Below are positions 1 through 64,000 of a stretch of 64,000 bases of DNA, one piece after another (position 1 is the stretch's first letter; each line of letters begins with the position of its first letter). The stretch covers positions 1-64,000 of the forward strand of contig NZ_WKCB01000008.1 in assembly GCF_021606685.1 (NCBI RefSeq), given 5' to 3'. Both the position numbers and the translations under genes were made by a program. Origin of the DNA: Pseudomonas syringae. GTDB lineage: Bacteria > Pseudomonadota > Gammaproteobacteria > Pseudomonadales > Pseudomonadaceae. Under the pieces are notes generated by a model, which saw only the letters and a list, made by a program, of their open reading frames with translations, searched no databases and had not been told where the DNA came from.

Positions 1-67
1 ATATTATACAAATAGTCAATGCCTCCGTTGGTTTTTCTTTTAATTAACTTTAATTAATAGAGGAACT

Positions 68-949
68 ATGGGATGTTTAACCCTTTTTGAAAGCACCTTA
101 CCTAAAAAGCCTTATTGTTGTGATGATTACTTCCGTGGTATTTCACCAAGAACAAAATCAATAGCCGTTAAAAAACTACATATCCAAGCTAATGGCCCGA
201 CGCATTTAAGATGGCTAGTATTTGACATCGACCACCAAGACTCTGGAATGCTTTGGGAGCAAACAAACATGGCAGCCCCAAATATATCGGTCATGAACCC
301 GGAAAACGGCCACTGCCATTATTTCTACAACTTGGAAACACCAGTTAGAACGGCACTTGAGGCGAACATAAAACCTATTCGATACGCAGCATCAATTCAA
401 ACAGCAATGAGGAAAAAGCTGATGGCTGATGCGGGATTCTCTGGGACTATAAGTAAGAACCCTTTAAACCCTCACTGGAAGACAAAGGTCTGGAGAGATG
501 AGCCCTACTCGCTAGATGAATTGAGTGATTACGTCAAACTTGAAAAACCAGTTACAAAAAAAGAGCAGCTAGAGAATTACGGCCTAGGGAGAAACTGCAA
601 TTTATTTGAAGACCTAAGAAATTGGTCATACAAAGAAATCCGAATGAACTATCCTAACTATGCGGGATTTTACGAGTCGTGCTTCAGTTATGCTCTAAAC
701 CTTAATCTAGAACTTGCGTCACCTTTAAACATCAACGAGATAAAAAACATCTCTAAAAGTGTATCAAAATGGACGTACACGCACTTTGATAACGAAATAT
801 TTTCTGATATTCAGTCTGCAAGAGGTTCATTGAAGGGAAAGGCAAAAAGAGATATGGGCATTCAAATGCTTACGAATGGCTGTACTTCTATGGAAATTAT
901 AGCAACTCTAAATGTAACAGATAGAACAATTCGAAACTGGAAAAAATAA
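68..949 (+). CDS. rep: ColE2-type plasmid replication initiator (replicase/primase family)
   Basis: The 293-residue protein looks like the Rep initiators of ColE2-like plasmids, which bind the plasmid origin and synthesise the primer for DNA polymerase I. The N-terminal replicase region (about 10-165) has the motif series KPYCCDD, LVFDID near residue 50, NPENGHCHYFY, PIRYAA and SGTISKNPLNPHW. A PriCT-like segment follows around 175-240. The last 25 residues (GCTSMEIIATLNVTDRTIRNW) form a helix-turn-helix typical of the origin-binding end. An AGAGGA ribosome site precedes the ATG. Length is normal for the family, so it may be functional. In a chromosome it indicates an integrated plasmid or satellite. 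Upstream control RNA sites would lie mostly outside the window. Confidence 0.85.
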   Translation: MGCLTLFESTLPKKPYCCDDYFRGISPRTKSIAVKKLHIQANGPTHLRWLVFDIDHQDSGMLWEQTNMAAPNISVMNPENGHCHYFYNLETPVRTALEANIKPIRYAASIQTAMRKKLMADAGFSGTISKNPLNPHWKTKVWRDEPYSLDELSDYVKLEKPVTKKEQLENYGLGRNCNLFEDLRNWSYKEIRMNYPNYAGFYESCFSYALNLNLELASPLNINEIKNISKSVSKWTYTHFDNEIFSDIQSARGSLKGKAKRDMGIQMLTNGCTSMEIIATLNVTDRTIRNWKK

Positions 950-970
950 AAACGGAAAAAGCCATATCAG

Positions 971-999
971 ATAATAGCCTGCATGAGGCTATTATTTTT
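971..999 (+). terminator. Rho-independent terminator of rep
   Basis: A perfect 9-bp stem (ATAATAGCC / GGCTATTAT) with a 7-base loop is followed by TTTT, 21 bases after the rep stop codon. Confidence 0.85.
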
Positions 1000-1055
1000 C
1001 CCCCCAATACGTTCTGCATATTAACTCAAAAGCTAATTCTGATTATACGCTTCGC

Positions 1056-1109
1056 TTAAAGGTCAAAAAACAACTTAGCCCTCAAGTCAGCAGCATGTTT
1101 AAATGCCAT
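1056..1109 (-). CDS. Possible 17-residue leader peptide or gene remnant
   Basis: A perfect GGAGGG ribosome site at 1119-1124 stands 9 bases upstream of an ATG at 1109 that opens only 17 codons (MAFKHAADLRAKLFFDL) before TAA. I do not recognise the peptide. A ribosome site this strong before so short a frame suggests a leader peptide, a small regulator, or the surviving start of a decayed gene. No downstream gene on the same strand is visible to about 960, where the rep terminator lies in the opposite direction. Low confidence that it is translated. Confidence 0.25.
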   Translation of the reverse strand: MAFKHAADLRAKLFFDL

Positions 1110-1480
1110 TTTTGTAAACCCTCCAATTTATCCTTAGGGGGTCACGCTAAAATATTTCAACGTAAAAAAACGGCAATACCGTGCTCCCTTTAAAAAACCA
1201 CTTGTTATTTTTTTAAAAAATACATGATATTTTTCTATCCCCACTTAATTTGACAGTAGTATTTTGGCTTAAATACAACATAATTTCATGTCAATAGCAG
1301 TTTGAAAATATATTTACCATTCAACTCTAATAGCCCAATACGGTTCAACGCTATTTTTACCAAACTGTTAAATTTGACTGACGCCTTGGCGAGATGCCAA
1401 GGAGCCCATTTTGATTAGCGTCCAACCCTAATCTGGTCAATTTTCCCACTTGAACAAGTTCAAGCACGAAAACTGACCTC

Positions 1481-1510
1481 GCTGTGGAACCTATCGCAGA
1501 AAATAGCCAT
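1481..1510 (+). repeat. Att-like repeat, left copy
   Basis: This segment shares the exact core TGTGGAACCT (1483-1492), the pattern of the next bases and a terminal AGCCAT with 3135-3168, with about 19 of the first 25 positions identical. The core is flanked by an imperfect inverted pair CTGTG-N8-CGCAG. It lies 20 bases beyond the stop codon of the HEPN-like gene, so the two copies tightly bracket the AbiTii/HEPN pair. Confidence 0.5.
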
Positions 1511-1529
1511 CGGTTTGTTTATCCCTTCT

Positions 1530-2090
1530 CTAACCAAACAAGTTGGGATTAGCTTTCTCGAAACTCTCAGCACCATCAGCCCAGAGTTTATAAAAAAGCT
1601 CCCAACCCATCGCATTATTCGGCTTTCTAATTTTGGGGTTAAGTCCGGGTATAGACTCATAAAGGTTATCGTCTACCAGTTTTACGTAATTTCGGTGGTG
1701 TTCGCTTTTTTTCGCAACAGGGTATTTTGCTTGCCAATAAATTGAATGAGTATATATATCAAGGATGGCTATTTCTTTTTTACTTGCGTCGATACCTGCT
1801 CGAACTCTTAACTTATTAAGTTCGTGTGTATTATCGGGCGGAGGTTGTTTTTTTGAAACTATTACGGCTTTATAAATTAACTCTAGTGACAAACCACAGA
1901 GCATATCAAAAACCGAGTAATCGGCTCCGCTTTGAATGTTACAGTTTGACTTTAGCCATTCGCTTACCTGTTCAGTATTTGAGAGTGAAAACCACAAAGC
2001 ACCAGCAGAATTCCTCATTTCAGAGGATTTATTAAACCAATACATCGGTTCCATTTTGCGTCGTGCAAAATCGCTGTCGTAATAATCCAT
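1530..2090 (-). CDS. Small HEPN-like protein paired with AbiTii
   Basis: The 186-residue protein has an all-helical pattern recalling HEPN domains: an N-terminal segment MYWFNKSSEMRNSAGALWFS, a helix GLSLELIYKAVIV, the turn NTHELNKL, and a late YW-x-KYPV element. HEPN proteins are often RNases or toxin/antitoxin partners in defence loci. I cannot find the RNase signature R-x(4-6)-H, so activity is uncertain and a non-catalytic role is possible. I chose the ATG at 2090, with TTGAGA upstream. A GTG at 2171 overlaps the AbiTii stop codon and would add 27 residues by translational coupling. It is co-directional with AbiTii and presumably its partner. It could also be an unrelated hypothetical protein. 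Confidence 0.6.
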   Translation of the reverse strand: MDYYDSDFARRKMEPMYWFNKSSEMRNSAGALWFSLSNTEQVSEWLKSNCNIQSGADYSVFDMLCGLSLELIYKAVIVSKKQPPPDNTHELNKLRVRAGIDASKKEIAILDIYTHSIYWQAKYPVAKKSEHHRNYVKLVDDNLYESIPGLNPKIRKPNNAMGWELFYKLWADGAESFEKANPNLFG

Positions 2091-2161
2091 ATTCAAAATC
2101 TCAACAATAACGATACGAAACCTTTGGCATCGGCAGAACAGTGATGGAGTCATTCGTTTCG

Positions 2162-3052
2162 TTAACTGCACGCTGCGATTAATTGAGCGGCTAACGGCAC
2201 ATAATTAGTGAGAACGCCACCGGTTGCCCCTTCAAGAATATTCCTTACGGATATAAGGCACTCACGCAAAATCGTTTTCTTAGGCGATGAGGAACTAAGC
2301 TGTGCTTTGATAGTGTCGAGATCAGCTCTTAGCGATTGTTTGGCTTCGTCATCCCCTTTTAGTTGGTTTACGTCGTTTTTTAACTCTGAAACAAATTTTT
2401 CCAGATCTTTCTTGAAATCGGCTGTTCCGTAATACTGATTAGAATTATCACTATCCTGTTGAATTTGCGAATTGTGCATACTACCAATAGTAATAGTGTT
2501 GTAAGTAATAGATGCGGCAGCTGCCTTTTCTTCCTTTGAAAAACCCATACCTTCTCCGTGAATTCCCTGAGATTCCAATTCTAATGCGAACTGTAATACC
2601 CTATCCCGCACTCCGTAAATTATGTTTTTTAAGCTACTAGACTCGATCTGTAACCCTGGAGTCATTCGAAGATTCATACCAGCGAGAAGTTTTTCCTCTA
2701 GCTTAGCTGGAAAGGGTAATACGACACGATCATTATTGGCAGCATGTTCACATAACCTCCCGAGCGGCTGTGATATTTTCCGAGTGGTTACAGTTTCTAA
2801 TATATGCGGATTGTCAATAGTTAGCGGAATGTGTCCATGAATATCGTTATAACAAACGAGGCTACCTCTTACATGCCGGTAATTTGGTATGTCGTCACTT
2901 GACCTGTAGCCTTGCAGCTCATTGTCGATCCAAGTCGAAATACTCGGAGCGTTTAGCTTCACCGAAACGGCTTTGGCCTTTCTCATAAGTGCCATGATGT
3001 GTATCGATTCATCGAGTGCATCTGCTTGTAGTTCTTCTACTAACCCGGCCAT
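2162..3052 (-). CDS. AbiTii-domain abortive-infection-type protein
   Basis: The 296-residue protein opens with the AbiTii pattern (LVEELQADALDES, MRKAKAVSVKLN, WIDNELQGY, IPNYRHVRGSLVCYN, HGHIPL) over about residues 1-180. AbiTii is named after one component of a lactococcal phage abortive-infection system. A linker rich in Asn/Gln (about 190-210) leads to a charged, coiled-coil-like helix (FKKDLEKFVSELKNDV and on). The C-terminal module ends in a Gly-rich hydrophobic helix (ILEGATGGVLTNYVPLAAQL), which may touch membrane or a partner. The stop codon lies just before the likely coupled or following HEPN-like gene. The biochemical activity of the family is not known to me. Defence is inferred from family and island context. 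Confidence 0.75.
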   Translation of the reverse strand: MAGLVEELQADALDESIHIMALMRKAKAVSVKLNAPSISTWIDNELQGYRSSDDIPNYRHVRGSLVCYNDIHGHIPLTIDNPHILETVTTRKISQPLGRLCEHAANNDRVVLPFPAKLEEKLLAGMNLRMTPGLQIESSSLKNIIYGVRDRVLQFALELESQGIHGEGMGFSKEEKAAAASITYNTITIGSMHNSQIQQDSDNSNQYYGTADFKKDLEKFVSELKNDVNQLKGDDEAKQSLRADLDTIKAQLSSSSPKKTILRECLISVRNILEGATGGVLTNYVPLAAQLIAACS

Positions 3053-3070
3053 TCCTCATCCTCAGGCTGT

Positions 3071-3097
3071 CATATAGCCACACTCTGCACCTTGCAG
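3071..3097 (-). promoter_or_regulatory. Possible promoter and operator of the AbiTii pair
   Basis: Upstream of the AbiTii start, reading on the minus strand, a palindrome CTGCA-AGG-TGCAG (3085-3097) stands just before a TATATG -10-like element (3071-3076). A repressor bound there would overlap the -35 region. No good -35 hexamer was identified, so this is tentative. Confidence 0.3.
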
Positions 3098-3121
3098 TGG
3101 CCTAGCCGCAAGACACAAGCC

Positions 3122-3391
3122 TCAACTCAATTTTGATGTGGAACCTTTCACATAACATATCCAGCCATGCTCGCAGCCACGATAGGGGTTGATCGAGCGA
3201 TCAAACGGCAGGTCCGGCGAGTTGTTGCGGGTGATGATGGTCTTGGCCGTTTCGATACGCACTTCAGTGCCCTGGGTCGGCGGCACTTCCTGAAACCAGC
3301 CGTCGTCCTCCACCACCGACACGCTGGGCGCAAAGCGATTGTGAGGGTTGGTGGCGGTACCCCGTCCGCGAGGAGGCAGGGGAGCGTTCAT
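3122..3391 (-). pseudogene. 5' fragment of a PA0069-type radical SAM gene, cut by the island
   Basis: The first about 75 codons match the N-terminus of PA0069-family radical SAM proteins (GRGTATNPHNRF, TIITRNNSPDLPFDRSINPYRGCEHG). The family continues with a CxxxCxxC-type cluster (CEHGC-x-YC). Here the reading changes to CEHGWICYV and ends 16 codons on, so the cluster-binding cysteines and the whole catalytic domain are missing. The break is at about 3162. The remaining 3' part should lie beyond the left edge of the window on the far side of the island. P. aeruginosa PA0069 belongs to the LexA regulon, and a LexA box stands upstream here too. Confidence 0.85.
3135..3168 (+). repeat. Att-like repeat, right copy at the island junction
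   Basis: It contains TGTGGAACCT (3137-3146) in a perfect ATGTG-N8-CACAT inverted pair (3136-3153), as in a core site for a tyrosine recombinase, and ends in AGCCAT where host gene sequence begins. It is the partner of 1481-1510. Confidence 0.5.
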
Positions 3392-3407
3392 GCTGTGTTC
3401 TCGATAG

Positions 3408-3423
3408 CTGTATCTATATACAG
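3408..3423 (-). promoter_or_regulatory. LexA (SOS) box
   Basis: CTGTATCTATATACAG fits the CTGT-N8-ACAG LexA operator perfectly and lies 16 bases upstream of the radical SAM start codon. It predicts DNA-damage induction of leftward transcription into the island. Confidence 0.85.
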
Positions 3424-3612
3424 TATTCGAGAATTCCGCTTCTTGCGAGCACCGTTGGGCGGACCACCGTCCAATAGCGTATCTGACAATAAAAAGTATA
3501 ACTTCTTACTTATAATCAACATGAAACAAGTCGCCACACATGAACCATGGATTTAAGTTTTGGAACGCCTCTATGATCACGCTCCAATTCACCCATGCAC
3601 CCAAGGATATTT

Positions 3613-3864
3613 ATGTCTCAGGACGAACTGCGTTTAACGTGTGAAGACTTCGAAAAAGACAACAGCCCGGAAATCCTGTTGGAACGGTTTACCGATGGCG
3701 AACTTGCGTATGCCATGTACGCCTCCTCCTCGATGAAGGACGGGCACTACGACACAACGTCCAGCCCCACCGACCTGGACGGCGATGGCGACTTTGATGA
3801 AGTAGACAAAGCCATGTTCCTGAACTTGGTCAATACCTTCGCAACAACCTGTACGCGCAAATAA
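3613..3864 (+). CDS. Small EF-hand-like hypothetical protein
   Basis: An 83-residue acidic protein. The ATG at 3613 is chosen because AAGGAT precedes it by 5 bases. An in-frame ATG at 3595 lacks a ribosome site. Near residues 56-67 the sequence DLDGDGDFDEVD follows the calcium-loop spacing D-x-D-x-D-G, with Asp instead of Glu at position 12, followed by a helix KAMFLNLVNTFA. There is no signal peptide. I do not recognise a named family. A single EF-hand could bind calcium or be only structural. It is monocistronic and followed by a strong terminator. Confidence 0.65.
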   Translation: MSQDELRLTCEDFEKDNSPEILLERFTDGELAYAMYASSSMKDGHYDTTSSPTDLDGDGDFDEVDKAMFLNLVNTFATTCTRK

Positions 3865-3868
3865 AACC

Positions 3869-3906
3869 CTGCCCGACTTATATAATCAACCATACAAGTC
3901 GGGCAG
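3869..3906. terminator. Terminator between convergent genes
   Basis: An 11-bp perfect stem CTGCCCGACTT / AAGTCGGGCAG lies between the stop codons of the small EF-hand-like gene and the cytochrome gene. AT-rich flanks on both sides suggest use in both directions. Confidence 0.7.
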
Positions 3907-3912
3907 TTATAT

Positions 3913-5196
3913 TTACTTGTTCGCAGTGTCGGAAGTTGTATGAGCTTCTATTTCTTGACGCAGTTCAGCAACGTGCGAGGTTTTAACCAGTGCCGCATTA
4001 TTGCCCCAGCTACTGCGTATAAAGTTGACCACGTCCGCCACTTCCTGGTCCGACAACCGCCAGGCAAATGCTGGCATGGTGAAGGTCGACGGTGCGGTAT
4101 GGGTCGCTGGCAAGGTGCCGCCGTTCAACACGATGTTGATCAGCGATGTGGCATCTGCGGTCTGCAATACCGGGTTGCCGGCCAGCGCCGGGAATACCCG
4201 CGTATAGCCATGGCCATCGGTACGATGGCAGGCGGCGCAGTTGTCGATGTACACAGAGGCGCCCGGCTTGCTGTCATCGCCTTTCCACAGCGCCTCGGCC
4301 GCCTGCTTGTCGTATTGATGCGGTGAGTCCGTGGGGTCCACCGCCGGCAGGCTTTTGAGGTAACGGGCAATCGCTGTCAGGTCGTCTTGCGACATGTACT
4401 GCATGCTGTGAACCACCACATCGCTCATGCCGCCGAATACCGCGCTGCGATCACTGCGACCGGTCTTGAGGAATTGCACCAGTTGCTCCTCGCTCCAACT
4501 GCCGAGGCCGTCCTTGTGGTCGCCACGCAGGTTCTTTGCGATCCAGCCTTCCAGGGGCGCGCTGCCCGACAGGAACGCATTGCCATCCGTGGCACTCAGG
4601 GCTTTTTCCTGCATGGTCAGGGCCCGTGGCGTGTGGCAGGCGCCGCAGTGGCCAAGGCCTTCTACGAGGTAGGCACCACGACTGATCACGGGGTCGGCAT
4701 CCGCCGCCGCCTGGTAATCCGCCACGTCAGGGGCAAACATCCATCGCCATGCAGCCAATGGCCAACGCATGCTCAGAGGCCAGGGAATGTCGCTGGCCTT
4801 GTTTTCCTGAGCCACCGGCTCCACACCCTTCATAAAGTACGCATACAGCGCCTGCATATCGCTCTCGCTCACACGCGCGTAAGACGGGTAGGGCATCGCC
4901 GGGTAAAGCGTACTACCGCTCTTGGCGACGCCGTGGCGCACCGCCTTGTCGAAATCCTCGAAGCTGTAGTCACCCAGGCCGGTCTTGTCCGGCGTGATAT
5001 TGGTGGAATAGATCACGCCGATCGGGGTTTCCATCGGCAAGCCACCAGCGAAGGGTTTGCCGCCCTTGGCGGTGTGGCACGCCACGCAGTCACCGGCGCG
5101 GGCCAGGTACTCGCCCTGCTTGACCTGGTCGGTTTCGGCGGCGCTTACCGAGCAGCTGCTGAAGAGCGCGAACGTTGCGATAACAAGTGCTTTCAT
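3913..5196 (-). CDS. Triheme cytochrome c subunit of a membrane-bound dehydrogenase
   Basis: The 427-residue protein has a signal peptide (MKALVIATFALFSSCSVSAA) and three heme sites, CVACH near 40, CGACH near 185 and CAACH near 325. This is the layout of the cytochrome subunits of gluconate 2-dehydrogenase, sorbitol and alcohol dehydrogenases, which pass electrons from the flavin subunit to ubiquinone. The ATG at 5196 has AAGGAG at 8 bases. The ATG two codons upstream sits too close to it. It is the last gene of a three-gene operon, starting 12 bases after the GMC gene ends. The true sugar or polyol substrate cannot be read from this subunit. Confidence 0.9.
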   Translation of the reverse strand: MKALVIATFALFSSCSVSAAETDQVKQGEYLARAGDCVACHTAKGGKPFAGGLPMETPIGVIYSTNITPDKTGLGDYSFEDFDKAVRHGVAKSGSTLYPAMPYPSYARVSESDMQALYAYFMKGVEPVAQENKASDIPWPLSMRWPLAAWRWMFAPDVADYQAAADADPVISRGAYLVEGLGHCGACHTPRALTMQEKALSATDGNAFLSGSAPLEGWIAKNLRGDHKDGLGSWSEEQLVQFLKTGRSDRSAVFGGMSDVVVHSMQYMSQDDLTAIARYLKSLPAVDPTDSPHQYDKQAAEALWKGDDSKPGASVYIDNCAACHRTDGHGYTRVFPALAGNPVLQTADATSLINIVLNGGTLPATHTAPSTFTMPAFAWRLSDQEVADVVNFIRSSWGNNAALVKTSHVAELRQEIEAHTTSDTANK

Positions 5197-5208
5197 GGTC
5201 ATCGCTCC

Positions 5209-6993
5209 TTATGCCTGAACCAGTGGGCCGGGGTTTTTCAGGTACTGCTCGCGGATTGCCCGGGCCGACCAGTAGGTCAGCGCCGCCACCAGGCCGGTCG
5301 GGTTGTAACCCAAGCCTTGTGGGAAAGCAGACGCGCCTGGGACAAACACGTTGTGTACATCCCAGCACTGCAAGTAGCGGTTCAACGCACTGGTTTTCGG
5401 GTCGGTGCCCATGATGGCGCCACCGTTGAGGTGGGTGGTCTGGTAGGACGCAGTGTTGAAGTGATCACCGACCTTTTTGCCAAGCACGGCAATCGCCTTG
5501 GGGTTCATCGCCTCGGCGACCTTGCCCATTTTCTCGACCATGAAGCGGTTCATCTTGATGTCGTTTTCCTGCCAGTCGAACGTCATGCGCAGCAGCGGCA
5601 GGCCGTAGGAATCACGGTACACCGGGTCCAGATCGAGGTAGTTGCCTCGGTAGGATTGATGGGCGCCGTGGGCATCCATCGACACCTGGTGGGTGTAGTA
5701 ATCGGCGGTGGCGCGCTTCCACGCACTGCCCCACGCAGGAGTGCCAGGCGGGTTGGACGTACCGGCAATCGGCCGACTGCCCGCCTGGTTGACCCACATC
5801 GGCGAGCCGCCCACAAAGCCGTGGGGCCCGTGGTCGAAGTTGTCGGCGTTGAAGTCATCCATCGCCACGCCATTGCCGCCGGCGCCGATGAAATTGTTGG
5901 TGTGGGTGCCCTTATCGAAGAACGCCTTGATGGTCGCCATGTTCTGGTAGGCGAAGTTGCGGCCCACCACGCCCTCATTGGTAATCGGGTCGTAAGGCTT
6001 GCCGATACCGGAGAGCAGCATCAGCCGCACGTTATGGAACTGGAACGCGCCAAGGATCACCAGGTCCGCCGGTTGCTCGCATTCGCGGCCCTGGGCGTCG
6101 ATATAGGTCACGCCGGTGGCCTTGCTCTTGGTGCTGTCGAGGTTGACCTTGAGCACGTGGGAGTTGGGCCGCAGCTCAAAATTCGGCACTTGGCGCAGGG
6201 CCGGCAGAATGTTCACGTTCGGCGAGGCCTTGGAATACATGTAGCACACGTAGCCGCTGCAAAAACCGCAGAAGTTGCACGGGCCCATTTGCGCACCGTA
6301 GGGGTTGGTGTATGGCCCCGAGGTATTGGCTGACGGCAGGTTGTAGGGTTTATAACCCACTGACGCAGCCGCTTTCTGAAACAGCTGTGCGGAAACAGTA
6401 TTTTTCTGCGCCTCCAACGGGAACGGGTTGGAGCGATCCGGCGCATAGGGGTTGCCGCCACGGCCTTCGCCCACCACCTGACCTTTTACGGTCCAGGCCT
6501 GGCCGGAGGTGCCGAAGACTTTTTCCGCGTAGTCGAAAAACGGCTCCAGCTCTTCATAGCTGACGCCGAAGTCCTGGATGGTCATGTCTTTTGGAATAAA
6601 GTTTTTGCCGTAGCGCTCTTCGTAGTGGCTGCGCATACGCAACTCGATCGGGTCGACGCGAAAATGCACGCCCGACCAGTGCAGGCCCGCGCCGCCGACG
6701 CCGTTACCCGGCAAAAAAGCGCCGAGTTGACGGTTGGGCAGGGCGACGTCATTCACGCTGTGGCGAATGGTCACCGTTTCCTTGGAGATGTCCTGGAAGA
6801 GTTTTTTGCGCACGCTGTAGGTCAGTTCGTCGATGACCTGGGGATAGTTGCCGTCCGGGTAGGTGTCCTGCATAGGGCCGCGCTCCAGCGCTACCACGTT
6901 GAGGCCTGCTTCGGTCAGCTCCTTGGCCATGATCGCGCCAGTCCAGCCGAAGCCAACGATCACTGCGTCGACTTTTTTCATGATGGTCGCCAC
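5209..6993 (-). CDS. GMC flavoprotein subunit, gluconate 2-dehydrogenase type
   Basis: A 594-residue FAD enzyme with an N-terminal dinucleotide fold (VIVGFGWTGAIMAKELTEAG, about residues 9-28) and the GMC C-terminal block (THLNGGAIMG and GYNPTGLVAALTYWSA). A cysteine cluster CNFCGFCSGYVC near residue 240 resembles the region that binds an iron-sulfur centre in fructose and FAD-glucose dehydrogenase large subunits. It oxidises a sugar acid, sugar or polyol in the periplasm and hands electrons to the cytochrome subunit. It has no signal peptide of its own and is probably carried out with the Tat-exported small subunit. The start is a GTG at 6993 with GAGAGGG upstream. Exact substrate is not certain. 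Confidence 0.88.
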   Translation of the reverse strand: MATIMKKVDAVIVGFGWTGAIMAKELTEAGLNVVALERGPMQDTYPDGNYPQVIDELTYSVRKKLFQDISKETVTIRHSVNDVALPNRQLGAFLPGNGVGGAGLHWSGVHFRVDPIELRMRSHYEERYGKNFIPKDMTIQDFGVSYEELEPFFDYAEKVFGTSGQAWTVKGQVVGEGRGGNPYAPDRSNPFPLEAQKNTVSAQLFQKAAASVGYKPYNLPSANTSGPYTNPYGAQMGPCNFCGFCSGYVCYMYSKASPNVNILPALRQVPNFELRPNSHVLKVNLDSTKSKATGVTYIDAQGRECEQPADLVILGAFQFHNVRLMLLSGIGKPYDPITNEGVVGRNFAYQNMATIKAFFDKGTHTNNFIGAGGNGVAMDDFNADNFDHGPHGFVGGSPMWVNQAGSRPIAGTSNPPGTPAWGSAWKRATADYYTHQVSMDAHGAHQSYRGNYLDLDPVYRDSYGLPLLRMTFDWQENDIKMNRFMVEKMGKVAEAMNPKAIAVLGKKVGDHFNTASYQTTHLNGGAIMGTDPKTSALNRYLQCWDVHNVFVPGASAFPQGLGYNPTGLVAALTYWSARAIREQYLKNPGPLVQA

Positions 6994-6995
6994 GT

Positions 6996-7748
6996 TTATG
7001 CCCTCTCGCCGCGAATGGAAACAGCCGGGAAGGGGTATTGCTCGTTGCGTTCCACCCAGTCCATGAAATCGGCGCGGGCGCCGGGGAAGCCGATCATGGT
7101 CCAGCCGACCATGCCTTTGTTGCCACCGTGGATCGGGTCGCAGAAGAAGCCTTCCTTGGTGTTTTGTAGCAGCAGGTTGAAGAAGATCTTGGCCGGCACC
7201 GCGTCGAAATGTGCGGTGACTTCACTGCCGCCAGCCTCCAGACGGTGCAACATATCGTCTCGGGTAGCGCTGTCTTGCGCAGCAAAAGTTTTACCGTTGA
7301 ACGCCTTCGACCAGGCATCCGTAGCAGCAATGCCCAGACGATAAATTTCTTTGGGCACCAATTTGCTCTGCCAGCCCATCTCCGGCGCGGCGTCGGCATT
7401 GAACGGGCCTTGCATGAACCACAGGGCGCCACTGGCGTACGGCGTGTTCATCTGACGGTCGATGTATTCCGGCACGCCGGCTTCCAGCGCACCGGGGCCT
7501 TGCGCGTCGGCGGGAATCAGGCGCTCGACGGCGGCGTTGATGAACACCCATTCCTCAGCCGTGAAATAGGTCGGCTCATAGGCCTTGTCGCTCACCGCCG
7601 GCTGGGCTGGCGCGGCCTGGGCCGGCTCTGGCGTAGCAATCAGCATTGAGCCACCAAGGCCGGTACTGGCAACCGTGACCACCGGGATCAAGGTCAAGGA
7701 TTTGCGCAGAAAGTCACGCCGGGGGTTGTCTTGATCTTGATCAGACAT
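6996..7748 (-). CDS. Gluconate 2-dehydrogenase subunit 3 family protein (Tat-exported)
   Basis: The 250-residue protein begins with a twin-arginine signal (RRDFLRKSL at residues 10-18, then a hydrophobic stretch to the AQA region). The rest fits the small subunit of gluconate/sorbitol dehydrogenase complexes (VFINAAVERLIPADAQGPGALEAGVPEYIDRQ; GKTFAAQD). In these complexes it helps the GMC subunit mature and exit the cytoplasm. It is the first gene of the operon and lies two bases before the flavoprotein gene. A REP doublet stands in the 260-base gap upstream. Confidence 0.88.
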   Translation of the reverse strand: MSDQDQDNPRRDFLRKSLTLIPVVTVASTGLGGSMLIATPEPAQAAPAQPAVSDKAYEPTYFTAEEWVFINAAVERLIPADAQGPGALEAGVPEYIDRQMNTPYASGALWFMQGPFNADAAPEMGWQSKLVPKEIYRLGIAATDAWSKAFNGKTFAAQDSATRDDMLHRLEAGGSEVTAHFDAVPAKIFFNLLLQNTKEGFFCDPIHGGNKGMVGWTMIGFPGARADFMDWVERNEQYPFPAVSIRGERA

Positions 7749-7900
7749 GGGTGCACCTCATCATGTGGTCACGGGTTTGTTCGGCCGCTTCTTGGGAGCA
7801 GCTCGTGCGTATTTGGCAATCAATGGTTACAAATGATAGCAGGCTAAGCATGTAGAGAATGGATTCAGCGACCTAAGTCGAATAAACCCAGGCAAAAAAA

Positions 7901-7989
7901 TGTGGGAAGGGGCTTGCTCCCGATAGCGCTGGGTCAGCCAATTGGAGGCTGACTGACCTTGTGCTATCGGGGGCAAGCCCCCTCCCACA
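7901..7989. repeat. REPIN (REP doublet)
   Basis: Two inverted arms of the type GTGGGAGGGGGCTTGC flank a short spacer, forming a long hairpin. It is non-coding and lies between two minus-strand genes. Confidence 0.9.
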
Positions 7990-8008
7990 TTGGGTGTGCG
8001 TAGGGCTG

Positions 8009-8284
8009 TTAGTCTTTCTTGAGTTTCGGATTGGGGAAGAACTGCACCGCCTGCACCTTGGGGTCCGCCGGCGCTTTCAATGCCGAGGTGTTCACCCGCG
8101 TGCCGAGCTCCTTGGGCACTGACAAGCCCTGATCATTCAGGGTGTCGGTGTACCCGCAAGCCACGCATTCGCGGTGCGGCACGTTGTCCTCGGTCCACAT
8201 TTTCAGCTTGTCCGGCTCGCTGCACGCCGGGCAGACCGCCCCGGCGATAAATTGTTTTTTGGTGATCACAGGCCCTTCGCTCAT
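8009..8284 (-). CDS. yheV: YheV-family zinc-ribbon protein
   Basis: A 91-residue protein of the YheV/DUF2387 family, with two CxxC knuckles (CPAC at 18-21 and CVAC near 40) likely to bind one zinc ion. The function is not established. Its start overlaps the stop of prlC by 4 bases (ATGA), the arrangement usual in gammaproteobacteria, so the two are co-transcribed and translationally coupled. The C-terminal half is basic and probably flexible (QAVQFFPNPKLKKD). Confidence 0.85.
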   Translation of the reverse strand: MSEGPVITKKQFIAGAVCPACSEPDKLKMWTEDNVPHRECVACGYTDTLNDQGLSVPKELGTRVNTSALKAPADPKVQAVQFFPNPKLKKD

Positions 8285-10332
8285 GCTGCCGCGTCCTCAC
8301 TCAGGCCGCTGTGGCGCAAGAGTGCGTCAATCGTCGGCGCACGTCCGCGGAAGTCGACGAACAGCACCATCGGTGCTTGCGAGCCGCCACGCGCCAGGAT
8401 CGCTTCGCGGAATGCTCGGCCAGTCTCGGCATTGAGCACGCCGTCTTCTTCAAATTTGGAGAAGGCATCCGCCGACAGTACCTCAGCCCACTTGTAGCTG
8501 TAGTAACCCGCCGCGTATCCGCCGGCGAAGATGTGCGCAAAGCTGTTGGGGAAGCGGTTATAGGCCGGCGGGCGCATTACCGAGACCTCGTCACGCACGC
8601 CTTCGAGCACTTGCGCCACACTGCGGCCATCGCCATGGGTGGCATGCATTTCAAAGTCGAACAACGAGAATTCCAACTGGCGGACCATCATCAGGCCGGA
8701 CTGGAAGTTCTTCGCCGCGAGCATTTTTTCCAGCAGGTCCTGGGGCAATGGCTCGCCGGTTTCGTAGTGACCGGAGATCAGCGCCAGGCCTTCCGGCTCC
8801 CAGCACCAGTTCTCCATGAACTGGCTCGGCAGCTCTACCGCATCCCACGCCACGCCGTTGATGCCGGACACGCCAGCGTGTTCAACGCGGGTCAGCAGGT
8901 GGTGCAGGCCATGGCCGAATTCGTGGAACAGCGTGGTCACTTCATCGTGGGTCAACAGGGCAGGCTTGCCGCTGTCGGCCGGGGTGAAGTTGCACACCAG
9001 GTTAGCCACCGGGCTTTGCAGTACACCGTCGACGGTGCGCCGACGGTCGCGGGCGCCGTCCATCCAGGCACCGCCGCGCTTGTTGGCGCGGGCGTAAAGG
9101 TCGAAGAAGAAGCGGCCGACGTGCTGGCCGTTTTCCTTGATCTCGAACAGGCGAACATCCGGGTGCCAGGTGTCGAAGCCTTTCTGCTCGGCGATTTCGA
9201 TGCCGTACAGGCGCTGCACGATGGCGAACAGCCCGCCGAGCACTTTGTCGATCGGGAAGTAGGCGCGCAGGGCTTCCTGGGACACGCTGTAGCGCTGCTC
9301 ACGGAGTTTTTCGCCGTAGAAACCGCTGTCCCAGCTCTGCAGGTCGGCGCAGCCTTGTTCGGCGGCATAAGCCTTGAGCTGCTGCAAGTCCTGGGCAGCA
9401 AACGGCTTGCTGCGTTTGGCCAGGTCGCGCAGGAAGCTCAGCACCTGGTCGCTGGACTCAGCCATTTTGGTGGCCAGGCTCAGTTCCGAGAAGGACGCGA
9501 AACCGAGCAATTGCGCCAATTCCTGACGCAAGTCGAGGATCTGTTCCATCACCGGGCCGTTATCGTTCTGGCCGGCATTCGGGCCTTGGTCCGAGGCACG
9601 GGTGCAGTAGGCCGCGTAGACCTCTTCACGCAGGGCACGGTCCTGGGCGTAGGTCATCACCGCGTAGTAGCTGGGGAATTCCAGGGTGATCAGCCAGCCG
9701 TCGAGGCCTTTGGCCTGGGCGGCGGCGGCCATTTGCGCCTTGGCCGAGTCGGTCAGGCCGGCAAGGGTCGCTTCATCGGTGACGTGCTTGGTCCAGGCCT
9801 GGGTGGCGTCCAGCAACTGGTTGGAAAACTTGCTGCCCAGCTCGGAGAGTTTGCTTTGCACGTCGGCGTAACGCTTTTGCTGCTCGGGCGGCAGATCGAT
9901 ACCCGACAGGCGGAAGTCGCGCAGGGAGTGCTCCAGAATGGTTTTTTGCGCCACGTCGAAACCGGCAGCTTCCGGGCTGTTGGCCAGGGCTTCGAAGGCC
10001 TGGAACAGCTCACGGTTCTGGCCCATCTCGGTGGAATAGGCGCTCAATGCCGGCAGGCAAGCCTCGTAGGCTTCGCGCAGTTCGGCGCTGTTGCACACAG
10101 CATTGAGGTGGCTGACGGGGCTCCAGGCGGCGCCGAGGCGGTCATTCAGCTCGTCCATGGCCAGTACCAACCCGGCCCATGTCGGATTTTTACCCTGGCT
10201 TTGCAGGATGCCTTCGATGGCAACGCGGTTGTCGGCGAGGATCTGTTCAATGGCCGGTTGCACGTGCTCGGCACGGATCGCCGAGAACGGCGGCAGGTCG
10301 TAGGACTGCAGAAGAGGGTTGTTCGCGCTCAC
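8281..10332 (-). CDS. prlC: Oligopeptidase A (M3 family)
   Basis: A 683-residue cytoplasmic zinc metallopeptidase that degrades short peptides, including cleaved signal peptides. The thermolysin-like motif HEFGH is present in TLFHEFGHGLHHL, with the downstream Glu ligand region after it. Length is normal for OpdA/PrlC. The start is taken as the GTG at 10332 (SANNPLLQSYDLP), with AAGG 8 bases before it. A GTG three codons upstream is less well placed. It is divergent from the gamma carbonic anhydrase gene. Confidence 0.95.
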   Translation of the reverse strand: MSANNPLLQSYDLPPFSAIRAEHVQPAIEQILADNRVAIEGILQSQGKNPTWAGLVLAMDELNDRLGAAWSPVSHLNAVCNSAELREAYEACLPALSAYSTEMGQNRELFQAFEALANSPEAAGFDVAQKTILEHSLRDFRLSGIDLPPEQQKRYADVQSKLSELGSKFSNQLLDATQAWTKHVTDEATLAGLTDSAKAQMAAAAQAKGLDGWLITLEFPSYYAVMTYAQDRALREEVYAAYCTRASDQGPNAGQNDNGPVMEQILDLRQELAQLLGFASFSELSLATKMAESSDQVLSFLRDLAKRSKPFAAQDLQQLKAYAAEQGCADLQSWDSGFYGEKLREQRYSVSQEALRAYFPIDKVLGGLFAIVQRLYGIEIAEQKGFDTWHPDVRLFEIKENGQHVGRFFFDLYARANKRGGAWMDGARDRRRTVDGVLQSPVANLVCNFTPADSGKPALLTHDEVTTLFHEFGHGLHHLLTRVEHAGVSGINGVAWDAVELPSQFMENWCWEPEGLALISGHYETGEPLPQDLLEKMLAAKNFQSGLMMVRQLEFSLFDFEMHATHGDGRSVAQVLEGVRDEVSVMRPPAYNRFPNSFAHIFAGGYAAGYYSYKWAEVLSADAFSKFEEDGVLNAETGRAFREAILARGGSQAPMVLFVDFRGRAPTIDALLRHSGLSEDAAA

Positions 10333-10433
10333 GGTTGGCACCTTGGCTGAAGAAACTGATAAGACAAAGATGGGGCCATCTTAATTACAATCAACACCCA
10401 CCGCAGCTATCAGCAGATAAGAGAGAGGCTATC

Positions 10434-10976
10434 GTGACCCTTCGCACCTATCAGAACCACACGCCAACCCTGGGCGCCGGGGCTTTTGTCGATATTTCGG
10501 CGGTGGTGATCGGCGATGTCGAAATCGGCACCGACAGCTCGGTATGGCCGCTGACCGTGATTCGTGGCGACATGCACCGCATCCGCATCGGTGCACGCAC
10601 CAGCGTGCAGGACGGCTGCGTGCTGCATATCACCCATGCCGGGCCGTTCAACCCGGACGGTTTCCCGCTGTTGATCGGCGATGACGTGACCATCGCCCAC
10701 AAAGTCATGCTGCACGGCTGCACGGTGGGCAGCCGCATCCTGATCGGCATGGGCAGCATCGTGATGGACGGCGCCGTGGTGGAAGACGACGTGATCATCG
10801 GCGCCGGCAGCCTGGTACCGCCGGGCAAGAAACTCGAAAGCGGCTTTTTGTATGTGGGCAGCCCGGTTAAACAAGTCCGCGCGCTGACTGACAAGGAACG
10901 CGCCTTTTTCACCTACAGCGCGGCCAACTACGTGAAGCTCAAAGACCTGCACTTGGCTGAAGGATTCGACCGATGA
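10434..10976 (+). CDS. Gamma-class carbonic anhydrase family protein
   Basis: A 180-residue left-handed beta-helix protein of hexapeptide repeats (VVIGDVEIGTDSSVWPLTVIRGD and IGARTSVQDGCVLHI). The zinc-ligand histidines are seen in HITH and AHKVMLHG, as in YrdA/CaiE and Cam relatives. Many family members have weak or no measured carbonic anhydrase activity. The GTG start at 10434 has GAGAGAGG 5 bases upstream. Its last 4 bases overlap the next gene, indicating a two-gene operon with the HAD phosphatase. Confidence 0.88.
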   Translation: MTLRTYQNHTPTLGAGAFVDISAVVIGDVEIGTDSSVWPLTVIRGDMHRIRIGARTSVQDGCVLHITHAGPFNPDGFPLLIGDDVTIAHKVMLHGCTVGSRILIGMGSIVMDGAVVEDDVIIGAGSLVPPGKKLESGFLYVGSPVKQVRALTDKERAFFTYSAANYVKLKDLHLAEGFDR

Positions 10977-11632
10977 CCCTGAACTACCCAACCGTCCTGT
11001 TCGACCTGGATGGCACCCTCACCGACCCACGCGAGGGCATCACCCGTTCGATCCAGTACGCCCTCGCCAAGCTGGGCATCGACGAGCCGGACCTGACCAA
11101 GCTCGAACACTTCATCGGCCCGCCGTTGCTGCAAGCCTTCATGCAGTTCTACGACTTCGACGAAGCCAAGGCCTGGGAGGCGGTGAATTTCTACCGCGAG
11201 CGTTTCAAGGTCACCGGGCTGTACGAAAACCGCGTGTTCGACGGCGTGATGCCGTTACTGGAAGACCTCAGCAGCCAGGGCCGCCAGTTGTATATCGCCA
11301 CCTCCAAGCCCTGGGTGTTTGCCCGCGAGATCGCCCGGCATTTCGATTTTGCCAAGCACTTCAAGGTGATCTACGGCAGCGAATTGGATGGGACGCGCAC
11401 CAACAAGGTCGAGCTGATCGCGCATTTGATCAGCGAAGAAGGCCTGGACCCGGCCACCACCCTGATGATCGGTGACCGCAAACACGACCTGATCGGGGCG
11501 CGCAGCAATGGGCTGGACTCGGCGGCGGTGGGGTATGGGTTTGGCAGTTTTGAAGAGTTGAATGCCGAGTCGCCGACCTGGCATTTCGAGACGCTGGCAC
11601 AGATGCACCAGGCATTCTTGCAGCGGCCTTGA
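10973..11632 (+). CDS. HAD-family phosphatase (Gph-like)
   Basis: A 219-residue hydrolase with HAD motif I FDLDGTLTD (Asp11 nucleophile and Asp13), motif II ATSKP near 105, a lysine in TNKVELIAH, and motif IV GDRKHDLIGARSNG. A helical cap lies between motif I and II. It resembles phosphoglycolate phosphatases and 5'-nucleotidase-like HADs. The substrate is not determined by sequence. Its start overlaps the carbonic anhydrase stop, so the two are coupled. A REPIN follows directly. Confidence 0.88.
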   Translation: MTLNYPTVLFDLDGTLTDPREGITRSIQYALAKLGIDEPDLTKLEHFIGPPLLQAFMQFYDFDEAKAWEAVNFYRERFKVTGLYENRVFDGVMPLLEDLSSQGRQLYIATSKPWVFAREIARHFDFAKHFKVIYGSELDGTRTNKVELIAHLISEEGLDPATTLMIGDRKHDLIGARSNGLDSAAVGYGFGSFEELNAESPTWHFETLAQMHQAFLQRP

Positions 11633-11638
11633 GACTGC

Positions 11639-11713
11639 CATCGGGGGCAAGCCCCCTCCCACAGTTGATCTGTATACGCCGTTCAAATGTGGGAGGGGGC
11701 TTGCCCCCGATGA
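11639..11713. repeat. REPIN
   Basis: Inverted arms ATCGGGGGCAAGCCCCCTCCC and the reverse, separated by a short spacer, between convergent genes. It may also serve as a bidirectional end-of-transcript structure. Confidence 0.9.
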
Positions 11714-11717
11714 GGCC

Positions 11718-12761
11718 CTAAAGGCCACCCCCTTCCAACTGCCTCAACGCCGCTTTGCGCTGCCCCACCGGCAACCCTCCCAGCGTCTCCACAGCCGCAT
11801 AAAACCTCACCCAATCCCCACCTTCCCGCGCAAACAACGCCGCAAACGCCGGCACCCACTGGTCATACAGCCCAAACGGCAACAGCCGCGCATTGTTCAT
11901 AGGCTGATTGACCCAAGCGTCATAACGCTTATCCCCGCCCCACTGGGTATCACGCATGTGTCGATACTCGGCGCGCAAACGCTCGAACTGAGCCGCCTTG
12001 GCCTGGCGCATTGCATCAGTTGCCAACGGTTGGGTGTAGAGCGTTTCCAAACGTTGACGGGTATCGAGGACTAACTGGATAAATTGATCACGCTGCTTCG
12101 ACGTCGACAGACTATCCGCTGCCAAACCCCGCGCCGCACGCCATTGGCGCGTGCCTTCCTGCTCGACGAAGGTGGCAAATGACTCGTTGAACTCGGTGTC
12201 ATCCTTCACATAGAAGCGCTGGTGCGCCAGCTCGTGGAAGATCAGTGTCGCCAGGCGCTCGTCACCCCAGTTCATCATCGAATTCATGATCGGGTCGTTG
12301 AACCAGCCCAGGGTCGAATAGGCTTCGACGCCACCGATGGCCACATCCATGCCCCGTTGCTTCAACAACGCCGACTCACCTCGCGCGGCGCCTTGGCTGT
12401 AATAGCCGCGATAGGCCACGCATCCGGCGATGGGGAAGCAATGGGTTTCAGGCGATAGGGAAAATTCCTGCGTGGCAAAGACATTCCAGACCACATAGGG
12501 TCGACCAATGTCAGCGTACAGCCGGTAACTCTGGTTGTCGGGCAGGTGCAGGTGCTGACTGGCGAAGGTTCGCGCTTTCTGCGATTCAACGAGATGGTCA
12601 CGCAGTAACTGCGGGCGGGAGGGGTCCGCAATCACCTCGGCAATCGGCTCTCGGGCTTGCAACAATTGCCATTGGCCGCCCGCCAACTGGCTGTAATAAC
12701 GGATGCTGGAGCAGCCGCTCAGCAGCACAATCAACCACCCTGCAAGAAAAAGCCTGACCAT
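11718..12761 (-). CDS. Lipoprotein aminopeptidase-family protein
   Basis: A 347-residue predicted lipoprotein. The start at 12761 gives a lipoprotein signal with lipobox LLSGC (Cys17), and AGGAG lies upstream. In-frame codons before it would bury the signal, so the longer frame is not used. The gluzincin motif HELAHQRFY, followed by NESFATFVEQEG, fits the putative aminopeptidase family PF10023, probably zinc-dependent and anchored facing the periplasm. Substrate unknown. It is divergent from the next lipoprotein gene. Confidence 0.85.
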   Translation of the reverse strand: MVRLFLAGWLIVLLSGCSSIRYYSQLAGGQWQLLQAREPIAEVIADPSRPQLLRDHLVESQKARTFASQHLHLPDNQSYRLYADIGRPYVVWNVFATQEFSLSPETHCFPIAGCVAYRGYYSQGAARGESALLKQRGMDVAIGGVEAYSTLGWFNDPIMNSMMNWGDERLATLIFHELAHQRFYVKDDTEFNESFATFVEQEGTRQWRAARGLAADSLSTSKQRDQFIQLVLDTRQRLETLYTQPLATDAMRQAKAAQFERLRAEYRHMRDTQWGGDKRYDAWVNQPMNNARLLPFGLYDQWVPAFAALFAREGGDWVRFYAAVETLGGLPVGQRKAALRQLEGGGL

Positions 12762-12894
12762 GCCCCAACCGCTCCTGGGTGATTTGTTTGCCAGACTATC
12801 CTGCCTGTACGGAATTTTTCCATGGCGCGGCGTGTTTATACTCATAGGGAGCCTGCTGCCCGGCTCATATTTCCCCTACCGTCGAGTGCCCGCC

Positions 12895-13314
12895 ATGCGC
12901 CAGCTATTGCTTCCCATCACCGCCCTATTTCTCGGCGCCTGTGCGTCGAACCCGATTCCGCCGGTCGACCCGCAACAGGCTTGGGTCGATTTTGCCACGC
13001 CGACACCGGGCGCCAAGCTGGTAATGGCACAGCGACTGGACGGGAAAAACCTCGACGACGGGCGTTTTTTTCAAATGCCGCCCGGCCCTCACGAACTGAT
13101 GGTGCGCTTTGACTTTGAAGTGCCCGGCGGCGGCCTCGGCGGCCTCAGCCAAATGATGTACCGCACGTGCTTCATGACCCTGCAATACGACCACTTCCAG
13201 GCCGGCCAGCGCTATGTGCTGGAAGGGCGCTCGCTGGCCTTTACGCCCAACATCCGGCTGTATGACTCGGCGCGCCAGCTGCTGGCACAGGAGCGGAGCG
13301 TGAACTGCATCTGA
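12895..13314 (+). CDS. Small hypothetical lipoprotein
   Basis: A 139-residue protein with lipobox LGACA (Cys16) after a short signal. The mature part has a beta-rich pattern (GAKLVMAQRLDGKNLDDGRFFQMPPGPHELMVRFDFE) as in small PEGA-like envelope lipoproteins. I do not recognise a named function. The ATG at 12895 has only a weak GAG upstream, but it gives the correct signal peptide. It is divergent from the aminopeptidase-family lipoprotein, suggesting an envelope role. Confidence 0.7.
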   Translation: MRQLLLPITALFLGACASNPIPPVDPQQAWVDFATPTPGAKLVMAQRLDGKNLDDGRFFQMPPGPHELMVRFDFEVPGGGLGGLSQMMYRTCFMTLQYDHFQAGQRYVLEGRSLAFTPNIRLYDSARQLLAQERSVNCI

Positions 13315-13554
13315 TCAGTCGTTGTTCTTCTGATAGACAATGGCTTTGGTGCCATTCTCACAGCTGCCGACGACCATGGCGCTGTCGTGCTTGTCGGCTT
13401 CTTCCTTGCTGACGATCTCAAGGGTGTAGGAGGGCACCGCGTTAGCCTGGATCTTGACCTCGATCTCTTTCCTGAGCTCTTCGCAGTCTTTTGGCGCGGC
13501 CACGGCCGAAGTGGCCAACACACCGCAGAGGATAGCCAAGGCAAAACGTTTCAT
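13315..13554 (-). CDS. DUF1161 periplasmic protein, copy 1
   Basis: A 79-residue protein with a signal peptide (MKRFALAILCGVLATSAVAA). The mature domain has CEELRKEIEVKIQANAV and VGSCENGTKAIVY, with two conserved cysteines that probably form a disulfide. GGGAG lies 8 bases before the chosen ATG. Function unknown. It is a paralogue of the gene at 15567-15791, with the same layout and cysteine positions. It ends against the lipoprotein gene stop on the other strand. Confidence 0.8.
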   Translation of the reverse strand: MKRFALAILCGVLATSAVAAPKDCEELRKEIEVKIQANAVPSYTLEIVSKEEADKHDSAMVVGSCENGTKAIVYQKNND

Positions 13555-13658
13555 GTGTGAAGCTCCCTGAATGCATGCGCACGGGTGTGCGGCTAGGCTG
13601 CAATAGCTATTCGACCACAATTTGTAAACGCAGGTTCTGATTTAACGCAAAACCAAAG

Positions 13659-13746
13659 GTGGGAGGGGGCTTGCTCCCGATAGCGGAGTATCAGCCAGCC
13701 GAGTAAGGCCTGACCCACCGCCATCGGGAGCAAGCCCCCTCCCACA
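13659..13746. repeat. REPIN
   Basis: GTGGGAGGGGGCTTGCTCCCG and its inverse separated by about 45 bases, in the gap between the DUF1161 and OsmC genes. Confidence 0.9.
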
Positions 13747-13764
13747 TTGCACTTGCTGCGTCTG

Positions 13765-14196
13765 TTAGTTGACGAGCGTGGCATCCAGGCTGATTTTCGC
13801 GTTCAGCACCTTGGACACCGGGCACCCTTCCTTGGCTTTCTTGCTCAGTTCATCGAACTGCGCCTGGCTGGCGCCGGGGATCTTGGCCTTGAGGATCAGG
13901 TGCACAGCGGTAATCGCAAAACCGCCATCAACTTGGTCCAGCGTCACTTCAGCCTGGGTGTCGATGCTGTCAGCCTTGAGCCCGGCATCGCCGAGAATCA
14001 TGGAAAACGCCATGGAGAAACAGCCAGCATGGGCCGCACCGATCAGTTCTTCCGGGTTGGTACCCTTACCGCCTTCGAAACGGGCCTTGAAGCCGTAAGG
14101 CGCTTCGCGCAGTACGCCGGTTTCCGTAGAGATGGAACCCAGGCCAGTCTTGAGGTCACCTTCCCAATGCGCGGATGCTTTTTTAACAATACTCAT
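13765..14196 (-). CDS. osmC: OsmC-family peroxiredoxin
   Basis: A 143-residue organic hydroperoxide reductase of the OsmC type. It carries the two redox cysteines, one in NPEELIGAAHAGCFSMAF (near residue 60) and one in AKEGCPVSKVL (near 125), with the usual spacing. Such enzymes reduce organic and fatty-acid peroxides using lipoylated protein or thiols and are induced by osmotic or stationary-phase stress. AGGAG precedes the ATG at 14196. A longer in-frame extension lacks a ribosome site. Confidence 0.92.
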   Translation of the reverse strand: MSIVKKASAHWEGDLKTGLGSISTETGVLREAPYGFKARFEGGKGTNPEELIGAAHAGCFSMAFSMILGDAGLKADSIDTQAEVTLDQVDGGFAITAVHLILKAKIPGASQAQFDELSKKAKEGCPVSKVLNAKISLDATLVN

Positions 14197-14414
14197 AGCT
14201 GTCTCCTCGAACGGTGGTTTTGCGTCAGTAAGGGTTCTGAGGATAGACGGCATGGCAAAGTTCATCTTGTCGGAGAAACCTAGTGATCCAGTAGGAAATT
14301 TACCGGCTGGCTATTGAATCTCGGGTATATGCCCTCATTGCATAGAGCATGCACATGAAGCGGCAGGTTTTGGTTCGTCTATAAAGCCTGCGCCCCCATT
14401 GGAGAAGCAGGCTT

Positions 14415-15416
14415 ATGAAATCGCTGTCCGACGTTAAATTCTCAACCCTCGACCTGGTGCCCGTGCGGGCCAACGGCAGCCCGGCGCAGTCGCTGCGCAA
14501 TTCCCTGGACTTGGCCCAGCACGTTGAAAAGTTTGGCTACAACCGCTTCTGGGTGGCTGAACACCACAATATGGACGGCATCGCCAGCTCGGCCACCTCG
14601 GTATTGCTGGGCTACCTGGCCGGCGGCACCTCGACGATTCGCGTCGGCTCCGGTGGCGTGATGCTGCCCAACCACGCGCCGCTGGTGATTGCCGAGCAGT
14701 TCGGCACCCTCGAAAGCCTCTACCCCGGCCGTATCGACCTGGGCCTGGGCCGCGCGCCGGGTTCCGACCAGATGACCGCCCGCGCCCTGCGCCGTGAGCG
14801 TTCCGGCAGCGCCGATGAGTTTCCGGAAGACGTGGCCGAACTGATGGCTTACCTGGGCCCACGTACGCCTGACCAACGCATCATCGCCGTACCGGGCACC
14901 GGCACCAACGTGCCGGTGTGGCTGCTCGGTTCCAGCCTGTTCAGCGCGCAGCTGGCCGGCGAGCGCGGTTTGCCCTACGCCTTTGCCTCGCATTTCGCAC
15001 CGCGCCTCATGCATGAAGCGATTCGCGTGTACCGCAACCACTTCAAGCCTTCGGCCGTGCTGGACAAACCCTACGTGATGCTCGGCATCCCGTTGGTCGC
15101 CGCGGACACCGACGAGCAGGCCGAGTACCTGGCCACCTCGGTGTATCAACGCATTCTGGCGCTGATGCGCGGGCAGAGCCTGGTGCAGCGCCCGCCGGTC
15201 AAAACCATGGACGGCCTGTGGCTGCCCCATGAAAAAGACGCGGTCGGCAGCTTCCTCGGCCTGGCCATGGTCGGCAGCCCGGCGAAAATCCGCGCCAAAC
15301 TGGAGGTGCTGATCGAGCAAACCGGCGCCGATGAGCTGATCTTTACCTGCGACCTGTACGAGCACGCTGACCGGATTCATTCCTACGAGCTGCTGGCACA
15401 GTTGATGAAGGGCTAA
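14415..15416 (+). CDS. LLM-class flavin-dependent oxidoreductase
   Basis: A 333-residue luciferase-like TIM barrel of the YhbW/alkanal monooxygenase-like group. Diagnostic segments are [71 protein letters not shown], and the end LAQLMKG. It likely uses FMNH2 with a reductase partner. The substrate is unknown. It is monocistronic, divergent from osmC, with GGAG 8 bases before the ATG. Confidence 0.88.
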
Positions 15417-15442
15417 AGCCCGCGCGAAAAAAACGACGCACC

Positions 15443-15536
15443 TGTGGCGAGGGAGCTTGCTCCCGCTGGGCTGCGTAGCGACCCCAAAAAAATGGGAGCG
15501 CTGCGCACTCCAGCGGGAGCAAGCTCCCTCGCCACA
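15443..15536. repeat. REPIN, GTGGCGAGGGAGCTTGC type
   Basis: A doublet of a second REP type (GTGGCGAGGGAGCTTGCTCC and its inverse) between convergent genes. Confidence 0.9.
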
Positions 15537-15566
15537 AGTGCGTCGTTTCATGCCTGGAACACGGGA

Positions 15567-15791
15567 TTAACCGCGTTTGTAGACGATTTCCTTGGTGCCG
15601 CCTTCGCAGCTGCCGACCACTTCAGCGTCGGTCGAAGCGCCTTTATCCACCACTTCCAGCGAATAGCCCGAAGCGCCGTTGGCGTCGATTTTCGCTGCGA
15701 TTTCGCTTTTCAGCTCTTCACAAGGCTTGCCTGCTGCCAGGGCTGTGCCCGCAATGCTCAACAAACCTACCGCTAACAGGAACTTCTTCAT
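15567..15791 (-). CDS. DUF1161 periplasmic protein, copy 2
   Basis: A 74-residue exported protein (signal MKKFLLAVGLLSIAGTALAA). The mature part CEELKSEIAAKIDANGASGYSLEVV ... VGSCEGGTKEIVYKRG aligns along its whole length with the copy at 13315-13554. It keeps the two conserved cysteines and lacks the four-residue acidic insertion seen in copy 1. Function unknown. Two divergent paralogues within 2.3 kb suggest an old duplication or separate conditions of use. Confidence 0.82.
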   Translation of the reverse strand: MKKFLLAVGLLSIAGTALAAGKPCEELKSEIAAKIDANGASGYSLEVVDKGASTDAEVVGSCEGGTKEIVYKRG

Positions 15792-15906
15792 CCGTTACTT
15801 TCCTTGCGCTGATCGAAAAAAGCGTGCCGACGCTTTCGCATCGGCACCCATTGGTTGTAGCGCAGGTTATGGCAATCGGCCAGTCAGCAAAGTTCAACCG
15901 ACGCGA

Positions 15907-16122
15907 TCAACTACTGGCAATTCGGAACCCTACCTTGAGGGTGACCTGGAAGTGCGCGGCCTTGCCGTCCTTGATGTGACCACGGGTTTCCGTCACCTCG
16001 AACCACTCCAGGTGCTTGATGCTCTTGCTGGCCTCGGCCAGGGCGTTATTGATCGCGTCTTCAATGCTGGTGGTGGACGAGCCGACCAGTTCGACTTTCT
16101 TGTAGGTGTGATGATCACTCAT
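15907..16122 (-). CDS. Dodecin (flavin-binding storage protein)
   Basis: A 71-residue protein of the dodecin family (YKKVELVGSSTTSIEDAINNALAEASKSIKHLEWFEVTETRGHI, then VTLKVGF). Dodecins assemble into hollow 12-mers that bind flavins or CoA and may buffer them. The conserved tryptophan that stacks on flavin is in LEWFEV (near residue 40). Monocistronic. AGGAG lies before the ATG. Length is normal. Confidence 0.93.
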   Translation of the reverse strand: MSDHHTYKKVELVGSSTTSIEDAINNALAEASKSIKHLEWFEVTETRGHIKDGKAAHFQVTLKVGFRIASS

Positions 16123-16278
16123 GGCAGTTCTCCTAAGGGTCGTTAAGCAAGCGTAGCAGTCAATGTTCGTACTGCTTCTGGCGACTGTTCCTACCCGAAA
16201 GTTCAGATTTACTGCACTTTCTGAAAACGCTGGAGTCGGTATCTACACATGCCACTCAATCACTTCAGGAGAGTCCAC

Positions 16279-16605
16279 ATGGCCAACACTTCTTTACGCA
16301 AAGCGTCGCTGGAAAGCATGGAAGCCGAGATTTCGAGCCTGCTCAAGTCCCTTGAGAGCCTCAAGGATGATGCGTCGGATGAGTCGCGCAAAACGCTGAA
16401 GGCCCTGAAAAGCAATGCCGAGAATGCCCTCAAGCACTCCCGTCACCTGATCAGCGATGCCTACGAAGAAAGCAAAGTCAAAATCCGCGAAACCGGTGTT
16501 GCAACCCGGGACTACGCACAAGAGCACCCATGGACTACAGCTGGCGTCGCTGTAGGTGCATTGGGCCTGCTGGCGGCTTACCTGCTGTGCAAACGCGGCG
16601 ACTGA
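16279..16605 (+). CDS. DUF883 (ElaB/YqjD) inner-membrane ribosome-associated protein
   Basis: A 108-residue protein with a long amphipathic helix (residues 1-75), a segment YAQEHPWTTAG, and a C-terminal transmembrane helix (VAVGALGLLAAYLLCKRGD). This is the YqjD/ElaB tail-anchored layout. These proteins are stationary-phase induced and tether ribosomes to the inner membrane in E. coli. AGGAGA precedes the ATG at 16279. It is convergent with trpI. Confidence 0.9.
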   Translation: MANTSLRKASLESMEAEISSLLKSLESLKDDASDESRKTLKALKSNAENALKHSRHLISDAYEESKVKIRETGVATRDYAQEHPWTTAGVAVGALGLLAAYLLCKRGD

Positions 16606-16615
16606 TTGTTACCCG

Positions 16616-18864
<2,249 letters not shown>

Positions 18865-19674
18865 ATGAGCCGCCTGCACACCCGCTTTGCGCAGCTGAAA
18901 GAACAAAACCGTGCCGCCCTGGTGACCTTCGTTACCGCGGGCGACCCTGGCTATGACACCTCGCTGGCGATCCTCAAGGGCTTGCCTGCCGCCGGTGCCG
19001 ATGTGATCGAGTTGGGCATGCCCTTCACCGACCCGATGGCCGACGGCCCGGCCATCCAGTTGGCCAACATCCGTGCGCTGGAAGCCAAGCAGAACCTGGC
19101 AAAAACCCTGCAGATGGTCCGCGAGTTCCGTAAAGACAACAACGACACCCCGCTGGTGCTGATGGGTTACTTCAACCCGATTCACAAATACGGCGTGCCA
19201 CAGTTCATCACGGACGCGAAAGAAGCCGGTGTAGACGGCCTCATTGTGGTCGACATGCCGCCCGAGCATAACGGCGAGCTGTGCGACCCGGCCCAGGCTG
19301 CGGGCATCGACTTTATCCGCTTGACCACGCCGACCACCGATGACGCGCGCCTGCCGACCGTGCTGAACGGCAGCTCGGGCTTTGTGTACTACGTGTCGGT
19401 AGCCGGTGTGACCGGTGCCGGCGCCGCCACCCTGGAACACGTCGAAGAGGCGGTGACCCGCCTGCGTCGCCATACCGACCTGCCGATCAGCATCGGTTTT
19501 GGTATCCGTACGCCGGAACAAGCGGCGGCCATCGCGCGCCTGGCCGAGGGTGTGGTGGTGGGTTCGGCGTTGATCGACCACATCGCCAATGCCAAGAATG
19601 ATCAGCAAGCCATCGACGGTGTGCTGAGCCTCTGCGCGGCGCTGTCGGAAGGCGTGCGTAACGCCCGTAAGTAA
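18865..19674 (+). CDS. trpA: Tryptophan synthase alpha subunit
   Basis: A 269-residue TIM-barrel protein that cleaves indole-3-glycerol phosphate and channels indole to TrpB. The catalytic Glu is in [16 protein letters not shown] (near residue 50) and the Asp in the same motif. GFGIRTPEQ and VVVGSALID bind the phosphate. The ATG follows the trpB TAA without a gap, with an AGGAG ribosome site inside the end of trpB. A terminator follows at 19750. Confidence 0.97.
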
Positions 19675-19749
19675 GCGCCCTGTAGCAGGAGGTAAAGTTC
19701 CTGATACAGAGGAATCAACGCGCACACGCACGGCCTAAGCAGCAAGACC

Positions 19750-19784
19750 AAGGGATTTCGAACCTCGTTCGCGATCCCTTTTTT
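19750..19784 (+). terminator. Terminator of trpBA
   Basis: AAGGGAT pairs with ATCCCTT around an imperfect inner stem (GAA/TTC), followed by a run of T. Confidence 0.8.
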
Positions 19785-19809
19785 GTGTGTGTGACCTGAG
19801 GAATACCCG

Positions 19810-20250
19810 ATGAAAATGCCTAAATCCGTGATTGCCGGCCTTGGCGTACTGGTGCTTGGCGCCAGCGCCCTGGTGCAAGCCGCACCGCCGGACCCGCGTG
19901 GTGACGACCGTGGCGGTCCGCAAGGCCAGCACGAGCAACGTGGCGACGACCATCGCGGCCCGCAGGACAACCGTCGCGGCGGCCCGCCCCAGGATTTTGG
20001 CCCGGTGCGTCAGATCATCCACGACAACCACGGCCAGTTCTCACGCGGCGCACCACCACCGCCGAACGTACGCCTGGTGCGTGGCCAGCCGCTGCCACGC
20101 GGCTACTACGGCGAACGCTTGGACAACCGCGCCCTGGCACGCCTGCCGGTGTACCCGGGTTACGAATGGCGCCGCTCGGGCCCGGACGTGGTGTTGATCG
20201 CCGTGGGCACGGGCATCGTCTACGAGATTCTGGACGGCGTACTCAACTAA
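19810..20250 (+). CDS. RcnB/CigR-like periplasmic protein
   Basis: A 146-residue protein with a signal peptide (MKMPKSVIAGLGVLVLGASALVQA). A low-complexity stretch rich in Arg, Asp, Gly, His and Pro (about 25-62) precedes an RcnB-type domain (RLVRGQPLPRGYYGERLDNRALARLPVYPGYEWRRSGPDVVLIAVGTGIVYEILDGVLN). Such proteins sit in the periplasm or membrane. RcnB itself affects nickel/cobalt handling, CigR affects virulence, but the function here is unknown. The last 14 bases are the start of the tandem duplication described below. Confidence 0.75.
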   Translation: MKMPKSVIAGLGVLVLGASALVQAAPPDPRGDDRGGPQGQHEQRGDDHRGPQDNRRGGPPQDFGPVRQIIHDNHGQFSRGAPPPPNVRLVRGQPLPRGYYGERLDNRALARLPVYPGYEWRRSGPDVVLIAVGTGIVYEILDGVLN

Positions 20251-20296
20251 AGCGCTGCTCCAGTGGAGAGTGGGCTCATGTACTGAACACACTTGT

Positions 20297-20389
20297 GTGG
20301 CGAGCGGGCTTGCCCGCGCTGGAGTGCGCAGCGCTCCCGCTTTTTTTGGGGCCGCTACGCAGCCCAACGCGGGCAAGCCCGCTCGCCAC
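20297..20389. repeat. REPIN, GTGGCGAGCGGGCTTGC type (copy 1)
   Basis: Inverted arms GTGGCGAGCGGGCTTGCCCG and its inverse around a T-rich spacer, part of the tandem duplication. Confidence 0.9.
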
Positions 20390-20400
20390 GAAAGCATCAT

Positions 20401-20497
20401 CTAAAGCTCTATTCGTTCGACCTTGCCTACCAGCAGCCTGTAGGAAAGCGCGCCCAGCAGAGCGAGCACCGCGATGTGGGTGATCGCCAGCGCAAGC
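20401..20497 (-). pseudogene. Duplicated 3' end of the galactonate transporter gene
   Basis: It matches 20639-20735, including the stop codon and the last about 31 codons of the MFS gene, with a handful of substitutions. It has no start and cannot encode a transporter. Confidence 0.88.
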
Positions 20498-20534
20498 ACA
20501 GCGTACTCAACTAAGCGCCGCTGAACACGCTCAT

Positions 20535-20627
20535 GTGGCGAGCGGGCTTGCCCGCGCTGGAGTGCGCAGCGCTCCCGTTTTTTTTGGGGCCGCTACGCAG
20601 CCCAACGCGGGCAAGCCCGCTCGCCAC
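20535..20627. repeat. REPIN, GTGGCGAGCGGGCTTGC type (copy 2)
   Basis: Nearly identical to the REPIN at 20297-20389 and part of the same duplication. Confidence 0.9.
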
Positions 20628-20638
20628 GAAAGCATCAT

Positions 20639-21943
20639 CTAAAGCTCTATGCGTTCGACCTTGCCTACCAGCAGCACGTAGGAAAGCGCGCCCAGCAGAG
20701 CGAGCACCGCGATGTAGGTGATCGCCGGCGCAAACGTATCGCCGCTGGCCAAAAAGCCAATCACGATCGGCGTGGCAATCGCCGACAGGTTGCCGATGAA
20801 GTTGAACACCCCGCCCGTCAGCCCCAGCAGACGCGCGGGCGCCAGGGTTGATACCAGCGACCAGGTAATCGACGCCAGGCCATTGCCGAAAAACGCCAGC
20901 GCCAGAAACGCGATCACCCATGCCGTCGAATCCACATAGTTGGCGCCAATGATCGCCGTGGAAATCAGCAGGCCGCCAATGATCGGCAATTTACGCGCAA
21001 AGCCCACCGACGCGCCCCGGCGAATCAGCCAGTCGGAGAAAATCCCCGAACACAGTACGCCCACAAACGCCGCGAGGAAGGGCAGCGACGCCAGCAGGCC
21101 AGACTTGATGAAGTCCATGCCGCGATATTTAACCAGGTAGGTCGGAAACCACGTCAGGAAAAACCACAGCGTGGAGTTCAGGCAGAACTGACCCAGGTAG
21201 ATGCCCCAGAGCTTGCGCTTGCTCAACACAATGCCCAGGTCGACCCAACTGAACGGCGCCTTGGTGGCTTGCGCTTGCATGTCCACCAACCCGCCACCTG
21301 CGCGGATCAATTCGATTTCAGCGGCGTTGGCGCCTTTGAAATCCTTGGGCTCGCGGTACACCGCGTACCAGATCAGCGCCCACACAATGCCCACGCCTCC
21401 GGTGGCGACAAACACCATGTGCCAGCCGAACGCATGTTGCAGCCAAGCCAGCACTGGCGTCAGAAATGCCAGCCCGACAAACTGCCCGGAGGTGTACACG
21501 CCAATCGCGGTGGCGCGCTCGCGCTCGGGAAACCAGGTGGTGACCACGCGGCTGTTGATCGGGTAAGCCGGTGCTTCCAACGCCCCTACCGCCATACGCA
21601 ACACAAACAACGCGATGAAGCTGGCGGCGAAACCCAGCATTACAGTGGCAATCGACCACAGCAGCAGGGCAGCGGTGTAGAGGATGCGCGGCGGCACCCG
21701 GTCCACCAGCCAGCCGCCAGGGATTTGCATGGCGGCGTAGGTCCAGCCGAATGCAGAGAAAATCAGCCCGACATGCACCGGGTCGATGCCCAGCTCGCTG
21801 GTCAGCGCCGGGGCGGCAATCGACAGGTTGCTGCGGTCGAGGTAGTTGATCACCACGGTGATAAACAGCAGCGCCATGATGAAGAAGCGCTTTCTGCTGG
21901 GCGTGACTAAAGAAGCCTGCCCGGTGAAGGACTCAGGGTGCAT
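20639..21943 (-). CDS. dgoT: MFS transporter, D-galactonate type (ACS family)
   Basis: A 434-residue 12-helix transporter of the anion:cation symporter family. The family signature (NYLDRSNLSIAAPALTSELG in helix 1, GWTYAAMQIPGGWLVDRVPPR in loop 2-3) and the central cytoplasmic loop (about 195-245) are present. It closes the galactonate operon after dgoD, so it most likely imports D-galactonate with protons. The symbol is assigned by context. Other sugar acids are possible. A REPIN lies between it and dgoD. Confidence 0.82.
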   Translation of the reverse strand: MHPESFTGQASLVTPSRKRFFIMALLFITVVINYLDRSNLSIAAPALTSELGIDPVHVGLIFSAFGWTYAAMQIPGGWLVDRVPPRILYTAALLLWSIATVMLGFAASFIALFVLRMAVGALEAPAYPINSRVVTTWFPERERATAIGVYTSGQFVGLAFLTPVLAWLQHAFGWHMVFVATGGVGIVWALIWYAVYREPKDFKGANAAEIELIRAGGGLVDMQAQATKAPFSWVDLGIVLSKRKLWGIYLGQFCLNSTLWFFLTWFPTYLVKYRGMDFIKSGLLASLPFLAAFVGVLCSGIFSDWLIRRGASVGFARKLPIIGGLLISTAIIGANYVDSTAWVIAFLALAFFGNGLASITWSLVSTLAPARLLGLTGGVFNFIGNLSAIATPIVIGFLASGDTFAPAITYIAVLALLGALSYVLLVGKVERIEL

Positions 21944-22011
21944 GGGGGGTGCCTCTTGTTATGTTTATTGAGGTCTGGAACTGAGCTGACTGAAGAAACC
22001 GGGTTAAAAAA

Positions 22012-22100
22012 TGTGGGAGGGGGCTTGCTCCCGATAGCAGTGTGTCAGCCAGCACAACTGTTTCTGATAGACCGCTATCGGGAGCAAGCCCCCTCCCACA
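22012..22100. repeat. REPIN
   Basis: TGTGGGAGGGGGCTTGCTCC and its inverse, inside the dgo operon between dgoD and the transporter gene. It could stabilise the upstream part of the transcript. Confidence 0.9.
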
Positions 22101-22132
22101 TTTTTGACCGCATTGTTTCAGTCAGGGGGTAA

Positions 22133-23281
22133 TCACCACTCGGCAAAGCTGCCGTCGGCATGGCGCCAGATCGGGTTACGCCAGCGGTGGCCGATGGCGG
22201 CGCGTTCGATCACGTATTCCTCGTTGATCTCGATGCCCAGGCCCGGCCCGTTGGGGATCTTCACGAAGCCCTGGTCATAGTCGAATACGCCCGGGTCGCG
22301 CACGTAGTCGAGCAGGTCGTTGCTCTCGTTGTAGTGAATGCCCAGGCTTTGCTCCTGGATAAACGCGTTGTAGCACACCGCGTCCAGTTGCAGGCAGGCC
22401 GCCAAGGCAATCGGGCCCAGCGGGCAGTGCAGCGCCAGGGCCACGTCGTAGGCTTCGGCCATGTTGGCGATCTTGCGGGTTTCGGTGATGCCGCCGGCGT
22501 GGGAGGCATCCGGCTGGATGATGTCGACGTAGCCTTCGCTGAGCACGCGCTTGAAGTCCCAACGCGAGAACAGGCGCTCGCCCAACGCGATCGGTGTGCT
22601 GGTCAGCGGCGCCAATTCCTTGAGCGCTTCGTAGTTTTCGCTGAGCACCGGCTCTTCGATAAACATCAGTTTGTACGGGTCCAGCTCTTTCATCAGCACC
22701 TTGGCCATAGGCTTGTGCACCCGGCCATGGAAGTCCACGCCGATGCCGACGTTCGGCCCGACCGCATCACGCACGGCGGCCACGTTGGCCAGGGCGAGGT
22801 CGACTTTTTCGAAGCTGTCGACGAACTGCAGCTCTTCGGTGCCGTTCATTTTCACCGCAGTGAACCCACGCGCCACGGCCTCTTTGGCGGCGCGGGCGGT
22901 GTCGGCAGGGCGGTCGCCGCCGATCCACGAGTACACGCGGATCTTGTCACGCACCTGGCCACCGAGCAGGTCGCTGACGGAGACGCCGAGGGCCTTGCCC
23001 TTGATGTCCCACAGCGCCTGGTCGATACCGGCCAGCGCACTCATGTGCACCGCGCCGCCACGGTAGAAACCGCCGCGGTAGAGCACGGTCCAGATGTCTT
23101 CGATATTGCGTGGGTCTTTGCCGATCAGGTAGTCGGACAGTTCTTCAACCGCAGCGGCCACGGTGTGAGCGCGGCCTTCGACCACGGGCTCACCCCAGCC
23201 GGTCACGCCCTGGTCGGTTTCGACCTTGAGGAAGCACCAGCGCGGCGGGACGATAAAGGTCGTCAGTTTGGTGATTTTCAT
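22133..23281 (-). CDS. dgoD: D-galactonate dehydratase
   Basis: A 382-residue enolase-superfamily enzyme that converts D-galactonate to 2-keto-3-deoxy-D-galactonate. The capping domain (1-125) has [10 protein letters not shown]. The barrel has [10 protein letters not shown], the metal/catalytic motif GVDFHGR (Asp and His), FIEEPV (Glu), GERLFSR (Glu) and [13 protein letters not shown] (His). This set matches DgoD. It follows dgoA by 48 bases in the same direction. Confidence 0.95.
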
Positions 23282-23329
23282 CTGTTATCTCTCTTATAGA
23301 TGCGGCGCCGGTAGGCGCGGAACTTGATA

Positions 23330-23950
23330 TCAGCCCAGGGCTTTCCAGGCGGCGACATACGCCTGGGCGCGGCTCGCGACCTGATCCACTGTCAAACCCG
23401 GTTTGAACAACCCGGAACCCAGCCCGAACCCCTTGGCGCCGGCGTCGACAAACACCTGCATGTTGTCCGGGGTAATGCCGCCCACCGGCAGCAGCAAGGT
23501 GCCCGCCGGTAATACCGCGAGCCATGCCTTGATCACCGCCGGGCCCATTTGCTCGGCCGGGAACAGCTTCAATACGTCGGCGCCTTCGGCCAGCGCGGCG
23601 AACGCTTCGGTGGGCGTGGCCACCCCCGGCGACAGGTACAGGCCGGCAGCCTTCGCCGCGCGCAGTACCTTGGGGTCGCTGTGGGGCATGACGATCACTT
23701 GGCCGCCGGCGGCCTTGACCTGCTCGACCTGCTCCGGGGTCAACACCGTGCCGGCACCGATCAGGCAATCGGCGGGCAGGCTGTCGCGCAGGGTGCGGAT
23801 GCTGGTGTAGGGGTCCGGCGAATTCAGCGGTACTTCGATCACGCGAAACCCGGCGTCGTACAAAACTTGACCAACTGCCTGGGCTTCGCCCGGCGTCACG
23901 CCACGCAGGATTGCGATCAAACCGTTGTGTGCGAGTGCTTGCTTGAGCAT
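23330..23950 (-). CDS. dgoA: 2-keto-3-deoxy-6-phosphogalactonate aldolase
   Basis: A 206-residue class I aldolase of the KDPG/KDPGal family that splits KDPGal to pyruvate and glyceraldehyde 3-phosphate. GLIAILRGVTPGEA contains the catalytic Glu region. The Schiff-base lysine is in DVLKLFPAEQ (near residue 128). LPVGGITPDNM binds the phosphate. The ATG begins one base after the dgoK stop codon, so the two are coupled. Confidence 0.95.
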   Translation of the reverse strand: MLKQALAHNGLIAILRGVTPGEAQAVGQVLYDAGFRVIEVPLNSPDPYTSIRTLRDSLPADCLIGAGTVLTPEQVEQVKAAGGQVIVMPHSDPKVLRAAKAAGLYLSPGVATPTEAFAALAEGADVLKLFPAEQMGPAVIKAWLAVLPAGTLLLPVGGITPDNMQVFVDAGAKGFGLGSGLFKPGLTVDQVASRAQAYVAAWKALG

Positions 23951-23951
23951 G

Positions 23952-24917
23952 TCAGGCCTCCGTTACTGGTTGAGTGAGCCCGGCCGCGACCGCCAGTTGC
24001 CACAGGCCGCGCTCGGTGGCTTCCTGCGCCAGGCTGACGTGGGCGAAACCGCACAGGGCGAGGGCGCGTTGATAGCGGGTGCAGAGGGCACCGGCGCCGA
24101 CCAGGATGATCGACTGCTGCTTGGCGTTGGCCGGCAAGCCGGCGAGTTCATGGCCGATGAGCAGGCCGGAGAGGTAGTCGGGCTGTTGGTCCGCCGCCAG
24201 TTCGGCGGTCAGCCCCAGCGTGCGTGCACTGAACAGCGTCGACAGCACGCCACGCTGGCCGTCTTGCGATAGCGCCACGCGCACGCCGCGATCAAACGCA
24301 TCAGCCTGGAACTCTGCGGATGCTTTTTGGGTGCGCCCCAGGATGCTGTGCTTGCTCAGCACCGCAAACACCTCGCCAGTCATGAAGGTGTCGAAATGGG
24401 TGATGCGGCCTTCGACCACCTCGACCCATTTGGAATGGCTGCCGGGCAGGCCGATCAATACTTTATCGGTGGCCGGCAGGCTTTGCAGCACGCCGAGCAC
24501 CTGGGTTTCTTCGCCGCGCATCACATTGGGTAACCCGACCTGCTCGATCACGCCGGGCACGATGTGCACCGCCACACCCCGCAGGCTGCGTACGCTATGC
24601 ACGGCTTGGCCCAGGCTGGCGACGTCAACGGGCGTATTGCGATAGGCCGCTTCGCTCCAGCCCTGGGCGCTGCCGACCATGCCGCAGGCGATCACCGGCA
24701 GGCTTGGCTGGGCGTCGAGCCAGTCCCCGCAAGCCGCATCGAACGCCAATTCGAAACCTTCGCTGCAGCGTACGCCGGCGATGTCCCGCGGCTCGCTGGG
24801 CAGGTGCATGATGCCAAATGCCAGCGAGCGCTGTTCCAGCACGACGCCTGCGGGGCCCAGTTTGTAAGCACGAAGGGAGCTGGTCCCCCAATCGAGCGCG
24901 ATCAATTGCGCCTGCAT
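23952..24917 (-). CDS. dgoK: 2-keto-3-deoxygalactonokinase
   Basis: A 321-residue sugar-acid kinase that phosphorylates 2-keto-3-deoxygalactonate using ATP. Family marks are ALDWGTSSLRAY near the N-terminus, CGMVGSAQGWSEAAYRN, and LIGLPGSHSKWVEV with FDTFMTGEVFAVL. It is the first gene of the operon dgoK-dgoA-dgoD-transporter. No regulator of the GntR (DgoR) type is encoded next to it. An inverted repeat lies in its upstream region. Confidence 0.94.
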   Translation of the reverse strand: MQAQLIALDWGTSSLRAYKLGPAGVVLEQRSLAFGIMHLPSEPRDIAGVRCSEGFELAFDAACGDWLDAQPSLPVIACGMVGSAQGWSEAAYRNTPVDVASLGQAVHSVRSLRGVAVHIVPGVIEQVGLPNVMRGEETQVLGVLQSLPATDKVLIGLPGSHSKWVEVVEGRITHFDTFMTGEVFAVLSKHSILGRTQKASAEFQADAFDRGVRVALSQDGQRGVLSTLFSARTLGLTAELAADQQPDYLSGLLIGHELAGLPANAKQQSIILVGAGALCTRYQRALALCGFAHVSLAQEATERGLWQLAVAAGLTQPVTEA

Positions 24918-24988
24918 CGCTTCACCTGAATTGAGTGGGTGCTGAAAAAAGCAGATGGGCGAATATAAACCTATGCCTGGCGATATCT

Positions 24989-25017
24989 CAATATATAAAT
25001 AACAGTCCCATATATTG
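24989..25017. promoter_or_regulatory. Inverted repeat upstream of dgoK, possible operator
   Basis: CAATATAT and ATATATTG are perfect 8-base inverted repeats 13 bases apart in the AT-rich region 70-100 bases before the dgoK start. The spacing suits a dimeric repressor, but the protein is not identified. Confidence 0.4.
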
Positions 25018-25027
25018 GGTTAAAGCA

Positions 25028-25061
25028 TAAAAATCCCGTCGCCTTGTGCCAAGGCGACGGG
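25028..25061 (-). terminator. Terminator of the DOPA-dioxygenase-family gene
   Basis: A 12-bp stem (CCCGTCGCCTTG / CAAGGCGACGGG) with a 3-base loop is followed, on the minus strand, by a run of T. Confidence 0.88.
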
Positions 25062-25078
25062 ACTCTGTTCAACACGGG

Positions 25079-25405
25079 TTAAAAAACCGACAGGTTCAGC
25101 TCGCGCATCGCGCCCATCCAGATCGCGTAATCGGTGTGATCCTTGAGGTCATCGCCGGTATCGGGGTGCAGGAACACCACCAGACCATTGCGATTGAGCG
25201 CCAGCCACGGCAGCACCACGCCGATGTATTCGGCATCGAATGCGAGCTGACAGCTCCAGTCGGGGTGCGGGCCTACGGGCCGTTCATGCACACGGCCCAT
25301 GCGCAGCGGGAACAGTTTGGCGCCGTCTTCGCACAAGGTGCGCGCCTGATCGATCGTGCTGGCGTCAAAGTAGATATGGGCGTGGTAGCCCTTGATACGT
25401 TGCAT
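25079..25405 (-). CDS. DOPA 4,5-dioxygenase-family protein
   Basis: A 108-residue protein of PF08883, with conserved histidines in GYHAHIYFD (near residue 7-10), GPHPDWSCQLAF and VFLHPDTGDDLKDHTDYAIWMG. The family includes fungal DOPA 4,5-dioxygenase. Bacterial members are single-domain and their substrates are mostly unknown. GGAG stands 6 bases before the ATG at 25405. It lies 31 bases downstream of the LysR gene in the same direction and may be co-transcribed. Confidence 0.85.
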   Translation of the reverse strand: MQRIKGYHAHIYFDASTIDQARTLCEDGAKLFPLRMGRVHERPVGPHPDWSCQLAFDAEYIGVVLPWLALNRNGLVVFLHPDTGDDLKDHTDYAIWMGAMRELNLSVF

Positions 25406-25436
25406 GGCAGGCTCCGGAACCAAGATGCGCCAAATC

Positions 25437-26387
25437 CTAGACCGCAATCGATGGCAGGGCCAGCCCGGTCAACGACTGCGCGCTGCTGGCCTGTTCCGCC
25501 AGCAGCCAATCGACGAACCGTTCGACCAATTGCCCGCGACGTTTGCGCTGGGGCTGCACTACGTAGTAGCCATAGCGCGAGATCACCGTGTCGCTGATCG
25601 GCCGGCACAGCCAGTTCTGCTCCAGCAGGTTGTCCACCAGGTGACGCCAGCCAATGGCCACGCCCTGGCCGGCAATCGCAGCCTGGATCAGCAGGGTGTA
25701 GTTGTCGAAACGCAACTGGCCGGGGGTGGGCGCGGTGCTGATGCCCAACTCACGAAACACGCCGCTCCAGTCGAACCACTGGCTGTTGTTTTCTTGGCGC
25801 AGGTGCAGCAAGGGCACGTCATGCAAGGTCTGCAGGGTCAGCGGCGGGCTCTGGGCCTTGAGCCATTGCGGGCTGCACACCGGGAAGACTTCCTCATTGA
25901 ACAGCCACAGGCTGTCGCCCTGCTTGAAGCGACCATCACCGAACAGTACCGCCACGTCGATGTCGCTGCGCAGGGTGGCGTGGTTGCGCTCGCTGGTCAC
26001 CAGGCTCACGTCCACCTGCGGGTTGGCCTGGTGAAAACGATGCAGGCGCGGCATCAGCCAGTAGGCGGCGAACGCAAAGTCGGTGGCCACTTGCAGCACT
26101 TCATGCTGATCCTGCTGGGTGATTGCGCTGAGGCCGTGGTTGATGGCTTGCAAACCGCCTTGCACATGCTCGAACAGCAGCGCGCCGGCGTCCGTCAGCT
26201 CGATGCCCCGGTAGATCCGGTCAAACAGGCGAATCGCCAACTGTTCTTCGAGGCGCTTGATCTGCTGGCTGATGGCCGGCTGGGTAGTGCCCAGCTCCAT
26301 CGCGGCGGCGGTAAAGCTGCGGTGGCGCGCGGCAGCCTCGAACGCGCGGAGCAGGTCGAGGGACACATCACCAAGGGCTTCATACAT
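25437..26387 (-). CDS. LysR-type regulator of choline-sulfate use
   Basis: A 316-residue LysR protein with the winged helix [37 protein letters not shown] and a full effector-binding domain. It is divergent from betC across 103 bases, the usual place of the choline-sulfatase regulator in Pseudomonas. It therefore probably senses choline-O-sulfate or choline and activates betC. This role is inferred from position. The ligand cannot be read from the sequence. Confidence 0.85.
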   Translation of the reverse strand: MYEALGDVSLDLLRAFEAAARHRSFTAAAMELGTTQPAISQQIKRLEEQLAIRLFDRIYRGIELTDAGALLFEHVQGGLQAINHGLSAITQQDQHEVLQVATDFAFAAYWLMPRLHRFHQANPQVDVSLVTSERNHATLRSDIDVAVLFGDGRFKQGDSLWLFNEEVFPVCSPQWLKAQSPPLTLQTLHDVPLLHLRQENNSQWFDWSGVFRELGISTAPTPGQLRFDNYTLLIQAAIAGQGVAIGWRHLVDNLLEQNWLCRPISDTVISRYGYYVVQPQRKRRGQLVERFVDWLLAEQASSAQSLTGLALPSIAV

Positions 26388-26428
26388 AAGCTGCGCTTAT
26401 CCTAGACATTGCTTTTCATGGGCTTTAC

Positions 26429-26443
26429 CCCATTTTCCATGGG
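26429..26443. promoter_or_regulatory. Candidate LysR site between regulator and betC
   Basis: A 5-base inverted repeat CCCAT-N5-ATGGG lies between the divergent starts, and CATGGGC occurs twice nearby (from 26417 and from 26438). This fits an interrupted-dyad LysR site, though it is not proven. Confidence 0.35.
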
Positions 26444-26490
26444 CTGCATGCTCATTCGCATAAACACCGCCTATGGAATGCCGATAGATC

Positions 26491-28005
26491 ATGAAGCGCA
26501 AGAACATTCTTTTCATCATGGCCGATCAAATGGCCGCGCCGATGCTGCCGTTCTACGGACCTTCCCCCATCAAGTTGCCCAACCTCAGCCGCCTCGCCGC
26601 ACAGGGCGTGGTGTTCGACGCCGCTTATTGCAACAGCCCGCTGTGCGCGCCCTCGCGCTTCACCCTGGTCAGCGGCCAGTTGCCGAGCAAGATCGGCGCC
26701 TACGACAACGCGGCGGATTTGCCCGCCGACGTACCGACCTATGCCCACTACCTGCGCCGCCTCGGCTACCGCACCGCACTGTCGGGCAAGATGCACTTCT
26801 GCGGCCCCGACCAACTGCACGGCTACGAGGAACGCCTGACCAGCGACATCTACCCCGCCGACTATGGCTGGGCGGTGAACTGGGACGAACCGGACGTACG
26901 CCCCAGCTGGTATCACAACATGTCCTCGGTGCTGCAGGCTGGCCCTTGCGTGCGCACCAACCAGCTGGATTTCGACGAAGAGGTGGTGTTCAAGGCCCAG
27001 CAATACCTGTTCGACCATATCCGCGAAGACGGCGACCAGCCGTTCTGCCTCACCGTGTCGATGACGCATCCACACGACCCGTACACCATTCCCAAGCCGT
27101 TCTGGGACCTGTACGACGACAGCGACATCCCTTTGCCTGCCACACCCGCGCAAGGCGATCTCGACCCGCACTCCCAGCGTCTGCTCAAGGTCTACGACCT
27201 GTGGGACAAGCCGCTGCCGGTGGATAAAATCCGCGATGCGCGCCGCGCCTACTTCGGCGCGTGCAGCTATATCGACAGCAACGTCGGCAAACTCCTGCAA
27301 ACCCTCCATGACACCGGCCTGGCTGACGACACGATCATCATCTTCTCCGGCGACCACGGCGACATGCTCGGCGAACGCGGCCTCTGGTACAAAATGCACT
27401 GGTTTGAAATGGCCGCCCGCGTGCCGCTGCTGGTCAGTGCGCCGGGGCAGTTTGCGGCGGGTCGCGTGGCCAAGGCCGTGTCCACCGCCGACCTGTTGCC
27501 CACCCTGGTGGAACTGGCCGGCGGCGAGCTGGACCCCACACTGCCGCTGGACGGCCGCTCGCTGGTCCCGCACTTGCAAGGGCAGGGCGGGCACGACGAA
27601 GTGTTCGGCGAATACATGGCCGAAGGCACCATCAGCCCGCTGATGATGATTCGCCGAGGCGCCTACAAATTCATCTACAGCGAAGACGACCCTTGTCTAC
27701 TGTTCGATGTGCACAACGACCCGCACGAGCGGGAAGACCTCAGCCAGTCACCGGAACACCGGCCACTGTTCGAGGCGTTTTTGAGTGAGGCGCGGGCCAA
27801 ATGGGACATCCCGGCGATCCACCAGCAGGTGCTCGCCAGTCAACGCCGCCGTCGTCTGGTGTTTGAAGCACTGACCCAAGGCAAGCTGAAGAGCTGGGAT
27901 CACCAGCCACTGGTAGACGCCAGTCAGCAATACATGCGCAACCATATCGACCTCGACGACCTGGAGCGCAAGGCACGTTATCCACAACCCTGCCAAAACC
28001 AATAA
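26491..28005 (+). CDS. betC: Choline-sulfatase
   Basis: A 504-residue type I sulfatase that hydrolyses choline-O-sulfate to choline and sulfate. The formylglycine site is Cys52 in CAPSR. Asp12/Gln13 (ADQM) and FSGDHGDMLGERGLWYK carry metal and active-site residues. The C-terminal part with the tail KARYPQP is typical of BetC. No signal peptide, so it is cytoplasmic. It is divergent from a LysR gene and followed 16 bases later by a choline-type binding protein. It supplies the osmoprotectant precursor choline and sulfur. Confidence 0.95.
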   Translation: MKRKNILFIMADQMAAPMLPFYGPSPIKLPNLSRLAAQGVVFDAAYCNSPLCAPSRFTLVSGQLPSKIGAYDNAADLPADVPTYAHYLRRLGYRTALSGKMHFCGPDQLHGYEERLTSDIYPADYGWAVNWDEPDVRPSWYHNMSSVLQAGPCVRTNQLDFDEEVVFKAQQYLFDHIREDGDQPFCLTVSMTHPHDPYTIPKPFWDLYDDSDIPLPATPAQGDLDPHSQRLLKVYDLWDKPLPVDKIRDARRAYFGACSYIDSNVGKLLQTLHDTGLADDTIIIFSGDHGDMLGERGLWYKMHWFEMAARVPLLVSAPGQFAAGRVAKAVSTADLLPTLVELAGGELDPTLPLDGRSLVPHLQGQGGHDEVFGEYMAEGTISPLMMIRRGAYKFIYSEDDPCLLFDVHNDPHEREDLSQSPEHRPLFEAFLSEARAKWDIPAIHQQVLASQRRRRLVFEALTQGKLKSWDHQPLVDASQQYMRNHIDLDDLERKARYPQPCQNQ

Positions 28006-28021
28006 ATACAGAGGGAAGGCC

Positions 28022-28936
28022 ATGCAAAAGTTAACTGCGGTAGTGGGCATACTGGTGCTGAGCAGCGCCAATGCGTATGCGGACCCCAGCTGCGACACGG
28101 TGAAGATGGCCGATCCGGGCTGGAGCGACATTGCCGCCACCAACGCCATCACCGGTTTTCTGCTGACGGGCATGGGCTACAAAGCCAAGGTCGACACCCT
28201 GGCGGTGCCGATCACCTTTGGCGGGCTCAAGGATGGCCAGGTGGATGTGTTCCTCGGCAACTGGATGCCGGCGCAGCAGGGCTTCTACGACAAGTTCGTG
28301 GCCAATGGCGATGTAGTGCAGTTGGCCAAGAACCTGGACGGCACCGAGTTCACCCTCGCCGTGCCGGATTATGTATGGGACGCCGGCGTGCATGACTTTG
28401 CCGACTTGAACAAGTTTGCCGACAAGTTCGACAAGAAGATCTACGGCATCGGCTCCGGCGCGCCGGCGAATATCTCGTTGCAGGAGATCATCAAGAAAAA
28501 TGACTTCGACCTTGGCCAATGGAAACTGGTGGAGTCGAGTGAGCAGGCGATGCTGGCCGAAGTGTCGCGGGCGGTGAAGAAACAGAAATTCGTCACCTTC
28601 CTCGGCTGGACGCCGCACCCGATGAACGTGCAGTTGAAAATGCATTACCTCAAGGGCGGCGAGAAGTATTTCGGCGACACCGGCAGCGTCTACACCTTGA
28701 CCCGCAAGGGTTATGCACAGGCCTGCCCGAATGTCGGCAAGCTGCTGACCAACCTGAGCTTCACCCAGGAGATGGAGAACAGCATCATGGCTGAGGTGGC
28801 CAACAACAAGGTCAGCAATGCGGCGGCGGCGAAGGCGTGGATCAAGGCGAACCCGGCGGTGCTGGACAAATGGCTGGACGGCGTAAAAACCGTGGATGGC
28901 CAGGATGCGTTGGCCGCCGTAAAAGCCAAGCTCTAA
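28022..28936 (+). CDS. Choline/betaine-type ABC substrate-binding protein
   Basis: A 304-residue periplasmic protein with a signal peptide (to about residue 20, NAYA). It has the ChoX/ProX-like segments VKMADPGWSDIAATNAI, FGGLKDGQVDVFLGNWMPAQQGF and FLGWTPHPMN, whose tryptophans form the quaternary-ammonium cage. No permease or ATPase gene is adjacent, so it probably shares a transporter encoded elsewhere, as known for BetX/CaiX with the Cbc system. The ligand may be choline-O-sulfate, choline or betaine. Confidence 0.88.
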   Translation: MQKLTAVVGILVLSSANAYADPSCDTVKMADPGWSDIAATNAITGFLLTGMGYKAKVDTLAVPITFGGLKDGQVDVFLGNWMPAQQGFYDKFVANGDVVQLAKNLDGTEFTLAVPDYVWDAGVHDFADLNKFADKFDKKIYGIGSGAPANISLQEIIKKNDFDLGQWKLVESSEQAMLAEVSRAVKKQKFVTFLGWTPHPMNVQLKMHYLKGGEKYFGDTGSVYTLTRKGYAQACPNVGKLLTNLSFTQEMENSIMAEVANNKVSNAAAAKAWIKANPAVLDKWLDGVKTVDGQDALAAVKAKL

Positions 28937-28970
28937 GGCCCCATACCCAACCCTGTAGGAGCCCCACACC

Positions 28971-29101
28971 GTGGCGAGCGGGCTTGCCCGCGTTGGGGTG
29001 CGAAGCGCCCCCAAACCCAGCGAACGCGTTGTGCCTGAAAAAACGTGTTGCTTGAATTGGGGCTGCTTCGCCGCCCAACGCGGGCAAGCCCGCTCGCCAC
29101 A
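28971..29101. repeat. REPIN with long spacer
   Basis: Arms GTGGCGAGCGGGCTTGCCCG and inverse, about 130 bases overall, between the binding-protein gene and the SulP gene. Confidence 0.88.
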
Positions 29102-29163
29102 AGTGCGCATGAGCCTGGGTGTGCTGATAACCTGCCTACCAAACCTTTCAACCCGAGTCTGCG

Positions 29164-30732
29164 ATGCCCCGGCCCACACGCCATACTCTCTTCCCCTTCC
29201 TCGCCTGGCTCCCGCGCCAGACCCGCGCCAGTGTCGGCCGGGATGCGATCGTCGGCCTCAGTGGCGCGGTGCTCGCCTTGCCGCAGTCGATTGCCTACGC
29301 GCTGATCGCCGGTCTCCCACCCGAATACGGCCTCTACGCGGCCATTATCCCGGTGCTGATCGCCTGCCTCTGGGGCTCGTCCTGGCATTTGATCTGCGGC
29401 CCTACGGCGGCGATCTCCATCGTGCTCTACGCCAGTGTCAGCCCGCTGGCCGTGCCGGGGTCGCAGGACTACATCACGCTGATCCTGCTGCTGACCTTCC
29501 TCGCCGGGGTGTTTCAGTGGCTGCTCGGCATGCTGCGCTTCGGCGCGCTGGTCAACTTCGTCTCCCATTCGGTGGTACTGGGTTTCACCCTGGGCGCTGC
29601 CGTGGTGATCGCCCTGGGGCAATTGCCCAATCTGCTGGGGCTGGACTTACCAAGCCAGGCGACGGCGATCAAGAGCCTGCTGGCGCTGGTGGATCACGGC
29701 GGCGAGTGGGACCACGCCTCACTCGCCCTGGGTCTGAGCACCTTGCTGGTGGGCGCCTTGCTCAAATACCTGGTGCCCCGCTGGCCGACACTGTTGATCG
29801 CCCTGGCCTTGGGCAGCCTGGTGGCGTGGCTGTGGCCGGCGATGTTCGGGCATGTGGCGCTGGTGAGTTCGTTTATCGGCAAACTGCCGCCGTTCAGCCC
29901 ATTGCCGATGGACTTGGACATGATTCTGCGTTTGCTGCCCAGCGCCGTGGCGGTGGGCATGCTGGGGCTGGTCACCAGCCTGTCGATTGCGCGCTCACTT
30001 TCGGCGCGTTCGCAACAGCTGCTTGACGCCAACCAGGAGGTCCGCGCGCAGGGCTTATCCAATATCGTTGGCGGATTTTTCTCCGGGTACCTGTCAGCCG
30101 GTTCGTTTACCCGCTCGGGCCTCAGCTATGAGGCGGGCGCCTGCTCACCCTTGGCCGGGGTGTTTTCCGCGCTGTGGGTGGCGCTGTTCGCCCTGTTTGG
30201 CGCGGCTTTGATCGCGCATATTCCGATCCCGAGCATGGCCGCCAGCATCCTGTTGATTTGCTGGGGGCTGGTGGATCATCGCGGCATCCGCGCGCTGTTT
30301 CGCGTGAGCCGCGCCGAGTTTGTGGTGATGAGCCTGACCTGCGTCGCGACCCTGCTGCTGGAGCTGCAAACGGCGATTTATGCGGGGGTGCTTGCGTCGT
30401 TGTTTTTCTACCTCAAGCGCACCTCGCAACCTCGGGTGCAGCAATGGCGCGACGGCGACGAAGATGTGTTGCGGGTCGGCGGCTCGATCTTTTTCGGCGC
30501 CAGCCATTACCTGCAAGTGCGCCTGCAACGCCTGTCGGGTGAGCGCGTGGTGATCGAGGCGCAGCAGATCAACTTCATCGACTATTCCGGGGTGGAGATG
30601 CTGCATCAGGAGGCGCGGCGGTTGCGCGGGGTAGGGCGTAGCTTGACGTTGCGCGGGGCCAGGCCGCAGGTGGTGGAGGAGCTGAAGAAACTGGAAGGGG
30701 CCGACAAGTGCCCCATCCATTTCCAAGACTGA
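29164..30732 (+). CDS. SulP-family sulfate permease
   Basis: A 522-residue membrane protein with the SulP signature (DAIVGLSGAVLALPQSIAYALIAGLPPEYGLYAAIIPVLIACLWGSS) and 10-14 helices over residues 20-410. A C-terminal STAS domain follows (about 430-520; VLRVGGSIFFGASHYL, NFIDYSGVEMLHQEARRL). It lies near betC, as in PAO1 where a sulfate transporter gene precedes betC. It may import sulfate or, since betC releases sulfate in the cytoplasm, exchange it. A REPIN separates it from the binding-protein gene, so it may have its own promoter. Confidence 0.9.
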   Translation: MPRPTRHTLFPFLAWLPRQTRASVGRDAIVGLSGAVLALPQSIAYALIAGLPPEYGLYAAIIPVLIACLWGSSWHLICGPTAAISIVLYASVSPLAVPGSQDYITLILLLTFLAGVFQWLLGMLRFGALVNFVSHSVVLGFTLGAAVVIALGQLPNLLGLDLPSQATAIKSLLALVDHGGEWDHASLALGLSTLLVGALLKYLVPRWPTLLIALALGSLVAWLWPAMFGHVALVSSFIGKLPPFSPLPMDLDMILRLLPSAVAVGMLGLVTSLSIARSLSARSQQLLDANQEVRAQGLSNIVGGFFSGYLSAGSFTRSGLSYEAGACSPLAGVFSALWVALFALFGAALIAHIPIPSMAASILLICWGLVDHRGIRALFRVSRAEFVVMSLTCVATLLLELQTAIYAGVLASLFFYLKRTSQPRVQQWRDGDEDVLRVGGSIFFGASHYLQVRLQRLSGERVVIEAQQINFIDYSGVEMLHQEARRLRGVGRSLTLRGARPQVVEELKKLEGADKCPIHFQD

Positions 30733-30745
30733 ATACGGGTAAAAA

Positions 30746-30833
30746 TGTGGGAGCGGGCTTGCTCGCGAAAGCGGTGTATCAGCTTAAACAGAGCTGACTG
30801 ACCCACCGCTTTCGCGAGCAAGCCCGCTCCCAC
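30746..30833. repeat. REPIN, GTGGGAGCGGGCTTGC type
   Basis: Inverted arms TGTGGGAGCGGGCTTGCTCG with a short spacer between convergent genes. Confidence 0.9.
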
Positions 30834-30860
30834 CCTGACTGTGCCCACATTGGATTTGTG

Positions 30861-31678
30861 TCAGGCCAACTGGCGACGCAACTCAGCCAGCACCGGCGCC
30901 GAGTCCGGGCGCACACCGCGCCACAGGAAGAAGGCTTCCGCCGCCTGCTCCACCAGCATGCCCAAACCATCCATCGCCACGGCGGCCCCTTGCTCGGTGG
31001 CCCAGCGGCAAAACGCGGTGGGCGCCTTGGCGTACATCATGTCGTAGCAAAACGTCTTGCCCGGCTCGATCAGGCTGCCGGCAATCGGCGGTACATCGCC
31101 TGACAGGCTGGCAGACGTGGCATTGATGATCACGTCCACCGGCTCACGCAGCCAGTCGAAACCGCTGGCAGACACCGGGCCCAAGTCGTCGAACAACTCG
31201 GCGAGCAACTCGGCCTTTTCCACGGTGCGGTTGGCGATAATCAACGAGGCCGGCCGCTCGGCCAGCAAGGGCTCCAGGGCGCCACGCACCGCGCCACCGG
31301 CGCCGAGCAACAGGATGCGCTTGCCTTGCAGGCTCAACCCGGCGTTGACCGTGAGGTCGCGCACCAGGCCGGCGCCGTCGGTGTTGTCACCCAGCAAGGT
31401 GCCGTCGGCCAGCTTGCTCAGGGTGTTCACCGCGCCTGCGCGTTGGGCGCGGTCGGTCAACGTGTTGGCCAGGCGGTAGGCGTCTTCCTTGAACGGCACG
31501 GTGACATTGGCACCACGGCCTTGCTCGAAAAACTCACGGGCACAGCCGGTGAAATCCTCCAACGGTGCGAGCAAGGTGCTGTAGTCCAGTTGTTCGCCGG
31601 TCTGCTCGGCGAACATCCGGTGAATCAACGGCGACTTGCTGTGGCCGATGGGGTTGCCGAAGACGACATAACGGTCCA

Positions 31679-31679
<1 letters not shown>
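30861..31679 (-). CDS. aroE: Shikimate dehydrogenase
   Basis: A 272-residue NADPH enzyme of aromatic amino acid synthesis that reduces 3-dehydroshikimate. The substrate loop [14 protein letters not shown], the catalytic Lys in [11 protein letters not shown] (near residue 67), DNTDGAGL and the NADP loop [13 protein letters not shown] are all present. The ATG at 31679 overlaps the hemF stop codon by one base, so aroE is coupled to hemF. Confidence 0.97.
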
Positions 31680-32635
<956 letters not shown>

Positions 32636-32770
32636 CTACACGAGGCCATTGGGCGTCGGCGGCAAATGGGCGCACAGGATACCACCGCACCCCGCTGCGC
32701 CGCAGTTGACGAAGATCAAGCTTAGGAGTGGGATAGGGGGCTACGCAATTCGAACCCAGGAGAAATGCAG

Positions 32771-33748
32771 ATGGCCAAACGTATCCAGTTCAGCGCCCAC
32801 GGCGGCCCTGAAGTACTTGAATATGTCGACTACACACCGGCAGAGCCGGGCCCGCAGCAGGTTCGGGTGCGCAACGAGGCCATTGGCCTGAACTTCATCG
32901 ACACCTATTTCCGCAGCGGCCTGTACGCGCCGCCGGCCCTGCCATCGGGGCTGGGCGCCGAGGGTGCCGGGGTGGTGGATGCGGTGGGCAGTGAGGTCAC
33001 GCAATTTAAAGTCGGCGATCGCGTGGCCTACGGCAGCGGCCCACTCGGTGCCTACAGCCAGCTGCATGTGCTGCCTGCGGCCAACCTGGTGCACCTGCCG
33101 GACGACATCAGCTTCGAACAAGCCGCCGGTGCCATGCTCAAGGGCCTCACCGTGCAATACCTGCTGCGCCAGACCTATGAACTCAAGGGTGGCGAAACCA
33201 TTCTGTTCCACGCCGCTGCCGGTGGCGTGGGCTCCCTGGCCTGCCAATGGGCCAAGGCCCTGGGCGTGAAGCTGATCGGCACCGTCAGCTCGCCGGAAAA
33301 GGCCGCGCTGGCTAAATCCCTCGGCGCCTGGGAAACCATCGACTACAGCAAGGAAGACGTCGCACAGCGCGTGCTGGAATTGACCGACGGCAAGAAAGTC
33401 ACGGTGGTGTACGACGGTGTCGGCAAGGATACCTGGCTGACCTCCCTGGACAGCGTGGCGCCACGCGGGCTGGTGGTGAGTTTCGGTAATGCCTCGGGCG
33501 CAGTGGATGGCGTGAACCTGGGGATTCTGTCGGCCAAAGGCTCGCTGTATGTCACCCGGCCGACCTTGGCGACTTACGCCAACAATGCGCAGAACCTGCA
33601 AGCGATGGCTGACGACCTGTTCTCGATGATCAAGAGCGGCAAGGTGCGCATTGATATCAACCAGCGGTATTCGCTGGCGGATGCAGCGAAGGCGCAGACG
33701 GAGTTGTCGGGGCGGCGGACTACTGGCTCTACAATTCTGTTGCCTTAA
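32771..33748 (+). CDS. qor: NADPH:quinone oxidoreductase (zeta-crystallin type)
   Basis: A 325-residue zinc-free MDR enzyme that reduces quinones with NADPH by one electron. It shows NEAIGLNFIDTYFRSGLY, GLGAEGAGVVDAVG and the NADP loop HAAAGGVGSLACQWAKALG (about 148-166). The ATG at 32771 is 8 bases after AGGAG. The one at 32765 is too close. Position between hemF and tsaC matches PAO1 order. Confidence 0.95.
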   Translation: MAKRIQFSAHGGPEVLEYVDYTPAEPGPQQVRVRNEAIGLNFIDTYFRSGLYAPPALPSGLGAEGAGVVDAVGSEVTQFKVGDRVAYGSGPLGAYSQLHVLPAANLVHLPDDISFEQAAGAMLKGLTVQYLLRQTYELKGGETILFHAAAGGVGSLACQWAKALGVKLIGTVSSPEKAALAKSLGAWETIDYSKEDVAQRVLELTDGKKVTVVYDGVGKDTWLTSLDSVAPRGLVVSFGNASGAVDGVNLGILSAKGSLYVTRPTLATYANNAQNLQAMADDLFSMIKSGKVRIDINQRYSLADAAKAQTELSGRRTTGSTILLP

Positions 33749-33754
33749 AGGCCT

Positions 33755-33840
33755 CATCGGGGGCAAGCCCCCTCCCACAGTTTGATCGGGTTCCAACTGG
33801 AGAAACTCGGTCAAGTGTGGGAGGGGGCTTGTCCCCGATG
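33755..33840. repeat. REPIN
   Basis: Arms CATCGGGGGCAAGCCCCCTC and inverse between convergent qor and tsaC. Confidence 0.9.
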
Positions 33841-33854
33841 GCCGCGACGCGCTC

Positions 33855-34412
33855 TCAAGAAGGCCGCACCACCTCGCCGCTCACCAAGTCGCGAATCAGG
33901 CTCGGGTTCTTGCGCCCCCCCAGGGCGCCGCCCAGCACCAGGTCCACCTGGCCACGGAAATACTGCTCCACGCGAATCCGCGTGCGCGCAGCCGGGCGGC
34001 CTTGGGGGTTGGCCGAGGTGGAAATCAACGGCCCGACCAGCGAGCACAAGTCCCGCACCAATGGGTGATCGGTCACTCGCAGCGCGACCGTGTCGTGCAC
34101 GCCGGTGACCCATTCCGGCAACAGGTCCTGATGGGGCACCAGCCAGGTATTGGGCCCAGGCCAAGTGCTGGCCATGCGGTCGATCCAGTCCTGCGGGAAG
34201 TCTTCGAAAAGAAAATCGAATTGGCGAATGTTATCCGCTACCAGGATCAGGCCCTTGTCCACCGAGCGGTTCTTGATCGCGAGCAAACGGTCCACTGCTT
34301 CTTCATTCCACGGGTCACAGCCCAAGCCCCAAACCGCCTCGGTTGGATAGGCAATCACTGCGCCTGCGCGAATTTCCCGTGCGGTTTCCAGCACACGCCA
34401 CCTGTTGACCAT
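33855..34412 (-). CDS. tsaC: Threonylcarbamoyl-AMP synthase
   Basis: A 185-residue YrdC-domain protein that makes threonylcarbamoyl-AMP from threonine, bicarbonate and ATP for the t6A37 modification of ANN-decoding tRNAs. Motifs are [33 protein letters not shown] (with the KxR motif) and [14 protein letters not shown]. It is the short TsaC form without the Sua5 extension. It lies downstream of dprA in the same direction. Confidence 0.95.
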
Positions 34413-34470
34413 TACTCACTCTCCGGACTAAAGCTCTGCGCAGTTTACCGATGTTCTTTACAAAACCTAG

Positions 34471-35574
34471 TTACAAAAGCCGGCAGCGCGCCAGCCAGCG
34501 CCCGCTTTCGCAGGTCACCAAGCCTTCAAGCTCCAGCTCGGTCAGGTTCGCCAGCACCTGAGACAGCGGCCGCCCACTGGCAATCGCCAAGGCCTCGCTG
34601 GTATGGGGCGCCGCGTGCAACAGCGCCACCAGCGGGTGGGTGACCGCTATCGGCGCCGGGCGCGACAAGGCCTGCCAGCCGCGCAGCCCCTCCAGAATAT
34701 GCTCGATGGTTTCCACCAGCACGGCACCGTCGCGGATCAACTGGTGACAACCTTTGGCCCCAGGGTGGTGGATAGAGCCCGGTATCGCGTACACCTCGCG
34801 GCCCTGTTCAGCCGCCAGCCTCGCCGTGATCAGCGAACCACTGGCCATGCTGGCTTCCACCACCAGCACGCCAAGGGACAGCCAGCTGATGATCCGGTTG
34901 CGCCGTGGAAAATTCGCGGCCTGGGGCGCGGCGTCCAGCGGGAACTCGGAAACCACCGCGCTGCCTTGCGCAATCATCGCGGCGGCGAGGGTTCTGTGGC
35001 GCTGTGGATAAAAATTTTCCAGCCCGGTGCCGAGCACGCCAACTGTCTGCCCTCCCACATCCAACGCAGCTTGATGGGCAGCACCGTCGATGCCCAATGC
35101 AAGACCACTGGTGATCACAAAACCCGCGCTCGCCAGGCTGCGCGAAAAAGCCGCCGCGGTGTCCATGCCAGGACGGGAAGCGCGACGGCTGCCGACCATC
35201 GCCAGTTGCGGTTTTTCCAGGATCGCAGGGTCGCCGGCGACAAATAAAAGCGGCGGCGCACCGTCGGTTTCAGCGAGGAGCGCGGGGTACTCAGGCTGGT
35301 CCCACATCAGCAAATGCTGGGCCGGACGTGCGAGCCAGGCCAATGCGTGGCTGGCGCCGTCGCGCACTTCCTGGCTGCGCCGGGCATCCGCGCTGATGGC
35401 TGGCAACCCGAGTGAACGCCAGGCACTGGCAGGCGCACTGATGGCCTTTGAGGCGCTACCGAATGCTTCCATTAATAGGCGAAAACGCTTGGGGCCCACT
35501 TCTGGCAGCCTGTGCAAGCGTAGCCGGGCTTCCAGTTCTGCCGGGGAAATTTCGTTGCTGTTTATCGGATACAT
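34471..35574 (-). CDS. dprA: DNA-processing protein DprA
   Basis: A 367-residue protein that loads RecA on incoming single-stranded DNA during transformation. An N-terminal SAM-like region (1-75) precedes the Rossmann domain (about 80-295) with GSRRASRPGMDTAAAFSRSLA, SGLALGIDGAAHQAAL, GTGLENFYPQRHRTLA and FPRRNRIISWLS. A C-terminal winged-helix DML1-like domain (310-367) completes it. The usual upstream LysM gene is only a remnant here. Confidence 0.96.
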   Translation of the reverse strand: MYPINSNEISPAELEARLRLHRLPEVGPKRFRLLMEAFGSASKAISAPASAWRSLGLPAISADARRSQEVRDGASHALAWLARPAQHLLMWDQPEYPALLAETDGAPPLLFVAGDPAILEKPQLAMVGSRRASRPGMDTAAAFSRSLASAGFVITSGLALGIDGAAHQAALDVGGQTVGVLGTGLENFYPQRHRTLAAAMIAQGSAVVSEFPLDAAPQAANFPRRNRIISWLSLGVLVVEASMASGSLITARLAAEQGREVYAIPGSIHHPGAKGCHQLIRDGAVLVETIEHILEGLRGWQALSRPAPIAVTHPLVALLHAAPHTSEALAIASGRPLSQVLANLTELELEGLVTCESGRWLARCRLL

Positions 35575-35640
35575 CTGATCATCCTTGATCGGAACAAGCT
35601 GTGGATAACTCTGTTGGTAACTTATTTAGCAGGCTATGTA

Positions 35641-35772
35641 TTACCGTTGACGAGCCGTCTCCAGACTGCCCACCCCCGCCAGTCTTGAAGACGCCGAGCC
35701 ATTGGCCGGCGGGGGAAGCAGGCCAACCGCAAACGGGGCCCACTGCAGCAAGACGAGTAGCGATTTCCTCAT
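35641..35772 (-). pseudogene. Remnant of the LysM gene normally between dprA and def
   Basis: The frame starts with a good ribosome site (AAAGGAG) and the signal-like MRKSLLVLL that begins LysM proteins at this place (PA0020 type, over 300 residues). After about 20 codons it diverges into GLLPPPANGSASSRLAGVG and stops at codon 44. No LysM repeat is present and only about 65 bases separate it from the dprA start. Inverted CCCCCGCC/GGCGGGGG arms lie inside. I read it as a gene largely deleted, with only its start conserved. A short expressed peptide cannot be excluded. Confidence 0.65.
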
Positions 35773-35907
35773 GGGGGCAATCTCCTTTATTATGTGCGTT
35801 CGCGTGAAATGCCAGGGCCCTCGCGGCTTTCGAGCCTTTCACACCGGCGCTATGGGTGCATCCCAACGCCGATTTGCCTCTACCTCACATGTGCAGCAAT
35901 TACGCTT

Positions 35908-36414
35908 ATGGCTATTTTGAACATCCTCGAATTCCCCGACTCGCGCCTGCGCACGATCGCCAAACCGGTGGCCGTAGTGGACGACAAGGTTCGTCAGTTG
36001 GTCGATGACATGTTTGAAACAATGTATGAAGCCCCGGGCATCGGCCTCGCCGCGACCCAGGTCAACGTGCATCAGCGTGTCGTGGTCATGGACCTGTCGG
36101 AAGATCGCAGCGAACCGATGGTGTACATCAACCCGGAGTTCGAACCGCTGACCGAGGAGATGGGCGAATACCAGGAAGGCTGCCTGTCGGTGCCGGAGTT
36201 CTACGAGAACGTCGAGCGCCCGCTGCGCGTGAAGATCAAAGCCCTGGACCGCGACGGCAAGCCGTTTGAGCTGATTGCCGAAGGCCTGCTGGCGGTGTGC
36301 ATCCAGCACGAATGCGACCACCTCAACGGCAAGCTGTTTGTCGACTACCTGTCGACGCTCAAGCGCGACCGGATCAAGAAGAAGCTGGAAAAAAAGCATC
36401 GCCAGCAAGCTTGA
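35908..36414 (+). CDS. def: Peptide deformylase
   Basis: A 168-residue metalloenzyme that removes the formyl group from new proteins. Motif 1 GIGLAATQV (44-52), motif 2 EGCLS with metal ligand Cys92, and motif 3 QHECDH with His134 and His138 are intact. The ribosome site before the ATG at 35908 is weak. Heads the def-fmt-rsmB-trkA gene group, though a terminator-like hairpin separates it from fmt. Confidence 0.97.
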
Positions 36415-36425
36415 TGCCCTCTTCC

Positions 36426-36456
36426 AAAGGCTTGCTGCGGCAAGCCTTTTTCTTTT
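36426..36456 (+). terminator. Terminator after def
   Basis: Stem AAAGGCTTG / CAAGCCTTT with a 6-base loop and T-rich tail, between def and fmt. It may attenuate rather than stop read-through into fmt. Confidence 0.75.
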
Positions 36457-36482
36457 GTGACTGCTTTTAACCGAGAACTCCC

Positions 36483-37436
36483 ATGACCGAGCCATTGCGC
36501 ATTGTTTTTGCCGGCACTCCCGAATTTGCCGCCGAACACCTCAAGGCGCTGCTTGCCAGCCCTTACGACATCGTCGCGGTGTACACCCAGCCGGATCGTC
36601 CGGCCGGTCGCGGGCAAAAACTGATGCCGAGCCCGGTCAAGCAATTGGCGCTTGAGCACAACATTCCCGTGCTGCAACCGCCGACCCTGCGCAACACCGA
36701 GGCCCAGGCTGAACTGGCCACGCTGAAACCGGACCTGCTGGTGGTGGTGGCCTATGGCTTGATCCTGCCGCAAGTGGTGTTGGATATTCCGCGCCTGGGC
36801 TGCATCAACAGCCACGCCTCGCTGCTGCCACGCTGGCGCGGTGCAGCGCCGATCCAGCGCGCTGTGGAAGCTGGCGACAGCGAAAGCGGCGTGACCGTAA
36901 TGCGCATGGAAGCAGGCCTGGACACCGGCCCGATGCTGCTCAAGGTCACCACCCCGATCACCGCCGCTGACACCGGTGGCAGCCTCCACGACCGCCTCGC
37001 CGAACTGGGCCCGCCCGCCGTGATCGAGGCCATCGCTGGCCTGGCTGCGGGCACCCTGGAAGGCCAAGTGCAGGACGACAGCCTGGCCACCTACGCCCAC
37101 AAGCTCAACAAAGACGAAGCACGCATCGACTGGAGCCGCCCGGCCGTGGAGCTGGAACGCCTGGTGCGCGCCTTCAACCCGTGGCCGATCTGCCACAGCA
37201 CGCTCAATGGCGAAGCCTTGAAAGTGTTGGCCGCAACCCTCGCAGAGGGCAAGGGCGCTGCGGGTGAAATCATCGGCGCCAGCAAAGACGGCCTGTTGGT
37301 CGCTTGCGGTGATCAGGCGCTGTGTCTGACCCGTCTGCAATTGCCCGGTGGCAAGGCGCTTAATTTCAGCGATTTGTTCAACAGTCGTCGTGAGAAATTT
37401 GCCTCGGGCACGGTTCTCGGGGCGCTCGCTCAATGA
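36483..37436 (+). CDS. fmt: Methionyl-tRNA formyltransferase
   Basis: A 317-residue enzyme that formylates initiator Met-tRNA using 10-formyl-THF. The N-terminal catalytic domain (1-205) has [57 protein letters not shown] with the catalytic Asn-His, and the C-terminal tRNA-binding domain follows. The stop overlaps the rsmB start by 4 bases. Confidence 0.97.
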
Positions 37437-38743
37437 ACCCACGTCTGGCCGCCGCCAAGGCACTCGCCGCCGTGCTCAACGGCAAGGCTTCGCTGAACAG
37501 TTCATTGCCGACCCAGCTGGATAAGGTTGAGGACCGTGATCGCGGCTTCACCCAAGACCTGGCGTTTGGCACTGCCCGCTGGCAACCACGCTTGTCGGCG
37601 CTGGCGGCCAAGCTTTTGCAAAAGCCATTCAAGGCGGCCGACGCCGATGTGGAAGCGCTGCTGCTGGTGGGTCTCTACCAGTTGCTCTACACCCGCGTAC
37701 CCGCTCACGCCGCGATCGGCGAGACGGTCGGTTGCGCCGATAAGCTGAAAAAGCCGTGGGCCAAAGCCCTGCTCAATGCGGTACTGCGCCGCGCCCAGCG
37801 TGAGAGCGAGGCGCTGCTGGCTGAGTTGGAACATGACCCGGTGGTGCGTACCGCCCACCCGCGCTGGCTGCAAAAATCCTTGAAAGCCTTCTGGCCTGAG
37901 CAGTGGGAAGCCATTTGCGCGGCCAACAACGCACACCCGCCGATGATCCTGCGGGTCAACCGTCGCCATCACAGCCGTGACGCCTATCTGCAATTGCTGG
38001 CCGATGCCGGCATCAGCGCCACACCGTGCGTGTACAGCATCGACGGCATCGTGCTCGAAGCGGCCGCCGACGTACGCAGCCTGCCGGGCTTCGCCGAGGG
38101 CTGGATCAGCGTGCAGGACGAGGCGGCGCAACTGGCTGCCGACCTGCTCGACCTGGCACCCGGCCAACGGGTACTGGACGCCTGCTGCGCGCCGGGCGGT
38201 AAGACCTGTCACATTCTGGAAGTCGAAAAAGACCTGGCCACTGTGGTCGCAGTCGACCTGGAGGCCAAGCGCCTGGTGCGCGTGCGGGAAAACCTCGCGC
38301 GCCTGGGCCTTAGCGCCGAGCTGATTGCCGCCGATGGCCGCGACACCGCCACCTGGTGGGACGGCAAGCCGTTCCAGCGCATCCTGCTGGACGCGCCGTG
38401 TTCGGCCACGGGTGTGATCCGCCGCCATCCGGACATCAAGCTCACCCGCCAACCCGACGACATCGCCGCCCTGGCCGTGCTGCAAGGCGAGCTGCTCGAC
38501 GCCCTGTGGCCGACCCTGGAAGTCGGCGGCACCCTGCTGTACGCCACCTGCTCGACCTTGCCCACCGAAAACACCGAGGTGATTCAGGCGTTCCTTGCAC
38601 GCACCAGCGGTGCACGCGAACTGGACCTCGCCACGGCAGCCGGTATCAAGCAGCCCCATGGCCGCCAGTTGCTCGCGCAAGAAGGCGGACACGATGGCTT
38701 CTACTACGCCAAACTGATCAAGATTGCCGCCGCGCGCGGCTGA
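37433..38743 (+). CDS. rsmB: 16S rRNA m5C967 methyltransferase
   Basis: A 436-residue SAM-dependent enzyme. An N-terminal NusB-like domain (1-140, [17 protein letters not shown]) precedes the methyltransferase domain. It has [34 protein letters not shown] and the catalytic Cys in [11 protein letters not shown]. It overlaps fmt by 4 bases (ATGA) and is followed by trkA after 22 bases. Confidence 0.97.
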
Positions 38744-38765
38744 ATGGGTTTAAGGGAGTGACCGG

Positions 38766-40139
38766 ATGAAAATCATCATCCTTGGGGCAGGGCAGGTGGG
38801 TGGCACGCTGGCCGAGCATTTGGCCAGCGAAGCCAATGACATCACGGTGGTCGACACCGACGCCGAGCGCCTGCGCGATTTGGGCGACCGTCTGGACATC
38901 CGCACCGTACAAGGTCGGGCGTCGTTTCCTACGGTACTGCGCCAAGCCGGCGCCGACGATGCCGACATGTTGGTCGCCGTGACCAACAGCGATGAAACCA
39001 ACATGGTCGCCTGCCAGGTCGCTCACACCCTGTTCCACACCCCGACCAAGATTGCCCGTGTGCGCGAAGCCGCGTACCTGACCCGCGCCGGCCTGTTCGA
39101 CAACGACGCGATTCCGGTGGATGTGCTGATCAGCCCCGAGCAGGTCGTGACGCATTACATCAAGCGCCTGATCGAGATTCCCGGCGCCTTGCAGGTGATC
39201 GACTTTGCCGGCGGCAAGGCGCAACTGGTCGCGGTAAAGGCCTATTACGGCGGCCCGCTGGTGGGCCAGCAACTACGGCAGCTGCGTGAGCACATGCCGA
39301 ATGTGGAAACCCGCGTCGCAGCGATTTTCCGCCGTGACCGGCCGATCCTGCCCCAGGGCGATACCGTGATCGAGGCCGACGATGAGGTGTTTTTCATCGC
39401 CGCCAAAGCGAATATTCGTGCAGTAATGAGCGAAATGCGCCGACTGGACGAAACCTATAAACGTATCGTCATTGCCGGCGGCGGGCAGATTGGCGAACGC
39501 CTGGCCGAAGCCATCGAAAGCCGTTACCAGGTGAAGATCATCGAGATGAGCCCGGCGCGTTGCCGGCATTTGTCCGACACCCTCGACAGCACCGTGGTGC
39601 TGCAAGGCAGTGCCTCGGACCGTGACCTGCTGCTGGAAGAAAATATCGCCGACGCCGATATTTTCCTGGCCCTGACCAACGATGACGAAGCCAACATCAT
39701 GTCGTCGTTGCTCGCCAAGCGGCTGGGGGCGAAGAAGGTGATGACCATCATCAACAACCCGGCCTACGTCGACCTGATCCAGGGCGGCGATATCGACATC
39801 GCCATCAGCCCGCAATTGGCAACCATCGGGACCTTGCTGGCCCACGTGCGGCGTGGCGATATCGTCAGCGTGCACTCCCTGCGCCGGGGCGCGGCGGAAG
39901 CCATCGAGGCGATTGCCCATGGTGACTCGAAGTCGAGCAAGGTGATCGGCAAGGCCATCCGCGATATCGGCCTGCCGCCGGGCACCACCATCGGCGCGAT
40001 TATTCGCGATGAAGAAGTGATCATTGCCCACGACGACACGGTGATCGCTACCGGTGACCACGTCATCCTGTTCCTGGTGGATAAAAAACATATCCGCGAT
40101 GTGGAGAAACTGTTCCACGTGGGCCTAAGTTTTTTCTAA
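38766..40139 (+). CDS. trkA: Trk potassium uptake regulatory subunit TrkA
   Basis: A 457-residue peripheral membrane protein with two RCK halves. Each has an NAD-binding fold ([19 protein letters not shown] at 1-19 and [19 protein letters not shown] near 235) followed by a TrkA_C domain. It gates the Trk potassium channels TrkH/TrkG. GGAGTGACC precedes the ATG. Near its 3' end a parS-like half site occurs by chance. Confidence 0.97.
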
Positions 40140-40155
40140 GTGTGAACATTCCAGT

Positions 40156-40248
40156 GTGGCGAGGGGGCTTGCCTCCATTCGAGTGCGAAGCGCTCGTAAA
40201 ATGCTTGGGGCCGCTGCGCAGCCCAACGGGAGCAAGCTCCCTCGCCAC
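40156..40248. repeat. REPIN with unequal arms
   Basis: The left arm GTGGCGAGGGGGCTTGCC and the right arm GGGAGCAAGCTCCCTCGCCAC belong to slightly different REP types, so one arm has mutated or recombined. Confidence 0.85.
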
Positions 40249-40279
40249 AACAGCCTTACTTCGCTCAAGGTGACAATAA

Positions 40280-40591
40280 ATGCTCGATTCCCTGGAAAAA
40301 ATGCTCGCCAAGGGTGTGGATAATTCACTGCTGCGCTTTGGCTTGGGCAAGGGTTATCTGGACTTGAAGGACAACGCCAAGGCGGCGGAGCATTTGCAGA
40401 AGTGCGTTGAATTCGACCCGAAATATTCGGCGGCGTGGAAGTTGCTGGGCAAGGCGCACCAAGCTCAGGGTGACAGCGCCGCCGCGCGGCAGGCGTGGGA
40501 AAAGGGCATCGAAGCGGCCCAGGCCCATGGCGACAAGCAGGCCGAAAAAGAGATGACGGTGTTCCTGAAGAAACTCGACCGCCAAGCCTGA
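40280..40591 (+). CDS. Small tetratricopeptide-repeat protein
   Basis: A 103-residue protein of TPR helices: KGVDNSLLRFGLGKGYLDLKDNAKAAEHLQKCVEFDPKYSAAWKLLGKAHQAQGDSAAARQAWEKGIEAA gives about two full repeats (residues 10-80) plus a capping helix. No signal peptide, so probably a cytoplasmic adaptor. A homologue occupies this position next to trkA in other pseudomonads. Function unknown. Flanked by REPINs on both sides. Confidence 0.85.
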   Translation: MLDSLEKMLAKGVDNSLLRFGLGKGYLDLKDNAKAAEHLQKCVEFDPKYSAAWKLLGKAHQAQGDSAAARQAWEKGIEAAQAHGDKQAEKEMTVFLKKLDRQA

Positions 40592-40602
40592 TCTGAACCA
40601 AA

Positions 40603-40691
40603 TGTGGGAGGGGGCTTGCCCCCGATAGCGGAGTGTCAGTCGATGCCTCTTTGACTGAACCACCGCCATCGGGGGCAAGCCCCCTCCCACA
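40603..40691. repeat. REPIN
   Basis: TGTGGGAGGGGGCTTGCCCC and inverse between convergent TPR and acyltransferase genes. Confidence 0.9.
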
Positions 40692-40724
40692 TTGGTTTTG
40701 TATTGGTCTTGAGGCAGCAGTAAG

Positions 40725-41612
40725 TCAGTACCACCGCTCTTCACCCGGCGGGCGTTTCTTGAAGCGTTTCATGCTCCACATGTACTGGCTCGGGTAAGCC
40801 CCCACATAACGCTCCACCACCTTGCTCATCGCTGCGCAGGACGTGGCGGTGTCGGTGCTGTACATATCTTCCGGCGCCGCTTCCAGGATCACTTTGTAGC
40901 CCGAGCCGTCCGGCAGCCGCAGGGCGTGCAGGAAGACGCCCACGGCCTTGTGGCCTGCGAGCATGTTGGGCACAAACTTGCTGGTCAACGCCTGGGTGGC
41001 GAAGAACGGCACGAAGATCCCGGCGGATTCCGCCGGCTCCGGGTCGGCAGGGATGCCCACCTGGCCGCCTTTGCGCACTTCCTTGATCACACTGAGGATG
41101 CCTTCCTTGGTGGACGCGGCCACACGGTTACCCAGTTGCACGCGCTGCTTGCGCAGCAATTCATCCACCGCCTTGAGCTTGGGCGGGCGGTAGAAAATGA
41201 TCGGTTTGCACTGGTTGCAATAGAAGTGGTTCAACACTTCCCAATTGCCCAGGTGACTGGTGATGCCAACCACGCCTTTGCCCGAAGCCAGGGCGTCGTG
41301 CAGCACGTCCAGCCCTTCGACTTCGCGCACCAGGTCAATGGAACGCTGGGCTGGCCAGATCCAGGCGCAGGCGCTTTCGGTGAGGGACTTGCCGATGTCC
41401 ATCAGGCTTTGGCCGACCAGGCGCTCGCGGGCGGCCGGGTCCATGTCCGGGAAGCATTTGGAGAGGTTGATCCGCACCGTGTCGCGAGAGCGGTTGGGGG
41501 TCTTCCACATAATCCAGCCGATGGCCGTACCGACGGCCTGGACGGCGCGCCATGGCAGCAGGGCAAACAACCTAAGAGCGCCTACCAGCAAGGCGCCTTT
41601 AAACTTTTCCAC
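40725..41612 (-). CDS. lpxL: Lipid A biosynthesis acyltransferase (LpxL/HtrB family)
   Basis: A 295-residue inner-membrane enzyme that adds a secondary acyl chain (lauroyl or similar) to lipid A. It has an N-terminal hydrophobic segment, the catalytic motif in ITSHLGNWEVLNH (H-x4-E type, near residue 118) and GQVGIPADPEPAESAG. Pseudomonas carries more than one LpxL paralogue, so which position it acylates is open. It is adjacent to tag as in PAO1 (PA0011-PA0010). Confidence 0.9.
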   Translation of the reverse strand: MEKFKGALLVGALRLFALLPWRAVQAVGTAIGWIMWKTPNRSRDTVRINLSKCFPDMDPAARERLVGQSLMDIGKSLTESACAWIWPAQRSIDLVREVEGLDVLHDALASGKGVVGITSHLGNWEVLNHFYCNQCKPIIFYRPPKLKAVDELLRKQRVQLGNRVAASTKEGILSVIKEVRKGGQVGIPADPEPAESAGIFVPFFATQALTSKFVPNMLAGHKAVGVFLHALRLPDGSGYKVILEAAPEDMYSTDTATSCAAMSKVVERYVGAYPSQYMWSMKRFKKRPPGEERWY

Positions 41613-41652
41613 AGGTCACTCCTGATCGTGTGTGGTGCGCAAAGCCGGCATT

Positions 41653-42210
41653 CTAACCGGCGTTGGCCAGGTCCGCGTAACGGTCGCAGTCCTGAGTGTG
41701 GTCCATGACCATGCCCGAGGCCTGCATGAACGCGTAACAGATGGTCGGGCCGACAAAGGTAAAGCCGGCTTTTTTCAAGGCTTTGCTCATGGCTTGGGCC
41801 TCCGGCGTAATCGCCGGGACCTCACTGCGGTCCTTGAAGTGATTGACCTTGGGCACGCCGCCGACAAACGACCAGAGCAACCCCACCGGGTCCTCCAGCG
41901 CCAGCCAGGCGGCGGCATTGCGCCGGGTGGCGTTGAGCTTCAAGCGATTGCGCACAATACCCGGGTCAAGCATCAGCGCTTCGATTTCAGCGTCGCTCAA
42001 CCGCGCAAGCCTCTGCGCATCAAAGCCGAACAAGACCTTTCGATAATGCTCGCGTTTGCGTAAAACGGTGATCCAGGACAGGCCCGCCTGGAACCCTTCG
42101 AGTAAAAGCAACTCGAACAAGCCCTGCGCATCGCGCAGCGGCGTTCCCCACTCCTGATCGTGATAAGCCATGTACAGCGGATCTTCAGAACACCAAAAGC
42201 AGCGTGGCAT
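41653..42210 (-). CDS. tag: DNA-3-methyladenine glycosylase I
   Basis: A 185-residue base-excision enzyme that removes 3-methyladenine. The zinc ligands Cys4 and His17 (PRCFWC, AYHDQEW) and the C-terminal pair in MDHTQDCDRY are present, with GFTFVGPTICYAFMQA forming the pocket. The start at 42210 gives the exact family N-terminus and GGAG 4-5 bases away. The longer open frame upstream runs antisense through glyQ and is not coding. Divergent from glyQ. Confidence 0.96.
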   Translation of the reverse strand: MPRCFWCSEDPLYMAYHDQEWGTPLRDAQGLFELLLLEGFQAGLSWITVLRKREHYRKVLFGFDAQRLARLSDAEIEALMLDPGIVRNRLKLNATRRNAAAWLALEDPVGLLWSFVGGVPKVNHFKDRSEVPAITPEAQAMSKALKKAGFTFVGPTICYAFMQASGMVMDHTQDCDRYADLANAG

Positions 42211-42291
42211 AAGGCTCCAGGGGATGGTGGCGCGGCCGAATCGGGTATACTCCCGCTCTTTAAATCGCAGCCCAAGTAACAGGTGAATTTC

Positions 42292-43245
42292 GTGAGCCAG
42301 CCTACGCCAGCCGTGCGTACCTTCCAAGACTTGATCCTCGCCCTCCAGCAATACTGGGCCGAGCAAGGTTGTGTGGTACTTCAGCCCTACGATATGGAAG
42401 TAGGCGCCGGCACTTTCCACACCGCTACATTCCTGCGGGCCATCGGCCCGGAAACCTGGAACGCCGCTTATGTGCAGCCCAGTCGTCGCCCGACTGACGG
42501 CCGCTACGGCGAAAACCCGAACCGTCTGCAGCACTACTACCAGTTCCAGGTGGTACTGAAGCCGAACCCGGACAACTTCCAGGAACTGTACCTGGGCTCG
42601 CTCAAGCATGTCGGCCTGGACCCGTTGGTCCACGACATTCGCTTCGTTGAAGACAACTGGGAGTCGCCGACCCTGGGCGCCTGGGGCCTGGGCTGGGAAG
42701 TCTGGCTCAATGGCATGGAAGTGACGCAGTTCACTTACTTCCAGCAAGCGGGCGGCATCGAGTGCTACCCGGTGACCGGCGAGATCACCTACGGCCTCGA
42801 GCGCCTGGCCATGTACCTGCAGGGCGTGGACTCGGTCTACGACCTGGTGTGGGCAGACGGCCCGTTCGGCAAAGTCACCTACGGCGACGTGTTCCACCAG
42901 AACGAAGTGGAGCAGTCCACCTACAACTTCGAACACGCCAACGTCGACAAGCTGTTCGAACTGTTCGACTTCTATGAAAGCGAAGCCAAGCGCCTGATCG
43001 AACTCGACCAGCCGCTGCCGCTGCCGAGCTATGAAATGGTGTTGAAGGCCTCCCATACCTTCAACCTGCTGGACGCCCGCCGTGCCATCTCGGTAACCGC
43101 GCGCCAGCAATACATCCTGCGTGTACGCACCCTGGCGCGTTCCGTCGCCCAAGCCTACCTGCTGGCTCGCGCCAAGCTGGGCTTCCCGATGGCAACCCCG
43201 GATCTGCGTGATGAAGTGTTGGCTAAGCTGGAGGCTGCACAATGA
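42292..43245 (+). CDS. glyQ: Glycyl-tRNA synthetase alpha subunit
   Basis: A 317-residue subunit of the tetrameric (alpha2beta2) bacterial GlyRS that forms the aminoacylation site. Diagnostic are [34 protein letters not shown] and [15 protein letters not shown]. The start is taken at the GTG of 42292 ([18 protein letters not shown]), which follows AGGTG. A GTG three codons upstream is the alternative. Its stop overlaps the glyS start (ATGA). Confidence 0.97.
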
Positions 43246-45296
43246 GTGCTCAAGATTTCCTGGTTGAACTGGGCACCGAAGAGCTGCCACCCAAGGCGCT
43301 CAATACCCTGGCCGACGCGTTTCTGGCCGGTATCGAAAAAGGCCTGCACAGTGCGGGTCTGAAGTTTGAAGCGAAGAAGGTCTACGCCGCGCCACGTCGC
43401 CTGGCCGTGTTGCTGACCGCGCTGGAAACCCAGCAGCCGGACCGCAGCATCAACCTCGACGGCCCGCCACGCCAAGCCGCGTTTGACGCCGAAGGCAACC
43501 CGACCCAGGCGGCCCTTGGCTTCGCCAAGAAGTGCGGCGTGGAACTGAGCGAGATCGACCAGAGCGGCCCCAAGCTGCGTTTCAGCCAGGTCATCACTGG
43601 CAAGCCGACCGCCAGCCTGTTGCCGACCATCGTTGAAGACTCGCTGAACGACCTGCCAATTCCCAAGCGCATGCGCTGGGGTGCACGCAAGGAAGAGTTC
43701 GTACGTCCAACCCAATGGTTGGTGATGCTGCTCGGTGACCAGGTCATCGACTGCACCATCCTCGCCCAGAAAGCTGGCCGTGATTCCCGTGGTCACCGCT
43801 TCCACCACCCGCAAGCGGTGCGCATCACCTCGCCGGCCAACTACGCTGCCGACCTGCGCGCGGCTTACGTGCTGGCCGATGCCAACGAGCGTCGCGAGCT
43901 GATCAGCAAGCGCACCGAAGAGCTGGCCCGCCTGCAGGAAGGCACCGCCATCGTGCCGCCAAGCCTGCTGGACGAAGTGACCGCACTGGTTGAATGGCCG
44001 GTGCCGCTGGTGTGCTCGTTCGAGGAACGTTTCCTCGACGTGCCGCAAGAAGCGCTGATCACCACCATGCAGGACAACCAGAAGTATTTCTGCCTGCTGG
44101 ACGTGGATGGCAAGTTGCTGCCGCGTTTCATCACCGTGGCCAACATCGAGAGCAAGGACCCGCAGCAGATCATCGAAGGTAACGAGAAAGTCGTTCGCCC
44201 GCGCCTGACCGATGCCGAGTTCTTCTTCAAGCAAGACAAGAAGCAGAAGCTCGAAGACTTCAACCTGCGCCTGCAAAACGTGGTTTTCCAGGAAAAACTC
44301 GGCAGCGTCTACGACAAAGCCGTGCGCGTTTCCAAGCTGGCCGCCTACATTGCGCCACGCATTGGCGGTGATGCCGCCTGGGCTGCGCGTGCGGGCTTGC
44401 TGTCCAAGTGCGACCTGGCCACCGAGATGGTCGGCGAGTTCCCTGAGATGCAAGGCGTTGCCGGCTACTACTACGCCCTCAACGATGGCGAAGCCGATGA
44501 CGTCGCCCTGGCATTGAACGAACAGTACATGCCGCGCGGTGCCGGCGCCGAGTTGCCGACCACCCTGACCGGTGCGGCCGTGGCCATCGCCGACAAGCTG
44601 GACACCCTCGTCGGTATCTTCGGTATCGGCATGTTGCCTACCGGTAGCAAAGACCCGTACGCCCTGCGCCGCGCGGCCTTGGGCGTGCTGCGCATCCTGA
44701 TCGACAAGAAGCTGGACCTCGACCTGACCCAGGCCGTGGTGTTTGCCGTCGGCCAGTTCGGTGCCAAGGTCAAGCAAGCCGGTTTGGCCGAGCAGGTGCT
44801 GGAGTTCGTGTTCGACCGCCTGCGTGCGCGTTACGAAGACGAAGGCGTGGACGTGTCGGTGTACCTGTCGGTACGCGCCCTGCAGCCGGGTTCGGCGCTG
44901 GACTTCGACCAGCGCGTACAAGCCGTACAGGCGTTCCGCAAACTGCCGGAAGCCGACGCCCTGGCCGCCGTGAACAAGCGTGTGTCGAACCTGCTGAGCA
45001 AGGCTGAAGGCCTGGGCAACGCCGACGTCGACCCAGGCCTGTTTGCCGATGCCAAGGAGTTCTCGCTGAACTCGGCCATCGCCAAGGCTGAAAACGCCGT
45101 GAAGCCGCTGATCGCCGAGCGCAACTATGCCGAAGCGTTGGCGCGCCTGGCCACCCTGCGTGAGCCGGTGGATGCTTTCTTCGAAGCCGTGATGATCAAT
45201 GCCGAAGATGCCGGCGTGCGCAAAAACCGCTACGCCATGCTCGCGCGTCTGCGCGGCTTGTTCGTCAACATCGCCGACATTTCGACCCTGAGCTGA
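43242..45296 (+). CDS. glyS: Glycyl-tRNA synthetase beta subunit
   Basis: A 684-residue partner of GlyQ that binds tRNA-Gly. [16 protein letters not shown] at the start, [34 protein letters not shown] in the B3/4-like region, an HD-like helical middle ([26 protein letters not shown]) and a DALR-type anticodon-binding C-terminus are all in place. Translationally coupled to glyQ and two bases before gmhB. Confidence 0.97.
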
Positions 45297-45298
45297 CC

Positions 45299-45835
45299 AT
45301 GTTGAAACTGCTGATTCTCGATCGGGACGGGGTGATCAACTACGACTCCGACGCTTACATCAAGTCGGTGGCGGAGTGGATTCCACTGCCCGGTTCGATC
45401 GAGGCCATCGCGCAGTTGAGCAAAGCCGGCTGGACGGTGGCCATTGCCACCAACCAGTCCGGCATCGCCCGCGGCTATTACGACATCGCCACCCTGGACG
45501 CCATGCACGCGCGCTTGCGCACGTTGGTGGCCGAGCAGGGCGGTGAGGTGGGGTTGGTGGTGTATTGCCCACACGGACCGGATGAGGGCTGCGATTGCCG
45601 CAAACCCAAACCGGGCATGTTGAAAACCATTGCAGAACATTACAAGGTGCCCTTGGCTGGGATATGGTTCGTCGGGGACAGCCTCGGTGACCTGGAGGCG
45701 GCCAAAGCCGTCGACTCTCAGCCAGTTTTGGTAAAGACCGGGAAAGGCGAAAAGACCCAGGCGAAAAACCTGCCGGTAGGCACCTTGATTTTTGACGATC
45801 TAGCGGCGATTGCCGCAGAACTTATCAACAACTAG
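45299..45835 (+). CDS. gmhB: D-glycero-beta-D-manno-heptose-1,7-bisphosphate 7-phosphatase
   Basis: A 178-residue HAD phosphatase of the ADP-heptose pathway for LPS core. Asp8 and Asp10 in LILDRDGVINYD are the nucleophile and acid. TNQSGIARGYY is motif II, and a zinc loop CPHGPDEGCDCRKP (Cys-x-His...Cys-x-Cys) marks GmhB. WFVGDSLGDLEAA is motif IV. It begins two bases after glyS stops and is followed by a plsC-type gene. Confidence 0.95.
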   Translation: MLKLLILDRDGVINYDSDAYIKSVAEWIPLPGSIEAIAQLSKAGWTVAIATNQSGIARGYYDIATLDAMHARLRTLVAEQGGEVGLVVYCPHGPDEGCDCRKPKPGMLKTIAEHYKVPLAGIWFVGDSLGDLEAAKAVDSQPVLVKTGKGEKTQAKNLPVGTLIFDDLAAIAAELINN

Positions 45836-45917
45836 CCGCCCTCGACTTCCTGGCCAAGGAGTGTTCGGGAGTGCGCTTTTAACAGGCGGGCCTTGTCCCG
45901 CAACGGTAAATGCCGCC

Positions 45918-46688
45918 ATGTCGATTTTGCAGGCCATCAGAACCTTTTTCTTTTACCTGCTGTTGGGCACCAGTTCCTTCCTCTGGTGCACCCTGAGCTT
46001 TTTTATCGCGCCCTTTTTGCCGTTCAAGGCGCGCTATCGCTTTATCAATGTCTATTGGTGCCGCTGCGCGTTGTGGCTGTCCAAAGTGTTCCTCGGTATT
46101 CGTTTCGAGATCAAGGGCGCCGAGAATGTGCCTGAGCAGCCCTGCGTGATTCTGTCGAACCACCAGAGCACGTGGGAGACGTTCTTTCTGTCGGCGTACT
46201 TCTCGCCCCTGAGCCAGGTGCTCAAGCGTGAGCTGCTGTACGTGCCGTTCTTCGGTTGGGCGATGGCCATGTTGCGGCCGATCGCCATTGACCGTGACAA
46301 CCCCAAGGCGGCGCTCAAGCACGTGGCCAAGAAGGGTGACGAGCTGCTCAAGGATGGCGTTTGGGTGCTGATCTTCCCCGAGGGCACCCGTGTACCGTAC
46401 GGCAGCGTAGGCAAGTTCTCGCGCGGCGGCACCGCGTTGGCAGTCAATGCCAACCTGCCGGTGTTGCCGATTGCGCATAACGCCGGCAAGTTCTGGCCCA
46501 AGACCGGCTGGGCCAAGCGTAAAGGCACCATCACGGTGGTGATTGGCGAACCGATGTACGCTCAAGGCGAGGGCCCCCGCGCCATTGCCGCGCTGAATGA
46601 GCGTGCCCAGGCCTGGAACGAAGCGCAGCAGCGAGCCATGGGTTCGCTGCCCCCTGAGCCGGTTGTAGTGGACACGCCGGTGATCTGA
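45918..46688 (+). CDS. plsC: 1-acyl-sn-glycerol-3-phosphate acyltransferase
   Basis: A 256-residue membrane enzyme that makes phosphatidic acid from lysophosphatidic acid. An N-terminal helix (FFFYLLLGTSSFLWCTLSFFI) anchors it. Acyltransferase motif I is NHQSTWET (H-x4-D/E type), motif III is FPEGTR. The ATG at 45918 follows the gmhB stop by 82 bases. The protein matches the PA0005 position (called lptA in some annotations). Phospholipid and membrane supply. Confidence 0.93.
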   Translation: MSILQAIRTFFFYLLLGTSSFLWCTLSFFIAPFLPFKARYRFINVYWCRCALWLSKVFLGIRFEIKGAENVPEQPCVILSNHQSTWETFFLSAYFSPLSQVLKRELLYVPFFGWAMAMLRPIAIDRDNPKAALKHVAKKGDELLKDGVWVLIFPEGTRVPYGSVGKFSRGGTALAVNANLPVLPIAHNAGKFWPKTGWAKRKGTITVVIGEPMYAQGEGPRAIAALNERAQAWNEAQQRAMGSLPPEPVVVDTPVI

Positions 46689-46816
46689 GGATCTGTGGAT
46701 AACCTGTGTACGGTTTGTTGGCGAATTGCTGATTTTGGCTTGTAAGAAACTGATTTACTTACATATTTCCCAAGCTGATAAAATCGCGAAAAAGGTGCAT
46801 AAGTTTTTTCCGCATT

Positions 46817-46845
46817 AAAAAACCGGTCCTTGAGACCGGTTTTTT
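46817..46845. terminator. Bidirectional terminator plsC / CHASE2 kinase gene
   Basis: A stem ACCGGTC-CTTGA-GACCGGT with an A-run on one side and a T-run on the other, between convergent genes. Confidence 0.92.
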
Positions 46846-46870
46846 ATACACAGCGAAAACGTCGGCTTTT

Positions 46871-49150
46871 TCACTCCTCCAGCACAGGCAACTGCAGGGT
46901 AAACGTAGTGCCTTTGCCCAGCGTACTCTCGCAGCTGATGCGCCCCCCATGGCGCTCCACAACCGCCTTGACCATGGTCAACCCCAACCCCAGCCCATCG
47001 CTGCCCTGAGCAGAATCGAAGCGCTTGTACTGGCTGAACAGTTCCGGCAAATCCTGCTCAGCGATCCCCGGGCCCTGGTCGCTGATGTGGCAATGCAGCC
47101 AGCCGTCGAGGGTGTCATGCCGCAGGCGCACCGTCGTGCCAGAGGGCGAATACTTGACCGCATTCTCCAACACGTTGAACAGCGCACGGGTCAGCAGCGA
47201 TTGGTCGGCTGACACCATGCCCTCATCGGCTTCATCCAGGTCGTGGACCAGATGGATACCCTTGAGCTGAGCGATCACCGCCACCTGGTCAAACGCATCC
47301 ATCACCAGCATGGCGAACAGCGTCGGCTGAAACTGGTAACCGTCGGCCTCGGCCTTCGCCAGTTGCACGAACGACTCGGTAAGGCTCAACGCGCGACGCA
47401 CCTGCTGCTCGATCTGGGTAAAGACCGCTGACTCGCCATTGTGCACATCCAGCAGTGCAAGGATCGCCGAATGCGGTGCGCGCAGGTCATGGGAGAGGAA
47501 ACGCAGCATGGTTTCCCGATGCTGCTGAGCCTCGCGCTCCTTGCTCAGGTCGGTGAGGCTCAGCAGCCAGCCCAGTGCTACATCGCCTTCAGCGGGAAGC
47601 AAGGGCGCCAGCTCCATGCGCAGGCTGCGTTGGTGGATATCACGGAACTCAACCAACTGCAGTGCCGAGAGGGCAGGGCGCACACCGTTGTGCAGGGGCG
47701 GGTACCCGAGGTCGGCCAATTGCTCCAGCAGGTTGTGGTTGACCAGCTGATTGCCGAACACCTCCCGGGCAATCCGGTTGGCCAGCAGGATATTGCCCTT
47801 GGGATCGGTGATCAGCGTTGCCACCGGCAGGCACTCCAGGCCATCGGCCATAAAGCGGCGGGTATCGCGTGTGCGGCTGACGGCTTGCTCCAGGGCAAAG
47901 ATGCGCCCCTGCAATACATCGCCTTTGCTGGCCGGTGCACGGCGGCGCTCGGGCAGCACTTTGGGTTCGTTATCCAGGCGCGCCAGTTCCCAGCCAAAGT
48001 AGGCGAGGATCACGCTGAGGCGGCGCCAGTTCCAGATCAGGTAGCTGAGCAGCAGGCCGATCAGGCAGGCAGCAGGCGACCACCAGTGGCCCAGGCGCAA
48101 CAACATCCATGAGCCGAACAGCGCCGCGACCATGCAGCCCAAAGTCATCCACAGTGCATAACGTGGGCGATAGAGCAGCAAGCCCAACAGCACCGCCACC
48201 AGCGAGGTGGCCAGGCATGCCGCCAGCCATCCGGGCAGGTCGACAATGCTGCGCCCCTGCAGCAACCCATTGAGTACGTTGGCCTGGATTTCTACACCAG
48301 CCGTGGTGCCGACCGTGGAGGAGAGCGGTGTGACAAAACGATCACCCATGCCAGAGGCAGTGCCGCCGACCAAAATCAGACGGTTGCGCAGCCGCTCAGG
48401 CGGCACTTCACCGCGCAATACACTGACATACGACACGCTGGGGAAGTGGGTATGGGGCGCGATAAACGGGATACGAATCGCATGCTCCCGGTGCCAGGCT
48501 GGCGGGGTCGATTGCCGAGGCTCCCCAGGCATCTCTGCAGGTTGGCCACTCATCTCATAGGCCAGCCACGCCAATTGCGGGGCCGTGGCATCGGGCGGGC
48601 CTTCACGCATATAAAGGCTGCGGACAACGCCGTCGCTGTCTGCTTCGACATTGATATGACCGACCCCCTTGGCACATTTGAGCAGGGGCAGCATTTGTGC
48701 GCCCGCTTGGCTGTAACTCGCAGGGCCCTCACGCACCAGTGGCAACAGTACATTGCCGGCGTTGCACACCGCGTCGGCCAGGCGTTTGTCGTTTGCGGGG
48801 TCTCCGGGCTCGCTGAAGATCACATCGAACAGAATGCCGGCCGGTTGCGCCGCGCTCAGGCGGTCGATCAGGTCAGCGTGCAAACTGCGCGGCCAGGGCC
48901 ACTGGCCAAGTTTCTTGAGGCTGGCGTCGTCAATGGTGACCAGCAAGATCTGCGGGTCCACCGGCAGCGGTGTGAGGCGGCGCAGGCTGTCATACAGCGG
49001 GTTGTTCAAGGCCAGGCCAGGGCTCAACGACAGGTAGGTGGTGAAGGGCAATAACAGCAAGCCGATGCACAGCCACTCGCGCACCAGGCGATGGAACAGG
49101 CGCTGGGCATGCGTGGGTTGACGTTTTTCGGCCTTGCCCCAAAGCATCAT
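46871..49150 (-). CDS. CHASE2-domain sensor histidine kinase
   Basis: A 759-residue inner-membrane kinase. An N-terminal helix (about 28-48) leads to a periplasmic CHASE2 sensor (about 50-320; QILLVTIDDASLKKLGQWPWPR, GILFDVIFSEPG, VGHINVEADSDGVVRSLYM, LILVGGTASGMGDRFVTP). Three helices follow (about 325-390), then a PAS-like region (about 440-530), the H-box FLSHDLRAPHSAIL with His554, and the ATPase boxes NAVKYSP, DQGPGI and GLGLGLTMVK. The signal it senses is unknown. It lies 3 bases after a FecR-domain gene and near a divergent response regulator, a likely cognate. Confidence 0.92.
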   Translation of the reverse strand: MMLWGKAEKRQPTHAQRLFHRLVREWLCIGLLLLPFTTYLSLSPGLALNNPLYDSLRRLTPLPVDPQILLVTIDDASLKKLGQWPWPRSLHADLIDRLSAAQPAGILFDVIFSEPGDPANDKRLADAVCNAGNVLLPLVREGPASYSQAGAQMLPLLKCAKGVGHINVEADSDGVVRSLYMREGPPDATAPQLAWLAYEMSGQPAEMPGEPRQSTPPAWHREHAIRIPFIAPHTHFPSVSYVSVLRGEVPPERLRNRLILVGGTASGMGDRFVTPLSSTVGTTAGVEIQANVLNGLLQGRSIVDLPGWLAACLATSLVAVLLGLLLYRPRYALWMTLGCMVAALFGSWMLLRLGHWWSPAACLIGLLLSYLIWNWRRLSVILAYFGWELARLDNEPKVLPERRRAPASKGDVLQGRIFALEQAVSRTRDTRRFMADGLECLPVATLITDPKGNILLANRIAREVFGNQLVNHNLLEQLADLGYPPLHNGVRPALSALQLVEFRDIHQRSLRMELAPLLPAEGDVALGWLLSLTDLSKEREAQQHRETMLRFLSHDLRAPHSAILALLDVHNGESAVFTQIEQQVRRALSLTESFVQLAKAEADGYQFQPTLFAMLVMDAFDQVAVIAQLKGIHLVHDLDEADEGMVSADQSLLTRALFNVLENAVKYSPSGTTVRLRHDTLDGWLHCHISDQGPGIAEQDLPELFSQYKRFDSAQGSDGLGLGLTMVKAVVERHGGRISCESTLGKGTTFTLQLPVLEE

Positions 49151-49153
49151 GGT

Positions 49154-50104
49154 TCAACGCACCTGTGCAGTTGGCGGGTAGTAGAAGATGTCATAGACCC
49201 CGGTTTCCCCTTCCAGACCGTGCTCATCATAAGCCGACACACGCACGTGATAGAACGACGCTTTGAGCCCAGTGAAGCTCAATTTCGGCGCGGTGGAAAA
49301 ATTTTCCTGTTGGATGTTCATAAAGCTTTTATCGGTAGCGACCTGAGCACGATAACGCCGCGCACCGGGCAGCGGCCGCAGGTACAAACTCCATACCGGC
49401 GCTTCGCCTTTTTGCCCGTTCTGGCCAATCAGCTTGGGAGCTGCAAGCAGTTCCACAGGCTGCAGAGCACCCTGGGTCTTGAATAGCAGGCCCTGCCGAG
49501 CGCCCACTTTTACCTCGTCCTCTGCTGGGCGAGCGTTGGTTTGGCGCTTGACTGCGACTTGGCCGTCCAATACCTCGAGCACCGATTGCCCACCGTCGTC
49601 GTGTACCCGAAAGTGCGTACCGCGCACGCCCAGCACGCCCACCGGCGTGACGATCTGGAAGCGATCATGCTCACTGGTGCGCTTGATCACGTACGCCTCG
49701 ACCTGGCCTTGTTCGAGGGTAACCTGAGGAACCGATCGTTCAGGCGCCACGTGCAACCTAACCTGCGAACCAGAGGGCAATACAACGCGTGATCCGTCGC
49801 CCAACAGCAGGCTGACAAAGGCATCCGGCGAGGTCTTCACGCCTTCTTGCTCGTCAATGGTCATGCCTTCTTTCAAGACGCTTGCCTGACCTTGGCGATC
49901 GAGCTTCCAGGCCTCGCCACTGAGATGCTGGACCACCGCCGGCAATGGCTGCGCACGACACAGCAGGTTGTCATCGATATAGGCCGGGCGGATTTTGGCA
50001 GATGCATCCGCAGTACTCAGCGCCACGATCAGCAACGAGGGGAGGGCGTAGCGCAGGCGAGAGGTAGAAAGGGCTTGGGTAGTGATCAAGGTTGGCGATT
50101 CCAT
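49154..50104 (-). CDS. FecR-domain secreted protein
   Basis: About 316 residues from the ATG at 50104, which gives a signal-like stretch (LRYALPSLLIVALSTADASA). Longer starts at 50134 (GGA upstream) and 50185 are possible. The centre is a FecR domain (GVKTSPDAFVSLLLGDGSRVVLPSGSQVRL, VTPVGVLGVRGTHFRVHDD), and the C-terminal 80 residues resemble a fibronectin-like fold (FSTAPKLSFTGLKASFYHVRVSAYDEHG). FecR domains pass envelope signals. Here it probably lies in the periplasm and works with the adjacent CHASE2 kinase, with which it is co-transcribed. Role inferred. Confidence 0.82.
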   Translation of the reverse strand: MESPTLITTQALSTSRLRYALPSLLIVALSTADASAKIRPAYIDDNLLCRAQPLPAVVQHLSGEAWKLDRQGQASVLKEGMTIDEQEGVKTSPDAFVSLLLGDGSRVVLPSGSQVRLHVAPERSVPQVTLEQGQVEAYVIKRTSEHDRFQIVTPVGVLGVRGTHFRVHDDGGQSVLEVLDGQVAVKRQTNARPAEDEVKVGARQGLLFKTQGALQPVELLAAPKLIGQNGQKGEAPVWSLYLRPLPGARRYRAQVATDKSFMNIQQENFSTAPKLSFTGLKASFYHVRVSAYDEHGLEGETGVYDIFYYPPTAQVR

Positions 50105-50254
50105 ATCGGCGCACGAGAGATTACGGCAGCGCATGTGTCGGCTGATCCTTTTACTTACCGTCGGGAGCCGGTATCTTTCCCACATGGGTGTAGAGGTCTT
50201 TCATGGATTAACCGCCCGCTGGTTTCAGCGTATAGAGAGATCCAAGGGGCCGTT

Positions 50255-50280
50255 GAATCTGACCACAATTATTCAGATTC
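50255..50280. promoter_or_regulatory. Perfect dyad in the divergent FecR / regulator gap
   Basis: GAATCTGA and TCAGATTC are 8-base inverted repeats 10 bases apart, midway between the two divergent starts. A site for the OmpR-type regulator itself is the simplest guess. Confidence 0.45.
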
Positions 50281-50358
50281 AGTGGCCGGCAACTGCGCAG
50301 TATGTGCCGTTTATTGATGGCCGTCGGCTGCCATATTTTTAGTAGAAGGACCCACGAC

Positions 50359-51081
50359 ATGCGTGTCGCAATACTGGATGACGAGCCTGCTGAATTACGA
50401 CGGGTGGAACAGACACTGCGACAAATCCCCAGCACTGCCGAACAGCCTTGGACCCTGCATTGTTTTGAACGCGGTGAAGACCTGCTGCGCCAGTTGCGCC
50501 GGGAAACGTTTGACCTGCTGATCCTCGATTGGCAACTGCCCGATATCACCGGTATCGCGTTGCTGCGCTGGACCCGCGAACACATGGAGTCGCCCCCTGC
50601 CGTCATCATGCTCACCAGCCGCGATGCGGAGAGCGATATCGTCACGGCATTGAACAGCGGCGCCGACGACTATGTCAGCAAACCCTTTCGCCCCAACGAA
50701 CTCAAAGCACGAGTGACTGCGGTGTTACGCCGCCACGGTTTGCACAAGTCGGCAACCCACGAAGTCCAAAGCTTTAACGACCTGACATTCGACGATGCGG
50801 AGCTGACCGTCACCCGCGCCGGGAAACCTATCAACCTGACCGAGCGCGAGTATCGCCTGGCCAGTTGTCTGTTTGCCAACCTGGCACGGCCGCTCTCCCG
50901 AGAGTACCTCTACGAGCGTTTCTGGACCCATGAAGAAATGGTTTCGTCCCGGCCGCTGGATACGCACATCTATCGCCTACGCAATAAGCTGGGGCTGACC
51001 GCAGATCGGGGTTGGCAACTGCTGACCATCTACGGATACGGCTACCGCCTGGAAAGCGTTACGGTGCCCTCACACAACTGA
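50359..51081 (+). CDS. OmpR/PhoB-type response regulator
   Basis: A 240-residue two-domain regulator. The receiver (1-120) has acidic Asp7/Asp8, phospho-acceptor Asp57 in LILDWQLP, Thr86 and Lys108 (SKPF). The winged-helix domain (about 135-235) has LTEREYRLASCLFANLARPLSREYLYERFW and VSSRPLDTHIYRLRNKLGL with YGYGYRLE. AAGGA precedes the ATG at 50359. It is divergent from the FecR-CHASE2 pair and is the likely partner of that kinase. Confidence 0.92.
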   Translation: MRVAILDDEPAELRRVEQTLRQIPSTAEQPWTLHCFERGEDLLRQLRRETFDLLILDWQLPDITGIALLRWTREHMESPPAVIMLTSRDAESDIVTALNSGADDYVSKPFRPNELKARVTAVLRRHGLHKSATHEVQSFNDLTFDDAELTVTRAGKPINLTEREYRLASCLFANLARPLSREYLYERFWTHEEMVSSRPLDTHIYRLRNKLGLTADRGWQLLTIYGYGYRLESVTVPSHN

Positions 51082-51090
51082 AAACATCGA

Positions 51091-51106
51091 TGTTCCACGT
51101 GGAGCA
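51091..51106. promoter_or_regulatory. parS: parS-like site 1
   Basis: TGTTCCACGTGGAGCA matches the ParB-binding palindrome TGTTCCACGTGGAACA at 15 of 16 bases. It overlaps a longer hairpin (GTGGAGCATTTT / AAAATGCTCCAC, 51099-51123). Confidence 0.7.
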
Positions 51107-51137
51107 TTTTAAAAATGCTCCACAGCCCGCAATAAAA

Positions 51138-51165
51138 AAGGCCAACGCTAAGCGTTGGCCTTTTT
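51138..51165. terminator. Bidirectional terminator regulator / gyrB
   Basis: GGCCAACGC / GCGTTGGCC with a 3-base loop, A-run on one side and T-run on the other, between the convergent response-regulator and gyrB genes. Confidence 0.92.
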
Positions 51166-51185
51166 GTTTTAGCAGGTCTACCTGA

Positions 51186-54711
<3,526 letters not shown>

Positions 54712-54731
54712 CTAGCTTCTGCTGAGCATGA

Positions 54732-55835
54732 TTACAAACGCATCGGCATAACAACGTAAGCCGAGTCGTCGTTGTCGGATTCCTGCACCAGGGCGCTGCT
54801 GTTGGAGTCCGACAGAATCAGGCGAACCTGTTCGGTGGTCATCACACCCAGCACGTCGAGCAGGTAGCTCACGTTGAAACCAATCTCCAGCGAGCCGCCG
54901 TTGTAGTCAACGCCCACTTCTTCTTCAGCCTCTTCCTGCTCCGGGTTGTTTGCCTGGATTTTCAGCTGACCGTTGGCCAGTTGCAGACGAATACCACGGT
55001 ACTTTTCGTTCGACAGAATTGCGGTACGGCTGAACGCTTCACGCAGGGCTTGGCGATCACCGATCACCGTCTTGTCGCCGCCTTTAGGCAGTACGCGTTC
55101 GTAATCCGGGAATTTGCCATCAACCAACTTCGACGTGAAGGTGAACTCGCCGGTGGTCGCGCGGATGTGGTGCTGGCCCAGCACGATGCTGACGTTGCCG
55201 TCCGGCTCGGTGAGCAGGCGCGCCAATTCAAGGATACCTTTGCGCGGCACGATCACCTGGTGGCGATCCGGCTGGCCGATATCGGCACGCATCGAGCACA
55301 TGGCCAGACGGTGACCGTCGGTGGCCACGGCGCGGATGATGCCTTCGGAAACTTCCAGCAGCATGCCGTTAAGGTAGTAACGCACGTCCTGTTGGGCCAT
55401 GGCGAAGCTGGTGCGCTCGATCAAACGACGCAGTTTGCTCTGCTCCAGGCTGCACGTCAGCGACCCTGGACCTTCTTCAACCGTCGGGAAATCATTGGCC
55501 GGCAAAGTAGACAGGGTGAAACGGCTGCGACCCGCCTTGACCACCAGCTTCTGCTCATCAACCTTGATGTCGATCAGGGCGTCGTTGGGCAGGCTCTTGC
55601 AGATATCCATCAGCTTGCGCGCCGGCACAGTGATCTCGCCCGGCTCCGCAGGCTCTTCCAGCTGCACGCGACCCACCAGCTCGACTTCCAGGTCGGTACC
55701 GGTCAAAGACAATTGCTGGCCTTCGACTACCAGCAATACGTTGGAGAGCACCGGCAAGGTCTGTCGGCGCTCGACGACGCCTGCGACCAGTTGCAGGGGT
55801 TTCAACAGGGCTTCGCGTTGAATGGTGAAATGCAT
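54732..55835 (-). CDS. dnaN: DNA polymerase III beta sliding clamp
   Basis: A 367-residue processivity clamp of three similar domains (about 1-120, 128-245, 246-367), e.g. MHFTIQREALLKPLQLVAGVVERRQTLPVLSNVLL at the start and the C-terminal hydrophobic pocket end YVVMPMRL, which receives clamp-binding motifs. Follows dnaA by 38 bases and precedes recF by 20. Confidence 0.98.
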   Translation of the reverse strand: MHFTIQREALLKPLQLVAGVVERRQTLPVLSNVLLVVEGQQLSLTGTDLEVELVGRVQLEEPAEPGEITVPARKLMDICKSLPNDALIDIKVDEQKLVVKAGRSRFTLSTLPANDFPTVEEGPGSLTCSLEQSKLRRLIERTSFAMAQQDVRYYLNGMLLEVSEGIIRAVATDGHRLAMCSMRADIGQPDRHQVIVPRKGILELARLLTEPDGNVSIVLGQHHIRATTGEFTFTSKLVDGKFPDYERVLPKGGDKTVIGDRQALREAFSRTAILSNEKYRGIRLQLANGQLKIQANNPEQEEAEEEVGVDYNGGSLEIGFNVSYLLDVLGVMTTEQVRLILSDSNSSALVQESDNDDSAYVVMPMRL

Positions 55836-55873
55836 GGTCTAGTCCCTTGCCTTAATAAGCTGCGCTGGTGTCA

Positions 55874-57394
55874 TCAAGTAGTCAGTGTACGCAGCAGGTT
55901 CTTGTAGTCCTCGCGAATATCCGCGTCGGATTCCTTAAGTTCGTTGATCTTGCGGCACGCGTGCAAAACCGTGGTGTGATCGCGACCGCCAAACACATCA
56001 CCAATTTCCGGCAGGCTGTGGTTGGTCAACTCCTTGGAGAGCGCCATAGCCACCTGACGGGGACGCGCCACCGAGCGCGAGCGGCGCTTGGACAGCAGGT
56101 CGGAAATCTTGATCTTGTAGTACTCGGCCACGGTGCGCTGGATGTTATCCACACTCACCAGTTTGTCTTGCAGGGCCAGCAAGTCTTTCAGGGATTCGCG
56201 AATCAGCTCGATGGTGATATCACGGCCCATGAAGTGTGAGTGCGCGATGACCCGCTTCAGCGCGCCTTCCAGCTCACGCACGTTGGAGCGAATGCGTTGG
56301 GCGATGAAGAAGGCTGCGTCATGCGGCAGATCGACCTTCGCCTGATCGGCTTTTTTCATCAGGATCGCGACGCGGGTTTCCAGCTCCGGCGGCTCTACCG
56401 CGACGGTCAGGCCCCAGCCAAAGCGCGATTTGAGGCGTTCTTCCAGGCCTTCGATTTCCTTGGGATAACGGTCACTGGTCAAGATGACCTGTTGGCCACC
56501 TTCGAGCAGGGCGTTGAAGGTATGAAAGAACTCTTCCTGAGAACGCTCCTTGCGGGCGAAGAATTGAATGTCATCGATCAGCAAGGCATCAACCGAGCGG
56601 TAGAACCGCTTGAACTCGTTGATGGCATTGAGCTGCAAGGCCTTGACCATGTCAGCGACGAAGCGCTCCGAGTGCAGGTACACGACCTTGGCATTCGGGT
56701 TCTTCTTTAATAGATGGTTACCCACTGCGTGCATCAAGTGGGTCTTACCCAAACCCACGCCACCATAAAGGAAGAGCGGGTTGTAGCCGTGCTTGGGGTT
56801 ATCGGCCACTTGCCAGGCGGCCGCGCGGGCCAGCTGGTTGGATTTACCTTCGACAAAGTTCTCGAAGGTAAACGTACGGTTCAGGTAGCTGGTGTGCTTG
56901 AGCGCACCTTCAACCTGCACGGTGCGTTGCTCGGCGCGGACCGGAGCCTGCTGTGAGCTGGCGCCTGCCATAGGGTCGAAGCTGTCGCGGGACGGCTCTT
57001 CATTAATAGGCGCGTTTTTCTGCGCCGAGGATTTCGACGGAGCCTGGGCGACCGGCGCCGGCGAGTTATTAACAGGCGCCGCCGCGGCCTGAGCCTGCGA
57101 GGCGCTCGCTGCCAATGGCGCATTCGGCGCAGCACGCGGTGCTGAGCTGCGTTTGCTGCCGATTAACAAGGAGAGCACGGGCGCGAGGCCGTTGCCGTGT
57201 TCATCGAGCAATTCGAGAACGCGGCTCAGGTACTTCTCGTTGACCCAGTCGAGAACAAAACGGTTGGGTGCATAGACACGCAACTCGTCGCCTTCGGCTT
57301 CGACCTGTAGCGGGCGGATCCAGGTGTTGAATTGCTGGGCAGGCAGCTCTTCGCGCAAAAGCTCCACGCACTGCTGCCAAAGTTCCACTGACAC
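55874..57394 (-). CDS. dnaA: Chromosomal replication initiator DnaA
   Basis: A 506-residue AAA+ initiator that melts oriC. Domain I (1-85, [26 protein letters not shown]), a long flexible Ala/Pro-rich linker (about 90-165), domain III with Walker [10 protein letters not shown] and Walker [10 protein letters not shown], and domain IV with the DnaA-box reader ([40 protein letters not shown]) are present. Heads the dnaA-dnaN-recF-gyrB operon. Confidence 0.98.
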
Positions 57395-57880
57395 GGATAT
57401 CCCCTAAGTTGAAAGCCGGTGAGGCAAAAACAGCCGCCATTGTAGCGATCAGCCGCCCACTTATCCACATGTAGGTTGCGCACAGGCCACCCAAAATCAA
57501 TGCGTTAAGCACAAAAAAGTCGACCAGCGGTCTGTGCATAAGCTCTGTGGATAAGCGCCCCTGAGCTCGTTGCACAAGTGGGGGTTAAAGTCTGTGGGTA
57601 ACCGGCCTGTGGATAACATGCCATTCCACACACAGCTTATCCGATAGCGCAGCACAGGCAGAGCACCGTTTCTCCCCCGTGTTGTCATTCTCTGTACATC
57701 AGGCAGAATATGGCCTCAAGGCACTTATCCACAGATGATCGACGCCCTAGCTTTTATAAGCTTTACAGAAAAGCTTTAAATAACTTCCTTCTTTATTTTT
57801 ATATCTATGGCACTGCTCATGAAAGGCGAGCGGATGGAAAAGGTCACGTTGCGCCCCAGAGATCTAATTAAAGGAAAAGC
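57395..57880. other. oriC: Origin of replication oriC
   Basis: The gap between dnaA and rpmH has exact DnaA boxes TTATCCACA at 57461-57469 and 57725-57733 (plus) and at 57546-57554 and 57608-57616 (minus). Weaker ones are at 57593-57601 (TGTGGGTAA) and 57637-57645. An AT-rich tract (57750-57815) beside the outer box is the probable unwinding element. This is the known place of oriC in Pseudomonas. No gene is seen in it. Confidence 0.93.
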
Positions 57881-57890
57881 TGGTTGGAAA

Positions 57891-57919
57891 TTGACCTAGA
57901 GGCTTGCTTTCACTAGAAT
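57891..57919 (+). promoter_or_regulatory. Sigma-70 promoter of rpmH-rnpA
   Basis: TTGACC and TAGAAT are spaced by exactly 17 bases, ending 61 bases before the rpmH start. A strong promoter is expected for this operon. Confidence 0.85.
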
Positions 57920-57980
57920 CGCCGGTCTCTTAAAACGGGGGCCATTCCGGCCCGTTGTGGACGAACCAGGTAACAACGCC

Positions 57981-58115
57981 ATGAAACGTACTTTCCAACC
58001 AAGCACCATCAAACGCGCCCGCACCCACGGTTTCCGTGCTCGCATGGCTACCAAGAACGGCCGTGCTGTCCTGTCGCGTCGTCGCGCCAAAGGTCGTGCG
58101 CGTCTGGCAGTTTGA
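57981..58115 (+). CDS. rpmH: Ribosomal protein bL34
   Basis: A 44-residue basic protein ([20 protein letters not shown] and then [18 protein letters not shown]) of the large subunit, too short for most ORF cut-offs. It is complete and has the usual length. It starts the rpmH-rnpA-yidD-yidC-mnmE group and its promoter lies at 57891. Confidence 0.98.
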
Positions 58116-58128
58116 TAATCCGGTACTG

Positions 58129-58536
58129 GTGGTGAGTCAGGACTTCAGTCGGGAAAAGCGTCTGCTAACCCCCCGGCATTTCAAGGCAGTCTTTGACTCC
58201 CCCACCGGCAAGGTTCCGGGGAAAAATCTCCTGCTCCTTGCGCGTAACAACGATCTTGATCACCCCCGTCTCGGGTTGGTGATTGGCAAGAAGAGCGTAA
58301 AGCTCTCCGTTGAGCGCAATCGCCTCAAGCGTCTGATGCGCGAATCGTTTCGCCTCCACCAGGACAGTCTGGTTGGTTGGGATATTGTTATCGTCGCGCG
58401 CAAAGGCTTGGGGGATGTAGAAAACCCCGAATTGATTCAGCATTTCGGCAAGCTCTGGAAACGTTTGGCGCGTACCAACAAGCCAGCACCAGCAGTCAGC
58501 ACCGAAACTGTAGGGGTAGACAGCCTTGATGCGTAA
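58129..58536 (+). CDS. rnpA: Ribonuclease P protein component
   Basis: A 135-residue basic protein that helps the RNase P RNA cut the 5' leader of tRNA precursors. The RNR motif is in [16 protein letters not shown] (about 60-75). The GTG at 58129 gives the usual N-terminus ([18 protein letters not shown]). A GTG one codon on is an alternative. An open frame upstream inside rpmH is not coding. The end overlaps yidD by 8 bases. Confidence 0.95.
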
Positions 58537-58774
58537 ACTGGCCCTCGTTCCGATCCAGTTTTATCGCTATGCCATTAGTCCTCTGATGGCCAGCCACTGT
58601 CGTTTCTACCCCAGTTGTTCCTGCTACGCGTTAGAGGCCATAGAAAATCATGGTCTTCTGCGCGGTGGCTGGCTGACCTTTCGTCGTTTAGGTCGCTGTC
58701 ATCCGTGGAATCCCGGTGGTTATGACCCGGTTCCACCTATCCCTACCTCCCGTTCTTCTTCGATGGCCGAGTAA
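58529..58774 (+). CDS. yidD: Membrane protein insertion efficiency factor YidD
   Basis: An 81-residue protein with the YidD core [32 protein letters not shown] and [14 protein letters not shown]. It carries conserved cysteines and an amphipathic N-terminal helix that attaches to the inner membrane, where it aids YidC-dependent insertion. The ATG at 58529 overlaps rnpA by 8 bases. A TTG one codon upstream is less likely. yidC begins two bases after its stop. Confidence 0.95.
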
Positions 58775-58776
58775 TC

Positions 58777-60459
58777 ATGGATATTAAACGCACGATCCTG
58801 ATCGTCGCCCTGGCAATCGTGTCCTACGTCATGGTCCTAAAGTGGAACCAGGACTACGGCCAGGCTGCCCTGCCGACTCAGAATGTTGCTACCAATCAGG
58901 CTGCGCCGGCTATTCCGGACACCCCGCTGGGTAACAATGCGTCCGCGAGTGCCGATGTTCCCAGCGCGAATGGCGAGACAAGCGCCCCTCTAGAAACGCC
59001 AGTGGTCACCAATAAAGACCTCATCCACGTTAAAACGGATGTGCTCGACCTGGCTATCGACCCACAAGGTGGCGATATCGCGCAGTTGAAACTGCCGCTG
59101 TATCCACGTCGCCAAGACCATCCTGATGTACCGTTCCAACTGTTCGATAACGGTGGTGAACGTACTTATCTGGCGCAAAGCGGCCTGACTGGCACCAATG
59201 GTCCGGATGCGCGTGCTACCGGTCGTCCGGTTTATTCGACCGAACAGAAGACTTATCAACTGGCTGACGGCCAGGACCAGTTGAATGTTGACCTGAAATT
59301 CACTCAGGACGGCGTCAACTACATCAAGCGCTTCAGCTTCACTCGCGGTTTGTACGACTTGAAGGTCACTTACCTGATCGACAACACCAGCGAAAAACCT
59401 TGGAGCGGCAACCTGTTTGCCCAACTCAAGCGTGATGGCAGCTCCGATCCGTCCTCCAGCACTGCCACCGGCACCGCCACTTACCTGGGCGCCGCCCTGT
59501 GGACAAGTAGCGAGCCGTACAAAAAAGTGTCGATGAAAGATATCGACAAGGGCGCGCTGAAAGAAACGGTTCAAGGTGGTTGGGTAGCGTGGCTGCAACA
59601 CTACTTCGTCACCGCGTGGATCCCGAACAAGGGTGAAGCAAACCTGGTGCAAACCCGCAAGGACAGCCAGGGCAACTACATCATCGGCTTCACTGGCCCG
59701 GCGTTGACCGTCGCTCCAGGTGCCAAGGCTGAAACCAGCGCTACTTTGTACGCCGGTCCGAAAAGCCAGGCTGTGCTGAAAGAGTTGTCCCCAGGTCTGG
59801 AATTGACGGTGGACTACGGCATTCTGTGGTTCATTGCCCAGCCGATTTTCTGGTTGCTGCAACATATCCACAGCATTGTGGGTAACTGGGGCTTCTCGAT
59901 CATCTTCCTGACCATGCTGATCAAAGGGATCTTCTTCCCTCTGTCGGCTGCCAGCTACAAGTCGATGGCGCGCATGCGTGCTGTTGCACCGAAACTGGCT
60001 GCTCTGAAAGAGCAACATGGCGACGACCGGCAGAAAATGTCGCAAGCCATGATGGAGCTGTACAAGAAAGAGAAGATCAACCCGCTGGGCGGTTGCTTGC
60101 CGATTCTTGTGCAGATGCCGGTATTCCTGTCGCTGTACTGGGTACTCCTGGAAAGCGTAGAAATGCGCCAGGCCCCGTTCATGCTGTGGATAACTGACCT
60201 GTCGATCAAAGACCCGTTCTTTATCCTGCCGATCATCATGGGCGCGACCATGTTTATCCAGCAGCGTCTGAACCCGACTCCGCCGGACCCGATGCAGGCC
60301 AAGGTAATGAAAATGATGCCAATCATCTTCACCTTCTTCTTCCTGTGGTTCCCAGCTGGTCTGGTTCTGTACTGGGTGGTCAACAACGTGTTGTCGATCT
60401 CTCAACAGTGGTACATCACACGTAAGATCGAAGCGGCTACCGCAAAAGCCGCGGCGTAA
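58777..60459 (+). CDS. yidC: Membrane protein insertase YidC
   Basis: A 560-residue inner-membrane insertase with a signal-anchor helix (ILIVALAIVSYVMVLKW), a large periplasmic beta domain (about 85-335) and the conserved five-helix core (GNWGFSIIFLTMLIKGIFFPLSAASYKSMARM, GGCLPILVQMPVFLSLYWVLL, MPIIFTFFFLWFPAGLVLYWVVNNVLSISQQ). The hydrophilic-groove arginine and other family residues lie in the core. Follows yidD by two bases. A terminator separates it from mnmE. Confidence 0.97.
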   Translation: MDIKRTILIVALAIVSYVMVLKWNQDYGQAALPTQNVATNQAAPAIPDTPLGNNASASADVPSANGETSAPLETPVVTNKDLIHVKTDVLDLAIDPQGGDIAQLKLPLYPRRQDHPDVPFQLFDNGGERTYLAQSGLTGTNGPDARATGRPVYSTEQKTYQLADGQDQLNVDLKFTQDGVNYIKRFSFTRGLYDLKVTYLIDNTSEKPWSGNLFAQLKRDGSSDPSSSTATGTATYLGAALWTSSEPYKKVSMKDIDKGALKETVQGGWVAWLQHYFVTAWIPNKGEANLVQTRKDSQGNYIIGFTGPALTVAPGAKAETSATLYAGPKSQAVLKELSPGLELTVDYGILWFIAQPIFWLLQHIHSIVGNWGFSIIFLTMLIKGIFFPLSAASYKSMARMRAVAPKLAALKEQHGDDRQKMSQAMMELYKKEKINPLGGCLPILVQMPVFLSLYWVLLESVEMRQAPFMLWITDLSIKDPFFILPIIMGATMFIQQRLNPTPPDPMQAKVMKMMPIIFTFFFLWFPAGLVLYWVVNNVLSISQQWYITRKIEAATAKAAA

Positions 60460-60484
60460 CTTACTCTGTGGGTAACCACTCAAG

Positions 60485-60506
60485 ACGCCCCCTAGTGGGG
60501 CGTTTT
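60485..60506 (+). terminator. Terminator yidC / mnmE
   Basis: ACGCCCC and GGGGCGT pair around a 5-base loop, followed by TTTT. Confidence 0.88.
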
Positions 60507-60538
60507 GCTTTCCGTCACTTTTGTTCTGGAACCTGTTG

Positions 60539-61909
60539 ATGAGTGCTCCTCGTGAAACCATCGCTGCTGTCGCTACCGCTCAAGGTCGCGGCGGTGTCGG
60601 TATCGTGCGTATTTCGGGGCCCCTCGCGGGCATAGCTGCCAAGGCTATCAGCGGCCGTGAGTTGACGCCGCGCTATGCCCATTACGGGCCGTTTCTGGAT
60701 GCTGACAAAAGCGTGTTGGACGAGGGCCTGGCGCTCTACTTCCCTGGGCCGAATTCGTTTACCGGTGAAGACGTGCTGGAACTACAGGGCCACGGCGGCC
60801 CGGTGGTACTGGATATGTTGCTGCAGCGTTGCCTGCAACTGGGCTGCCGCCTGGCGCGGCCGGGGGAGTTCAGCGAACGTGCCTTTTTGAATGACAAACT
60901 CGACCTGGCCCAGGCCGAGGCCATCGCGGATTTGATCGAAGCCAGCTCTGCACAAGCTGCCCGCAATGCATTGCGCTCACTGCAGGGCGCATTTTCCCTG
61001 CGTGTGCATAACTTGACCGAACAGCTGATCAGCCTGCGTATCTACGTGGAAGCAGCCATCGATTTCCCGGAAGAAGAAATCGACTTCCTCGCCGATGGCC
61101 ACGTGCTAGCGATGCTGGACAAAGTCCGCGATGAGTTATCCACAGTTCTGCGTGAAGCCGGGCAGGGCGCGTTACTGCGCGATGGCATGACCGTGGTGAT
61201 TGCCGGGCGGCCGAATGCTGGCAAATCCAGCCTGCTAAATGCCCTGGCGGGTCGTGAAGCGGCCATCGTCACCGAGATCGCCGGCACCACGCGCGATATC
61301 TTGCGTGAACATATCCACATCGACGGCATGCCGTTGCACGTGGTTGACACCGCCGGATTGCGTGACACCGACGACCAGGTGGAAAAGATTGGCGTAGAAC
61401 GCGCGCTCAAGGCTATCGGCGAAGCCGACCGTGTATTGCTGGTGGTGGATGCTACGGCGCCGGAGGCTGTGGATCCTTTTGCGCTGTGGCCGGAATTCCT
61501 CGAGCAACGGCCGGACCCGGCCAAAGTCACCTTGATCCGCAACAAGGCTGACCTGACCGGTGAAGCCATTGCCATGCAAACCAGCGAGGATGGCCATGTC
61601 ACCATCAGCTTGAGTGCCAAGTCGGCGGGAGAGGGCCTGGAGTTGCTGCGCGAGCACCTCAAGGCCTGCATGGGCTACGAGCAGACCTCGGAAAGCAGCT
61701 TCAGCGCACGCCGCAGGCACCTGGAAGCGCTGCGCCATGCCAGCGCGGCCCTGGAGCACGGTCGGGCACAACTGACCCTGGCGGGCGCCGGTGAGCTGCT
61801 GGCGGAGGATCTACGCCAGGCCCAGCAGCTATTGGGAGAAATCACCGGCGCGTTCAGCTCCGATGATTTGTTGGGGCGGATCTTTTCCAGCTTCTGTATC
61901 GGTAAGTAA
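60539..61909 (+). CDS. mnmE: tRNA modification GTPase MnmE
   Basis: A 456-residue GTPase that works with MnmG to put cmnm5 at U34 of certain tRNAs. The N-terminal THF-binding domain ([22 protein letters not shown]), the G domain with [10 protein letters not shown] (G1), AGTTRDIL (G2), [10 protein letters not shown] (G3), NKADL (G4) and the C-terminal FCIGK are complete. The ATG at 60539 gives the family N-terminus. An in-frame TTG upstream is not used. Confidence 0.97.
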
Positions 61910-61928
61910 GCGAGTTATCCACAACCGC

Positions 61929-64000
61929 TTACCAGTTGTAAGACACCGTACCGAGCAAGGTACGGCTGTCGCCCCAGTAGCAGCGCCCCGCATCGTTGCA
62001 ACCGGCTACGTATTCCTTGTCGAACAGGTTCTTGGCGTTCAGATCCAGCGACCAGTGCTTGTCTAGCTGGTAGCCAATGGACGCATCCACCAACGTGACA
62101 CTTCCGGCGTCCAACTTTCCGTACAGCGAAGGTGCTGTGTAGGAAAAGGTACTGTCGAAATAACGTACACCGCCGCCCACGGACAAGCCCTTGAGCTGAC
62201 CATCGAGGAAGCGGTATTTGCCCCACACCGACGCCTGGTTGCGCGGAACGCCGGTCATCTGATGCCCCTCGACCAGCGACGTTGCGGAATCCTTGGTAAT
62301 CCGCGCGTCGGTGTAGGTGTAGGCCGCCGTGACGTTCAGGTTAGGCGTCAAGTTGCTGTTGATTTCAGCTTCCACACCTTTGGCGCGGCTTTCACCGACC
62401 TGGCGATAGCTGTTGGTGGTGGCGTCGAGGTAGGTGTCGTCCTCTTTGCGCAGGTCATACACAGAGAGTGTCATCGCCGTATCCCAGCCGATGGGCTCGT
62501 ACTTCACGCCCACTTCGTACTGGCTACTGGTAATCGGCTTCAGAGGCGCGCCGGCGTTGGAGATCTGTTGCACCGGGACAAACGCGGTGGAATAGCTGAC
62601 ATACGGCGTGAGGCCGTTGTCGAACTGATACATCACCCCGCCCTGGTAGGTGAACTTGCGATCCTCGGAGCCGATATCGCTGGCCGGTTTCACTTTGTCG
62701 CGGAAATCGCTGTCGACCCAATCCTGGCGGCCGCCGAGCAGGAACAGCCAGTGGTCATACTTGCTCTGGAGCTGTGCATAAACACCTTTCATCTGCTGTT
62801 CGAGCAAGGTGTTTTGCACCGCCACCGGGGTCAGTGGGTCACGCAGGTACACAGGGTTATACACATTGATGGTGCCGGCGAAACCCGCGTCCCAATCCTG
62901 GTTGAACGAGGTACGGTCGTAGCTGGCCCCCAACAGCAGGGTGTTTTCCAGGCCACCGACCTGGAATTTTCCTTCAAGCTGGTTATCCAGGGAGTACACC
63001 ATCGACTTGTTGTAGCGATCGTAGGCGGTCATGTTCAGTTGCGTGCCGAAGCCGCCGTTATCCAGCGCCCCCGGCCAGGTTTCATGGCGATTAATGCGTG
63101 ACTGCATATAGCGCGAGTTCTGGCGGAACTGCCAATCGTCATTGAAGCTGTGGCTGAATTCGTAGCCAGTGCTCCAGGCTTCGCGTTCGAAGGTATTCCA
63201 GTCCGGGTCGCCGAGCATGGTGTGCTTGGACAGCTTGCCATTGGGATTACTGAGCAAGGTACCCGCCGCAGGTAGGCCAAGTTCCAGGTTGGTGTGGTCT
63301 TTCTGGTAGTTGGCCAACAGCGTGAGGGTGTTGTAATCGTCGAAATTCAGGGTCAAGGACGGGGCGATATAGAGGCGATCGTCCGGGACGTGATCGGTCT
63401 GTGTGTCTGACTTGCGCCCCAGCATCACCACGCGGCCAAGGATGTTGTCGTTATCATTGAGTGGGCCGGAGATATCCACACCCACCTGGCGCCGGTTGTT
63501 CGAACCATAACCCAGCTGCACCTCACCTTGTGGAGTGGCTGTCGGATGTTTGCTGACCAGGTTCACCAGCCCGCCCGGTGCGTTTTCCCCATAGAGCAGG
63601 GAAGACGGCCCACGGAAAATCTCCACGCGCTCGAGGCCGTAAGGCTCACTGGTCGTGTCGTACCGGTTGCCCTGTACGCGTAGGCCATCGCGCAGCAGGC
63701 CGTAGCCGTAATCGGTGGCGTTGAAACCGCGAATGAAAAACAGATCACCGGCCAGGCTGTCGCCGGCGGCGAAGGGCGGCGCGAAAATACCCGGCACATA
63801 ACCCAATACTTCGGTCAGGGTCTGGGACTTCTGGTCCTTTATACGTTGGCCGGTGACGACGGATACCGAACGCGGCGTTTCCGACAGCGGCGTGCTGGTC
63901 TTGGTACCGATGCGGCTGTTTTGCGCCTTGTAGCCCACATCCCCCGCGATCTCCTGATTGAACCCGGCCTGTTGATAAGTACTCACGGTAGTGGGGGCAA
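61929..64000 (-). CDS. TonB-dependent siderophore receptor (5' end outside window)
   Basis: About 690 residues of an outer-membrane receptor. The plug domain (SVSVVTGQRIKDQKSQTLTEVLGYVPG, and RGPSSLLYGENAPGGLVNLVSK) and a 22-strand barrel are visible. The barrel ends in SYNW, with the last aromatic residue needed for assembly. The frame stays open to the window edge, so signal peptide, any STN domain and TonB box are missing here. The CNDAGRCYWGD loop near the end resembles ferrichrome-type receptors of the FhuA/FiuA group, but the ligand is uncertain. Convergent with mnmE. The unlabelled GTG at 63986 is an internal codon. Confidence 0.9.
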   Translation of the reverse strand, partial: APTTVSTYQQAGFNQEIAGDVGYKAQNSRIGTKTSTPLSETPRSVSVVTGQRIKDQKSQTLTEVLGYVPGIFAPPFAAGDSLAGDLFFIRGFNATDYGYGLLRDGLRVQGNRYDTTSEPYGLERVEIFRGPSSLLYGENAPGGLVNLVSKHPTATPQGEVQLGYGSNNRRQVGVDISGPLNDNDNILGRVVMLGRKSDTQTDHVPDDRLYIAPSLTLNFDDYNTLTLLANYQKDHTNLELGLPAAGTLLSNPNGKLSKHTMLGDPDWNTFEREAWSTGYEFSHSFNDDWQFRQNSRYMQSRINRHETWPGALDNGGFGTQLNMTAYDRYNKSMVYSLDNQLEGKFQVGGLENTLLLGASYDRTSFNQDWDAGFAGTINVYNPVYLRDPLTPVAVQNTLLEQQMKGVYAQLQSKYDHWLFLLGGRQDWVDSDFRDKVKPASDIGSEDRKFTYQGGVMYQFDNGLTPYVSYSTAFVPVQQISNAGAPLKPITSSQYEVGVKYEPIGWDTAMTLSVYDLRKEDDTYLDATTNSYRQVGESRAKGVEAEINSNLTPNLNVTAAYTYTDARITKDSATSLVEGHQMTGVPRNQASVWGKYRFLDGQLKGLSVGGGVRYFDSTFSYTAPSLYGKLDAGSVTLVDASIGYQLDKHWSLDLNAKNLFDKEYVAGCNDAGRCYWGDSRTLLGTVSYNW

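Follow-up and report, generated by a model that had tools for sequence, protein, structure and literature searches.

An AbiTii-family gene in the window, the 64-kb stretch of DNA analysed here, stands directly behind the 5′ part of a PA0069-family radical SAM gene that a mobile element has interrupted downstream of a predicted LexA box, and it is fairly probable that the element was placed there by a serine recombinase and that SOS-induced transcription would read through the fragment into AbiTii. The position and orientation of the genes, the conservation of the box, the recurrence of insertions at this gene and the finding of no intrinsic terminator can be read from the sequences compared here. 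The window comprises the first 64 kb of contig C143 in a genome of 5.9 Mb in 164 contigs.

The interrupted gene and its LexA box

The fragment (Table 1) matches NF033668 (rSAM_PA0069) at positions 1-77 of 348 (3.6e-23). Host sequence ends in the CTG at 3162-3164, about 76 codons into PA0069, which bears out the earlier claim of a truncation after about 75 codons, and the frame then runs on in element-derived sequence to 89 aa. The remainder of PA0069 (family positions 68-347) is found on a different contig (G000:C7:4258-5091), and joining of the two host flanks restores an uninterrupted GCEHGCIYCYARP reading.

The LexA box had been described as perfect and as lying 16 bases before the start of the gene. 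The box is real and the distance exact, the ATG (3391) beginning 16 bp after it, but perfection is limited to the CTG and CAG half-sites of the CTG-N10-CAG form: the box has one mismatch to CTGTATATATATACAG and agrees with the palindrome in 15 of 16 places. It is the sole site with at most three mismatches in the window, where 0.03 are expected. The whole genome holds three sites with one mismatch, the PA0069 box among them, and 17 with at most three, against 3 for a backwards control pattern. Fifteen of these 17 were fetched; besides PA0069, seven are near SOS-type ORFs recognised by eye (YebG-, UmuD- (two), RecN-, PA0922-, topoisomerase III- and exonuclease I-like), and no SOS gene was recognised by eye at the remaining seven.

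For intact loci, the first genus survey supplied the 30 PA0069 loci of lowest E-value, a non-random choice, of which the 29 with the anchor motif were scored (L004 was left unscored). A CTG-N10-CAG box was present in all 29, 243-254 bp before the anchoring motif, and it stood 15-22 bp before the ATG in 27; in the other two the script picked a GTG further upstream, which follows the box by 5 and 7 bp. Averaged over 28 distinct upstream windows, the information content was 1.21 bits per base within the box, compared with about 0.3 on either side. The search pattern itself demands CTG and CAG at the ends, but it does not impose the observed conservation of the T at place 4, of the spacing and of the A before the box; this A, directly before the CTG, was invariant in the 28 windows. 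Every split locus with a 5′ part has kept the box (16/16, each with at least 12 of 16 places). The original prediction of LexA control over the target gene is well supported by these comparisons, since the box is found in all scored intact loci and all split ones. PA0069 is reportedly a member of the P. aeruginosa LexA regulon.

The conservation pattern would fit a −10 element, TACTGT, overlapped by the box. At the first four places of the putative −35 the commonest nucleotides in the 29 intact loci are C, T, G and G (13, 15, 22 and 21 of 29), the window reading CTCG. A scan with a consensus promoter pattern did not flag this putative PA0069 promoter.

Table 1. Features of the element end and the adjoining host sequence (window positions)
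Feature	Position	Strand	Basis or remark
Replication protein, plasmid-type	68..949	+	PF03090 Replicase 8e-45, PriCT_1 1.2e-4; transcribed toward the defence pair
Second ORF, possibly HEPN (186 aa, ATG start)	1530..2090	-	PF05168 E=0.084 only
AbiTii-family gene (296 aa)	2162..3052	-	PF18864 2e-37; PADLOC PDLC02334 1.2e-40; PS655 copy
Truncated PA0069-family radical SAM gene (5′ part) with added codons from the element; 89 aa ORF	3122..3391	-	NF033668
Element-side half of attP dyad (TATGTTATGTGAAAGGTTCC)	3141..3161	.	Contains TTCACA, the -35 of a circle-only promoter-like motif
attL crossover region, CTG common to attL and attR	3162..3164	.	Host-flank join reads GCEHGCIYCYARP
LexA box CTGTATATAGATACAG	3408..3423	-	Position identical in 29/29 scored intact loci
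Putative -10, TACTGT	3420..3425	-	Overlapped by LexA box; from the invariant A
Putative -35 of PA0069 promoter, CTCGCA	3444..3449	-	Putative; 18 bp before -10

The path from the fragment to AbiTii

The stop of the fragment (3122) and the ATG of AbiTii (3052) are 69 nt apart on the same strand, precisely as first noted. The original prediction saw no hairpin with a T-run between the two genes and held that a strong terminator between 3122 and 3052 would speak against it; no intrinsic terminator of this kind was found on the sense strand there. An intrinsic terminator and a strong leader structure before AbiTii were both rejected as candidates, neither being present in the window (fold z-score −0.54). 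A terminator-like pattern with a weak T tail, seen by our own scan inside the coding fragment of a second AbiTii locus, that of P. fluorescens PS655, was counted as chance.

No sigma-70-type motif was flagged before AbiTii; this is weak evidence, because the same scan also missed the PA0069 promoter. The two promoter-like sites on the sense strand are both inside AbiTii and are no more than chance, 2.7 being expected over both strands. The window and PS655 share a conserved leader between attL and AbiTii, and AbiTii may possibly have a weak promoter of its own within it.

The element and its defence genes

Base 1 of the window is a contig end, and the island therefore runs on in another contig. 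The two ends of the element are on C143 and C7, each contig stopping inside it, and were the contig ends adjacent, it would measure about 7.4 kb. Adjoining the 3′ part of PA0069 and reading away from it are a 545-aa large serine recombinase (PF00239 2.7e-10, PF07508 1.4e-7), whose gene starts about 30 bp from attR, a NikA/MobC-type protein (NikA-like, 2.8e-10) and a relaxase (PF03432 3.5e-16). By its predicted gene content the island is an integrative mobilizable element with a large serine recombinase. A DNA search of its left end in the window (1-3160) against plasmids gave no match.

When the element ends are joined they form an imperfect dyad, GGAACCT...TAACATA / TATGTTA...AGGTTCC, as would be expected of an attP site. 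A promoter-like motif, TTCACA-N18-TATGTT (9 of 12, scored without a shuffle control), crosses the joint toward the recombinase (window 3141-3161 plus L035:4200-4268). If real, it would give the recombinase a promoter that is whole only in the circle and is split by integration.

The pair next to attL had been read as AbiTii plus a HEPN-like gene, of which the first label stands and the second is weak. Residues 4-183 of the AbiTii product score 129.7 bits with PF18864 (cut-off 27.6), which places it in the family, and the PADLOC AbiTii model gives 137.9 bits. Residues 179-280, outside the AbiTii domain, match the PADLOC candidate defence model PDC-M14B (best 1.5e-9) and, weakly, AbiTi (8e-4, PADLOC). 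The second ORF reaches 13.5 bits with the HEPN model PF05168, below the cut-off of 22. Relatives of 32-37% identity occur in three further genomes among the 398, and they indicate that the ORF probably starts at the ATG at 2090 and not at the GTG at 2171. A single-sequence structure model of its product was uninformative (pLDDT 37).

AbiTii is sparse in the genus, with matches at E≤1e-5 in 5 of 398 genomes, of which three, the window included, are full length; in the two other full-length cases the gene is away from PA0069, which is unsplit there. Relatives occur in 110 plasmid records, all below 60% identity, and scans of viral contigs for AbiTii and the second ORF gave pattern matches and no relative. 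Thirteen relatives elsewhere, 11 genes on 5 plasmids and 2 chromosomal ones, were inspected for a LexA-like box (CTG-N10-CAG, at least 10 of 16), one of the plasmid genes, at 23% to the window, being too distant for its AbiTii label to be certain. None of the 13 had such a box within 400 nt upstream, and we rejected the idea that an SOS box accompanies AbiTii in all its locations. Since these relatives lack the box, any link between AbiTii and SOS would be positional, a property of the site and not of the family; occurring elsewhere without LexA boxes, AbiTii by the same comparison does not appear to need SOS.

A run of AbiTii-like genes was seen on plasmid pAER-f909 (L075, NZ_CP026221.1, 145-155 kb), with seven that are 41-70% identical mutually and one further gene at 18-24% identity; it ends beside a umuC gene. 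By tblastn this plasmid has ten AbiTii places, and nine are on two others among the 25 records listed.

Recurrent insertion at PA0069

PA0069 was matched in 375 of 398 genus genomes and is split by an insertion in ten (G000, G009, G071, G087, G095, G101, G119, G221, G284 and G366). In a family-wide draw of 148 genomes, the window's included, 102 gave a match, in a few cases a weak one, and this draw added five split loci in three other genera (G435, G453, G470, G491 and G511). With P. fluorescens PS655, from a scan of genome contigs, this makes 16 split loci; left out were four with a broken PA0069 and no clear insertion (G080, G084, G365 and G380) and a remnant in G225. Mobile elements have repeatedly landed in PA0069. 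Serine-recombinase islands interrupt it at the codons used in the window, multi-integrase islands a few bases earlier. The serine recombinase of the window shares 33-76% identity with the five others that were aligned.

The distance from the fragment stop to the nearest co-directional ATG ORF of at least 60 aa was counted by one method over the 16 loci, with random positions as a control. Eleven islands have such an ORF within 90 nt, and random places in the same islands have one in a mean of 24% (same strand) or 17% (opposite strand); these 11 are not independent, because the 16 islands represent about four element lineages as judged by recombinases and attL sequences. The gaps are 69 nt in the window, 9 in PS655, 54 in G009, 86 in G119, 42 in G221, 11 in G284 and 54 in G435. 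The first integrase ORF lies 46-47 nt behind the fragment in G101, G453, G491 and G511, and all of these but G101 have a 79-aa ORF in a different frame that begins sooner, at 35. The gap is 482-1178 nt in G071, G087 and G366, and no co-directional ATG ORF of at least 60 aa was found in the stretch searched in G095 and G470. Behind attL, G284 and G221 have in common a pair of genes of 101 and 111 aa (L044:8892-9551, L046), and for the G284 copies neither Pfam nor PADLOC gave a match at E≤0.1.

The survey of other genomes suggested by the original prediction yielded a second AbiTii in the same orientation at this site. PS655 has kept the LexA box, the PA0069 fragment and an AbiTii 86% identical to that of the window, 9 nt after the fragment stop. 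The fragment's frame, open to this point, would favour translational coupling. The following genes differ from those of the window and encode 145 aa and 211 aa, the latter matching RiboL-PSP-HEPN weakly and below the cut-off (E=0.002). The right end resembles that of the window element by eye, and the 3′ part of PA0069 is interrupted a second time roughly 150 codons on. No recombinase, relaxase or Rep ORF was listed for this 2.8-kb island. As a side observation, it has both ends and the attL-side genes kept (L034:7560-11300).

In the parts of the islands that were scanned, six of the 16 split loci showed defence genes: AbiTii in the window and PS655, the candidate PDC-S47 in G071, and type I genes in G511, G453 and G491. 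We claim no enrichment of defence at PA0069 from this count. The placement of defence genes behind PA0069 holds for the two AbiTii loci, but other islands have small ORFs or recombinases there. Cargo is varied and often not defence, and the arrangement is not specific to defence, in which the original prediction was overstated. The candidate PDC-S47 of G071 (L038:4648-5469, 2.1e-59) lies away from attL, on the strand opposite PA0069, and the right end of the G101 island encodes a protein with a weak LmuA match (5.4e-6).

A multi-integrase operon occupies the attL end of four islands in three genera (G101, G453, G491 and G511; L049, L092, L094 and L095), its gene set encoding 784, 700, 314, 128 and 435 aa. 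Five genes follow the fragment in G511, where the 700-aa product is above the phage integrase cut-off and those of 784 and 435 aa are below. Type I restriction-modification-like genes come next on the same strand in G511, G453 and G491, and the G101 contig ends there. The G511 methyltransferase has a PADLOC match and is accompanied by specificity- and restriction-subunit-like ORFs; the same genes in G453 and G491 were recognised by eye from translations only.

Proposed mechanism and alternative explanations

We suggest that a large serine recombinase inserts the element at the conserved radical SAM motif codons of LexA-regulated PA0069, leaving AbiTii and the second ORF at the left end and pointing away from attL. 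The host LexA-repressed promoter, the first 76 PA0069 codons and the defence pair would then form one potential transcription unit. DNA damage would lead to LexA cleavage and free the PA0069 promoter, and the transcript would cross the truncated, still translatable fragment into AbiTii, lifting its level above that given by any weak leader promoter. An SOS response set off by a phage or by incoming DNA might in this way switch on the abortive-infection protein. Transcription through the fragment, its induction by damage and the benefit are what we infer. Translation to 69 nt before AbiTii, and to 9 nt in PS655, would leave little room for Rho, which could act against read-through in the 69-nt untranslated gap.

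The neighbourhood may instead be incidental, the CxxxCxxC codons having been chosen for their conservation and the cargo having its own promoter with a minor part for the SOS one, which we rate as rather unlikely. Unrelated recombinases do insert at, or a few bases from, the same codons, and the conserved motif explains the choice of site as simply as the promoter does; five of 16 islands have no co-directional ORF of the size counted within 90 nt, and the 13 AbiTii relatives elsewhere lack the box. Against this stand the 11 islands with a close co-directional ORF, about 24% being the random rate, with the reservation that the lineages are not independent, and the unflagged AbiTii leader, in a scan blind to the PA0069 promoter as well. 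The loss of PA0069 through the insertion counts against the explanation by read-through. Another account would have host SOS transcription entering at attL serve the element by driving its genes, recombinases included, at times of danger to the cell, with defence genes as passengers. It is suggested by the four multi-integrase operons so close behind the fragment and matches what passages of PMC4542609 propose for integrases behind truncated rulB, but in the window the serine recombinase is at the other end, reads the opposite way and has a promoter-like motif that integration splits; this account, too, we rate as rather unlikely.

That the window element is dying cargo, with PA0069 and AbiTii both unused, is very unlikely. 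The PS655 island has no recombinase or mobilization genes and its PA0069 is interrupted again, as decay would predict, but AbiTii has stayed full length and 86% identical between the window and PS655 despite the mobility genes being gone in PS655. Damage-induced read-through into AbiTii, the preferred reading, seems to us fairly probable. Read-through as a selected advantage is clearly less so, because the island genes are varied and the conserved codons alone explain the site. Possible but doubtful is a wider proposal, in which PA0069 serves throughout the Pseudomonadaceae as an SOS landing pad. Mobile elements with at least two unrelated kinds of recombinase would have converged on it and would have their attL-proximal genes, whether for defence or for their own recombinases, damage-switched only while integrated.

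Significance and comparison with known systems

If read-through is true, a phage-defence gene would gain damage-inducible control purely by its landing place, without a regulator of its own, and the shared PA0069 site would account for the way in which unrelated islands detect distress of the host. A testable general rule would be that defence or recombinase operons are found behind truncated LexA-controlled genes. Our literature search found no paper that joins PA0069 with LexA or with a genomic island, and among the titles none dealt with islands at PA0069 or with defence cargo placed behind a LexA promoter of the host. Within the limits of a search at title level, the novelty would be a new site and a new cargo class for an already proposed mechanism.

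The window protein has in common with AbiT/AbiTii abortive infection of Lactococcus lactis, and with AbiTii-HEPN proteins, the AbiTii domain at residues 4-183. Fusions of AbiTii to HEPN domains in other bacteria are reported in PMC3710099; they differ from the window, where the possible HEPN protein is a separate and weakly matched ORF.

GInt islands, according to passages of PMC5385486, carry a terminal operon with several tyrosine recombinases, and RT-PCR showed transcription into ginA from outside the element. The four PA0069 islands with a multi-integrase operon at the corresponding position resemble this description in gene arrangement. The available ends of the window element differ in having no visible tyrosine recombinase.

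The closest parallel is with the integron-like elements in LexA-controlled rulB of Pseudomonas, for which passages of PMC4542609 describe an integrase that follows the truncated gene at a distance of less than 100 nt; its expression from the host LexA promoter is a proposal made there, citing Jackson 2011. As far as that account goes, both cases combine site-specific insertion in a LexA-controlled gene with an element gene less than 100 nt behind the host fragment. The window differs in its target, PA0069 (NF033668), which sets it apart from rulB-type elements, and in its promoter-proximal genes, which are AbiTii and the second ORF and not the integrase that the same account describes. Tyrosine recombinases come first in the rulB elements, whereas the large serine recombinase of the window is at the opposite end. 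Should read-through into AbiTii occur, what was proposed for integrases at rulB would hold for defence cargo as well, and for another SOS gene.
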